This document shows, piece after piece, positions 1 through 43,631 of a stretch of DNA of 43,631 nt; positions within the stretch are counted from its first letter, which is position 1, and every line of letters begins with the position of its first letter. The stretch is from contig CAMCVW010000029.1 of NCBI GenBank assembly GCA_945881915.1, positions 1 to 43,631 of the forward strand, read 5' to 3'. Under the pieces are notes generated by a model that worked only from the letters and a program-made list of their open reading frames with translations, was not told the DNA's origin and searched no databases. The DNA is from Thermoflexus hugenholtzii JAD2. Its GTDB lineage: Bacteria > Chloroflexota > Chloroflexia > Chloroflexales > Roseiflexaceae. The position numbers were made by a program, and so were the translations under genes.

Positions 1-2922
1 TGCAGGAATTATCTGGATGACCAAATCTCTAGTTGCAGTGTCGTCGTGTCGTTCCGCCCGACTGCTACGAGACAATTACAGATCTCGGCCGGCAAATTGA
101 CGTTCACTGTCGACGGCGTGCCGATGACCGTCGGGCTTGTTGGGCGTAATTCGTTGACGACTCCCGATGTCGGAGTGAAAGCGACACACGCGGCGCAATC
201 GCGGAGTCCGACCCGAACAGCGACCACGCGACCAACGCATGGTCCTTTGGCGGCGACCATCCTTGCTGCTGCGACGAGGACCTTTGGCGCCGTCAATCGC
301 GTCGCGACCGAGGTTGCCATCGCACGCACACAAGTGATCTTCGACGATCGTCGTTCTGCTACTGCCGAGCGCACACAGGGGTTGCCGACGCGCACCTCTA
401 CGGCAACGATGACACGGATGCCGACATCTACCCCGATTGCCATTGTTCAGACTGTCTCGGCAGCTCTGACTGCCACGGCTGTTGCACAGACAACCCGCGT
501 TGTATCGTTGTCACAAACCGCTGTCGCAGCAACGCAAGATCAACAAACTGCCACCGCCGAGCGTGCCTCTGGATCGCCGACGCGCACCGCCGTGCCTTCA
601 AAGACGCTGAGCGCAACCGTCGGTGTATACACGGCGACGCCTACACCCACCGCAGAATCGGTACGTGTGACACGCAGCACGACTACCACCACCGATATCG
701 TCGGGGTCAAAGCGCTCCCCGCAGCGGCGGGCTACGTGGTGCTCGAACGCGGATCTGTGGCAGCAGCGTCGTCGCTCGCCGTGGTCGATCGAAACCTCGG
801 CGTGCTGAAGCGGAAAATTCTCCCCGGCGAATCCGCAAACGCACTCGCCACGCTTCCCAGTAGCCCATGGTCCTACATAGTCGCGGGGCGTTTGTATGAC
901 GCTGCCATGTACATCCAGCGCTACGACGTGACATCGCTGACGCCGGTGTTGGCAGCGTCGCATCTCGTCACCGGGGATGGCAGCATCACCGCAGCCCATG
1001 CAGTGGGTGATGTGCTCTATGTGGGGATGCGTGTGAGGACCACTGCGGCTAGCCCCGAACGCTACGAGGTGCGGGCCTATGATATCCGCAGTCCCACCGA
1101 CATCGTCGCACTTCCTGGCGTGCAAGCGAGCCTGCCTGGTCCAATCAGCCGCATTGTTGACGTGCCGCAGAGCGATCTGATTGTTGTGGTGGGTAGTACC
1201 GCAGCAACGACAACGGGGTATGTCAGCACGTACAAGCCCAAGCCGACATCGCTGCAGCTGTGCAGTAGGAGCATGGTAGCGAGCCCAGTGATGAGCGTGG
1301 TGGTCCAGAGTCGGCTCGATGGTGTGGCGCCGAATGCACTTGTCCTCTACAGTGATCGGCTGGGTATCACGGGCCTACCACTCAACCCGACGACCGGTGT
1401 GTTGGCGGCAGCACCTGCGTTTACGCGCGCCGGTGCTGCTGACGTGCTCGCACTCGACGGCAGTCAACGCCAACTCGTGTCTGCGCGCTATGACGCAAGC
1501 GCCCTGATAGCCAACAAAACCACTGTGCTGCTGTACGACATCGAGCCTACCTCCGTGCGCCTCCGAACAGCAGCGAAGGCAGTCCCAGGGAGCGCTGTCG
1601 TCCAGTCTATTGATGCGACTGCAGGGCAATTGGTTGTGGCCTCAGGGCGCATGCTCAGCGTTATAGCGGGGTCGGGCAGCCTCGCGCCCACCCTCACGCC
1701 GTCGCCTACGTTGACCGCTAGTGTCACACCGACCATTACTGCGACGGCGACTGCTAGCCGTACGCGTACGCAATCGGCGACGATGACCACGACCGCGACT
1801 GCTGTGGCCGAGTCACAGAATCGGCTCAGCGCTGGCACCGCGCACACCTGTTTGCTGACGCTTGCGTGGGACGTGACGTGCTGGGGTGACAGCGCCTATG
1901 GCCAGACTGGTGCAGGTGTCTTGGCAGCACAAACGACACCTCGTCCGGTCTTAATCGGTGCCAGCGCACCGGTACGCCAGTTGGCTGGTGCCTGGAATCA
2001 CCACTGTGTGCGTACCAGCGACGGTACGTTCACCTGTTGGGGTGATAACGGCTACGGCGAATTAGGTGATTTGACTCCTGGGACCGCGCCAAACACCCCA
2101 GTCAGTGCGACGGTGCTGGCGCAGGTACGGCATATCGGCGTGGGCTGGCACCACGCCTGCGCGATTACCACCGACCGCACCGTCCTGTGTTGGGGTTTGA
2201 ATAGCCAGCGGCAGCTAGGTAATTCGGTCACGACAGACGCGACCAGTGCGCAGGTGGTGTTCGATGTCAGCGGCGTTACCCAACTTGCCCTCGGTGCAAC
2301 GCATTCGTGTGCATTATTGGCGAGCGGCAAGGTCATGTGCTGGGGCGGCAACACCTACGGCCAGCTCGGCCAAGGCAATACCACAACCTACACCAAAGCC
2401 GTGTTGGTCCCGGTGACGGGTGTAACCAGCATCAGCACCTTCAACAATCATACCTGTGCCCTGACCACCGCCAAGACCGTCTCGTGCTGGGGGGCAAACA
2501 CGTACGGCCAATCAGGTGGGGCGGTGCTGACCAGCAGTGTGACGTCGCCAAGTGTCGTGAAGCGTAGCAGTGGCGCGAGCTCCGTCGCACTTGGCAATGT
2601 TGCAGGCGTCGAAGCGGGCTTTGGGCATAGTTGTGCGTATGACACGACTGGAGCAGTGTATTGCTGGGGCGACAACTTTTATGGGCAGCTTGCCAAAGAC
2701 ACCGCGACCGTATTCACCAGCGCTCTCGCACTCCCCATCAGTGGAGTGACTGCCAGCGACGAAAAAGTCATCGACGTGGCAACGGGTGAAAAACACAGCT
2801 GCACCCTGCTCTCGACCGGCGCCATCAAATGTTGGGGCAATAACCAGTATGGCCAGCTCGGCACCGGTGCCGTCGGATCAGCGGTGGTCACCACGCCGGT
2901 GGCGGTGGTGGGTTTGCCGTGA
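1..2922 (+). CDS. Thr-rich secreted protein with RCC1 repeats (5' partial)
   Basis: The frame is open from base 1, so the gene very likely starts upstream; a GTG at 46 is only the first in-frame start codon. Counted from that GTG, residues ~60-225 are Thr/Ala/Arg-rich low-complexity sequence in which the motif ATAER..G.PTRT recurs. Residues ~230-545 look like a beta-rich, propeller-like domain (inferred). A second Thr/Pro linker (~550-590) leads into seven RCC1-type repeats of about 45-50 residues. Each repeat has an H-x-C-x(1-2)...CWG.N.YGQLG pattern, with one Cys near the start and one just before the WG. The paired cysteines suggest one disulfide per blade, as expected outside the cytoplasm. 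RCC1 repeats form seven-bladed propellers, and seven are present. The ligand is unknown. No terminator is evident after the stop. Confidence 0.8.
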   Translation, partial: CRNYLDDQISSCSVVVSFRPTATRQLQISAGKLTFTVDGVPMTVGLVGRNSLTTPDVGVKATHAAQSRSPTRTATTRPTHGPLAATILAAATRTFGAVNRVATEVAIARTQVIFDDRRSATAERTQGLPTRTSTATMTRMPTSTPIAIVQTVSAALTATAVAQTTRVVSLSQTAVAATQDQQTATAERASGSPTRTAVPSKTLSATVGVYTATPTPTAESVRVTRSTTTTTDIVGVKALPAAAGYVVLERGSVAAASSLAVVDRNLGVLKRKILPGESANALATLPSSPWSYIVAGRLYDAAMYIQRYDVTSLTPVLAASHLVTGDGSITAAHAVGDVLYVGMRVRTTAASPERYEVRAYDIRSPTDIVALPGVQASLPGPISRIVDVPQSDLIVVVGSTAATTTGYVSTYKPKPTSLQLCSRSMVASPVMSVVVQSRLDGVAPNALVLYSDRLGITGLPLNPTTGVLAAAPAFTRAGAADVLALDGSQRQLVSARYDASALIANKTTVLLYDIEPTSVRLRTAAKAVPGSAVVQSIDATAGQLVVASGRMLSVIAGSGSLAPTLTPSPTLTASVTPTITATATASRTRTQSATMTTTATAVAESQNRLSAGTAHTCLLTLAWDVTCWGDSAYGQTGAGVLAAQTTPRPVLIGASAPVRQLAGAWNHHCVRTSDGTFTCWGDNGYGELGDLTPGTAPNTPVSATVLAQVRHIGVGWHHACAITTDRTVLCWGLNSQRQLGNSVTTDATSAQVVFDVSGVTQLALGATHSCALLASGKVMCWGGNTYGQLGQGNTTTYTKAVLVPVTGVTSISTFNNHTCALTTAKTVSCWGANTYGQSGGAVLTSSVTSPSVVKRSSGASSVALGNVAGVEAGFGHSCAYDTTGAVYCWGDNFYGQLAKDTATVFTSALALPISGVTASDEKVIDVATGEKHSCTLLSTGAIKCWGNNQYGQLGTGAVGSAVVTTPVAVVGLP

Positions 2923-3057
2923 GGGGGGCTAATAGTACATAGCCGTGGTTTACGGAGTAATCAATCGCTGTCATCGAAATCGATAGTTTGATTCTGTAAC
3001 AAGGTAAGGCAAGAAGCGCCTGGGAGTATGCTGAGGCACACTGTCAGGAGTATTCCT

Positions 3058-3088
3058 TTGACTCAAATCGACTCTTCACTGTTAGAAT
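3058..3088 (+). promoter_or_regulatory. Possible sigma70 promoter for the HEPN locus
   Basis: TTGACT at 3058-3063 and TAGAAT at 3083-3088 resemble -35 and -10 boxes. The 19-bp spacer is longer than the usual 17, so this is a weak call. It would give an untranslated leader of about 290 nt before the HEPN gene, or would serve the small frame at 3160. Confidence 0.3.
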
Positions 3089-3159
3089 ATGACTTACGTA
3101 AAAGCAGAAAAGAACGTGTATGAATATCCTCGACATGCAAGGTCACAGCATCAACGATT

Positions 3160-3384
3160 ATGCACAATTTACAGTCTCGTTTATCGGAAAAAGCAGACGA
3201 CACAATTCGATCTTCGGTCAATACGCATCTCGACAAAAAGCACTTTTGGCCTGATCCACTCCTCCAAAGGGATACGCGCCGCTATGAGTCGGCGACCATC
3301 CGGTGTGTGCCACGTGTGCGTACCCAACCCGAGAAGCGCGATCTATGGCGCTACTACGGAGTGAGAAACAAAAAAGGGAGTTGA
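3160..3384 (+). CDS. Doubtful small hypothetical protein (74 aa)
   Basis: This is an ATG-started frame of 74 codons whose stop lies 1 bp before the ATG of the HEPN gene, the spacing seen in coupled gene pairs. The product is basic and Arg/Lys-rich with no recognisable domain. There is no Shine-Dalgarno before the ATG, and an in-frame stop lies 39 bp upstream, so it cannot be much longer. It could be a small partner of the HEPN protein, a remnant, or chance. The tight junction is the only real support. Confidence 0.25.
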   Translation: MHNLQSRLSEKADDTIRSSVNTHLDKKHFWPDPLLQRDTRRYESATIRCVPRVRTQPEKRDLWRYYGVRNKKGS

Positions 3385-3385
3385 C

Positions 3386-4423
3386 ATGTTCGATGATTTA
3401 TTCAAGAAACCAACGCTCAGGATGAACACGATTCCGCGCGCGAGCAATGAGCTTCATCCACTCGGAGCCAGCCGCTCTCGCCCTGCGACGAGCTTTTTCG
3501 CATCACTCCCAGAGGCTTGGCAACAACAAGTGATGACCCGACCGCTCCGAGCACTGAATGCACGAGCTCGTGGCGCACAAACCGAAGCACTGCTGTCGGT
3601 GATCCGAGCCCTCGATGACTACGCAACAGTCCTCGAGCGGATGGGTGCGACGCTGCTCCTGTGCTCGATGGTCGAAGGACGGGTCCGTGCGCTGTACCGC
3701 CAACGCCATGCGCTCCAACATGGCTTACCGGCACCGTCGATCGAGACCGAGGAACACGAGTATCAAGCAGCGCAGGCAAATGGGACGACGCTTTCGAGCG
3801 CACGGCACGAGACTAATGATCTCGCAAAAGTCATCAATATCCTCGAAGGTTACGGGGATATTGACACATTGACCGCGAAAGAGTTACAGGAGTTTACCAA
3901 GTACCGCAACCCGTTGGTCCACGACGCGACATACCGCGTCGACCAGTTCAAGATGCCGTTTATCCACGCGCTGTTGTTGTTGTATGCCGATCTGACTCTG
4001 GTCCGACAGCGCCTCGCAACGCGTCTGAAAAACGAACGAACGGTGTTCCATGAAGACGCATCTGTCAGAGCGGCGATGAACAAGCGGATGGCGCAAATAC
4101 CGATTCACACGTTCGTTCCCGCAGATATCTTCTGTGCATATACGGGTGCCACGGGTGCGCTAAAAGCCCCGATCAGCAATAATGTGCCACGCTTGTTTGT
4201 GGTGACGGTGTCAGCATGGATTGCCAAAGCGCGCATCAGCGAAACGGAATGTGGATATCACGACCTCTGGCGGAAGCCGAATAACTTATTTGGTCAGGAG
4301 TTTTTTGTGTTTTCGCATCGCAACGCACAAGGCAGGGTGGGATATCGTCACCTCGGCCCACGGGTTGTTACCCATGTCGAGGTCACCGATCGCCGAGAGG
4401 TCATCGTAGCCTTTGGGAAGTGA
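3386..4423 (+). CDS. HEPN-motif protein, possible RNase/toxin
   Basis: 345 aa; ATG preceded by GGGAG at close spacing. Residues ~65-200 are predicted helical. They contain an acidic/aromatic helix (~75-110) and then R174-N-P-L-V-H179, the R-x(4-6)-H signature of HEPN ribonucleases, in a setting (KYRNPLVHD) typical of these folds. The C-terminal ~110 residues form a separate, more beta-like region with no recognised domain. HEPN proteins often act as metal-independent RNases in toxin-antitoxin and antiviral systems, but some are only helical adaptors, so activity here is inferred. The gene converges on the 351-aa/ATPase operon, with 55 bp between stops. No classic MNT nucleotidyltransferase antitoxin lies next to it. 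Confidence 0.5.
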   Translation: MFDDLFKKPTLRMNTIPRASNELHPLGASRSRPATSFFASLPEAWQQQVMTRPLRALNARARGAQTEALLSVIRALDDYATVLERMGATLLLCSMVEGRVRALYRQRHALQHGLPAPSIETEEHEYQAAQANGTTLSSARHETNDLAKVINILEGYGDIDTLTAKELQEFTKYRNPLVHDATYRVDQFKMPFIHALLLLYADLTLVRQRLATRLKNERTVFHEDASVRAAMNKRMAQIPIHTFVPADIFCAYTGATGALKAPISNNVPRLFVVTVSAWIAKARISETECGYHDLWRKPNNLFGQEFFVFSHRNAQGRVGYRHLGPRVVTHVEVTDRREVIVAFGK

Positions 4424-4478
4424 CTGGCATCACGGCAGAGAACGCCGAACACTTGCGTGCCTCGTGTAAGAACCGCAT

Positions 4479-5534
4479 TCATTGGGTGCAAAGGAAAATC
4501 TTGACCTTCTCGGCGCTATACGATGCGGGGATTGAACGGTGTGGCCGCATCCCGAGGAGCTGCTGGTAGATCGGATGTTCCCTCGCGGTCAGGTCGACTT
4601 TCATCTGAAACGTCGACAATCTTTTGATGCGTTCGTGGCTAAAAACGATAAATCCTGCACCGAAACTATAGCTGTACAAAAGTTCGTCTGCTGAGTTCAG
4701 AAACATGAAGCGGTCGTGGAATGCATTCTTCATCAGTGATTCGCTGTGCGCGTAGATGTTGATCTGACTAATTTGTGTAGCATCTGAGACTTTTTTCGCC
4801 AGGTGTTGTAGCAGTTCGTTCGCCGCATCGACTGCTTCACCGGGGTGTTTATGGCTCCAGCTTGGCACCTTTGTCTCGAGGTGGATGTGGAGTGCAAGGG
4901 GTGTACGCGCCGTTGCATTGATTTTGCCGATGAGGTAGTCGAGGGCTTCGTAGTCGCGTCTTTTGTCATCGCCAATAAAATAGCGGTCGACGATAGTAAT
5001 CGAACGCCATTTCACATGCTTGATTACTGGCTCCATGCGATCCTGCCACAGCACGCTACGGAGGTCACCGACCAAGATTTCGCGGTTGAGCAAGGATTTA
5101 ACTTGGTCATAGGTCTGTGTGGCATCAATCGATTTCCACATGGTGATTTCGGCGTGCGGTGCAGCGGGGTTCCGCACCGATACATCGGTGAGGTCGTTTT
5201 CGAGCGCGACACAGTAGGTCGCCCGTGACACCGCCAGGATGTGCTCATTTTCGTACGCAAACGGTGGAAGTTGATTGTCGATAATTCCGTTCCAGGCGGG
5301 GATTGTTTGTTTGGGGAGGCGCTGCAACAACCCTTTATACATATCACGAAATTTGACTGGAATAGCATGCTGTTGCGTAATCAACGTCGAATCCGCGAGC
5401 GTGTCGCCGTTGTAGAGGAGGACACACGGGGTAGACCGCAGGCAGTTCAGCAGCGACATGAAGTCGGACGCGTCAGGCTGATGCTCGGGGAAAGCGTCGT
5501 GGTTGCTGAAGTCGAGGGCTATGGGAATCATCAT
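4479..5534 (-). CDS. Unknown protein, possible PLD-like effector of an ATPase pair
   Basis: 351 aa; ATG with a strong GGGAGGTGATCC ribosome site that overlaps the stop of the upstream ATPase gene, so the two are translationally coupled. No confident family. The C-terminal half has a short hydrophobic strand ending in D183-R-Y185, an H-x-H pair (H216, H218), and A-F-H273-D-R275 followed by a beta-rich stretch. The DRY...HDR layout recalls the phospholipase-D-like MIT C-terminal fold (DPY...HDR); this comparison is from memory. N-terminal ~130 residues: unknown. The pairing resembles ATPase-plus-effector defence modules in which the ATPase senses and the small partner cuts or signals. A nuclease role is plausible but unproven. 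Confidence 0.5.
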   Translation of the reverse strand: MMIPIALDFSNHDAFPEHQPDASDFMSLLNCLRSTPCVLLYNGDTLADSTLITQQHAIPVKFRDMYKGLLQRLPKQTIPAWNGIIDNQLPPFAYENEHILAVSRATYCVALENDLTDVSVRNPAAPHAEITMWKSIDATQTYDQVKSLLNREILVGDLRSVLWQDRMEPVIKHVKWRSITIVDRYFIGDDKRRDYEALDYLIGKINATARTPLALHIHLETKVPSWSHKHPGEAVDAANELLQHLAKKVSDATQISQINIYAHSESLMKNAFHDRFMFLNSADELLYSYSFGAGFIVFSHERIKRLSTFQMKVDLTAREHPIYQQLLGMRPHRSIPASYSAEKVKIFLCTQ

Positions 5535-5537
5535 GGA

Positions 5538-7355
5538 TCACCTCCCAGCCATATTGTCGCGGAAGCCCTCTTCAAAGAAGCCGTTTGGCCACTCGTCCAT
5601 AAGGTCACCGTCGTCGTCGAGGTGCAAATGGGTAACAGTGCTACCGTTCGGGCCGGGCTCTACGTACACAATCGAAATATCGTCTTTGCTGATTTTTCCT
5701 TCACGGACGCGACGCATCAGGCGGCGGATAATGTGTTCGCTATGTGTCTCGATGACATAAGAGTTATTTTGTTCCGACCCTATCGAAGTGCGAATGAATA
5801 CATCGGCGAGGTCACCTTGTAAGCGCGGGTGCAGATGGAGTTCCGGTTGTTCGATACATATAGTGGCGTTTGATTCGCTGGAACAATAAACAAGAATTGG
5901 TAATACTTGTGAAATACCGATGCCGACATCACGGTGGGAGACAATGGTCTTTGAATGTTTATCGAGAAGTTCAACAAATAATTGAATTGGTGGGGGTATG
6001 CGTTTGTTCTTGAATTCAGCTATCAGAGGCTGTAGACTATCAAATTCGGTCGACTCCATGCCAGTAATAGTTTCGAGAAATTCATCGAGATCTTTCTTAT
6101 CAAATGTCGATGTGTTTTCAGAGGCATGTATCTGGAGCGTATATCCCATCTTCAATTTTATGAATTGTTCGTTGATGTGATTGCGTAAGCGCTCTTCCGT
6201 GGCGAGTTTTTTCCACGCATTGGCGCTGTCAAAAAGTTTCGCACTTCTTGTGAAAGGCTGGTTGAAAAACCGTTTGGGAATTTCTCTGAGCGGACCTATG
6301 TAACGCAGTGAATTGAGGAATTCAGCACAACTGGCATCCGTAAATGTTGTTTCCAAAACATCATCTTTGAGTGATTCAAACAAGTCCACATGCATGTCGA
6401 ACGTCTGTGCCACAAATGTATTGCTCATTCGTTCTCTAATGACTTCTGACTTGTTGAGTAGTTCAAAAATCAACTGCCGACAACCCTCCGAGCGTAGCAC
6501 TTTCGAATACATACGAGCGATTTGTCGTGCTGAATGGAAAGGGAACGAATCTTGGTGTTGCGCCTTATTGTTGATGTCAATGCGGTCATATGCGTCTAGC
6601 TGGGGTAAAGATGCTCCAAGAAATTGGTTCACTCTCGATGTAATTTGCTCAGCGAATACGAGATGATTGTGTGCCGCGAAATCCTGGAATGCAAGCGCTA
6701 CTGGATGAAGAAGGCGCTCGTGCTCAGGTATATCTTGAAGTAAATGTTCACGAACAACGTCGACGATGGTTGTGAAAAAAGGGTATAGTTGCTCAATGAT
6801 AAATTGATGCGTTTCGACATCCTGATTCTGAGCGCCAGCTTCATAAGCACCAAGACGAGTTAGGTTCAATGTGACGCTGTACAGAGGTTGATCGAACAAC
6901 TGTACGTTGGTTGTATTCGTTAAGATTTTTGTATCGAATTGAATCGTTTGTTTGAGAACAACTTCGGTTGAAGATGGTTCTGCAAAATATGAGTTGAATC
7001 TTGCGTCGTAGCGTTGTCTTTCAAAAGAAAGTTTCACTTTGAGTGTTTTGCTGGCATCATGCTGGTACAAATAGTGTGGATAACCACCCAAATCAACCGA
7101 ATCTCCACCCAATTTTGTAGAAGAAATGTTATGTGGTGTGACCCCTTCACCTACCATGAGAATCTGGTGCATATGCAACAATGAATGAATGATGCTGGAT
7201 TTTCCACTGCTGTTCTGCCCAAAAATAAGTGTAATCGGCCGAAATGCAACACTAATGTCTTCGCCGAACGCCTTAAAATTGGTCAACTCAAGTTTCTTCA
7301 ATTTGCTTAAGTTTGGTTCTTGTTGGGTTTTTAGCTTTGGTTTTGAACTCGTCAT
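5538..7355 (-). CDS. AAA/SMC-like ATPase, DUF3696 type
   Basis: 605 aa; ATG preceded by AAGGAG. The Walker A motif is G46-Q-N-S-S-G-K-S53, directly after the K-x-x-L-x-N-F-K-A-F start typical of RecF/OLD-like ATPases. Walker B is I-C-I-E-Q-P-E (~499-505), followed by the L-H-L-H-P signature-like segment and the E-T-H-S-E-H motif (~536-541). The end (acidic stretch, then W-P-x-G-F-F) is typical of DUF3696 proteins. The middle is long and variable, with helical segments. No TOPRIM nuclease domain is visible, so unlike OLD it needs a partner for any cutting, which fits the coupled 351-aa gene. The gene is visibly AT-richer than most neighbours, suggesting transfer. Family members occur in defence islands; the role here is inferred. 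Confidence 0.8.
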   Translation of the reverse strand: MTSSKPKLKTQQEPNLSKLKKLELTNFKAFGEDISVAFRPITLIFGQNSSGKSSIIHSLLHMHQILMVGEGVTPHNISSTKLGGDSVDLGGYPHYLYQHDASKTLKVKLSFERQRYDARFNSYFAEPSSTEVVLKQTIQFDTKILTNTTNVQLFDQPLYSVTLNLTRLGAYEAGAQNQDVETHQFIIEQLYPFFTTIVDVVREHLLQDIPEHERLLHPVALAFQDFAAHNHLVFAEQITSRVNQFLGASLPQLDAYDRIDINNKAQHQDSFPFHSARQIARMYSKVLRSEGCRQLIFELLNKSEVIRERMSNTFVAQTFDMHVDLFESLKDDVLETTFTDASCAEFLNSLRYIGPLREIPKRFFNQPFTRSAKLFDSANAWKKLATEERLRNHINEQFIKLKMGYTLQIHASENTSTFDKKDLDEFLETITGMESTEFDSLQPLIAEFKNKRIPPPIQLFVELLDKHSKTIVSHRDVGIGISQVLPILVYCSSESNATICIEQPELHLHPRLQGDLADVFIRTSIGSEQNNSYVIETHSEHIIRRLMRRVREGKISKDDISIVYVEPGPNGSTVTHLHLDDDGDLMDEWPNGFFEEGFRDNMAGR

Positions 7356-7815
7356 AACCTACTCCTTAGAAAGTAAGCCTGAAATCTAGAGAACGGACTC
7401 AGCATGCAAAATCTATTCAAGTCAAGGAAAGATTGGTGTGGTACTTCGTATACGTGACTTTCGCGTATGAATGCAGACTAACGAAATTTGTCAACTTCAT
7501 TGAAGAACACAATTCACGGTCCGGTTACATATGGAATAGCAAGAATTTTGTACGTTATACGTTGCGCATAGTAACGTATAACGCAAGCATAGCAGAAAAC
7601 ACACCTGTGCATCATTTCAATCGATGTAACTGGCTATATTTCGTTGAATGCATTGCACTCAAATAGTCGCAGGAAGGTAGGGTTCCATTGATTTTACTTG
7701 CAGGTAGACGAGTTGCTCTAAGGTTCCTCTTCTCAACACACGGAATTTCTATCGTCGGTATCAGATGCTACCATCTGTCTGCCCTACTGCACGGAAAATC
7801 CTAACCCCCACCCCC
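7356..7815. other. AT-rich intergenic region upstream of the ATPase operon
   Basis: About 460 bp. The half next to the ATPase is AT-rich like that operon and holds the inverted repeat at 7553-7583. A 77-codon frame at 7433-7666 lacks a ribosome site and shows no protein-like pattern. Nothing else was recognised. Confidence 0.5.
7553..7583. repeat. Perfect 11-bp inverted repeat, possible operator
   Basis: Arms CGTTATACGTT (7553-7563) and AACGTATAACG (7573-7583) are exact reverse complements around a 9-bp spacer. There is no T-run on either side, so a terminator is unlikely. It lies ~200 bp upstream of the ATPase operon and could be a dimeric repressor site. Confidence 0.45.
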
Positions 7816-8832
7816 TCACGCCATCCGTTCCCACTGCGCTACATCGACCCCATGCAGCAACGGAGTACCTGCCACAAAGCGCTCCACATCGCCGACGCAG
7901 ATCTCGCTCTGGCGCAGGCGGGCATCGCGGGTGACCGCGGCCATATGCGGCAGCACGGTGCAATTATCGAGTGCAAAAAACGGCGAATCGACGGGCAACG
8001 GCTCGTCCGGCTCGGTCACGTCGAGCATTGCCGACAAGCGACCTGATTGCAGCTCGGCCAGCAGCGACGGCATGTCGACCAAGCGCGCGCGGGCGGTGTT
8101 GACAAACAATGCGCCGTCGCGCAGCGCCGAAAATTGCGCCGCACCCAGCATCCCAATCGTCTCGGGCGTCACCGGCGCGTGCAACGACACGATGTCGCTT
8201 TGTGCCAGCAGTGTGCCCAGATCGACCAGCGTCGCATGGTATTGCGCTGCCAGTGCCTCGGTCGCATACGGGTCGGCCAGCAGGATGCGCGCGCCAAACG
8301 GCTGCAACAGCTCCATCACGCCCTTGCCGATGGCACTGGCGCCGATGATGCCGATGGTACTGCCGCGCAACTCGCGCTGGCTGACGATGGGAACCAACGC
8401 CGCGCCGGCCCGGTAGCGTTCGGCCGCCACAAAGGCCCGCCGCCGCGCCATAATCAGCGCCCCGATAGTGAACTCGGCCACCGACTCGACCAACGAATGA
8501 TTCGCCCTGCTGACCAACAGCCCGCGCTGCACGGCGGCATACGGTACCAAGCTTTTGACCGTGCCGGCTGCATGCGCCACCAGTCGGAGCTGCGATGTGG
8601 CCGGTGTCCAGTCTTCGAGTGCGGCCAAATAGGGTACGCCCCAGCCGGTGATAATAATCGTGGCGTGTGCCAGTGCATCGGCCACAAACGCATCTGATGG
8701 ACTGCCGACCCCCTCCCACAGATGGACGGTGCCGATGGCGTGTAGGCGGTGCAGATAGTGGTCAAATTCCAACTCGGCACGCATCCCGGATGACAAGGCG
8801 ACGTATATGGTGGGTCGATGGTCAGCAGTCAT
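7816..8832 (-). CDS. D-isomer-specific 2-hydroxyacid dehydrogenase
   Basis: 338 aa. NAD-dependent reduction of a 2-keto acid to a D-2-hydroxy acid, or the reverse. The Rossmann core has GIIGASAIGK at ~157, in place of the usual G-x-G-x-x-G with Leu-Gly-Arg, followed by a strand ending in an acidic residue for NAD ribose binding. The catalytic set is visible: Arg in N-T-A-R-A-R, Glu in D-V-T-E-P, His in L-P-H-M-A. Substrate cannot be told; phosphoglycerate and glyoxylate/hydroxypyruvate members share this outline, and no ACT domain is present. The ATG is preceded by AGGAT. It is third in a leftward gene set after the epimerase and the isocitrate-dehydrogenase-like gene, 144 bp downstream of the latter. 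Confidence 0.85.
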   Translation of the reverse strand: MTADHRPTIYVALSSGMRAELEFDHYLHRLHAIGTVHLWEGVGSPSDAFVADALAHATIIITGWGVPYLAALEDWTPATSQLRLVAHAAGTVKSLVPYAAVQRGLLVSRANHSLVESVAEFTIGALIMARRRAFVAAERYRAGAALVPIVSQRELRGSTIGIIGASAIGKGVMELLQPFGARILLADPYATEALAAQYHATLVDLGTLLAQSDIVSLHAPVTPETIGMLGAAQFSALRDGALFVNTARARLVDMPSLLAELQSGRLSAMLDVTEPDEPLPVDSPFFALDNCTVLPHMAAVTRDARLRQSEICVGDVERFVAGTPLLHGVDVAQWERMA

Positions 8833-8946
8833 TGATTTCTATCCTGATTGTGATGCATCATTGCCCCACGGCTGCACGCGCACGACAGCGTGGATACGCG
8901 AAGCAATGATGTACGTACGCATGTTCAAAAACACCCAAAAAACCAA

Positions 8947-8977
8947 TTCCTAATTCATAATTCCTAATTCATAATTC
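8947..8977. repeat. Short tandem repeat, 14-bp unit
   Basis: Two exact copies of TTCCTAATTCATAA (8947-8960, 8961-8974) plus a partial third. It sits at the 3' end of the isocitrate-dehydrogenase-like gene and touches its stop codon. AT-rich, with no stem-loop. Confidence 0.8.
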
Positions 8978-10047
8978 TACTGCAGGCTGCCCCACACTTC
9001 GATCTTCTTGCGCGTGCGGGCAATCACCTCGTCGGTGAACTCGGTGGTGCTGCTGTGCCCTTGCAAATCGGCCGTGCAAATCTGGTCATAGACCGCTTCA
9101 AAGACCGACTCTTGGATGGCGCGGGCCGCCAACACGCCCTCGGGGCCGCAGTAGCTCAGCAACGACGCCCCGGCCAGAATCATGGCCATCGGGTTGGCGA
9201 CGTTTTTGCCGAACAACGCCGGCGCGGTACCGTGGGGTGCCTCCGCCATCACGACACGCGGCTTCCAGCTTTCGTCGAAGCCAATCAGCAACGATTCGCT
9301 GCCGGCTATCGAGCCAAACATCTGCAACACCATGTCGCTCAGGCAGTCGCCGTCGCGGTTGAGCGCCGGGATGACCATGGCGTCGCCGTGGCCGGCCAGC
9401 AGCAACGCATAGGTCGCGTCGATGAGCTGGGGCTCGTAGCGGATGTTGGGGTGGCGCTTGGCGGCGGCGTCCATTTCTTCCTTGAGCATGCCTTCATAGA
9501 CCGGGCTGACGGTATATTTCGGGCCGCCAAAGACCTTGGCACCGATTTTTTCGGCATACATAAAGGCATATTCCGACACGGCCCGGCAGTGGCGACGGGT
9601 GATGGTCTCGGTTCGGCAGGCGATTTCGTCGTCGCCTGTGCCCTCACGCCATTCTTTGGCACCATAGGCATCACCGACGGCCATACGGATCACTGCAATG
9701 GGGCTATATGCGCCAGCCACGGTGCGCACACCGGGGATGCGCCGGCCGGTACGTACAATGACCGTGCCGTCGACTTTTTCACGCAGAATCGCATTGGGAC
9801 TGCCCACGTCGCCCGATATCTCGGGCGTAATCGTGGCGGCTTTGATACCCAGACCCGCTTCCATCATCGCTTCGGCGGCTTCGTTGACGACGGCATTTTT
9901 GGTGGCCCGGCGATTGTCGATGGATAGATTGTACCGTTTGAACGTCACCGCGACGCCGGTCACACTCGGGTCAATGACCCGCAGGCCTTCTTCGAGCAGT
10001 GTTTGGCCGGTCTGGTCCCCTTCGAGGACGACGATGGTGCGGGGCAT
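8977..10047 (-). CDS. Isocitrate/isopropylmalate-family dehydrogenase
   Basis: 356 aa, the length of the compact NAD-type enzymes of this family, which oxidise and decarboxylate beta-hydroxy acids (isocitrate, 3-isopropylmalate, tartrate, homoisocitrate). The N-terminus has V-L-E-G-D. The substrate loop is S-P-N-A-I-L-R, with a second R-T-G-R-R nearby. The metal-binding acidic stretch is N-R-D-G-D-C-L-S-D, followed by the E-A-P-H-G-T-A-P and N-P-M-A-M cofactor loops. The substrate is not resolved by reading; the neighbouring 2-hydroxyacid dehydrogenase and epimerase hint at organic-acid or sugar-acid metabolism rather than the TCA cycle alone. It follows the epimerase by 47 bp. The Shine-Dalgarno before the ATG is weak. 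Confidence 0.8.
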   Translation of the reverse strand: MPRTIVVLEGDQTGQTLLEEGLRVIDPSVTGVAVTFKRYNLSIDNRRATKNAVVNEAAEAMMEAGLGIKAATITPEISGDVGSPNAILREKVDGTVIVRTGRRIPGVRTVAGAYSPIAVIRMAVGDAYGAKEWREGTGDDEIACRTETITRRHCRAVSEYAFMYAEKIGAKVFGGPKYTVSPVYEGMLKEEMDAAAKRHPNIRYEPQLIDATYALLLAGHGDAMVIPALNRDGDCLSDMVLQMFGSIAGSESLLIGFDESWKPRVVMAEAPHGTAPALFGKNVANPMAMILAGASLLSYCGPEGVLAARAIQESVFEAVYDQICTADLQGHSSTTEFTDEVIARTRKKIEVWGSLQ

Positions 10048-10094
10048 ATGGTGCTCACTTTCGGTGCGAAAAAATACCAGTCAAACCCCTGCTC

Positions 10095-11078
10095 CTAGCC
10101 GAGCAGCGCGTCTTTGGCCAACACGCCTCGGGCGGTCAAATCACGATAGCGCGCGATGGTCTGCTCCACCGCGACGTTCAACGGCGTATATGGCAGAGTA
10201 CCAATCAACGCCGCCAACTGTGCCGATTCGTATTCGTCGGGGAAGGGCAAGGTGTTGGCGCTGTGCGTGATCTGCCCGGTCGATTGCGGGGCGACGGCGC
10301 TGATGGCGGCAATCATCTCGTCCATACCCACCAGGCTCCCGCGCAGGTTGTAGATTTCGGCGCCGGCGAACGGTACGCGTGCGCACTTGATGAACGTCTT
10401 GGCGACGTCGTCGGCGTAGTGATAGTCCGCCCGGCCACCGAACGGAATGGCATACGGCGCACCGACGGCTGCGGCAAACATGGCCTTGGTGGGCGCCGAG
10501 GTCATGCCCTGGTCGCGCCCCGTGCCGTAGACGATGTACGGCCGCAAGCCGATGCTGGGGAACTTCTGCTCGTGCCAATAGACCCGTGCAGTGCCCTCGT
10601 TGGCCTGCTTGTAGACGCCATACAGCGAGGTCGGATGACCGACCAAGCCGTGGGCAATGGCAGCCCCAGTCGGGCTGTCGACGTTGTCGTAGACGGCCAC
10701 GGATGATGCATAGACGATTTTGTTGATGCGGTCCTTGCGTTTGTTGGACGCCTCGAACATGTTGACCGTGCCGACGACGTTGACCTGCGCACCTAGGGTC
10801 GGATTGGCGCGGCAGAATGGCACTTGTAGGGCGGCCAGGTGGATGATATGGGTGATGCCGTGGTCGTCGAGCGTTTTTTCGACGGTGGCCAAATCAGTCA
10901 CATCGCCGTTGACGAAGGTGATTTTGGCCAAATCTGCATCGCTCATCAACTGCTTCAGCCGCTTGGGCTCGCCGCCGATGTCCAAAATGACGGGGGGTAG
11001 GCCTTCGTCGACAAGGTTTTTGGCGACCCACGAGCCGATACAGCCCAGTGCTCCTGTCAACAGAAAACGTTCGGTCAT
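10095..11078 (-). CDS. NAD-dependent epimerase/dehydratase (extended SDR)
   Basis: 327 aa from the ATG at 11078, chosen because GAGGAGG lies just upstream and the Rossmann motif starts at once (T-G-A-L-G-C-I-G). A longer frame reaches 11318 but its extra 80 residues look non-coding. The catalytic Y-x-x-x-K is in Y-G-V-Y-K, and the V-A-S-S-V-A-V-Y strand carries the serine. Extended SDRs act on nucleotide sugars, sugar acids or threonine-derived substrates; this one is not assignable further. It heads the leftward set with the two dehydrogenases, which suggests a shared catabolic route. Confidence 0.85.
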   Translation of the reverse strand: MTERFLLTGALGCIGSWVAKNLVDEGLPPVILDIGGEPKRLKQLMSDADLAKITFVNGDVTDLATVEKTLDDHGITHIIHLAALQVPFCRANPTLGAQVNVVGTVNMFEASNKRKDRINKIVYASSVAVYDNVDSPTGAAIAHGLVGHPTSLYGVYKQANEGTARVYWHEQKFPSIGLRPYIVYGTGRDQGMTSAPTKAMFAAAVGAPYAIPFGGRADYHYADDVAKTFIKCARVPFAGAEIYNLRGSLVGMDEMIAAISAVAPQSTGQITHSANTLPFPDEYESAQLAALIGTLPYTPLNVAVEQTIARYRDLTARGVLAKDALLG

Positions 11079-11126
11079 GGCACCCTCCTCTGGATATATA
11101 CAGACGACGTCGTCTCTGGTTATGTA

Positions 11127-11173
11127 TTGTCTGCAATCAACACTGCAGCGGCGCGATGGCCGATCCCGATGGC
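11127..11173 (-). pseudogene. Relic 3' end of an FAD oxidoreductase gene
   Basis: This 47-bp stretch matches 13182-13228, the 3' end of the intact FAD oxidoreductase gene, at 41 of 47 positions by direct comparison. On the minus strand it still reads I-G-H-R-A-A-A-V-L-I-A-D-N-T-stop, against I-G-H-R-A-A-A-V-L-M-A-D-N-K in the intact gene. Upstream codons quickly lose similarity. A short palindrome (11102-11115) sits where the intact gene has its terminator hairpin. It looks like the remnant of a diverged second copy. Confidence 0.65.
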
Positions 11174-11487
11174 TTGGGGTTGGCGCACAACAGTGCAACC
11201 ACGCAGTAGACAGCCTGATAATGAGAAAACGAGGAGACGTGCTGCTCATCGGGCACACGTGGCGATGATTTCGGCGTCGTGTGTTGTCCTCCCTGCACCG
11301 ACACGCCATTCCACACAACGCATATATCCTGCATTCTCATGCCATCTTAAACGTCAACACGGGCACTGTCAACGTACCAAGAGGGAAGTTTCACAAAAAT
11401 TCATCCACAAATCTCAGGTACTTTGTGCACGCACTCGATTGTTACTCTGGCTCATGAAGTGGATGAATTATCAAGAAAAATTTGTAG
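11174..11487. other. Gene-free stretch before the rhodopsin promoter
   Basis: About 310 bp with no convincing frame on either strand. It may be decayed sequence of the relic oxidoreductase copy next to it, but no further similarity to that gene could be followed by eye. Confidence 0.4.
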
Positions 11488-11516
11488 TTGACAGTTGAAA
11501 CTACCATCTGTACAAT
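11488..11516 (+). promoter_or_regulatory. Strong sigma70-type promoter for the rhodopsin gene
   Basis: TTGACA (11488-11493), a 17-bp spacer and TACAAT (11511-11516): a full-consensus -35 and a 5-of-6 -10 at ideal spacing. Transcription would start near 11523, leaving a leader of about 320 nt before the rhodopsin ATG. Confidence 0.7.
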
Positions 11517-11596
11517 ACGCAATCTGCAATTGATGTTCGTGCAGATGACGGGAAGGGAGGTCCATCGACTGACCTGAGTGTCGAGATGCACACTGT

Positions 11597-11626
11597 CGGC
11601 GTTTGTTCTTTGTTCGCCGTTTTTTT
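11597..11626 (+). terminator. Possible leader terminator/attenuator
   Basis: CGGCG (11597-11601) pairs with CGCCG (11615-11619) around a 13-nt U-rich loop, followed at once by seven T. It lies ~75-100 nt into the predicted rhodopsin leader, so it could cut transcription before the gene. The stem is short, so it may be leaky or inactive. Confidence 0.4.
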
Positions 11627-11843
11627 CGAAAAACATTGTTTTTGATAGCAGAATCAAAAAGAAAAATGGAGCAGCGTATTGCCCCTTACGGGTGATGCAT
11701 GTCAACATTTCCCTGCTTCATGTGTTTGTCTATGGATGTTTCGTACCGAAGCAACGAAAAAACACTGCACGCACATGTCTTTTTGTATCTGTCTTGTCGT
11801 ATGCGTGATGTTTTTCTGTATCGAACAAAAGAGAGTGAATCTC

Positions 11844-12626
11844 ATGAACATGCTCCCAGGATTGGCAGCGAGCCAATACGCATTGATCTACAACGTGTTG
11901 AGTTTCACGATTGCATCAATGCTTTCGTCCTTTGTGTTCTTCTTGGCAGCCCGCCAGCAGGTCGGCGTTGCGTATCGCCCCGCATTGCTCTTCTCGGCCC
12001 TGGTGGTCGGAATCGCTGGGTATCACTATTTGCGCATCTTCGACAGTTTTAACGATGCATACACGTTGGTCGATGGGGCATATGCACCGAGCGGCAAGCC
12101 ATTCAATGACGCATACCGCTACGTCGACTGGTTGCTGACTGTTCCTCTTTTGTTGGTCGAATTGGTCGCAGTGTTGCACCTGTCAAAGGCTGTCGGCCGG
12201 AGCATGTTGATCAAGCTCATCATCGCTGCAGTCTTGATGATTGGACTCGGCTACCCTGGCGAAGCAGAGTACACCAACATGACGATGCGCGCCGTCTGGG
12301 GCACGCTGAGCAGCATTCCGTTTGTATACATTTTGTATGTACTCTGGGTGCAACTCGGGGCACAGGTCAAAAACGAAAGTGCCGCGGTACAAAGCCTGCT
12401 CAAGACCACGCGCGTTGTCCTCTTGGCTACCTGGGGCGTCTACCCGATTACCTTTCTGTTGCCGATCCTCGGCATTGGGATGGAAACGTCCTTTGTTGCC
12501 GTGCAATCCGGGTATGCGTTCGCCGATGTCGCAGCCAAGTGTGGCTATGGCTTGCTGATTTTCTTCATCGCTCGTGCCAAGAGCGAAGCAGACGGCAGTT
12601 TGCCACAGGATAAAGCACACGCCTAA
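11844..12626 (+). CDS. Light-driven proton-pump rhodopsin, xanthorhodopsin-like
   Basis: 260 aa from the ATG at 11844, chosen because the first helix starts right after it and GAGAG lies 8 bp upstream; 55 further upstream codons look non-coding. Seven membrane segments. Helix C reads R-Y-V-D95-W-L-L-T99-V-P...E106, the D-T-E set of proton pumps (acceptor, Thr, donor). Helix G has D228-V-A-A-K232, the retinal Schiff-base lysine with its second counterion. H61 in G-Y-H-Y is the conserved His near the acceptor. Leu at 103, three before the donor, matches green-tuned proteorhodopsin. Aligning helix E by V-Y-x-x-Y-x-L-W puts Gly153 where proteorhodopsin has a bulky Phe and xanthorhodopsin has the Gly that admits a carotenoid antenna. 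No carotenoid or retinal synthesis genes are in this window. Confidence 0.93.
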   Translation: MNMLPGLAASQYALIYNVLSFTIASMLSSFVFFLAARQQVGVAYRPALLFSALVVGIAGYHYLRIFDSFNDAYTLVDGAYAPSGKPFNDAYRYVDWLLTVPLLLVELVAVLHLSKAVGRSMLIKLIIAAVLMIGLGYPGEAEYTNMTMRAVWGTLSSIPFVYILYVLWVQLGAQVKNESAAVQSLLKTTRVVLLATWGVYPITFLLPILGIGMETSFVAVQSGYAFADVAAKCGYGLLIFFIARAKSEADGSLPQDKAHA

Positions 12627-12635
12627 TCGCACAAG

Positions 12636-12668
12636 CCGGGCTTTCACACCGTGAAAGCCCGGTTTCTT
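12636..12668 (+). terminator. Intrinsic terminator after the rhodopsin gene
   Basis: Perfect 12-bp stem (12636-12647 with 12651-12662), 3-nt loop, then TTTCTTTG. It begins 9 bp after the stop. The next small gene lies beyond it, so it would be expressed by read-through or on its own. Confidence 0.8.
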
Positions 12669-12688
12669 TGTGTATAAAGAGTAAATAC

Positions 12689-12913
12689 ATGCGGCAACAA
12701 TGGTCTTGGCTCAGAATAGTGATGAGTTTGGCTGCCGGAGCGTTGCTCGGAGCTGGTTTTGGCGTTGCATTTGGGTGGATGGCATCGTGGTTCATGAATG
12801 GCCCCGAGGTGTGGCAGGGCATCACTGAATCGGTACCGTGGTTTACTGGTATGGGTGCGCTCGGAGGGTTGTTTTTGGGTCTCGAAAAAAAGAAAAATCG
12901 CCCGAACGATTAA
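12689..12913 (+). CDS. Small Gly-rich membrane protein
   Basis: 74 aa from the ATG at 12689 (a TTG at 12668 would add seven residues but lies in the terminator tail). Two hydrophobic segments, ~residues 8-36 and ~52-67, are rich in small residues spaced like glycine zippers (G-A-L-L-G-A-G-F-G-V-A-F-G). They are joined by a short acidic/aromatic loop; the tail is strongly basic (E-K-K-K-N-R). No family recognised. Its position right after the rhodopsin terminator, inside the same bracketed cassette, hints at a link with the pump, but it could simply be a neighbour. Confidence 0.6.
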   Translation: MRQQWSWLRIVMSLAAGALLGAGFGVAFGWMASWFMNGPEVWQGITESVPWFTGMGALGGLFLGLEKKKNRPND

Positions 12914-13140
12914 CATCAGCCCAGGCACATAATCCCACGACAATCAGCCATTCCCCGCTCCCGTATGCACCGCAAACAGATGAACGGCCGAGACTCAGAG
13001 CGCATTCCGCCGAAATACCTGCCACAGGAGATGTCGGGGTGCGCTCTTTCACACGCATCCGGTGTCGACCAGCGAAGCGGTCGATTCTTGCGCATGGCAT
13101 GTTCTGGCCGGGCTTTCACCCACCTATGACGCGAAACACA
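12914..13140. other. Intergenic region, no feature seen
   Basis: About 230 bp between the small membrane protein and the terminator of the convergent oxidoreductase gene. Reading frames here are short and have no ribosome sites. Confidence 0.5.
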
Positions 13141-13170
13141 TTGCACGCAGACGATACCGTCTGCGTGCAA
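13141..13170 (-). terminator. Hairpin after the FAD oxidoreductase gene
   Basis: A perfect 13-bp stem (13141-13153 with 13158-13170) and a 4-nt loop lie 5 bp past the stop of the leftward oxidoreductase gene. The following tract (TGTGTTT on the minus strand) is only moderately T-rich. Confidence 0.6.
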
Positions 13171-13174
13171 TCAG

Positions 13175-14467
13175 TTATTTGTTGTCTGCCATGAGCACTG
13201 CAGCGGCGCGATGACCGATCTCGACGGCGAAGTTGGTGCCACGGTCCCATGGGTAGACGTGGCTCATGCTGGCCCAGTACAGCCCGTCCACCGGGGTTTT
13301 GATGGGTGGGATACTGCCGCTGTGATTGACCGGCGCAACCGGTTGCGCATAGCGCTCACGGTGGACCCAGGCGTCGCGAATCCAGCTTCGTTCGAAGGCC
13401 GGATTGACCCGTTGCAATGCGGGCAAAAACGCCTCTATAATCTCGTCGCGGCTCATCGTCATATACGGATGGTCGACGGGCACATAGTCACCGCAGTATA
13501 AAATATGGTCGCCGTCGTAGTGTTTTGCATCGATGAAGTGGGTGTGCTCCACCATTGCCAGCATGGGGAACTCGGGCTTGGGCATGTTGATCCAGTAATC
13601 GTTCTCGGTCAACGGCTGGCGCAAGGCCAACGTCATGACCATCGCACCGAGTGACTGGAGTTTTTCGAGCCCTGCCAGATACGTCGACGGCAATGACATG
13701 ACCAGGCGCTTCAGGACATCGGGGCCGGTGGTCACCAAGACACGATCGGCGTTGAGTATTTGGCCATTGGTCGACGTCGCAAACCAGGCTTGGCCGTCAT
13801 AGGTCAGTCCGGTGAGGGGTCGGTTGAGGTGGACGGTCGCACCTTTGTTGACCACATACTTGACCATGTCGTCGGCAAAGGCTTGGAATCCGCCGCGGTA
13901 GTAGCCCAGTTTGAAGCTGCGCGCTTTGAAGCGCGACCATAACCAGGCCATGTTGACCGTCTCGGCCAGCGACCCGAATTTGCCGCGCAACAGTGGCTCG
14001 ATCATGCCGGTGTAGGCTTTTTCGCCCATCACGCGGCGGCTCCAGCTGGCGGCTGTTTCGCGCTCGAGCGGTCGCCAATCACGCACGATGTATTTGAGGT
14101 AGGCGATGGCAAAACCAAAGCGCACACGGTCGATGAACGGCATCAGCGGCAGCTGCAGGACTTTGACGGGGCTGTCGAGTTGCCAGGTGCGCCCACGCCA
14201 CCACTGCACCGTGCGCGGAGCTTCGAAGAATAATTTGTCGCTCTGACCGATGTCGCCGATCAACGCGCGCAGGTCACTATCGGTCTCGAACAAATGATGA
14301 TAAAAGCGCTCCAGCGGCCATTCCCAGCGGTCACTGCCACGGAATCCAGATGCCAGGCCACCCGGTGCCGGTGCTGCCTCGCAGATGGTCACTTTGTGGC
14401 CTGCAGCCAAGAGATCTTTGGCGGCAGTCAGGCCGGTGTAGCCTGCGCCGACAATCAATATATGCAT
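13175..14467 (-). CDS. NAD(P)/FAD-dependent oxidoreductase (amine oxidase/desaturase-like)
   Basis: 430 aa. The N-terminus I-V-G-A-G-Y-T-G-L is the FAD-binding G-x-G-x-x-G, followed by a strand ending in Glu (C-E-A) and the P-G-G-L-A-S glycine-rich loop seen in phytoene desaturase, protoporphyrinogen oxidase and UDP-galactopyranose mutase relatives. The C-terminal part includes an aromatic Y-W-A-S-M-S-H-V-Y-P-W-D-R-G-T-N segment that likely closes the flavin site. Substrate unknown. It starts 4 bp after the end of the flippase gene, so the two form an operon; this points to a membrane-lipid, polyprenol or glycan role (inferred). A desaturase role in carotenoid synthesis cannot be excluded. 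A relic of its 3' end lies at 11127-11173. Confidence 0.8.
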   Translation of the reverse strand: MHILIVGAGYTGLTAAKDLLAAGHKVTICEAAPAPGGLASGFRGSDRWEWPLERFYHHLFETDSDLRALIGDIGQSDKLFFEAPRTVQWWRGRTWQLDSPVKVLQLPLMPFIDRVRFGFAIAYLKYIVRDWRPLERETAASWSRRVMGEKAYTGMIEPLLRGKFGSLAETVNMAWLWSRFKARSFKLGYYRGGFQAFADDMVKYVVNKGATVHLNRPLTGLTYDGQAWFATSTNGQILNADRVLVTTGPDVLKRLVMSLPSTYLAGLEKLQSLGAMVMTLALRQPLTENDYWINMPKPEFPMLAMVEHTHFIDAKHYDGDHILYCGDYVPVDHPYMTMSRDEIIEAFLPALQRVNPAFERSWIRDAWVHRERYAQPVAPVNHSGSIPPIKTPVDGLYWASMSHVYPWDRGTNFAVEIGHRAAAVLMADNK

Positions 14468-14471
14468 GATG

Positions 14472-15467
14472 TTATTCCTCTCCCTGACGGGCTTCTACGG
14501 CCTTGCCGAAGTCGTCCCAACTCAGATGATCCCGCAGCATGTAATATGCCCCGAGCAAGGTAATCGGTAACCACAAGGCCACATGCAACACCAGCGTATA
14601 GCCGGTTGCCATCGCCTGTGCAACCCCGTAGCGCTGCAAAATCAAAATCCCTGGCACGTCGAACGTGCCGGCGTATCCCGGCGTCGATGGAACCGTGGTG
14701 GCCAAATTGACCACGGCCGTCATCAACATCAGCACGGTGAAGTCGACGTGGAATGGGAAGCCTTGCATGACCAACCAGTATTTGCCCGTCTCGGTCAGCC
14801 AGATGAGCGCTGACGAGGCGAAAATAACCAGCATCTCACGCGGGCTTTTGAGCGATTGCAGCCCACTGACAAAGCGCATCACCACATCCGTACCAGCAGC
14901 GTTGAACCGTGCCGGCAAGAATCGCTGGGCCACCCACTCCCAGACCCGTACAAACAGGGCAGGTTTGGATGCAAGCACGAGGAAGAACACCAGCGCCAGG
15001 CCAAATATCAGACTGAACACCGTCACGATTTGGGTGTAGACCGGTGGTAACGGTGCAAATGGCAAGGTGACAAAGACGAAAACGAGCATAATCAAGCCGT
15101 CGAACAGCCGCTCGAGCACCACCGTTGCCAACGAGGCACTCATCGAGATACCCTCGCGCTTGCGCAGCACGTATGAGCGCAACACCTCACCGGCCCGGGC
15201 GGGGTAGACGTTGTTTCCCATATAACCGATAACCACGACGGGCCACAAGCGGGCCATCGGGATGTCGGCGATGGGCCGGAGCATCGACTTCCAGCGCCAG
15301 GTGCGGATGACCACGGCGATGGTATAGACGCCCACGGCGGGGATAATCCACCAATAATTGACGGAACGCACGACCGTAAAAAAGTCTTCGAAGTGCAGTC
15401 CCTGGAATGCAATATACACACAGACGATGCTGATGACGACGCCAATGAGTAATCGAAATTTTTTCAT
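14472..15467 (-). CDS. Lysylphosphatidylglycerol synthase TM-domain flippase-like protein
   Basis: 331 aa from the ATG at 15467 (a TTG at 15476 would add three residues). Eight or so hydrophobic segments with the general pattern of the LPG_synthase_TM family (also called UPF0104), including the short cytoplasmic stretch with A-R-A-G-E-V-L-R-S-Y and the following K-R-E-G-I-S segment, which are family hallmarks. Members move lipids or lipid-linked sugars across the inner membrane; the aminoacyl-transferase domain of MprF is absent here. Operon partner: the FAD oxidoreductase immediately downstream. Confidence 0.8.
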   Translation of the reverse strand: MKKFRLLIGVVISIVCVYIAFQGLHFEDFFTVVRSVNYWWIIPAVGVYTIAVVIRTWRWKSMLRPIADIPMARLWPVVVIGYMGNNVYPARAGEVLRSYVLRKREGISMSASLATVVLERLFDGLIMLVFVFVTLPFAPLPPVYTQIVTVFSLIFGLALVFFLVLASKPALFVRVWEWVAQRFLPARFNAAGTDVVMRFVSGLQSLKSPREMLVIFASSALIWLTETGKYWLVMQGFPFHVDFTVLMLMTAVVNLATTVPSTPGYAGTFDVPGILILQRYGVAQAMATGYTLVLHVALWLPITLLGAYYMLRDHLSWDDFGKAVEARQGEE

Positions 15468-15544
15468 AACCCTCAATGCCTACGCACGGTGAATCTCATC
15501 ATGGTACCCGCCATCTGGGGCAGTGTCAACGCACGCAGTGGCTT

Positions 15545-17068
15545 TTACGATGCTATGTAGTGCCATACAGCGTATCCGATACCAATCAGTAATGAAAGCG
15601 TCAGAATCCGCTCGCTGCGGGCAGCACGTTGCTCCATCCGTTGCAACTGCCGCTCCATGGTACGCATATCCACCCGCAGTGCCCCTTGCTCGATCATCCC
15701 CAACACCCGGTCGATACGCCCCGGCAACCCCAGCAGTTGCCGACCGATGCGCACGGCATTGTCGATGAGCGAACTTTGGTTTTGGCTCAACCAGCGCCGC
15801 GCGATGGGTTGGATGGACCGGATGAAGTTCGTGTCGGCATCCAAAATAGTAATCACGCCACTCAGCAGGCTCAGCGCGCGCCCCAAATAGACCACGTCTT
15901 GGGGTAATTGGAAGGGCAGCGTGAGAAAAATCGCACGCAGATCATACGACATCGCCACAAAATCGATGTTCTTGTAATCGGATATGCTGCGGTCAAAGAC
16001 CTCATCCATGACGCGTTTGACGGCGCGTTGGATGTCGTCGCGGTCGGCGTCGGCCATGATCATGCCCATGGCATCGAGCGCCTCGACCGTCCCCACCACG
16101 TCGTTGGCCGCGACAGCCAAAATACCTTTGCGCAACTGCTTCTGCAGCCCCGCTGGGACCGTGGCAACTGCTCCCAAATCGAGCAGATGGAGCGTCCAGG
16201 TACCATCCCCATTGGGCACGATGAGCATGTTGCCGGGGTGTGGGTCGGCGTGGAAGACACCATACTCGAAGCATTGGGTGAAAAAAACGTCGAGCAACAT
16301 CTGTGCCACTGCCGTGCGGTCAATGCCGGCCGCAGTCAATGCCGCCACATTGTCCGGCGCGATGCCGTCGATCCAGTCCATCACCAACACAGATTCGCTC
16401 GATATATCGCTGTGCACGACCGGTAGTGCGATGCGGGCATCACGCCCCAAAACGCTGCTGAGACGCTGATTGTTCTGTGCCTCGATGCGGTAATCGAGCT
16501 CTTCGCGCAACACGAGGGCGAACTCCTCGTAGACGCGCTGAATGTCGGCCCGTTTGCGGATGAGCGGGTAGTCTTTGATGATGCGTACGACCATCTGCAC
16601 GGCGGCGAGGTCTGTTTCGATAATCGCAGCGATATTGGGTCGGAGCACTTTGACTGCCACCGCCCGACCATCGTCACGCCGTCTGCCGCGGTAGACCTGC
16701 CCCAGCGAGGCGGCTGCCACGGGCGATTCGCTCTCGAAGGCAATCACGTGCGCGTAGTCCGGTCCCCAGGCGGCCGCCAAACGCGGGGTCACCTGGGCAA
16801 AAGGGACTGCCGGTACGTCGTCACGCAACCCGGATAGTACCTGGGTCACTGCGGGCGGCAAAATATCGACCCGCACCGACAAAAACTGCCCCATTTTGAT
16901 GGGGACGCCACCCAGATCGATGGCAAGGTCGCGGAATTTTTGGGCCAGAGCGGTCCAGCGCCGGGTGGTGCTGGCACGGAACCACGAGCCCATTAGGATG
17001 TCGAAAAAAAAGATGTGCGTCACGATATGCAACTGTGTCAACAAAATCCGCCAATAGCGCCGTCGCAT
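15545..17068 (-). CDS. ABC1/UbiB-family atypical kinase
   Basis: 507 aa; ATG with AAGGATGATGT upstream. The N-terminal K-x-G-Q signature is in I-K-M-G-Q-F-L-S-V-R (~58), where the Q-rich loop covers the active site. An Ala-rich nucleotide loop (A-A-A-S-L-G-Q-V) replaces the kinase Gly loop. The VAIK-like lysine is in V-A-V-K-V-L, the catalytic loop is H-A-D-P-H-P-G-N-M, and the metal site is L-L-D-L-G-A-V. The C-terminus has one or two hydrophobic segments after a coiled-coil-like charged stretch (R-M-E-Q-R-A-A-R). UbiB/COQ8 ATPases support synthesis or transport of isoprenoid quinones. The UbiA prenyltransferase diverges from it ~130 bp away, so both likely serve quinone or other prenyl lipids. 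Confidence 0.9.
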   Translation of the reverse strand: MRRRYWRILLTQLHIVTHIFFFDILMGSWFRASTTRRWTALAQKFRDLAIDLGGVPIKMGQFLSVRVDILPPAVTQVLSGLRDDVPAVPFAQVTPRLAAAWGPDYAHVIAFESESPVAAASLGQVYRGRRRDDGRAVAVKVLRPNIAAIIETDLAAVQMVVRIIKDYPLIRKRADIQRVYEEFALVLREELDYRIEAQNNQRLSSVLGRDARIALPVVHSDISSESVLVMDWIDGIAPDNVAALTAAGIDRTAVAQMLLDVFFTQCFEYGVFHADPHPGNMLIVPNGDGTWTLHLLDLGAVATVPAGLQKQLRKGILAVAANDVVGTVEALDAMGMIMADADRDDIQRAVKRVMDEVFDRSISDYKNIDFVAMSYDLRAIFLTLPFQLPQDVVYLGRALSLLSGVITILDADTNFIRSIQPIARRWLSQNQSSLIDNAVRIGRQLLGLPGRIDRVLGMIEQGALRVDMRTMERQLQRMEQRAARSERILTLSLLIGIGYAVWHYIAS

Positions 17069-17200
17069 ACATCATCCTTGTTGTGGAATTCATCACAATC
17101 ATATCGTAGCACGCTGTGATAGAGCAGTGCGAAAAGCAAAACATTAAGAATCTTGTCTTTTGTGCTATTATTGCGCCAACCACGAAGGAGGGGATTTCAT

Positions 17201-18199
17201 ATGAATGTTGCGATGTGGGGCAAGGCGTTGCGGACGATTCCGCGCTTGTCCAAAGAAGAATGGTTGTCGCTGGATGTCATCTCGCGCTGGCTGGTGGCGT
17301 CACGCGCTGCGGTGCTGGTGATGACCACGACTTCTGCCATGATTGCCGGTGTCTGGGCCTGGCACGACGGGATGTTCAACGGTTTTCTGTGGTTTTGTGT
17401 GTTGGTCGGATTGACGATGGCGCACGCCGCCAACAACCTCATCAACGACCTGGTCGATTACCGTTCGGGTGTCGATCACGACAACTATTTCCGTGCGCAA
17501 TACGGACCGCAACCGCTCGTCCATGGTCTGCTCGATCAAAAGGGCCTACTGGTCTACATTGCGGTGACGGGCTTGATTGCACTGATTCCTGGTGCGTACT
17601 TGGTCTATGTGCGTGGCGAATTAGCGCTCTACCTGCTGTTGATCGGGGCCGCGTTTGTGCTTTTCTATACCTGGCCGCTCAAGTACATCGGGTTGGGTGA
17701 GGTTGCAGTGTTCGCCATTTGGGGACCGTTGATGGTCGGCGGCGGCTACTTCGTCATCACCGGGCAGTGGTCGTGGGACGCGGTGCTCATCAGCCTGCCG
17801 CAGACGTTGGCAGCGACGACGGTGTTGTTTGGCAAACACATCGACAAGAGTTCTGCCGATCGTGCCAGCAAAATCTATACCCTACCCGTCATCCTCGGTT
17901 CACGGCTTGCCAAAGCGGTCGCAATCCTGATGATTGTCGCCGAGTATGCCATTGTGGTCTGGTTGATTGTGCGAGGGACGTTGTCGCCGGTGATGGGTGT
18001 GGTGATTGTGGCTGGGGCAGCAGCCTGGGCGGCCATCAAGGTATTTCGCACCGAACGGCCGGAAGCGCCGCCAGCGGATTACCCGCCTGATGTGTGGCCG
18101 CTGTGGTATGCGCCGTATGCGTTCGTACACACACGTCTGTTCGGGTTGCTCTTTTTTGCGGGACTCATCATCGATGCGCTGTGGGCACAATTCCGCTGA
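17201..18199 (+). CDS. UbiA-family prenyltransferase
   Basis: 332 aa from the ATG at 17201, preceded by AAGGAGGGG; the longer frame to 17153 has no ribosome site. About nine membrane helices. The first Asp-rich motif is N-N-L-I-N-D-L-V-D (N-D-x-x-D), the second D-K-S-S-A-D, both for Mg-prenyl diphosphate. The layout is like MenA (1,4-dihydroxy-2-naphthoate prenyltransferase), but other aromatic acceptors are possible. Paired head-to-head with the UbiB-like kinase. Confidence 0.87.
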   Translation: MNVAMWGKALRTIPRLSKEEWLSLDVISRWLVASRAAVLVMTTTSAMIAGVWAWHDGMFNGFLWFCVLVGLTMAHAANNLINDLVDYRSGVDHDNYFRAQYGPQPLVHGLLDQKGLLVYIAVTGLIALIPGAYLVYVRGELALYLLLIGAAFVLFYTWPLKYIGLGEVAVFAIWGPLMVGGGYFVITGQWSWDAVLISLPQTLAATTVLFGKHIDKSSADRASKIYTLPVILGSRLAKAVAILMIVAEYAIVVWLIVRGTLSPVMGVVIVAGAAAWAAIKVFRTERPEAPPADYPPDVWPLWYAPYAFVHTRLFGLLFFAGLIIDALWAQFR

Positions 18200-18228
18200 G
18201 GGAACGGTGGACAGCGCATCGGAGCAGG

Positions 18229-18253
18229 CCCGACGCCATGGGCGTCGGGTTTT
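18229..18253. terminator. Bidirectional terminator between UbiA and S41 genes
   Basis: CCCGACGCC (18229-18237) pairs exactly with GGCGTCGGG (18241-18249) around ATG, followed by TTTT on the plus strand. It sits between two convergent genes. Confidence 0.75.
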
Positions 18254-19492
18254 CTATTTGACCAAACGGATATATGCAGCGGTGAGTTGGGTATCTTTGC
18301 TCTCTCGGAGCTCATCGGCACTGAGGGCAGCGGCCAATTTGGGGCTCAGCGTGTCAGACAGATTGGCTAACACAATCACCTCGTCGGGTTTGATTCCCAC
18401 ACCACGGACCACTTCACCGCCGGGGGTGAGCCACTGGGTGGTGCCCAAGCGAATCTGCGCTCCGGAGTCGAGGTCGAATGGGCGCAACACCGTCGCCGTG
18501 CCATAGGTCGGTTCGCCGATTAAATATGCACGTTTGGCGTACTGCAGTGCGGCCGACAAAATCTCGGCAGCGCTGGCACTATTGCTGTTGATCAGCACCA
18601 CCATGGGCAAATCGGGCACCAATGGGGTGTCGTCGGTGGTGTATGGGGTGCGGGTCTTGTCGCGCGTCTCTTCGATCAAGACGGTGCTGTCGGTCGGCAA
18701 AAATTGCCCCGCGACGCTCATCAGCTGGTCGACATAGCCGCCCGGATTGTTGCGCAAGTCCAGGATGATCGCCGTTGCACCGCCTACTTGGGCTGCCTGC
18801 ACTGCGGTGCGCATGTCGTCGTTGGCCTGTGCCGAGAACTGGTTGAGGTGGATATGTGCCACGTTGCCGGGGAGCATACTCCAAGTCACGCTGGGGATAT
18901 CGATGCTCTGCCGCACAATCGAGATGGTCTCGGTCTGTCCGTTTTCGTGCAGAATCTCGAGCACCACGGTGGTTCCGCTCGGGCCACGGACTTTGCCTTG
19001 CAGTTCGCTGATCGTGGCGCTCTTCATATCGATGCCGTCGACCGTCATGATGCGGTCGCCCGGCAAGACGCCGGCTTTCTCGGCGGGGGCACCCTCGATG
19101 GGGGCAGCGATGATAACGTAGCCTTCACGCTCGCTCAGGTAGGCGCCGATGCCTTCGAAGGTGCCGTCCAGCGCTTCGCGCTCTTGGGCAGCGTCTTTGG
19201 GTGACATGTAGCGGCTATGCCCTTTGTCGCCGAGGCTATCGACTAACCCGGTAATTGCGCCATTGACCAGCGCATCGGAATCGGCTGCGTCAGGATCGAC
19301 ATAGTTTTCTTTGATGAGATCCCAAGCGGCATACAGTCGATTGAGCTTTTGGCAATCTTCTGCGGCCAACGGACACGACGTCGCCAAACTCGTCGCCGCA
19401 TAATACCCAATTGCCAGCATTGCCACGCTCGAAACCGCCAACAGCGGCAGCACGAACCAGAGCGGGATGCGGAATGTGAACAACGAACGCAT
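18254..19492 (-). CDS. S41 family (C-terminal processing) peptidase with unusual active site
   Basis: 412 aa from the ATG at 19492 (AAGGGG upstream). One N-terminal membrane anchor (~10-35) places the enzyme outside the cytoplasm. A PDZ domain spans ~108-195 (G-I-G-A-Y-L, then E-K-A-G-V-L-P-G-D-R-I). The S41 core follows: L-D-L-R-N-N-P-G-G (~245), then N-S-N-S-A-S307-A-A-E with the nucleophile. The general-base lysine of CtpA/Prc should lie 25 residues on, in a T-F-G-K-G motif; here the motif is T-Y-G-T332-A-T, so that Lys is Thr. The enzyme may use another base or be inactive. It converges with UbiA and diverges from ogt. Confidence 0.88.
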   Translation of the reverse strand: MRSLFTFRIPLWFVLPLLAVSSVAMLAIGYYAATSLATSCPLAAEDCQKLNRLYAAWDLIKENYVDPDAADSDALVNGAITGLVDSLGDKGHSRYMSPKDAAQEREALDGTFEGIGAYLSEREGYVIIAAPIEGAPAEKAGVLPGDRIMTVDGIDMKSATISELQGKVRGPSGTTVVLEILHENGQTETISIVRQSIDIPSVTWSMLPGNVAHIHLNQFSAQANDDMRTAVQAAQVGGATAIILDLRNNPGGYVDQLMSVAGQFLPTDSTVLIEETRDKTRTPYTTDDTPLVPDLPMVVLINSNSASAAEILSAALQYAKRAYLIGEPTYGTATVLRPFDLDSGAQIRLGTTQWLTPGGEVVRGVGIKPDEVIVLANLSDTLSPKLAAALSADELRESKDTQLTAAYIRLVK

Positions 19493-19652
19493 AGGACGAT
19501 ACCCCTTACAATTGTTCTGATGCATCGATTGTACCAAGGACTGATGAGCGATGGTTAAGTAGGGCTGCGATGCAGTGTGCACGAATTCGCACGACGCGTG
19601 GAGTGTCGCGGTGTATGATGGCAGTCATGAGATTCATCCAAAAGGATTCGCG

Positions 19653-20189
19653 ATGACCACACTCGATTTCTTGCGCATGCCCTCACCCGTGGGTGAATTG
19701 CTCATCGTCTGTTCCGATCGAGCGGTGCAATTCCTCGATTACCACGACTACGAAGCGCGCATGCACACGCTCCTCAAGGCACGCTACGGTGCCGCTGCAT
19801 ATACGCTGCGCGAGGCAGCAGATCCACTCGAAATGCGCAGTCGCATGAACGCTTACTTCGCCGGACAAATCGATGCCGTCGACGCTATCGCGGTCGAGAC
19901 CGGCGGCACACCGTTCCAACAACAAGTATGGTTGGCCCTGCGCACCATTCCCGCCGGGCAGACTGCCACCTATGGGCAACAAGCAGCCCGCATCGGTCGC
20001 CCGGCTGCAACCCGGGCCGTGGGTCGGACCAATGGCCTCAATCCGATTGCGATTATTCTGCCCTGCCACCGCGTCATCGGCGCCAATGGTCAGTTGACGG
20101 GGTACGCCGGCGGATTGCACCGCAAAGAATGGTTGCTCCAGCACGAAGGCTGGCCAAACACCCAGCAGCAAGCACGACTGGCACTCTAG
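19653..20189 (+). CDS. ogt: Methylated-DNA--protein-cysteine methyltransferase
   Basis: 178 aa from the ATG at 19653 (AAAGGA upstream). The active site P-C138-H-R-V is intact and takes the O6-alkyl group from guanine in a suicide reaction. The winged-helix core has T-A-T-Y-G-Q-Q-A and the Arg finger region R-A-V-G-R-T-N. The length fits the Ogt type without the Ada regulatory domain. It is a single gene with no evident operon partner. Confidence 0.95.
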   Translation: MTTLDFLRMPSPVGELLIVCSDRAVQFLDYHDYEARMHTLLKARYGAAAYTLREAADPLEMRSRMNAYFAGQIDAVDAIAVETGGTPFQQQVWLALRTIPAGQTATYGQQAARIGRPAATRAVGRTNGLNPIAIILPCHRVIGANGQLTGYAGGLHRKEWLLQHEGWPNTQQQARLAL

Positions 20190-20350
20190 CGGTCGATGGA
20201 GACGGTCGCCGCCACGGCGAAGTCACTGATGCCATCACACAACGCCGCTGAAATACCGGCTCTGAGAGAATACATGACACACGCATGCCACGACACCTGC
20301 TCCGATGCTCCGGTTGGCTCTTGTTGGAACCTGCAGGCTGAGGGATGCGC

Positions 20351-21154
20351 ATGAACACACTGCGCCACTGGCTCTACCTCATCCTTGCAATCCCTGTCGT
20401 CACCGTGCTGGTCGCATTTGGATTGGCACAGTCGCAGCTGATACGCCTCGTGGGCAACGGTGCATGGTCGTTGCTGCTCTGGCCAAATCTCGAATGGGTG
20501 CTGGGCGCAGCATTGCTTGCATTTGCCTACCGCCGCGATTGGCCACGCTGGACGTGGATTGCGCTGGTGCAGATGTGGGGCGAAGCAGTGGTGGCGGTGC
20601 TGGTGCTCATCGTCCTGCTCTGGACGACAGGTACGACCCTCGCGTTCGGTACATGGGACTGGTCGGCGCTGGTGTCTTTGCTGAGCATTGCGCCGGGGTT
20701 GTTTGTCTGGTGTCTCGCCGAAGAGACCGTCTTGCGCGGCGCCGCTGGTAGGCACAGCAGCGGCTATCGCCCCATAGTCCAGCCGCTGGCCTTAATGGGG
20801 GTCGCTGCGGTGGTCACGCTTCTGATGCAGCCAATCTCGTCAGGACTTTTGCTGGTGAGCGTCATTGCACTCGAAGTGTTGAGTGTGGTCGGGTTTTTGG
20901 CGGGGAATTCGCTCGTGTTGTTGGCGGCGCGCCGCTGGTTTGTGCGTCTCGTCATCGTCGCCTGTGGGATACCGGGGGTCGGCTTCGTGGTACACACCGC
21001 GCCGCTGGCGCAACTCTCGGCACTCAATCCCATCTTGGGGATGCTGGTGATGGGCAGTCTGTGCGTCTTGTGGAGTTGCATTGTCGCCATCCGTTGGGTA
21101 CGATCCGAATCAATCAGGCCGTCGCTGCAACAAAATGTACCCACCGACGTCTAG
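20351..21154 (+). CDS. Multi-pass membrane protein with CPBP-like EExxxR motif
   Basis: 267 aa from the ATG at 20351, which has GAGGG at good spacing (ATG 20345 has the site too close). Seven or so hydrophobic helices. One helix border reads L-A-E-E-T-V-L-R-G, the E-E-x-x-x-R first motif of CPBP (CAAX-type) intramembrane proteases. The second and third motifs (F-x-x-x-H, H-x-x-x-N/D) are not found downstream, so this is either a degenerate relative or a chance match. It is followed 24 bp later by a 45-codon gene. Confidence 0.65.
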   Translation: MNTLRHWLYLILAIPVVTVLVAFGLAQSQLIRLVGNGAWSLLLWPNLEWVLGAALLAFAYRRDWPRWTWIALVQMWGEAVVAVLVLIVLLWTTGTTLAFGTWDWSALVSLLSIAPGLFVWCLAEETVLRGAAGRHSSGYRPIVQPLALMGVAAVVTLLMQPISSGLLLVSVIALEVLSVVGFLAGNSLVLLAARRWFVRLVIVACGIPGVGFVVHTAPLAQLSALNPILGMLVMGSLCVLWSCIVAIRWVRSESIRPSLQQNVPTDV

Positions 21155-21178
21155 GAGATAGTTGAAAGGATATTCATC

Positions 21179-21316
21179 ATGCGAAAATTCGTCCGTCAGT
21201 CACTCATTGCGAGTGCAATCGCCCTCGGGTCGTTCGCCATCGGGTATGCATTCTTCCGCTTGACCATCGGGCAGATCAAGATGTCCGATGCCTACGAGCT
21301 CGAAGTCCCCGAGTAG
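21179..21316 (+). CDS. 45-aa single-span membrane protein
   Basis: ATG at 21179 with GAAAGGA about 9 bp upstream; stop at 21314-21316. The product has a basic start (M-R-K-F-V-R), one hydrophobic helix (~8-30) and a short acidic tail (Y-E-L-E-V-P-E). It follows the membrane-protein gene by 24 bp and is probably its operon partner. No family recognised. Confidence 0.6.
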   Translation: MRKFVRQSLIASAIALGSFAIGYAFFRLTIGQIKMSDAYELEVPE

Positions 21317-21672
21317 GTCGATCCCCCACCCCCCCAATCACCCGTGACGAGGCGCACTCGGAGCGGGTGTTTGTGTGTCTGCACTCCCACACGGGCATTC
21401 CCAGCAACATGACAAAAGCAGCGAGGCGGAGGGTGTGGCGGGGTGACTTTTGGGGGGGCGGCAGATGTCATGCAGGCGGGGTTGCAGGATCGCCTGGATC
21501 GTGTCGGTGGTGCATCTGCGTGTCGTGACTGCGCTACATCCAGGAATAGCAATTATTTCTGCGGATGTGTGTGAAAAGCAATTGGGCCAGAGTGGCATGT
21601 CCGTATCTGGGCGGGCAGGAGGTGTGTTGTGGGCGGGGCTGCAGGATAGCCAGGAGCGTGATGGTACGAACA
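21317..21672. other. G-rich intergenic region with diverged repeats
   Basis: No gene is supported. It contains long G runs and two related 29-bp blocks (21475-21503 and 21632-21660, 25 of 29 identical), each within a wider, weaker similarity. Frames on the minus strand here are Pro/His/Cys-rich and look non-coding. Confidence 0.6.
21475..21503. repeat. Diverged direct repeat, copy 1 (copy 2 at 21632-21660)
   Basis: A G-rich block GGCGGGG-T/C-TGCAGGAT... is repeated 157 bp downstream with four mismatches in 29. Flanking bases also resemble each other, which suggests an old duplication inside this spacer. Confidence 0.55.
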
Positions 21673-21710
21673 AAAACACCCACTGCGAGGGAATCTCGGG
21701 TGGGTGTTTT
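21673..21710. terminator. Terminator of the dioxygenase-desaturase-Lrp operon
   Basis: AAAACACCCAC (21673-21683) pairs exactly with GTGGGTGTTTT (21700-21710). The loop holds a second small stem (CGAG/CTCG). On the minus strand it ends in a T-run, 30 bp past the Lrp stop; it can also stop plus-strand transcripts. Confidence 0.75.
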
Positions 21711-21739
21711 GCTGTGGATGTATGGTGGAATGCGCGTAG

Positions 21740-22018
21740 TTACTCGATTCCCACGCTCCAAGCGGCCTCGAGGTCATTGGGCGAAAAGCGTCGGAAGGCC
21801 AAGACGGTGCTGGTTTTGGTAATGCCATCGATGCGCGAAATCTCGTCGGGGATGATTTCGGCCAGCTTTTCGTAGTCAGCCAAGCGCACGATGGCGATGA
21901 TATCCCATTCACCGGTGACGCTATAGACTTCGCTGACGTGGGGGAGGGCAGCGATCGCCATTGCAATCGTTTTGATGGCGTCGGGGCGTGCCTGAATCAT
22001 ACAAAACGCAGTCAACAT
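21740..22018 (-). CDS. Stand-alone Lrp/AsnC ligand-binding (RAM) domain protein
   Basis: 92 aa from the ATG at 22018 (GGAGGTCCAT upstream). The whole protein is one alpha-beta RAM/Lrp_AsnC domain: V-S-E-V-Y-S-V-T-G-E-W-D-I-I-A-I-V is the typical strand-turn-strand before the ligand site. There is no DNA-binding helix-turn-helix, so it cannot act as a classic Lrp repressor alone. Such proteins bind amino acids or related metabolites and may pair with full-length Lrp proteins. It is the last gene of the leftward operon with the desaturase and dioxygenase. Confidence 0.85.
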   Translation of the reverse strand: MLTAFCMIQARPDAIKTIAMAIAALPHVSEVYSVTGEWDIIAIVRLADYEKLAEIIPDEISRIDGITKTSTVLAFRRFSPNDLEAAWSVGIE

Positions 22019-22047
22019 ATGGACCTCCTGGGCGTGCGGCCCGGTGA

Positions 22048-23070
22048 CTATGCAGTGGCGGCGTTGGGTAGCTCGGGCACGAATTCGTAGCTGGGCTCGA
22101 CCTTTTGGCGACGCATAATGCGGATAATCACCGTCCACGTCTCGAGCAGGCCATTGGGAGTATAGGGCAATTCGTGCTTGATGGCACGGTGCAGACGCTC
22201 GAGTTTGTAGCACGGCACGCCGGCGTACATGTGGTGCTCGATGTGGTAATTCATCTGCCAGTAGAGGAACTTGAGGACCGGGTTGAGCAATATGGTTCGG
22301 GTGCACAGACGGAAGTCTTCGACGTCGTCTTGCAGGCCAACGTGCTGTGTGTTGTTGCACAAGAACAGCATTACACCACCGAAGAATGGCGCAAAGGTGA
22401 TGAGAATCGGAATCATCCACAGACCAGTAATCCAGCCAATCGCGATGATGGCGGTGTGTGACACCAACAAAATCCGTGCCCAATTGATGAGCTCATTGCG
22501 GCGCGCGGGCTTGCTGTCGGGGAAGAGTGTCTTCATCCAATCGCCTTGCATGTGCCCCAGACTGAGCAGTACCCAGTCACGGTAGCGCGTCACAAAGCCT
22601 TGGGGGTTGATAAACGAGGTCAGCAAGAAGCTCTTGAGCGTGATTTCGACCGGCAAAATCACTTCCATGTCGTCGGGCTGATGCAACGTGTATTTGTGGT
22701 GCTCTTGGTGGCTGGCCCAAAAGAAGACGTGATTGGATCCCGAGATGAAGCTAATGAACAATAGAAAGAATCGGTTGAGCCCACGCGTCTTGAAGACCGT
22801 GCTGTGACAGAGTTCGTGGAATCCGTTCAAGAGGAACGCATAGACTTCGCCGTGCAACCACAGACAGAGCAACAGGACGGGCCAGCTCCAGTTGTCGTAG
22901 GCATGCCATGACAGCGCGCCGGTAGCGGCGATGATGCCCAAGTGCCCCAGCGTCTGCACGAAGCCGGCGCCGTCTTCACGTTGGTTGAGTTCGGCCAACA
23001 GGGCGCGGTCGATGGGGACGCGATACCAATGGATTTTAGACTGTGCTACCGGTTCAACGTCAGTCGTCAT
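22048..23070 (-). CDS. Membrane fatty-acid desaturase-family enzyme
   Basis: 340 aa from the ATG at 23070 (AAGGAGCAGGT upstream); the longer open frame is the antisense of the next gene and is not coding. Three His boxes bind the di-iron centre: H85-E-L-C-H89, H121-Q-E-H-H125 and H276-I-E-H-H280, with hydrophobic pairs between them. The spacing fits the fatty acid desaturase/hydroxylase superfamily. Some relatives hydroxylate or ketolate carotenoids, so a link to a rhodopsin antenna pigment is possible but not shown. The gene lies 11 bp downstream of the dioxygenase gene. Confidence 0.85.
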   Translation of the reverse strand: MTTDVEPVAQSKIHWYRVPIDRALLAELNQREDGAGFVQTLGHLGIIAATGALSWHAYDNWSWPVLLLCLWLHGEVYAFLLNGFHELCHSTVFKTRGLNRFFLLFISFISGSNHVFFWASHQEHHKYTLHQPDDMEVILPVEITLKSFLLTSFINPQGFVTRYRDWVLLSLGHMQGDWMKTLFPDSKPARRNELINWARILLVSHTAIIAIGWITGLWMIPILITFAPFFGGVMLFLCNNTQHVGLQDDVEDFRLCTRTILLNPVLKFLYWQMNYHIEHHMYAGVPCYKLERLHRAIKHELPYTPNGLLETWTVIIRIMRRQKVEPSYEFVPELPNAATA

Positions 23071-23081
23071 TGACCTGCTCC

Positions 23082-23957
23082 TTAGGCGATGAGTGGCGGA
23101 TCTTCGGCGAGTATTTTGGCTTTGGGGGCGCGCATTTCGAGCACTTGCTGACCATCTTGCTCGACCCAGACGCCACAGGCGCCACCGGATTTGCTGACGC
23201 CCAGGTCGACCTCGGTGCCGTCCATGCGCAGGACGGGGTGGTAGTACTTGGCGACTTTTTCGGCTTCGCCGACGATGTAGTGGCCAATCATGGAGCGCCG
23301 GAAGCGGTTGGTGGTGGTGTTGGGGTATGAGCCGTGGATCATCTGCCCATTGAAGAAGAAGACGTCGCCGGCCTTCATGTGGACAGGGATGCTGGTCATG
23401 CCTTCTGGCAATGGGACGGTCACATCGGTGAAGCTCTGCGTGGTGTCGGCGGGGACGGTGCACAACAACGGCAACTCGTGGCTGCCAGGGACGACCTGCA
23501 TACAGCCGTTGGCTTCGTCGCAGTCGTCGAGTGCCAACCAGGCTGCCATGCAGGTGCCCGGTTGGACGCGCAGGTAGTACTGGTCTTGGTGCAGCGCTTG
23601 GCCGCGTGCACCGGGTGGCTTGAAGTACAGCATGGTCTGTACCGCGTAGGGCGACGAGCCGAGCAGTGCGGTCAAAGCGGTGTCGAGGCGTTCGTCGATC
23701 ATCCATTTGAGGGCGCGTTCGTCCCAGCGGTGCATGTGAATCATGCGTGGGTATTGCTGTAATGGGTCGGGAGTGTTGTTATCATCGCCTGCAATGGGGA
23801 CACCGGCGAAGTCGCCGGGCAGAGACTCTGCCTTGCGCATCTCCATGAAGTGCTCGACGTAGGCTGCGACTTCGTCGGACGAAAAAAGACCACGCACGAT
23901 GGTGTAGCCATCACGGTGATACTGTGCCACGTTGGCAGTCAAATCCAATTGTTTCAT
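23082..23957 (-). CDS. Phytanoyl-CoA dioxygenase-family oxygenase
   Basis: 291 aa; ATG with AAAGGAG upstream. Fe(II)/2-oxoglutarate fold: the H123-Q-D125 iron pair in A-L-H-Q-D-Q, distal His208 in M-I-H-G-S, and Arg in the following N-R-F-R-R-S segment for 2-oxoglutarate. PhyH-family enzymes hydroxylate many substrates (lipids, amino acids, natural products). Its operon with a desaturase and an Lrp-type sensor suggests oxidation of a lipid or amino-acid-derived compound (inferred). Confidence 0.87.
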   Translation of the reverse strand: MKQLDLTANVAQYHRDGYTIVRGLFSSDEVAAYVEHFMEMRKAESLPGDFAGVPIAGDDNNTPDPLQQYPRMIHMHRWDERALKWMIDERLDTALTALLGSSPYAVQTMLYFKPPGARGQALHQDQYYLRVQPGTCMAAWLALDDCDEANGCMQVVPGSHELPLLCTVPADTTQSFTDVTVPLPEGMTSIPVHMKAGDVFFFNGQMIHGSYPNTTTNRFRRSMIGHYIVGEAEKVAKYYHPVLRMDGTEVDLGVSKSGGACGVWVEQDGQQVLEMRAPKAKILAEDPPLIA

Positions 23958-24045
23958 GCCGGGCTCCTTTGCGCGGGTTCGGGTTTGGGTGTACGTATTT
24001 TAGCATGCAAAAATATGTACAAGACGGTGGAGGGGAGCGTGTGCC

Positions 24046-24083
24046 TTTTGAGCGGGGCTTATTGCAATAAGCCCCGCTCAAAA
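24046..24083. terminator. Perfect 38-bp palindrome, likely bidirectional terminator
   Basis: TTTTGAGCGGGGCTTATTG is followed directly by its exact reverse complement, giving 19-bp arms with no spacer. Run-off T tracts occur on both sides, as expected of a two-way terminator. It shields the dioxygenase promoter from the repeat region. Confidence 0.7.
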
Positions 24084-24134
24084 AAGATGCAGTGCCTGTA
24101 CGCCCCGCGACACAGCACCGATCTGGGTTCCTGC

Positions 24135-24239
24135 CATTCCATGGTCATACAGAAGCTGATGATGCTGCGGAAAACTTCCGTAATGGCATTGACGCACCGC
24201 GTCAGTGCCAATGGAATCGTGTGCAAGATGCAGAATCAC
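24135..24239. repeat. Repeat family A, copy 1 (~105 bp)
   Basis: Near-identical to 24489-24592. Within it, CGGAA-AAC-TTCCG (24168-24180) and TGACGC-ACC-GCGTCA (24190-24204) form perfect hairpins; the second is extended by GGCA/TGCC. ATTCCAT near the start pairs with ATGGAAT near the end, so the unit could fold as a closed multi-arm structure. Confidence 0.8.
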
Positions 24240-24389
24240 TGTGTGGATGGGGTGCAGTTCATCTGAGATGCAGTCATGTGAGCACCTTGTAGTTGTTGGC
24301 ATGCTGCAACGTTGGGCGGGCAGGGGCGAGGTACACCTCGCCCGCAGAAAAACCACGAGGCATGCCATGACGGTGGGGGGAGCGTGTGC
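24230..24389. repeat. Repeat family B, copy 1 (160 bp)
   Basis: Near-identical to 24718-24877. Contains the hairpin GGGCGAGGT-AC-ACCTCGCCC (24324-24343) and the motif GGCATGCCATGACGG, which also occurs near 24467 and, with one change, near 24682. Copy 1 overlaps the end of repeat A copy 1. Confidence 0.85.
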
Positions 24390-24401
24390 AGGATGGAGTG
24401 C

Positions 24402-24451
24402 CTGTACGCCCCGTGACACAACAACTGAAACCTGAAAACTACGCACTGATA
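24402..24451. repeat. Repeat family C, copy 1 (copy 2 at 24890-24939)
   Basis: Fifty bases starting CTGTACGCCCCG and ending CACTGATA are repeated at 24890-24939 with a few differences. The first 19 bases also occur at 24096-24114. In both full copies C lies downstream of B, so B and C may be one composite unit. Confidence 0.75.
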
Positions 24452-24488
24452 CCTGTATCGAGTCGGCATGCCATGACGGTGTCCCCGT

Positions 24489-24592
24489 CATTCCATGGTC
24501 ATACAATAGCTTATGATGCTGCGGAAAACTTCCGTCATGGCATTGACGCACCGCGTCAGTGCCAATGGAATCGTCTGCAAGATGGAGAATCA
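24489..24592. repeat. Repeat family A, copy 2
   Basis: Matches copy 1 at nearly all positions, with both internal hairpins kept exactly. Differences are scattered single bases. Confidence 0.8.
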
Positions 24593-24717
24593 AAGCGTAT
24601 CTGAGATGCAGCGATGTAAGCATCTTATACACGATGGCATGCCGACGACGAACAATTGCGATACGACAACGCCGACAGTCTGCATGCCATGACGGCAGGG
24701 GGGAGCGTGTGCCGCAT

Positions 24718-24877
24718 GCAGAATCACTGTGTGGATGGGGTGCAGTTCATCTGAGATGTGGTCATGTGAGCATCTTGTACTTGTTGGCATGCCACAACGT
24801 TGGGCGGGCAGGGGCGAGGTACACCTCGCCCGCAGAAAAACCACGAGGCATGCCATGACGGTGGGGGGAGCGTGTGC
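24718..24877. repeat. Repeat family B, copy 2
   Basis: Same 160-bp length as copy 1 with only a few single-base differences, the hairpin included. Confidence 0.85.
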
Positions 24878-25023
24878 CGCATGCAATAACTGTACGCCCC
24901 GCGACACAACAACTGAAACCTGAAAACTACTCACTGATAACTACTAACTACAATCCTGCATCCACCAAGATGCCATAATACGTATGTACAGAGAGAAGAT
25001 TTTTGAAAAGCAGAACACACGCA

Positions 25024-25875
25024 ATGGACGACACATCAATTCGCCGCCAAAATCAACGTTCTTGGGACGCAGTGGTCCCTGCGCATGTGAGTCATCACCA
25101 CGACGTGCCTGGGTTTCTGCGCAGTGGCGGGAGTTCACTCTTCCCCGAAGAAGTAGCATTGTTGGGCGACATTCGCGGGCGAAGAATTGTCCATCTGATG
25201 TGTAACGCCGGGCTTGATACCTTGAGCCTGGCGAATCTCGGTGCAATTGTGTGTGGGGTTGACATTAGTCAGAGTGCGATTGTGCAGGCACGCCAGTGGG
25301 CTGCCGAAAGCAGTATTGATGCACGATTCGTCCAGGCCGATGTCTATGATTGGCTTGCGACAACTGACCAGCAATTTGATGCGGTGTACTGCTCATACGG
25401 TGCCATCTGTTGGTTAAACGATGTACAGGAATGGGCGCAGGGAGTAGCGCGCGTCTTGGCTCCGGGCGGGCGCTTTGTATTGATGGAATTCCACCCCACG
25501 TCGAATATGTTTTCTCCCGATTGGCAACTGGAGCGTGATTATCCGCACGCGGGTCGTCTGCGCACACTCGCGGGTATCGATGATTACGTCGCAGATTCGG
25601 GCGGAGGGTTGACTCCGTCGGGGTATCATACCGGCGTGAGTGGGTTTGTGAACACGGAACCATGCCATTTGTTTGAGTGGAGCGTTGGTGAAGTCGTCAC
25701 TGCGCTGGCAGCAGCAGGATTGGTCATCGAACGGCTCGAAGAGTACTGTTTCAGTAATGGTGAGCGACCGTTCCGCAATATGGTCGCCACAACCGGGCGC
25801 CGTCAAGTAGCTCCGCCACACATTCCGCAGTTCCCCATGCTCTATGGAATAGCAGCGCTGAAAAAAGGGACATGA
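25024..25875 (+). CDS. Class I SAM-dependent methyltransferase (cluster gene 1)
   Basis: 283 aa from the ATG at 25024; a TTG at 25003 with GAGAGAAG upstream would add seven residues and is a fair alternative. Rossmann-like fold: motif I is H-L-M-C-N-A-G-L-D-T, with Asn/Ala-Gly in place of G-x-G; then V-C-G-V-D-I-S and F-D-A-V-Y-C-S-Y-G. The acceptor is unknown. The stop is 1 bp before the ATG of folB, so it is the first gene of the six-gene operon and probably methylates the pathway product or an intermediate (inferred). Confidence 0.8.
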   Translation: MDDTSIRRQNQRSWDAVVPAHVSHHHDVPGFLRSGGSSLFPEEVALLGDIRGRRIVHLMCNAGLDTLSLANLGAIVCGVDISQSAIVQARQWAAESSIDARFVQADVYDWLATTDQQFDAVYCSYGAICWLNDVQEWAQGVARVLAPGGRFVLMEFHPTSNMFSPDWQLERDYPHAGRLRTLAGIDDYVADSGGGLTPSGYHTGVSGFVNTEPCHLFEWSVGEVVTALAAAGLVIERLEEYCFSNGERPFRNMVATTGRRQVAPPHIPQFPMLYGIAALKKGT

Positions 25876-25876
25876 C

Positions 25877-26239
25877 ATGGATCGCATCATCCTCGAAGGA
25901 ATGCAATTTTTTGGATATCACGGCACACGTCCCGAGGAACGCACCCTCGGACAACGGTTCGAAGTCGATGTATCCGTGGGACTCGATTTACAACCAGCAG
26001 GCAGCGCGGATGACCTCCAATACGGCGTCGATTATGCGCGTTTCCATGCCATAGCACAGTCAGTGGTCGAGGGCCCGCCGCTGCAGTTAACCGAGGCAGT
26101 CGCGGAACGGATTGCACAACAGATTCTGGCCGCCGAAGCGTCGATAGCGTGGGTGCAAGTCAAAGTCACCAAACCCTTTGTGCGGTTGGGGAGCACGGTG
26201 CTCAAAGGCTCGACGATCGTCATTAAACGACGCAGATGA
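25877..26239 (+). CDS. folB: Dihydroneopterin aldolase-family protein (cluster gene 2)
   Basis: 120 aa, full length for FolB. The N-terminal strand leads to F-F-G-Y-H-G-T-R-P-E-E-R, the conserved Y-H-G-x-x-x-x-E start. The fold ends in V-K-V-T-K-P, carrying the conserved lysine that interacts with the pterin ring. FolB cleaves or epimerises 7,8-dihydroneopterin; here it need not serve folate, since no folE, folK or folP lies nearby. It overlaps the next gene by 4 bp (ATGA). Confidence 0.85.
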   Translation: MDRIILEGMQFFGYHGTRPEERTLGQRFEVDVSVGLDLQPAGSADDLQYGVDYARFHAIAQSVVEGPPLQLTEAVAERIAQQILAAEASIAWVQVKVTKPFVRLGSTVLKGSTIVIKRRR

Positions 26240-26901
26240 TGCGCCCGCTCGTCACCCTCGCATATGCCCAAACCCTGGATGGGTACATCGCTGCGCGCGA
26301 CGGCAGCTCGCGCTGGATTAGTGGTGCAGCGTCACTCCAGCGTACGCATGCCCTCCGTGCGCGTCACGATGCGATTTTGGTGGGAGTGGGGACGGTTGTG
26401 GCGGACAACCCCCGCCTGACGGTGCGCTTAGTCGACGGGGTTAACCCGATACGCGTCGTTGTCGACAGTAACTTGCGTATTCCTGATGCGGCACATGTCT
26501 TGAATGAAGAATTGGCGACAGGCACATGGATTGTCTGTAAGTCAGACGCTGATGCCCAACGCCGTCAGCATTTGCTGCAGTGCGGGGCAGTGGTTCTATC
26601 GACTGCAACAGATGCGCAGTCAGGTGGAGTCGACCTGGCGGTGGCACTCCAACTCCTCGCCGAACGCGGCATCCGCACCGTCATGATCGAGGGTGGGAGC
26701 CGGTTGATTACCAGCATGCTGCGCGCACGACTCATCGACCGCGTGGCGATTACGATAGCACCCAAAATTTTGGGCGAAGGAATTCACGCCTTTGGAACGA
26801 TTGGAGTTACGACGATGTCCAACGCGCTGACGTTCAGTGCGGTAGAGACGCAACGCGTCGGCGACGATATCTGGATGGAAGGCGAGGTGTGTTATCGCTG
26901 A
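26236..26901 (+). CDS. RibD C-terminal reductase-domain protein (cluster gene 3)
   Basis: 221 aa, only the reductase half of RibD; there is no deaminase domain. Typical landmarks are S-L/Y-A-Q-T-L-D-G-Y-I-A, R-A-R-H-D-A-I-L-V-G-V-G-T-V-V-A-D-N-P, the NADPH segment and E-G-G-S-R-L-I-T. Such proteins reduce ribosylaminopyrimidines (riboflavin route) or, like DHFR, pterins. The start overlaps folB by 4 bp. With FolB and a PTPS-like protein, a reductase acting on a pterin or its pyrimidine precursor is the simplest reading. Confidence 0.85.
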   Translation: MMRPLVTLAYAQTLDGYIAARDGSSRWISGAASLQRTHALRARHDAILVGVGTVVADNPRLTVRLVDGVNPIRVVVDSNLRIPDAAHVLNEELATGTWIVCKSDADAQRRQHLLQCGAVVLSTATDAQSGGVDLAVALQLLAERGIRTVMIEGGSRLITSMLRARLIDRVAITIAPKILGEGIHAFGTIGVTTMSNALTFSAVETQRVGDDIWMEGEVCYR

Positions 26902-26917
26902 TATTTCGGCACTCTGG

Positions 26918-27922
26918 ATGGTGGCACCGTACCAGGTGCGCATTCAGGCAGAATCACCCAAACCACTGCGCCCCGACGAGGTCGCGCTATCTGCGCGTTA
27001 TTCGGCAATCAGTCACGGCACCGAAATGCTGGTGTACCGCGGCCAGGTTTCAGACGGGATGAACCTGGATCTGCCCACCTTCGAAGGAAGCTTTGCATTC
27101 CCGATTAAATACGGGTACGCGGTCGTGGGTACGGTGACAGCGGTGGGCAGCGCAGTTTCAGGGATGACTGTAGGTGATTCCGTTTTTGCGTTACACCCCC
27201 ATCAAACGCGCTGTCATGTGCAGCAATCATTGGTCCACAAAATCCCAGCAACGGTACCGCTCAAAGCAGCAGTTTTGGCAGCCAACATGGAAACAGCCAT
27301 CAACATCGTGCACGACACGCGACCTGCCCTCGGTGATGTGGTCGTAGTGATTGGCTTGGGTGTGGTTGGCTTGCTGGTGGCGTGGTTGTTGTCGCGACAA
27401 TCGGTGCAAGTCATCGCGGTGGACCCTGCAACGCATCGGCGTGCGTGTGCCCGCCAGCTCGGTGTCCAGACCGTCGTACATCCGGACGAGGCACCGCAAT
27501 GCGTCCGTACCCAGAGTCTTCAGCGCGGTGCGGATTGCGTCATCGAGGTCAGCGGCAATCCACAGGCATTACCGATGGCGCTCGACGTCGTTGGCCAAGA
27601 AGGGCTCATCGTCGTGGCGTCGTGGTATGGCAACAAACCAGTCACGCTCGATTTGGGGAGCAGATTTCATCGTGGCAGAGTGCGGATGCGGTCTTCGCAA
27701 GTGGGGCAGCTGGCACCAGATTTAGCGCCACGATGGGATTATCAGCGGCGTATGTCTGTCGTGTGGGAAATTCTCGCTCAGTTTCCCTTTCAGACGGTCA
27801 TTACCCACGAATACCGTTTTCTCGATGCAGCCATTGCATATCAAGACATCGATCAACAGCTGGTACCGATGATTCAAACGGTATTGGCGTACGAGCACAC
27901 GCAAGGAGACGAACATGTTTGA
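26918..27922 (+). CDS. Medium-chain dehydrogenase lacking the zinc-site Cys (cluster gene 4)
   Basis: 334 aa; ATG 26918 without a clear ribosome site. The N-terminal catalytic domain has A-I-S-H-G-T-E where zinc alcohol dehydrogenases have Cys, and no Cys-rich structural zinc lobe is present. The Rossmann motif is V-I-G-L-G-V-V-G-L-L. This 'S-x-I-S-x-G-T-E' subfamily includes BchC-like dehydrogenases. It probably oxidises a side-chain hydroxyl with NAD(P); the substrate is unknown. It overlaps the PTPS-like gene by 8 bp. Confidence 0.82.
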   Translation: MVAPYQVRIQAESPKPLRPDEVALSARYSAISHGTEMLVYRGQVSDGMNLDLPTFEGSFAFPIKYGYAVVGTVTAVGSAVSGMTVGDSVFALHPHQTRCHVQQSLVHKIPATVPLKAAVLAANMETAINIVHDTRPALGDVVVVIGLGVVGLLVAWLLSRQSVQVIAVDPATHRRACARQLGVQTVVHPDEAPQCVRTQSLQRGADCVIEVSGNPQALPMALDVVGQEGLIVVASWYGNKPVTLDLGSRFHRGRVRMRSSQVGQLAPDLAPRWDYQRRMSVVWEILAQFPFQTVITHEYRFLDAAIAYQDIDQQLVPMIQTVLAYEHTQGDEHV

Positions 27923-28295
27923 AGTCGGGGTTGTGACGCAATTCGAAGCGGCTCATCGCCTGGTTGGGGACTTTGGTCCCGCCCAGCGGTTCCATGGACA
28001 CACCTATCGCGTCGAAGCAACGGTCTATGGCAACACCCTCAAAGCTGATGGGACGTTGTTCGACATCGTCCTGCTGCAAAACGCACTCGCTGCGGTCATC
28101 GGCCAGCTGCACTATCAGAATCTCGATGAAATTGCCGGACTCAATACGCGGAACACGACTGCGGAGGTCGTTGCAGAGTATATCTGGCTCCAGGTCGCTC
28201 CCGCATTACTCCAGACAGGGTTGGTCACATTACGCATTGCCGTCTGGGAATCACCCGGTGCGTGGGCCGGTGTGACGCGTGCGTTGCCGCAATGA
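27915..28295 (+). CDS. 6-pyruvoyl-tetrahydropterin synthase/QueD-like protein, Cys-less (cluster gene 5)
   Basis: 126 aa; ATG with AAGGAGACG inside the end of the preceding gene. The three zinc His are present: F-E-A-A-H14-R and H27-G-H29-T-Y. The catalytic Cys that QueD and PTPS place four residues before the H-G-H is Ala23 (P-A-Q-R-F-H-G-H); it is not the Glu of folate-type PTPS-III either. Also kept are the D-G-T-L-F-D-I turn, L-D-E-I, N-T-T-A-E and the W-E-S-P glutamate. So it should bind a pterin-like substrate but may do different chemistry. Overlaps the GT gene by 4 bp. Confidence 0.85.
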   Translation: MFEVGVVTQFEAAHRLVGDFGPAQRFHGHTYRVEATVYGNTLKADGTLFDIVLLQNALAAVIGQLHYQNLDEIAGLNTRNTTAEVVAEYIWLQVAPALLQTGLVTLRIAVWESPGAWAGVTRALPQ

Positions 28296-29302
28296 ACGTG
28301 GCAATGCTGACGGTCGGGGATGTAACACGACAGACCGGAGGCTACCTCTACCATGCACGGGTATATCCGCTGTTGTCTGCAATGGGAATCCATATCCACG
28401 AAGTGGTGCTCTCGGCTGCTGATGTCGTCTCGCAGCGGGAAGCCTCAATGACCTTCGAACCGGGTGACTACACCGTAATCATGGTCGATGCATTGGCGCG
28501 AACAGCAGTTGCCCCATACATCGATACCTGGCGTCAGACCTGTCCAGTCGTCGCAATGGTGCATGAGTTGCCATCTGAGGCGACAGGCGTCGATGCAGCA
28601 GACGAGGCACCGTTGTTGCGTGCCGATATGCTGATTGTGGTGAGCCCAGATGGGCGCGAACGATTACGGAATCGTGGCGTAGCCGATGAGCGCATCATCA
28701 TTGCTCCCCCCGGTTGCGATCGGCTCGGTGTGCCCCCGCTACGGCAGGTTGTACAGCCGGCGCAGGTATTGTGTGTAGCGCAGTGGATTCCCCGCAAAGG
28801 GCTCGACACGTTGATTTCGGCGTGGGGGCACTCCCATTGCCCCGGCGCAGTGTTACACCTGTATGGGGAGCGTGATGCAGATTACGCGTACACGGCACAA
28901 ATCGACGCCATGATTGCAGCGGCACGGCAGAATGGGGCGCAGATTGCCGTACACGGCAGCGTACCCGATGCGCGGATTATCGACGCATACCAACAGGCAA
29001 CGCTGTTTGTCCTGCCTTCACGCTTCGAGGGTTATGGGATGGTTTTTGCCGAAGCACTCTGGGCCGGGTTGCCCGTACTCGCCTGCGACACAGGTCCCGT
29101 CGCTGCAGTCGTCGGCACGGGTGGGGTGCTCGTACCGGTCGATGATGCCCATGCGTTGGCCGTGCAATTGCATCGCTACTTACACGATGCAGACGCATGG
29201 CGTGATTTGGCGAACCATGCAGCACAGCGCGGACAAAAGCTGCCGCGCTGGCAAGACACTACCGATTGCTGGTACCAGGTGTTGCAGCGCGTCACTCGCT
29301 AG
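28292..29302 (+). CDS. GT4-family glycosyltransferase (cluster gene 6)
   Basis: 336 aa from the ATG at 28292, which overlaps the PTPS stop (ATGA). GT-B fold: an acceptor-side N-terminal domain with G-G-Y-L-Y-H, and a donor-side domain with V-A-Q-W-I-P-R-K-G (~165), G-S-V-P-D and the E-x7-E motif in S-R-F-E-G-Y-G-M-V-F-A-E-A (~250). It uses a nucleotide sugar. Its place at the end of a pterin-type operon suggests glycosylation of the pathway product, as known for pteridine glycosides of cyanobacteria and green sulfur bacteria (inference by analogy). Confidence 0.88.
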   Translation: MNVAMLTVGDVTRQTGGYLYHARVYPLLSAMGIHIHEVVLSAADVVSQREASMTFEPGDYTVIMVDALARTAVAPYIDTWRQTCPVVAMVHELPSEATGVDAADEAPLLRADMLIVVSPDGRERLRNRGVADERIIIAPPGCDRLGVPPLRQVVQPAQVLCVAQWIPRKGLDTLISAWGHSHCPGAVLHLYGERDADYAYTAQIDAMIAAARQNGAQIAVHGSVPDARIIDAYQQATLFVLPSRFEGYGMVFAEALWAGLPVLACDTGPVAAVVGTGGVLVPVDDAHALAVQLHRYLHDADAWRDLANHAAQRGQKLPRWQDTTDCWYQVLQRVTR

Positions 29303-29430
29303 CAACGGTCCCAGCTGATCACAGCTGCGCTATCACCGGACGAAAACCGGTAACACGTCGGTGCGACGCACGTGATTCGATGGTCCGGGAGCACGCGGAA
29401 TTGCACATTGAGTGATGAATAGGCATAAAA

Positions 29431-29458
29431 AACGCGCACGAAATGCTTCGTGCGCGTT
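29431..29458 (-). terminator. Terminator of the ribA gene (possibly two-way)
   Basis: AACGCGCACGAA pairs perfectly with TTCGTGCGCGTT across a 4-nt loop. On the minus strand a T-run follows (TTTTTTA), 23 bp past the ribA stop. It also lies downstream of the convergent GT gene. Confidence 0.85.
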
Positions 29459-29481
29459 CGAGTGCCAATCAGCGCGTGTTG

Positions 29482-30078
29482 TTATGGGTTGACACGGTCG
29501 TTATCAAAGTCAAGTAGGTGACCCATGCGGTGTTTTTTGGTGACGAGATACTCGTGATTGACCACGTTTGAGGCTATTTGAATGGATTCTCTGCTCACCA
29601 CGTGGATGCCGTGGCTTTCGAGGGCACCGATTTTGGTGGGATTATTCGTCAGCACCCGCACCTGCGTGACCCCAAGCGCGTGCAGCATCTGTACCGCGAT
29701 GGTGTAATCACGCATATCATCGGGTAAGCCGAGCGCGCGATTGGCATCGACCGTATCGAGTCCGGTTTCTTGCAATGCGTACGCTTTTATTTTGTTGATG
29801 AGCCCGATGCCACGGCCCTCCTGGCGCAGGTAGAGCAAAACGCCGCAACCATCGTCTTGGATGCGTTGCAGTGCAGCATCGAGCTGTTCTCCACAGTCAC
29901 ATTTGGCCGAACCGAAGGTGTCACCGGTCAGACATTCCGAGTGCAACCGAATCAGTGGCGCAGTATGGGCGATATCCCCGACCCACAGTGCGACATTGTC
30001 GCCTACGTAGACTGCCATGTGAAAAACACCGTAGCGCGTCGGGAGTGTTGTTTGGGCGAGCGGTTGTATCACTTCCAA
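29482..30078 (-). CDS. ribA: GTP cyclohydrolase II
   Basis: 198 aa from a TTG at 30078 that has GGAGG about 6-7 bp upstream; a GTG at 30072 is an alternative. Only the cyclohydrolase domain, with no fused DHBP synthase. The zinc site is C-L-T-G-D-T-F-G-S-A-K-C-D-C-G, and the active-site stretch L-Y-L-R-Q-E-G-R-G-I-G-L has the catalytic Tyr. GTP is opened to a 2,5-diaminopyrimidine with loss of formate. The gene converges on the pterin-like operon and could feed it, or supply riboflavin; other rib genes are not in the window. Confidence 0.9.
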   Translation of the reverse strand: MEVIQPLAQTTLPTRYGVFHMAVYVGDNVALWVGDIAHTAPLIRLHSECLTGDTFGSAKCDCGEQLDAALQRIQDDGCGVLLYLRQEGRGIGLINKIKAYALQETGLDTVDANRALGLPDDMRDYTIAVQMLHALGVTQVRVLTNNPTKIGALESHGIHVVSRESIQIASNVVNHEYLVTKKHRMGHLLDFDNDRVNP

Positions 30079-30150
30079 AGCTGCCTCCGTTTCTCCATAT
30101 ATCTGTAGTACGAAGACATTACTTTTGTTGGATGTGCGCAGACCGCATTC

Positions 30151-30786
30151 TCATGGTGTGTTAATGCATTGATCGATTGCTTGCAGCATGATTTCGGGCG
30201 GTTGTGCTCCCGAGAGGGCGAGTTTTCGGTCAAAGATAAAGAACGGCACACCGCTGATATTGAGCCGTTGCGCAGTCTGCAACGAATCATCGACATGATC
30301 GTTGTACATGCCATTTGCGAGGACTGCTTCGACTTCGGCCTTGGGCAATCCCGCCTGCACCGCCAAATCACGGAGCACATCGTGGTCGTTCAAATCGAGG
30401 CTGTCGCGGAAGTGGCCGTAGTACAAAAACGGCGCGAGCTCCCACTGCTTACCCAGCTCTTCGGCCATCATCATCAAGCGATGCGCATCACGCGTATTGG
30501 GTGAGGTGGTGATGGAGTCGAAGTCAAACGAAATTCCCTCGCTGGCGGCTGCCTGGGTGACTTGGGCAAACATCTGCGACGAACGCGTGTCGCCGCCGAA
30601 GCGCTTCGCGATGTAGCTTTTGAATTCAACGCCCGGTTTTTGGTCGGGGTTGAGCATGTATGGGTGCCAATGGCGCTCGAAGATGATGTCGGGCCGTTGG
30701 GCGATTGCCTTCTCGAGGCGGGCTCCGCCGATGATGCACCAGGGGCAGACAATATCCGAAAACATATCGATAATCATGGTTTTCAT
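30151..30786 (-). CDS. DsbA-family (FrnE-like) oxidoreductase
   Basis: 211 aa from the ATG at 30786 (AGGA upstream). The thioredoxin-fold N-terminus has F-S-D-I-V-C-P-W-C-I-I-G, the C-x-x-C of FrnE/2-hydroxychromene isomerase relatives; there is a helical insertion, and the cis-Pro loop is S-G-V-P-F-F. No signal peptide, so it is cytoplasmic, as FrnE proteins are. The ribA start lies 72 bp downstream, so they may be co-transcribed. Confidence 0.88.
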   Translation of the reverse strand: MKTMIIDMFSDIVCPWCIIGGARLEKAIAQRPDIIFERHWHPYMLNPDQKPGVEFKSYIAKRFGGDTRSSQMFAQVTQAAASEGISFDFDSITTSPNTRDAHRLMMMAEELGKQWELAPFLYYGHFRDSLDLNDHDVLRDLAVQAGLPKAEVEAVLANGMYNDHVDDSLQTAQRLNISGVPFFIFDRKLALSGAQPPEIMLQAIDQCINTP

Positions 30787-30864
30787 GTCGAATCCTAGCG
30801 CTCTTTGGACGTGCTGTCGTAGTATAGTAGCACGAACAGAATTTGCATCAGTAGAGGTGCGTGT

Positions 30865-31436
30865 ATGCCGAACGGCGCCGATTCTTTCGTCGCACTCGCC
30901 AATCTGGCTTGTCTGCTGGGCGTCATACTGGTCGTGTTCGCGTTGGTGCGTACGGTTCGCCGGATCAGGGCACGCCGCGTCCCGTTGCCTGGTGGATATG
31001 CAGGTGGAACACCGGCGGTACGCGTCGCACACGACTACGCCAAAGTGCCGCGCATCATCACGGTCACCGAACAATCGTTCTATACCGTGCTGGGTGACGC
31101 AGTGCCCGCGGGATATACGATAATGGTGCAAGTGGCGTTGAATCGTCTGGTGACGGCCCAGCGGCTCCCCAAGACGCACTACTGGCGAACCCGCGTTGGT
31201 CGCGCATTGCGCAGAAATCCATCGACTTCGTCGTCGTGCGTCTACGCGACATGGCGCTACGCGTCGCCATCGAACTCGATGATGCTTCGCATACATAGCA
31301 GCGACGCATAGACCGCGATGTATTGCTCGATGCCATTCTGCGCGATGCCGGCTTACCCATCATCCACCAACCGGTGCTGGCGACGTACGACCGGATGGCT
31401 GTTCAATCCCAACTCATCGTCTATCTGACCCCCTAA
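30865..31436 (+). pseudogene. Broken DUF2726-family gene (frameshift plus stop)
   Basis: The first frame gives an N-terminal membrane helix (~8-30) and the start of a DUF2726 domain (V-T-E-Q-S-F-Y-T-V-L-G...V-Q-V-A-L-N-R-L-V), then turns to nonsense at ~31185. The missing half lies in the next frame from ~31190: I-D-F-V-V-V, I-E-L-D-D-A-S-H, then an in-frame TAG at ~31300, and after it R-R-I-D-R-D-V-L-L-D and A-G-L-P-I-I-H, up to the stop at 31434-31436. DUF2726 is related to restriction-endonuclease-like folds. One shift could be a read error, but with a second lesion decay is more likely. Confidence 0.8.
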
Positions 31437-31447
31437 AAGAGGTATAC

Positions 31448-32479
31448 ATGAATATCGAGCAGTACCTGCCGCGCCAACAGTTGGTCACCAAGACGACGAC
31501 CATTACCAAACCCCACTTCCCCGTCATCGATGCACACAACCACCTCTGTTCGGTCTTTGGCGGCCATTGGAATGAGCGCCCGATTGCCGAGTTTATCGAC
31601 GTGCTCGACCGTGCCGATGTGCGCATGATTGTCGACCTCGACGGTGGTTGGGGCGATGCGATGCGCCAAAAACATCGTCAGCACTTCGCCCTGCATATCC
31701 CCGACCGTGTCAAACTTTTTGGCGGTGTCGAATGGGATCAATGGCAGGTGCGTGGTGGTGAATTTGCAAGCTGGGCTGCTGAGTCATTCAAACAGCAGGT
31801 CGCTGAAGGTGCCGTCGGGCTCAAAATCTGGAAGCCGTTCGGGCTCCACATCAAAAATCCCGAAGGCACACTCGGCTATGTGGACGACACTCGCCTCGAC
31901 CCCATCTGGGCCATGGCAGGGATGTTGGGCGTGCCGGTGCTGGTACATGTCGGTGATCCGATTGCGTTTTTCGATCCCATCGATGCGTTCAACGAACGCT
32001 TCGAAGAATTGCACGCCCATCCCGATTGGCACTTCCCATCGCCGCCGTTCCCGCCGGTATTGTCCATCCTCGAGGCCTTCAAGCGCGTCACCAAGCGTCA
32101 TCCGCGCACGACATTCATCATTGCGCACGTGGGCTGCTATGCCGAGAATCTCGGTTGGGTGGCGCAGTGGCTGGATGAATGCCCAAATGTGGTCATCGAC
32201 TTTTCGGCACGGATTGCCGAGTTGGGCCGTCAACCGTATAGTGCGCGCAAGTTTTTCATCCAATACGCGGATCGCATCTTGTTCGGCACTGATTTGCCCG
32301 TCGATGTGCAGATGTACCAGCTGTACTATCGATTCCTCGAATCCGACGACGAATACTTCGCCTACCATCACACCGACGATGCTCCGCCCCAGGGCCGCTG
32401 GCGCATCTATGGCTTATATCTGCCCGACGATGTCTTGGCAAAGGTCTACTATCTGAATGCAGAACGCATCCTGCACTAG
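31448..32479 (+). CDS. Amidohydrolase family protein (Amidohydro_2 type)
   Basis: 343 aa; ATG with AGAGG upstream. TIM-barrel metal hydrolase: the N-terminal H-x-H is in V-I-D-A-H-N-H-L, Lys in G-L-K-I-W-K-P, His in V-H-V-G-D, I-I-A-H-V-G, and the C-terminal metal Asp in I-L-F-G-T-D-L-P. Amidohydro_2 members include decarboxylases and lactone hydrolases of aromatic or sugar acids. First gene of an operon with a zinc dehydrogenase and a class III aminotransferase. Confidence 0.85.
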   Translation: MNIEQYLPRQQLVTKTTTITKPHFPVIDAHNHLCSVFGGHWNERPIAEFIDVLDRADVRMIVDLDGGWGDAMRQKHRQHFALHIPDRVKLFGGVEWDQWQVRGGEFASWAAESFKQQVAEGAVGLKIWKPFGLHIKNPEGTLGYVDDTRLDPIWAMAGMLGVPVLVHVGDPIAFFDPIDAFNERFEELHAHPDWHFPSPPFPPVLSILEAFKRVTKRHPRTTFIIAHVGCYAENLGWVAQWLDECPNVVIDFSARIAELGRQPYSARKFFIQYADRILFGTDLPVDVQMYQLYYRFLESDDEYFAYHHTDDAPPQGRWRIYGLYLPDDVLAKVYYLNAERILH

Positions 32480-32500
32480 CAGGTCGAACGAGGAACTCCC

Positions 32501-33448
32501 ATGCGCGCAGTAGTTTTTGACGGAACACTCCACCTCGACACCCAGCATGCCGATCCGGTCCTCCGCGACGGTGAAGCCCTCATCAAGGTCAATCTGGCAG
32601 GTATTTGTAATACCGATATCGAGATTACCCGCGGCTATAAAGGCTTCAATGGTATCCTCGGCCATGAATTCGTCGGCACGGTCATCGCCTGTGGCGATGC
32701 CTCCTGGGTCGGTAAACGGGTGGTGGGCGAGATAAACGCCGCTTGCCGGCGCTGCCCCACCTGTCTGCGCGGCGACGACCCACATTGCCCCAATCGCACG
32801 ACGCTGGGTATCTACAAGCGCGCTGGCTCCATGGCGGATGTGTTCAGCCTGCCCATCGATTGCCTGCACGAAGTACCCGCCGGCGTCAGCAACGCCCAAG
32901 CGGTATTCACCGAGCCATTGGCAGCCGCGCTCGAAATTCTGGAACAGACCCACATCAAACCGACCGACCGTATTGCATTGGTCGGCGACGGCAAGTTGGG
33001 ACTGCTCATCGCGCAAGTCTTGCGCCTGCCCGGCAGCGACGTCACCGTGGTCGGTCGTCATCCCGAGCGCTGGGACCTGTTGCACCGGCAGGGCATCAAA
33101 ACCGTCAAATCCACCGAGGCCAGTGGTTGGTACGATGTCGTCGTCGACGTCACCGGCAACCCCGACGGGCTACACACCTCGCGCAAACTGGTTCGGCCGC
33201 GTGGGCGTTTGGTGATGAAGAGTACCGTCGCTGCCGAGACACAACTCGACTTGACGATGCTCGTCGTGGACGAAATCCAGCTCCTCGGCTCGCGCTGCGG
33301 TCCATTCGCCGCCGCCCTGCGCCTGCTCGAACGCGGCCTCATCGAGACCGCCCCGCTCATGCAGGCTACCTATGGAATGAATGACGCCATGGCGGCCTTT
33401 GTGGCCAGCCGTGGTGCGATGAAAGTCGTTTTGGATATGGAGGGCTAA
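32501..33448 (+). CDS. Zinc-dependent alcohol dehydrogenase (MDR)
   Basis: 315 aa; ATG with GAGGAAC upstream. The catalytic zinc ligands are Cys in G-I-C-N-T-D and G-H-E-F-V-G. The structural zinc lobe is A-C-R-R-C-P-T-C...H-C, four Cys. The Rossmann motif is V-G-D-G-K-L-G. The overall outline is of polyol/sorbitol or threonine dehydrogenase-type enzymes. Twenty-one bp after the amidohydrolase and 3 bp before the aminotransferase; together they likely convert an alcohol to an oxo compound that is then aminated, or the reverse (inferred). Confidence 0.88.
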   Translation: MRAVVFDGTLHLDTQHADPVLRDGEALIKVNLAGICNTDIEITRGYKGFNGILGHEFVGTVIACGDASWVGKRVVGEINAACRRCPTCLRGDDPHCPNRTTLGIYKRAGSMADVFSLPIDCLHEVPAGVSNAQAVFTEPLAAALEILEQTHIKPTDRIALVGDGKLGLLIAQVLRLPGSDVTVVGRHPERWDLLHRQGIKTVKSTEASGWYDVVVDVTGNPDGLHTSRKLVRPRGRLVMKSTVAAETQLDLTMLVVDEIQLLGSRCGPFAAALRLLERGLIETAPLMQATYGMNDAMAAFVASRGAMKVVLDMEG

Positions 33449-33451
33449 GTC

Positions 33452-34762
33452 ATGAGTCTGCAGGAACAAACCAAACACCTGTCGCCCGTCTGGGCGCGCT
33501 ATACCAACATCGTGGCTGATCGAGCCGAAGGCATCATGTTGTATGGCGATGACGGGCGCGCCTACATGGACTTCACTTGCGGCATTGGTGTGACTAATAC
33601 CGGCCATTGCCACCCACGCGTCGTCGCCGCCATCCGCGAGCAGGCCGGCTTGTTGCTCCACGGCCAAGCCAATATCATCTATCACAAGCCCATGCTGCGC
33701 CTCGTCGAGGCGTTGCGCCAGGTGGTGCCAGCCGGCATCGATTCGTTCTTCTTCAGCAATTCAGGCGCTGAGGCCGTCGAGGCCTCCCTCAAACTCGCCC
33801 GCCACGCCACCGGCCGTACCGATGTCATCGTCTTCGACGGTAGCTTCCACGGACGGACGTCGGGTGCTATGGCACTGACTACCAGCAAAGGCAAATATCG
33901 CAGTGGCTATGCGCCACTCCCATCTGGTGTCCACGTCGCGCCGTACGCCGGCTGTTACAACTGCGCCATCGCCAAAGCGGTGGGTCGTGACCGGGCCGGC
34001 ATGTCTGCCGCTGCCCCACACGAGGCAGGCTGTTGTGGCAATCCACTCGAGCGTGTCGAGCATATCCTTCATGCCAATACCACGCCCCACGACGTGGCTG
34101 CGATTCTCATCGAGCCGGTGCTCGGCGAAGGTGGCTATGTGGTGCCGCCGGCGTCGTTCTTGCAAGGGTTACGGGCTATGTGCGACAAATACGGCATTAT
34201 GCTCATCGCCGACGAAGTCCAGACGGGCTTTGGGCGTACCGGCAAATTCTTTGCGATGGAGCACTTCGGCATCACGGCAGATATCATCGTGGCCGCCAAG
34301 GGAATAGCCTCGGGCTTACCGCTCTCTGCCGTGATGACCCGCAAAGACATCATGGACAAGTGGCACCCCGGCACCCACGGCGGTACCTACGGCGGCAATG
34401 CGCTGGCCTGTGCCGCAGCAGTAGCCACACTGGATGTCATCATCCAGGAGCGCCTCGTCGAAAACTCTGCCGCTATGGGCGCAGTCCTCAAAGGTGAACT
34501 CAGCGAACTCCAGCAAGCCGACCCACGCATCGGCGACGTACGCGGCATGGGCTTGATGGTCGGTGTCGAGCTGATTGACAAAAACGGCGCTCCTGATGCT
34601 GTGCTCGCCAATCGCACCCTGGCCGCGTGCCGCGAAGCCGGATTACTCCTCATCAGCTGTGGCACCTACGACAACGTCGTGCGCTTCATCCCACCCTTGG
34701 TGGTCAACGACGAGCAGATTCACCAGGCAGTGCGTATCTTCCGCGCCGCACTCAACAGCTGA
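33452..34762 (+). CDS. Class III aminotransferase (4-aminobutyrate/ornithine type)
   Basis: 436 aa; ATG with GGAGGG upstream. PLP fold type I class III: N-S-G-A-E-A-V-E at ~105, F-H-G-R-T near 130, the D-E-V-Q-T-G-F-G aspartate loop, and the Schiff-base Lys in A-A-K-G-I-A-S-G-L-P. An insert of ~40 residues holding four Cys (~170-205, Y-N-C-A-I...G-C-C-G-N) is unusual and could bind a metal or be structural. Substrate: an omega-amino acid or amine, undetermined. Its stop abuts the stop of the convergent glycosyltransferase gene. Confidence 0.88.
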   Translation: MSLQEQTKHLSPVWARYTNIVADRAEGIMLYGDDGRAYMDFTCGIGVTNTGHCHPRVVAAIREQAGLLLHGQANIIYHKPMLRLVEALRQVVPAGIDSFFFSNSGAEAVEASLKLARHATGRTDVIVFDGSFHGRTSGAMALTTSKGKYRSGYAPLPSGVHVAPYAGCYNCAIAKAVGRDRAGMSAAAPHEAGCCGNPLERVEHILHANTTPHDVAAILIEPVLGEGGYVVPPASFLQGLRAMCDKYGIMLIADEVQTGFGRTGKFFAMEHFGITADIIVAAKGIASGLPLSAVMTRKDIMDKWHPGTHGGTYGGNALACAAAVATLDVIIQERLVENSAAMGAVLKGELSELQQADPRIGDVRGMGLMVGVELIDKNGAPDAVLANRTLAACREAGLLLISCGTYDNVVRFIPPLVVNDEQIHQAVRIFRAALNS

Positions 34763-37129
34763 TTACGGCGCGATGCCCCAGCGATAGGGAATCCCGGGCA
34801 AGCGCAACAGCCGGGCACCACCATCCGCGACGGTGACCGTATCATCCGCAAACAACAACAGCACATCACGGCACAGCCAAATGACGGCTGTGCCGTCGTT
34901 GCGTGGCACCCCGACCGTCGTAAATGCCGCATCCTCGAATGTGCCCGTCTGCGCGATGACCCGCTCGAAGTGGTATCGATCATCCGCAGTTGCGTTCGGC
35001 AGTAACGCTGTCGCGCCGCGCAGCCACTCCCCCAACGGCGTGGGTTGGACGCTGGTCGAGCCAGTGGGGAGCATCAAACACCGATGGGTGTAGCATTGCA
35101 GCGTCATATCGGCGAATGGCATGGCGGGCATGTGGGGAATGCCATAGGCTTCTTCCCCACCGTGAGCAGTGATATATGTCGAAAACGCCGCGGGGATGAG
35201 GTAGGCCGGCTCCCCACGCATGATCCCCTTGGTCGCGGCGACCGGCAGTTGGGCGATGTCGATGGCAGCACCGTTGTCAATCGCCAGCGCCACTGCATAG
35301 ATTCCTGCCGGTGTGCGGCGCGGGATGGACAGCGCCTGCAGATGTTCGAGTGGCCCGTCTGCCAAATCAGCCAGCGTCAACGCCCCGGCAAACAACGCTT
35401 GTTCGTTGCGTGCCAATACCACTCCCTGCGCGTCACGTAAAAGCAACGTCACCCGGTGTGGCAGATTGTCGCCATTGCCGCTCAGGCGCAGCGTGACGGG
35501 CAGGATGGTGCCGGGTTCGTAAGCTGACTGCAGTAACGGCGCGGCAATGGCCACGCGATCGACCAGGGCTTGTTGGAACGATACCGCGATGTGCTGTGGC
35601 GCCCCGGTTGCAATCGGCTGGTAGACATCAAAACTCCCGCGCGAACCGCTCTGGGCGTAGCGGGTGGTGATAAGCGCGATGCTTTCGGGCGTCATCCAAT
35701 TGCCCAGATAATCGAGTACGACAATGGGGATGGTGCCATTGGCCAGCTGCCGCAACAGCGGGTTTTGGTCCCATAGTCCTGCATCGAGGAGTTGGCGGTG
35801 CTCAAACACCTGCATCGGCGCGCTGACGTCGGCTTGGGCGGCGATGGCCGGCACATCCGTAAAAACGCTGCTCCCCAGCTGTTGAATCCGCGTGGTCAAA
35901 TCGGCATTCGTGACGGCGTTGGCAGTCAGAATCTGCCCTTCGCGCCGATAATCTTGGAGCACCCCGTAGCTGCCCACTACCAGCCGAGCCGGTCGTTGGC
36001 GCTCGATCATGCCATATGGCTTGGGGTATGTCTCGCTCCACAACGGATAAAAGCGCACCACCGCCAGACTACACCCCGCCAGCACCACCACTGCCAACCA
36101 GCGCTGCCGGTCAGCCCGAGCACTCCACTGTGCTGCTAATACGGCAGCAACCCATAGCAAGCCAGCATAGAGTTCGAGGAAGTAGTTGGCGTACGCGCCT
36201 ACTTTGCCGATCCCAATACCCACCACAACACCGCCCACGGTATAGGCCAGCGCCATGGTCAATGCACGCTGACTGGGGCGCAGCGCGGCGCGCCAATCGA
36301 GGAGCAGGATGCCAAAGGCGACCGCACAGATGACGAGCAATGGCCAGTGCAGGGTGATGAGTTCCTGCCAAAAACCTTTGGCTAAGGAATATTCCCAGCC
36401 GTTTACATTGGACTGCACCAGATGGAGCCAGAGGTTTGCACCGCTCAGGAGCAGCAGTGCCAGTATGGCCAGCAGTACGGCACTGGCAATCCCGAGTGCC
36501 CGCAGCGCAACCGGGCGAGAGGTCCCGAGGAGCAGTACCAGCAACGCTAGCGGGGCTGCTATCAACGTCGGTTTGACCAGCACTGCCAACGCCACCAACA
36601 GCGTCCCCGCCGTGAGTCGACCCCGCTGTGCCAGCACCAAGCCAATCAGACCGAGGGCGACCCCCAGCATGTCGACGCGCATCACGCCGCTCCACTCACG
36701 CACAATCGGGATGGCAAACCAGCCGAGGGCAGCTAAAATCGTTGCCAGCAACACCGGCCGTGTCCGCTCCCGCGGGAGTGCCAGCAGAATGATGGCAGCG
36801 CCGGCTAACAACCCTGCCAGCATCGACACGACCCGACCGGCCGTGAGGGGCGGGATGACGATAGCCGCAATCCGCGTCAGCGCCAAAAACAACGGCGGAT
36901 AGTTGGCCACCACAAACGGTGCCGCCTGCAAATCACCATAGAGTCCCGCCAGTGAACCGCCGTGGATGAGGAACTGGAGTTGCCGCAGCAATGGTCCCTC
37001 GCCATAATCGATGGGGTAGGCGTACCCGACACGGCGCACCACAAACAGCACCCAAAACGGCAATTGGACGATGACCACCACAGCGGCAGCACACAGGCTC
37101 AGGACGAATATCGGCAGGCGTCGCAACAT
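34763..37129 (-). CDS. Large membrane glycosyltransferase-like protein
   Basis: 788 aa from the ATG at 37129 (AAAGAG upstream). The N-terminal ~420 residues hold about ten membrane helices with the outline of GT-C enzymes (GT39/GT87-like): an early loop with Y-P-I-D-Y-G-E-G after helix 1 carries acidic residues where GT-C enzymes keep their catalytic Asp/Glu, and N-Y-P-P-L-F follows. The C-terminal ~370 residues are soluble, probably outside the cell, and beta-rich. GT-C enzymes use lipid-phosphate sugars; the acceptor is unknown. Confidence 0.75.
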   Translation of the reverse strand: MLRRLPIFVLSLCAAAVVVIVQLPFWVLFVVRRVGYAYPIDYGEGPLLRQLQFLIHGGSLAGLYGDLQAAPFVVANYPPLFLALTRIAAIVIPPLTAGRVVSMLAGLLAGAAIILLALPRERTRPVLLATILAALGWFAIPIVREWSGVMRVDMLGVALGLIGLVLAQRGRLTAGTLLVALAVLVKPTLIAAPLALLVLLLGTSRPVALRALGIASAVLLAILALLLLSGANLWLHLVQSNVNGWEYSLAKGFWQELITLHWPLLVICAVAFGILLLDWRAALRPSQRALTMALAYTVGGVVVGIGIGKVGAYANYFLELYAGLLWVAAVLAAQWSARADRQRWLAVVVLAGCSLAVVRFYPLWSETYPKPYGMIERQRPARLVVGSYGVLQDYRREGQILTANAVTNADLTTRIQQLGSSVFTDVPAIAAQADVSAPMQVFEHRQLLDAGLWDQNPLLRQLANGTIPIVVLDYLGNWMTPESIALITTRYAQSGSRGSFDVYQPIATGAPQHIAVSFQQALVDRVAIAAPLLQSAYEPGTILPVTLRLSGNGDNLPHRVTLLLRDAQGVVLARNEQALFAGALTLADLADGPLEHLQALSIPRRTPAGIYAVALAIDNGAAIDIAQLPVAATKGIMRGEPAYLIPAAFSTYITAHGGEEAYGIPHMPAMPFADMTLQCYTHRCLMLPTGSTSVQPTPLGEWLRGATALLPNATADDRYHFERVIAQTGTFEDAAFTTVGVPRNDGTAVIWLCRDVLLLFADDTVTVADGGARLLRLPGIPYRWGIAP

Positions 37130-37198
37130 GGCAGCTCTTTCGGGCATCGTGAGGAATTCTACATATTTTAACGTAGCAAGCGTCTCTATGCAGAGAAA

Positions 37199-37230
37199 AC
37201 CGGAGCAGTGGGACCGTGCACTGCTCCGGT
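37199..37230 (-). terminator. Terminator of the 212-aa gene
   Basis: A 12-bp perfect stem (37199-37210 with 37219-37230) and an 8-nt loop, followed on the minus strand by TTTTCTC. It lies 12 bp past the stop of the leftward gene. Confidence 0.75.
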
Positions 37231-37242
37231 GAGTGATGCCGT

Positions 37243-37881
37243 CTAGTTCTTGGACCAATCTGTCGGTGATTCGTCTTCGTTCAGACCATACGGGGCAGGC
37301 AGCTCGATACCGATCTGCGCCATTGCCGCGCGGTGGGCCAGGAGCACATCGGGGATGTCGGCGACTGGCTCAATGTGAATCGTGCTCCAAAACTGCGTCC
37401 CGCGTTGGCCGGTGCGACTCCACACCGCGCGGGCTATTTCGCTGCGAACCTCCATCACGAATTCGGCGGCCGATCCGAAGAATTCAAAGGTGTAATGAAA
37501 TGCGTTGGGATCATCCTCTTCTTGGATGAGGGCATGCAGTTCCGCGCAGCACGGGCACTCATCGGCGTGATCCGCAAAAAACGTTTCATCGAGTTCAGAG
37601 TCCTCGTTGCAACTCGGTTCATAGAGGCGGATCAAGGCGCTGATTCCGGTCGGGGTGAGCACTGCAGCCTCGACAATGTGGTTGGCATAGAGCGATTGGA
37701 TGGTGTCCCACACATCGCTGGCGATGTCGCCCGCGCCGGTGCAAGCCTGCGTGGGACCGCCTGCGCTGGTGAATGGCTCCTGCTGGGCATCGGTCTGCAT
37801 CTGGATGAGGTAGACACCGGCGTCACCATGGGTGTCGAAGAGCGGTCGGAGCGGTCGGGCGGCGTAGTTTTCTGGGGACAT
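37243..37881 (-). CDS. Hypothetical acidic protein
   Basis: 212 aa; ATG with a strong AGGAGGTATCT site. No membrane segment or signal. The composition is acidic, with a Cys cluster in D-E-C-P-C-C-A-E (~110) and one earlier Cys pair. Mixed alpha-beta pattern. No family recognised. It stands alone between the glycosyltransferase and the divergent glgP gene. Confidence 0.7.
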   Translation of the reverse strand: MSPENYAARPLRPLFDTHGDAGVYLIQMQTDAQQEPFTSAGGPTQACTGAGDIASDVWDTIQSLYANHIVEAAVLTPTGISALIRLYEPSCNEDSELDETFFADHADECPCCAELHALIQEEDDPNAFHYTFEFFGSAAEFVMEVRSEIARAVWSRTGQRGTQFWSTIHIEPVADIPDVLLAHRAAMAQIGIELPAPYGLNEDESPTDWSKN

Positions 37882-37950
37882 AGATACCTCCTGTCTGCGA
37901 ATCCGAGCTCAGTCTGACAGGTGTGCATTACCAGCGCATTACCAAGATTT

Positions 37951-37979
37951 TTGCGTGTTGCCGGCGTTCCGTGTATAGT
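37951..37979 (+). promoter_or_regulatory. Sigma70-type promoter for glgP
   Basis: TTGCGT (37951-37956), 17-bp spacer, TATAGT (37974-37979). The start would be near 37986, giving a ~70-nt leader. Confidence 0.6.
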
Positions 37980-38054
37980 GAACGGTGTTTGCGGGGAGCA
38001 CCGTCGCTTCTCGTGTGTCAAATTCCTTCTGTTATTGTTGAATAGAGGTGAACC

Positions 38055-40178
38055 TTGGGCGCATCGAGTACGGATGTTTTGTTTACCCCGGTCCCGAGTT
38101 GCATTGTTCGATTGTCGGACATTGCCTACAACTATTGGTGGGCCTGGAATCCTAGCGCGACCGATTTGTTCCGCCGTGTAGATCCATCCCTGTGGGAAGA
38201 AATCTATCACAACCCGATCCAATTCTTGCGCAATGTGCGCCAAAAAAACCTCACTGCTGCGAGCAACGATGCACAGTGGGTCGCCGATTACGATACCGTG
38301 GTAGCCGCTTTTGATGCATACATGGCGAACAGCCAGACCTGGTTCAAGCGCACCTACCCCACCCAAAAAGCATCAATTGCCTATTTTTCGGCAGAATTCG
38401 GCATCCACGAATCCCTGCCCATCTACTCGGGTGGCCTAGGCATTTTGGCGGGCGACCATGTGAAGGAAGCCAGTGACCTCGATTTGCCGTTCGTGGCAGT
38501 CGGCTTTATCTACCCCCAGGGCTACTTCCGGCAACGCCTGGACCACAGTGGCTGGCAAGAAGCCGTCAATACCAAGATGAGTTTTGCCGACATCGCCGCA
38601 TTCCCAGCCCGCACCCCCAACGGTGACGAAGTCGTGGTCGAGGTCGAATTGCCCGGCCGGACTATCTACGCCAAAGTCTACACCCTGCACATCGGCCGAG
38701 TGGTGCTCTATTTGATGGACACCGACATCCACCCCAACAGTCCGAGCGACCGCGAACTGTCGGCCCGCTTGTACGGCGGCGATCACGACATGCGCGTCGC
38801 CCAAGAGCTCGTCTTGGGTGTGGGTGGCGTCCGTGCGCTGCGCCAGTTGGGCATCGCCCCGACGGTCTGGCACATGAACGAAGGCCACTCGGCCTTCCTC
38901 GTGCTCGAACTAGCCCGTGAATTGGTCGCCAAAGGCGTGCCGTTTATGCAGGCCTTCGAGCAGGTCAAAGCCCAGGCAGTATTCACCACGCACACGCCGG
39001 TTCCCGCCGGCAACGATGCGTTCTCGCTCGATTTGATCGACAAGTACTTTGCCCGCTATTGGGACAAACTGGGCATCAGCCGTGACGAGTTCATGAATAT
39101 CGCCATGCAGCAGCAGTCCTGGGGCCCGAGTTTTGCGATGACCGTGCTGGCTTTGCGTTTGTCGCAGATGCACAACGGCGTCAGCAAGCTGCACGGCGAG
39201 GTAGCCCGCTCGATGTGGCAGTGGCTCTACCCGGGCGCGACACAGGACGAAGTACCGATTACTTCGGTCACCAACGGCGTGCACTCGGCTTCGTGGTTAG
39301 CCCCCAAGATGAACGAACTCTACACTTCGGTCTTGGGCAAAGACTGGTACGACCATCTGGACGAGCCAGCCTTGTGGGAGGCATTGACCAAGAGCGACGA
39401 TGCGACCTTCTGGCAATCCCGCATGCACCTCAAAAACATCCTCGTACAGTTTGTGCGTGAGCGTTTGGCGCAACGCCACACGCGGCTGGGCTCCCCACCA
39501 GTGGCGTGGCCGATTTTCGACAACAACACACTGACCATCGGCTTTGCACGGCGCTTTGCGACCTACAAGCGGGCCACATTGTTGTTCAAAGACGCAGATC
39601 GCCTCAAAGCGATTCTGAATAATCCGGAACGTCCCATCCAGATGGTCTTTGCGGGCAAGGCACATCCTGCCGACGAGCCGGGCAAGCACTTCATCCAGGA
39701 CGTCTATCGCCGCTCCCAAGAGTCGGGTTTTGCAGGCAAAATCGTCTTCTTGGAAGAATACGATATGTGTGTGGCACGGGCCTTGGTGCAGGGTGTCGAT
39801 GTCTGGTTGAACACGCCCCGCCGGCCGTATGAGGCCAGCGGTACCAGCGGCCAAAAAGCCAGCTTGAATGGTATTCCCAACCTCAGTATCCTCGACGGCT
39901 GGTGGCCAGAGGCATACACCGGGACGAATGGTTGGGCGATTGGTGACGAGCGCCACTACGACAACCTCGACGAACAGGACTGGAACGATGCACAGCATCT
40001 GTACCACTTGCTCGAACAAGAGGTCGCTCCAGCCTACTACGACCGCAACGCAGACGGAGTTTCGGCCCGCTGGGTGGCTATTTCGAAGGCGGCCATTGCC
40101 ACTTGTGCACCGCAGTTCAGTACGCGCCGTATGCTCAAGGAATACGTGAATCGGTTGTATCTCAAGGTCTCGAAGTAG
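38055..40178 (+). CDS. glgP: Alpha-glucan (glycogen) phosphorylase, short type
   Basis: 707 aa; TTG start at 38055 with GAGGTGAACC upstream. It releases glucose-1-phosphate from alpha-1,4-glucans. The N-terminus (Y-N-Y-W-W-A-W-N) and length fit the DUF3417/TIGR02094-type phosphorylases, not the ~820-aa E. coli type. GT35 landmarks: Y-F-S-A-E-F-G, G-G-L-G-I-L-A-G-D-H, M-N-E-G-H-S-A-F, R-R-F-A-T-Y-K-R, and the PLP-lysine loop E-A-S-G-T-S-G-Q-K-A-S-L-N-G. Here the residue before the Lys is Gln, where Met is common. It is a single gene with its own promoter and terminator. Confidence 0.93.
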   Translation: MGASSTDVLFTPVPSCIVRLSDIAYNYWWAWNPSATDLFRRVDPSLWEEIYHNPIQFLRNVRQKNLTAASNDAQWVADYDTVVAAFDAYMANSQTWFKRTYPTQKASIAYFSAEFGIHESLPIYSGGLGILAGDHVKEASDLDLPFVAVGFIYPQGYFRQRLDHSGWQEAVNTKMSFADIAAFPARTPNGDEVVVEVELPGRTIYAKVYTLHIGRVVLYLMDTDIHPNSPSDRELSARLYGGDHDMRVAQELVLGVGGVRALRQLGIAPTVWHMNEGHSAFLVLELARELVAKGVPFMQAFEQVKAQAVFTTHTPVPAGNDAFSLDLIDKYFARYWDKLGISRDEFMNIAMQQQSWGPSFAMTVLALRLSQMHNGVSKLHGEVARSMWQWLYPGATQDEVPITSVTNGVHSASWLAPKMNELYTSVLGKDWYDHLDEPALWEALTKSDDATFWQSRMHLKNILVQFVRERLAQRHTRLGSPPVAWPIFDNNTLTIGFARRFATYKRATLLFKDADRLKAILNNPERPIQMVFAGKAHPADEPGKHFIQDVYRRSQESGFAGKIVFLEEYDMCVARALVQGVDVWLNTPRRPYEASGTSGQKASLNGIPNLSILDGWWPEAYTGTNGWAIGDERHYDNLDEQDWNDAQHLYHLLEQEVAPAYYDRNADGVSARWVAISKAAIATCAPQFSTRRMLKEYVNRLYLKVSK

Positions 40179-40196
40179 ACAGATCCTATCGCATCA

Positions 40197-40221
40197 CCCC
40201 GTCTGGCACTGCCAGACGGGG
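40197..40221 (+). terminator. Terminator after glgP
   Basis: CCCCGTCTGGC pairs exactly with GCCAGACGGGG across ACT. The T-tract is modest (TGGTTCTATTT). Confidence 0.75.
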
Positions 40222-40343
40222 TGGTTCTATTTGGACCATTCAGGCGATATTGACCTTTTGCTGGGATGCATATGAAGTGTCATTCAGACCGAGTTTTTTC
40301 TATATAAATTTTTAAACAGTTAATTTTTATTGAAAGATTATTC

Positions 40344-40617
40344 ATGACACGCAAACTCTCTGCTGTGTGTAGCATCGTTCTATTTGTTGTGCTGAGTTTG
40401 ACCCTCACGCACACGCACGTACACAAAAACCCGGACTTCATCACCAACCAAGACATACACAAAAACTCCGTCAAATACCAGAACGGCGTCACTGACACGA
40501 ACTCCCTCGAACACACGGACAGCAACCCCGACGCGTACTCCGACGCGCACACGGACATCGACGCGGACCAGAACGGGTACGCGAACGTTGTCGCCGACAA
40601 TCACGGTTACCCCGTAA
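40344..40617 (+). pseudogene. Frameshifted Thr/Arg-rich secreted protein gene
   Basis: The ATG frame starts with a good signal peptide (basic M-T-R-K, then hydrophobic S-I-V-L-F-V-V-L-S-L-T). About 25 codons in, it switches to His/Asp-rich sequence and runs on through a terminator, which is unlikely. Shifting to the next frame gives a clean run of ~65 residues of T-R-T-x-T-R-T-P type ending at TAA 40615-40617, like the linkers of the RCC1 protein at 1-2922. A terminator follows at the right distance. So it is read as a short Thr-rich surface protein with one frameshift, or a truncated start of a longer one. Confidence 0.6.
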
Positions 40618-40649
40618 CGCCTGGTCCGTCGGCTACACAGTGTGTAGGC

Positions 40650-40684
40650 AAACCCCCGTCCGGCATTGCCGGACGGGGGTTTTT
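40650..40684 (+). terminator. Strong intrinsic terminator after the Thr-rich frame
   Basis: A perfect 15-bp stem (40650-40664 with 40668-40682), a 3-nt loop and a T-run. The stem is GC-rich in the middle. It is a close look-alike of the glgP terminator. Confidence 0.85.
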
Positions 40685-40900
40685 GCAAGCCGCGGCGTGG
40701 CGGCCGCAGCAATCGCGTTTTCGGCGCTGCACGCGCTGCAGGCTGCCCGTGCAGCGTCATGCGAAACTGCGCCGCGTTGTGCAACGACCGCAAAGATGTA
40801 TTTGCAAGCCACAGCGCAGCGACCGTTGCGGTGCGCTGGACCGCGGCGTGCATGCACCGACCGGCAACGCCGGGCGGGGCCTTTCCCCCAAAAGAAAAAA
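40685..40900. other. GC-rich spacer before the RsmG stop
   Basis: About 215 bp, very GC-rich, with many short GCGC/TGCAGC repeats. No supported gene. A weak stem (CCGGC-AAC-GCCGG at ~40862) near the RsmG end may help terminate the leftward operon. Confidence 0.4.
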
Positions 40901-41614
40901 TTAGAGCGGGTTCTTGCTGGCAGTGCCTTGGTAGCGCGGGTACTGGGGCAGGGTCTGACGGATTTTGTCGATGCGAATCATGGTACGCGGTTCGAGCGGT
41001 GGCACGTCGATGGGGACGATGTCACGCAGCTGACCGCCGAGGGTTTTGATGGCCTTGGTGGCGTCGGCGACCTCTTGTTCGGGGTTGGGGCCTTTGGGGG
41101 CGTAGACGACGCCGTTGACCGCGCACAGCGGCAAGAGATATTCCATTAGGGTGCGGAGTTCGGCGACAGCACGGCCGGTCGACAGGTCGTATTGACCGCG
41201 ATAGTCCCAGTTGTGACCGATGACTTCGGCCCGTTCGCTGACAATGTGGACGTTCTTTAGCTCGAGCTTTTCGGCGACGTGGACGAGGAATTTGCACTTT
41301 TTGGCGATGCTCTCGGCCAGCGTGACATGGGTCGATGGCCACATAATGGCCAGGATGATGCCGGGGATGCCGGCGCCGGTGCCGACGTCGATCATGCGCT
41401 TGGGCGGTGTCGCCCAGAACGGCAGGTAGGTCAGGGAGTCGAGGACGTGTTTGGTGACCATCTGGGCGGGGTCTTTGATGGCGGTCAGATTGAGCATTTC
41501 GTTCCACTCACGGAGCGTCTCGAGGTAGGTCACCAGTGCGGTGCGTTGGGCGGGCGTCATGGCAATCATATTGCGGGCGAGGTAGATGTCGATCGGCTCG
41601 AAGAATTCAATCAC
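40901..41614 (-). CDS. rsmG: 16S rRNA (guanine527-N7)-methyltransferase
   Basis: 237 aa; GTG start at 41614 overlapping the NadD stop (GTGA). RsmG landmarks: W-N-x-x-x-N-L-T-A-I at ~40, K-H-V-L-D-S-L, the SAM motif D-V-G-T-G-A-G-I-P-G-I, and T-G-R-A-V-A-E-L. It methylates N7 of G527 in 16S rRNA. Translationally coupled to nadD. Confidence 0.93.
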   Translation of the reverse strand: MIEFFEPIDIYLARNMIAMTPAQRTALVTYLETLREWNEMLNLTAIKDPAQMVTKHVLDSLTYLPFWATPPKRMIDVGTGAGIPGIILAIMWPSTHVTLAESIAKKCKFLVHVAEKLELKNVHIVSERAEVIGHNWDYRGQYDLSTGRAVAELRTLMEYLLPLCAVNGVVYAPKGPNPEQEVADATKAIKTLGGQLRDIVPIDVPPLEPRTMIRIDKIRQTLPQYPRYQGTASKNPL

Positions 41615-42204
41615 GATGCACTCCGGTACAGCCCGTTTTGGGCAATATAGTCAGCCACACGCGGTGGCACGAGATCACTGATGGGCAGGCCCGCGGTGCA
41701 GCGCTGGCGCAAGAGACTGCTCGACACGTCGTATGCGGGTGCGCTGACGGTATGCATGCGTCCGGCGAATGATGGAATCGCTGTGCGAATCGGATCGAGG
41801 GCGATTGCCGCTCCAGAGCGATTGACCACAACGAGCTCACAGACGTCACCTAAGTCGGCGGCACGATACCACTGCGGTAATAATGCTGCTGCATCGGCGC
41901 CGAGGATGAGCATCAACGACGTATCGGGGCGGGCGAGTGACTCAAGGGTGTCGATGGTGTACGACGGACCGGTGCGCAACAACTCCACATCGCTGACCTG
42001 GAAGCGCGGGTCAGTGGCGGCAGCGAGTGCACACATGGCGATGCGTTGCTGGCTGGTGGCCTGTGGCGCAGGGCGATGCGGTGGCGTCCGACTGGGGATG
42101 AGCAAAATCTGCGCCAACCCGAGTTGTTCGGCGACCTGTCGGCCGATGTGCAGATGGCCGTTGTGGATGGGGTCATACGTCCCCCCGAGAATCCCGATGC
42201 GCAT
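41611..42204 (-). CDS. nadD: Nicotinate-nucleotide adenylyltransferase
   Basis: 197 aa from the ATG at 42204, chosen because the family starts M-x-I-G-I-L-G-G; a GTG at 42216 would add four residues. G-G-T-Y-D-P-I-H-N-G-H binds ATP and nicotinate mononucleotide, P-P-H-R is the next family motif, and D-V-S-S-S-L-L-R is the C-terminal S-S-T-x-I-R-type motif. It makes NaAD in NAD synthesis. Operon with rsmG. Confidence 0.93.
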   Translation of the reverse strand: MRIGILGGTYDPIHNGHLHIGRQVAEQLGLAQILLIPSRTPPHRPAPQATSQQRIAMCALAAATDPRFQVSDVELLRTGPSYTIDTLESLARPDTSLMLILGADAAALLPQWYRAADLGDVCELVVVNRSGAAIALDPIRTAIPSFAGRMHTVSAPAYDVSSSLLRQRCTAGLPISDLVPPRVADYIAQNGLYRSAS

Positions 42205-42317
42205 GCAATGGCTCACTGCTGGTTGGTCTGCTCATTATCGCAGATTCGGATGCGCGCTGTCGTAGATGCTGGAATGGGTGATATGACGCATGTGGACGCC
42301 ATGTAGCGTGTTTTTCC

Positions 42318-42346
42318 TTGACAGAACGCCAAAGAAAGACTATGGT
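42318..42346 (+). promoter_or_regulatory. Sigma70-type promoter for the aldolase gene
   Basis: TTGACA (42318-42323), 17-bp spacer, TATGGT (42341-42346). Transcription would start near 42353, ~78 nt before the ATG. Confidence 0.6.
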
Positions 42347-42430
42347 AGTATGTGTTTGTGAAAAAGCTGCGCCGTGCGCCCACGACGACACAGAGCCATC
42401 ACGGATGGTTCGCGTCTTAAGGATGAGAGA

Positions 42431-43606
42431 ATGACAAATAGTCCCCATACTCCGACCTGGAAATCCCCATTCCCGGCCAACGAGATTATGACCTTCACCA
42501 TAGCCGGTGAATCTGCCAGCGAATTCGTCAACCAGTTTGCGCTCCGTTTGCGTGACATCATTGTGGCCAAAGGTCATATTTTTGCTGCCAATGCCGTCGA
42601 TGCCTCGGGCGAAATCAAACTCAACGATCCGTTGCGCCTGGTCCTCAATATGTGCAACACCGAAAAACCCAAGCCGGTCAACCGCAAGGGCCAAGGGACG
42701 TTCGTGGCGTCGATCTTCGAAGGGGCCGGCAACGAAGCGAGTGTGATGCACGCAGCCTACCCGTTGTTGGTGCGCTCGATTTCGAATCTGATTATCTACA
42801 ACACCGTCCGTGACGGCGTGCGCGAGAGCCACTTCATCACCCCCGAGCAGGGCCACTACGTGGTCAAGCACACCGGTAATCTGGCTGTCGATTACGAAAA
42901 CATGTACCATCGTGTCACTCCGCTGGCATTGAGCCACTTGGTCATCAACAACGACTATGTGCCCAATCTGCCCGAATCCTTGTGGGACGGCGAAAAACCG
43001 ATGCGCGACATCTGCGACGCCGGTAAACGTCTCGACAAGATGGGCTTGCTGCCCTCCCCCACCCGAATCGAAGACTACCTGACTGACTCCGACATGAAGA
43101 TGGTCCGCCGGCTCTATGGCATCGGTGGCTTGAGTTATGGGAATCTGAGCGCCCGGGCGACACACAACCCAGAATTCTTCTGGATGTCGGCTTCCGGCGT
43201 CGACAAGAGCAAGCTCGAAACCGTCGGCCGCGATGTGCTGCTGGTCACGGGCTACGTGCCGGAACGGCTCGAAATCACGCTCAGCGTACCAACCAATGTC
43301 GAACCACGGCGCGTATCGGTCGACGCCATCGAGCACTGGATGATCTATCGCGAACATCCCAGCGTCGGCGCCATTGTGCACGTCCACGCCTGGTGGAGCG
43401 ACCCGATTCCGTCGACTCAGGTCAACTACCCGTGTGGTACCTACGAAATCGCTGCCGAAGTCGCCGAATTGGTTCGCCAAGCACCTGATCCGTCACGGGC
43501 AGTCATTGGCCTCAAAAATCACGGTCTGACCATCACCGGCCATTCCCTCGAAGAAATCTTCAACCGCATCGAAAGCAAAATCGTTCCGCAAATCCCAATG
43601 AACTAG
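42431..43606 (+). CDS. Class II aldolase/adducin-family protein with N-terminal extension
   Basis: 391 aa from the ATG at 42431 (AAGGATGAGAGA upstream); an earlier frame start at 42374 has no ribosome site. Residues ~210-385 are a class II aldolase/adducin domain: G-G-L-S-Y-G-N-L-S-A-R, S-A-S-G-V-D, the zinc H-V-H in I-V-H-V-H-A-W, and L-K-N-H-G-L-T-I. Relatives cleave sugar phosphates such as fuculose- or ribulose-phosphate. The ~200-residue N-terminal part (F-T-I-A-G-E-S...) is not part of the known fold and is unrecognised; it is soluble and mixed alpha-beta. A separate N-terminal enzyme or binding domain is possible. Confidence 0.8.
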   Translation: MTNSPHTPTWKSPFPANEIMTFTIAGESASEFVNQFALRLRDIIVAKGHIFAANAVDASGEIKLNDPLRLVLNMCNTEKPKPVNRKGQGTFVASIFEGAGNEASVMHAAYPLLVRSISNLIIYNTVRDGVRESHFITPEQGHYVVKHTGNLAVDYENMYHRVTPLALSHLVINNDYVPNLPESLWDGEKPMRDICDAGKRLDKMGLLPSPTRIEDYLTDSDMKMVRRLYGIGGLSYGNLSARATHNPEFFWMSASGVDKSKLETVGRDVLLVTGYVPERLEITLSVPTNVEPRRVSVDAIEHWMIYREHPSVGAIVHVHAWWSDPIPSTQVNYPCGTYEIAAEVAELVRQAPDPSRAVIGLKNHGLTITGHSLEEIFNRIESKIVPQIPMN

Positions 43607-43631
43607 ATGACACAGAGAAGCGGGGGGGGGG
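43607..43631. other. Contig end with poly-G
   Basis: After the aldolase stop only 25 bases remain, the last being an unbroken run of G. This is probably an assembly or sequencing edge and not biology. Confidence 0.6.

Follow-up and report, generated by a model that had tools for sequence, protein, structure and literature searches.

The locus described here raises the question of what a bacterium makes with six closely packed genes that bring pterin-type proteins together with a dehydrogenase and a glycosyltransferase, beside a gene for GTP cyclohydrolase II (GCHII). A preliminary description made from the sequence had proposed that the six genes serve one pathway, in which GTP is opened and rebuilt into a methylated and glycosylated pterin-like compound. 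The window, that is, the whole stretch of 43,631 nucleotides that was analysed, is an entire contig of Thermoflexus hugenholtzii, whose parent genome is 3.09 Mb in size and 98.6% complete. The nearest named relatives of the PTPS-like protein encoded here are found in the Roseiflexaceae (Chloroflexota).

Organization of the Locus

Six genes lie on the + strand at positions 25024–29302, and neighbours either overlap by 4–8 bp or are separated by 1–16 bp, as follows. The first gene of the operon encodes a class I SAM-dependent methyltransferase, P0001 (25024..25875; Pfam Methyltransf_11/25). Its stop at 25875 is 1 bp from the ATG, at 25877, of the gene for a FolB-like dihydroneopterin aldolase/epimerase, P0002 (25877..26239; PF02152, 103.7 bits; TIGR00525, above cut-off). 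FolB overlaps by 4 bp, 26236–26239, the gene for P0003, a stand-alone RibD_C or Rib7-type reductase that has no deaminase domain (26236..26901; PF01872, 182.7 bits). A gap of 16 bp separates the reductase stop at 26901 from the ATG at 26918 of P0004, a zinc-less medium-chain dehydrogenase (MDR) resembling BchC and threonine dehydrogenase (26918..27922; ADH_zinc_N); its homologues suggest that the true start may be slightly upstream. The MDR gene overlaps by 8 bp that of the PTPS-like T-fold protein P0005, of the SCO6650 family (27915..28295), which in turn overlaps by 4 bp the gene for a GT4 glycosyltransferase, P0006 (28292..29302; Glycos_transf_1). The gene for a monofunctional GCHII, P0007, lies 180 bp downstream of the six-gene run and is convergent with it (29482..30078, − strand; PF00925, 208 bits). 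All seven genes are real and intact and, by Pfam and NCBIfam, members of the named families, and the gene list, the strand, the tight junctions and the convergent GCHII of the preliminary description all stand. Scans for consensus promoters and terminators gave no more matches than in shuffled sequence.

Conservation of the Cluster

One genome per species was scanned with a profile of the PTPS-like protein, and at least 583 relatives were confirmed; FGPAxRxHG was one of the two patterns in the scan that collected loci. For the best 80 of these at least 583 loci, neighbours were analysed by ORF clustering and tblastn. Within this best-80 set, the MDR gene is immediately upstream of the PTPS-like gene, on the same strand and within 500 bp, in 67 of 77 loci, and the GT4 gene is immediately downstream, likewise on the same strand and within 500 bp, in 70 of 74. 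Full flanks are available for 53 of the same best 80 loci: MDR is found in 50, GT4 in 51, and RibD_C, within 6 kb of the PTPS-like gene, in 49. The order at the T. hugenholtzii locus, with MDR upstream, GT4 downstream and RibD_C nearby, is identical. Within this genus and this order, the RibD_C-MDR-PTPS-GT4 arrangement recurs with GCHII mostly convergent, and the cluster is found in at least six phyla, namely Chloroflexota, Thermomicrobiota, Actinomycetota, Pseudomonadota, Gemmatimonadota and Myxococcota. Chance does not account for the clustering, since the same arrangement is met in other genera, families and phyla. The four-gene core of RibD_C, MDR, PTPS-like and GT4 is the near-universal mark of the whole cassette.

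The pairwise distances of the four core proteins are correlated across 61 loci (r 0.66–0.91), and none of 500 permutations gave values as high, which demonstrates co-inheritance, not function. That the six genes would serve one pathway, as had been proposed, is supported by this synteny conserved across phyla, and the neighbourhood search suggested at the outset gave a positive result.

Other genes accompany the core. A methyltransferase from either of two families is present in 43 of the 53 fully flanked loci (of the best 80), and a CDP-alcohol phosphatidyltransferase joins the cluster in 32 of them. Further partners in many loci are a sulfatase-superfamily protein, a flippase-like LPG_synthase_TM protein, a creatininase, an FkbM methyltransferase and YceI. 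Viral contigs scanned with the MDR protein gave no match.

Two Versions of the Cassette

In a tree of 82 PTPS-like sequences, which rests on few alignment columns and whose deep forks are unsure, the 66 non-Chloroflexota rows group together in one branch, which is supported, and carry HGA at the zinc site. HGH is kept in all 16 rows from Chloroflexota, Rubrobacter and Thermomicrobiales, T. hugenholtzii included. P0005 has HGH and not the HGA of SCO6650, and therefore belongs to a separate, zinc-type branch. FolB and the P0001-type methyltransferase occur only in Chloroflexota, Rubrobacter and Thermomicrobiales, and another methyltransferase family substitutes elsewhere. The P0001-type enzyme recurs in nine loci of the Chloroflexota/Rubrobacter type, counting that of T. 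hugenholtzii. FolB is limited to the HGH group (11 loci; p = 4e-10, for loci that are not independent), and one relative in this group has no FolB between the methyltransferase and RibD_C. Since FolB is absent from some HGH members and from the other branches, the six-gene set marks one version of the cassette. That is, the co-occurrence of all six genes holds in the Chloroflexota-type version and does not hold elsewhere, where only the four core genes are near-universal. The two versions may differ in chemistry, the larger, non-Chloroflexota branch being without FolB and a zinc-type PTPS.

The PTPS-Like Protein

By sequence, the best PDB match of P0005 is 3d7j, the SCO6650 protein of Streptomyces coelicolor, at 39–40% identity. 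The AlphaFold model of P0005 is a confident T-fold (pLDDT 96.5), and its best match among solved folds is again SCO6650 (TM 0.91), the closest relative with a solved structure. The two proteins share the FGPAxRxHG signature, in which Ala takes the position of the catalytic Cys; this holds for 82 of 82 sequences, the best of at least 583. In P0005, this residue is Ala23, and His66 and Tyr67 stand where the Asp-His pair is expected. QueD and PTPS-I, -II and -III (COG0720) have the T-fold, the zinc histidines and the pterin-binding Glu, all of which P0005 retains (His14, His27, His29 and the pterin-anchoring Glu112), but they also have the catalytic Cys and Asp-His that it has lost. P0005 is therefore not to be read as a PTPS or a QueD, and the preliminary description needs amending on this point. 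In SCO6650, the third zinc His is lost as well, leaving HGA; a 2008 paper reportedly found zinc, the catalytic triad and PTPS activity all missing in that protein. The SCO6650 family also bears out the mention, in the preliminary description, of similar actinobacterial gene sets with no assigned product.

P0005 is the sole COG0720 protein of its genome. About 31 of 400 Chloroflexota genomes have the PTPS-like family, at 120 bits or more, and are clearly separated from QueD-like matches, which reach at most 94 bits. In the public records seen, the PTPS-like genes are annotated as 6-carboxytetrahydropterin (QueD) or pyruvoyl-pterin synthase.

Entry from GTP

Genome-wide presence or absence was judged by family (profile) searches. 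GCHI (PF01227, PF02649) and FolK/HPPK (PF01288) are found in none of the 11 genomes of the genus. All three families are matched in the control genomes, and GCHI type IA and FolK are matched in several genomes of the same order. The lack of folE and folK, at first noted only near the cluster, is thus genome- and genus-wide. It follows that the T-fold proteins cannot be supplied by FolE, and, to judge from gene content, the entry to the pathway must be by GCHII, in agreement with the proposed start from GTP.

The closest PDB match of P0007 is 2bz0, E. coli RibA. Its Tyr100 corresponds to E. coli Tyr105; with the role that we take the latter position to have, P0007 would be of the type forming 2,5-diamino-6-(5-phosphoribosylamino)pyrimidin-4-one (DARPP). 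GCHII is single-copy in the genome, and the riboflavin operon found elsewhere, RibD-RibE-RibB-RibH with a full-length RibD, contains no RibA; P0007 must therefore presumably serve both pathways. GCHII adjoins or sits inside the cluster in Chloroflexota, Actinomycetota, Pseudomonadota and Gemmatimonadota. It is distant in many loci, e.g., in Variovorax, where a housekeeping GCHII would have to be the needed supplier. A Chloroflexus-type relative has a housekeeping RibBA and, in a separate operon, a second GCHII, together with MFS and acyltransferase genes that are cluster neighbours in Chloroploca, Oscillochloris and Rubrobacter. This extra GCHII besides RibBA supports GCHII as a dedicated member of the pathway.

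In Streptomyces, the cluster-type GCHII has Met at the position of E. coli Tyr105, and a creatininase-family gene is beside 21 of 21 such Met-type GCHII genes versus none of nine Tyr-type, housekeeping genes. The unusual Met-type GCHII SCO6655, from the neighbourhood of SCO6650, was reported in 2006 to go no further than a formylated product. In archaea, such a formyl group is taken off by ArfB, a deformylase of the creatininase family. By analogy, a Met-type GCHII and a creatininase would give the same 2-amino intermediate as the archaeal two-step route. The Streptomyces creatininase scores under the cut-offs of both the MftE and the ArfB model, MftE being the nearer of the two, and because the match to the ArfB model is weak, we only infer this role. 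The idea that a creatininase always goes with a FAPy-type GCHII fails in Halomonas and relatives, in which the creatininase occurs with a Tyr-type GCHII.

Reductase, Dehydrogenase, FolB and Decorating Enzymes

The best PDB match of P0003 is 6p8c, a 2,5-diamino-6-ribosylamino-4(3H)-pyrimidinone 5′-phosphate reductase. P0003 has Ala at the position of BsRibG Lys151 and keeps the catalytic Asp and Glu. The readable reductases of other clusters likewise keep Asp and Glu and have Ala, Ser, Cys, Gln or His at the Lys151 position, at which the full-length bacterial RibDs of related genomes, and that of the same genome, have Lys. The structure of yeast RIB7 indicates that Lys favours a 2-oxo substrate and Thr a 2-amino substrate, and archaea have Asn (PMC3631187). 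The lack of Lys in P0003 is as expected for an enzyme of a 2-amino, pterin-type pathway. A GCHII-RibD_C fusion with Lys, located 7.5 kb from the cluster in a Mycobacterium MAG, is probably a housekeeping protein.

The preliminary description had called the MDR Cys-less, and this is borne out across the family: Ser stands at the position of ADH Cys46 in 72 of 72 relatives, and Tyr at that of His67 in 73 of 73, the zinc ligands of P0004 being replaced by the invariant Ser40 and Tyr75. P0004 is related to polyol and threonine dehydrogenases and to BchC; it scores 63 bits against the BchC model, under the model's cut-off, and the PDB matches of the MDR and the methyltransferase are too general to name a substrate. 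In the GT4 enzyme, the EX7E pair is intact, with Glu246 in 77 of 77 relatives and Glu254 in 76 of 77. The intact GT4 and methyltransferase families support the predicted glycosylation and methylation.

P0002 is the only FolB of the genome. Residues Glu21, Tyr53, Glu73 and Lys99, whose catalytic roles we presume to be those of the S. aureus enzyme, are kept in P0002 and in 11 of 11 cluster FolBs. Among relatives, FolB is found in eight of nine that carry the PTPS-like gene versus none of 16 others (p = 8e-6).

Proposed Pathway and Alternatives

We propose, as the probable reading, that the locus represents the Chloroflexota form of an SCO6650-type cassette, which is widespread and converts GTP, via GCHII and not GCHI, to a glycosylated, methylated 2-amino-4-oxo-pyrimidine or pteridine, as follows. 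GCHII would convert GTP to DARPP, and RibD_C would turn the ribosyl into a ribityl chain on this 2-amino substrate. The zinc-less MDR would then oxidise a chain hydroxyl to a ketone, the two steps jointly standing in for the Amadori rearrangement of GCHI. The PTPS-like protein would bind the product and assist closure to a dihydropterin, FolB, in the Chloroflexota-type lineage, would trim or epimerise the side chain, and GT4 and the methyltransferase would decorate the compound. Apart from the family assignments, we infer all of these steps. The pterin- or pyrimidine-type intermediates of the preliminary description are supported. The reductase-dehydrogenase substitute for the Amadori step covers all core genes, and no result singles out this proposal; the reductase could equally act on the dihydropterin ring instead of the ribosyl chain. 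We put forward as unlikely, in its full form, the broader idea of a GCHI-independent pterin route of general importance, in which the Amadori rearrangement is replaced by the joint action of a Rib7-type reductase and a zinc-less MDR, ring closure falls to a catalytically stripped PTPS homologue, and the product is glycosylated and, in most phyla, probably membrane-associated. The last point is suggested by the CDP-alcohol phosphatidyltransferase and flippase-like partners, or by an acyltransferase in some Chloroflexota.

It is possible, if rather doubtful, that the product is not a pterin at all but a 2-amino-6-ribitylaminopyrimidine derivative, uncyclised or differently cyclised (a pyrimidine or 6,7-substituted 8-ribityl pteridine glycoside). 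The PTPS-like protein would then merely bind the ring, and the MDR would act once the ring has formed, oxidising a position on it or on the side chain. A ribityl chain made by RibD_C cannot cyclise by the Amadori route, and the absence of FolB outside the Chloroflexota-type branch, the Ala for Cys throughout the PTPS-like sequences and the missing Asp-His pair of P0005 all agree with such a product. Yet the Chloroflexota version is accompanied by a FolB that appears catalytically intact, and lumazine synthase and DHBP synthase are not among the recurrent neighbour families identified.

The known pathways that share these families account for the locus less well. PTPS-III replaces FolB in some bacteria (PMC5041015), and P0002 meets the folB equivalog cut-off, so that FolB and the PTPS-like protein might form a PTPS-III-type folate bypass with the other genes incidental. 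This is highly improbable: P0005 does not have the PTPS-III Glu motif (Ala23 is there), FolE, FolE2 and FolK are missing from the 11 genomes of the genus, among relatives, those with FolE and FolK carry no FolB unless the cluster is also present, and MDR and GT4 accompany the set across phyla. A supply of riboflavin or a flavin analogue, with GCHII and RibD_C feeding a glycosylated flavin, is improbable. It would draw on P0007, which as the only GCHII must also serve riboflavin, but the riboflavin operon already has full-length RibD, RibE, RibB and RibH, and the cluster RibD_Cs have neither the 2-oxo-specific Lys nor a deaminase domain; we reject the flavin reading for this genome. A cyanopterin-like, tetrahydrobiopterin-type cofactor for aromatic amino acid hydroxylases is as improbable as the folate bypass: a PTPS-fold protein, a dehydrogenase and a glycosyltransferase are likewise known from cyanobacterial pteridine glycosides, but the genus has no FolE, a family search of the genome found no Biopterin_H hydroxylase, and none is found in the genus. 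The absence of GCHI, FolK and an aromatic amino acid hydroxylase, together with the loss of the catalytic Cys and Asp/His from the PTPS-like protein, rules out folate, queuosine and biopterin for this genome, and the earlier statement that neither folate nor queuosine explains the set is upheld.

Relation to Known Systems

The families that make up the cluster are established ones, and one member has been crystallised; a description of the cluster or its product was not found in the literature searched, a coverage outside which most subscription papers fall, so this absence is not proof. The set is kept together in hundreds of species of at least six phyla. If the proposed pathway is true, charts of bacterial metabolism miss a widely distributed small molecule, pterins can arise without GCHI, and the orphan proteins SCO6650 and SCO6655 acquire a pathway.

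Cyanobacterial pteridine glycosides are made with GCHI, PTPS-II, sepiapterin reductase and a pteridine glycosyltransferase. Like the product proposed here, they are GTP-derived and glycosylated, and a PTPS-fold protein is common to both systems. In contrast, T. hugenholtzii has no GCHI and no catalytic PTPS, RibD_C and a zinc-less MDR replace sepiapterin reductase, and the glycosyltransferase is a GT4. The early riboflavin route of archaea and fungi (cyclohydrolase, ArfB, Rib7-type reductase) reduces a 2-amino intermediate before deamination, as proposed here, and its ArfB can be likened to the creatininase-family partner of the formyl-retaining cyclohydrolase in Streptomyces; the deaminase, lumazine and flavin steps are missing from the T. 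hugenholtzii cluster.

A relative encoded on a Streptomyces plasmid, with 92% identity to SCO6650, has the order MDR-PTPS-GT4-MT-flippase-like, plus a creatininase and a GCHII. Unlike T. hugenholtzii, it has neither FolB nor RibD_C in the stretch read, and the GCHII of the Streptomyces cluster is Met-type, whereas P0007 is Tyr-type.

Distribution of the Cluster and Related Genes

In several lineages the cluster, the SCO6650-type set around the PTPS-like gene, resides on a large plasmid: pAt of Agrobacterium tumefaciens, pOB3b1 of Methylosinus trichosporium, and p1 of Streptomyces fungicidicus. These plasmid locations point to its horizontal spread. In Streptomyces anthocyanicus (locus L168, 9001–9911), a PTPS-like gene stands without the remainder of the annotated cluster and is adjoined by a MEKHLA-domain gene. 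A Mycobacterium MAG encodes a GCHII-RibD_C fusion protein (locus L084, 9077–10432) that has no deaminase domain and contains the 2-oxo-type Lys, the residue of housekeeping bacterial RibD; the fusion gene and the PTPS-like gene are separated by about 7.5 kb.

No FolE, FolE2, or FolK was found in the 11 genomes of the genus to which the window's genome belongs, and de novo folate synthesis appears to be absent across the whole genus. Several genomes of the same order, by contrast, do have matches to FolE (GTP cyclohydrolase IA) and FolK.

Other Features of the Window

Immediately 5′ of the operon is an intergenic block rich in repeats (24020–24942), with two copies of a 242-nt unit (92% identity), two copies of a 131-nt unit (87% identity), and shorter repeats containing GCATGCC. 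Elsewhere in the window, a bacteriorhodopsin-like gene (11679–12623) is followed, within the next 6 kb, by amine oxidoreductase, LPG_synthase_TM, ABC1-kinase, and UbiA prenyltransferase genes, and a large RCC1-repeat (β-propeller) protein of 958 aa is encoded at 46–2919.
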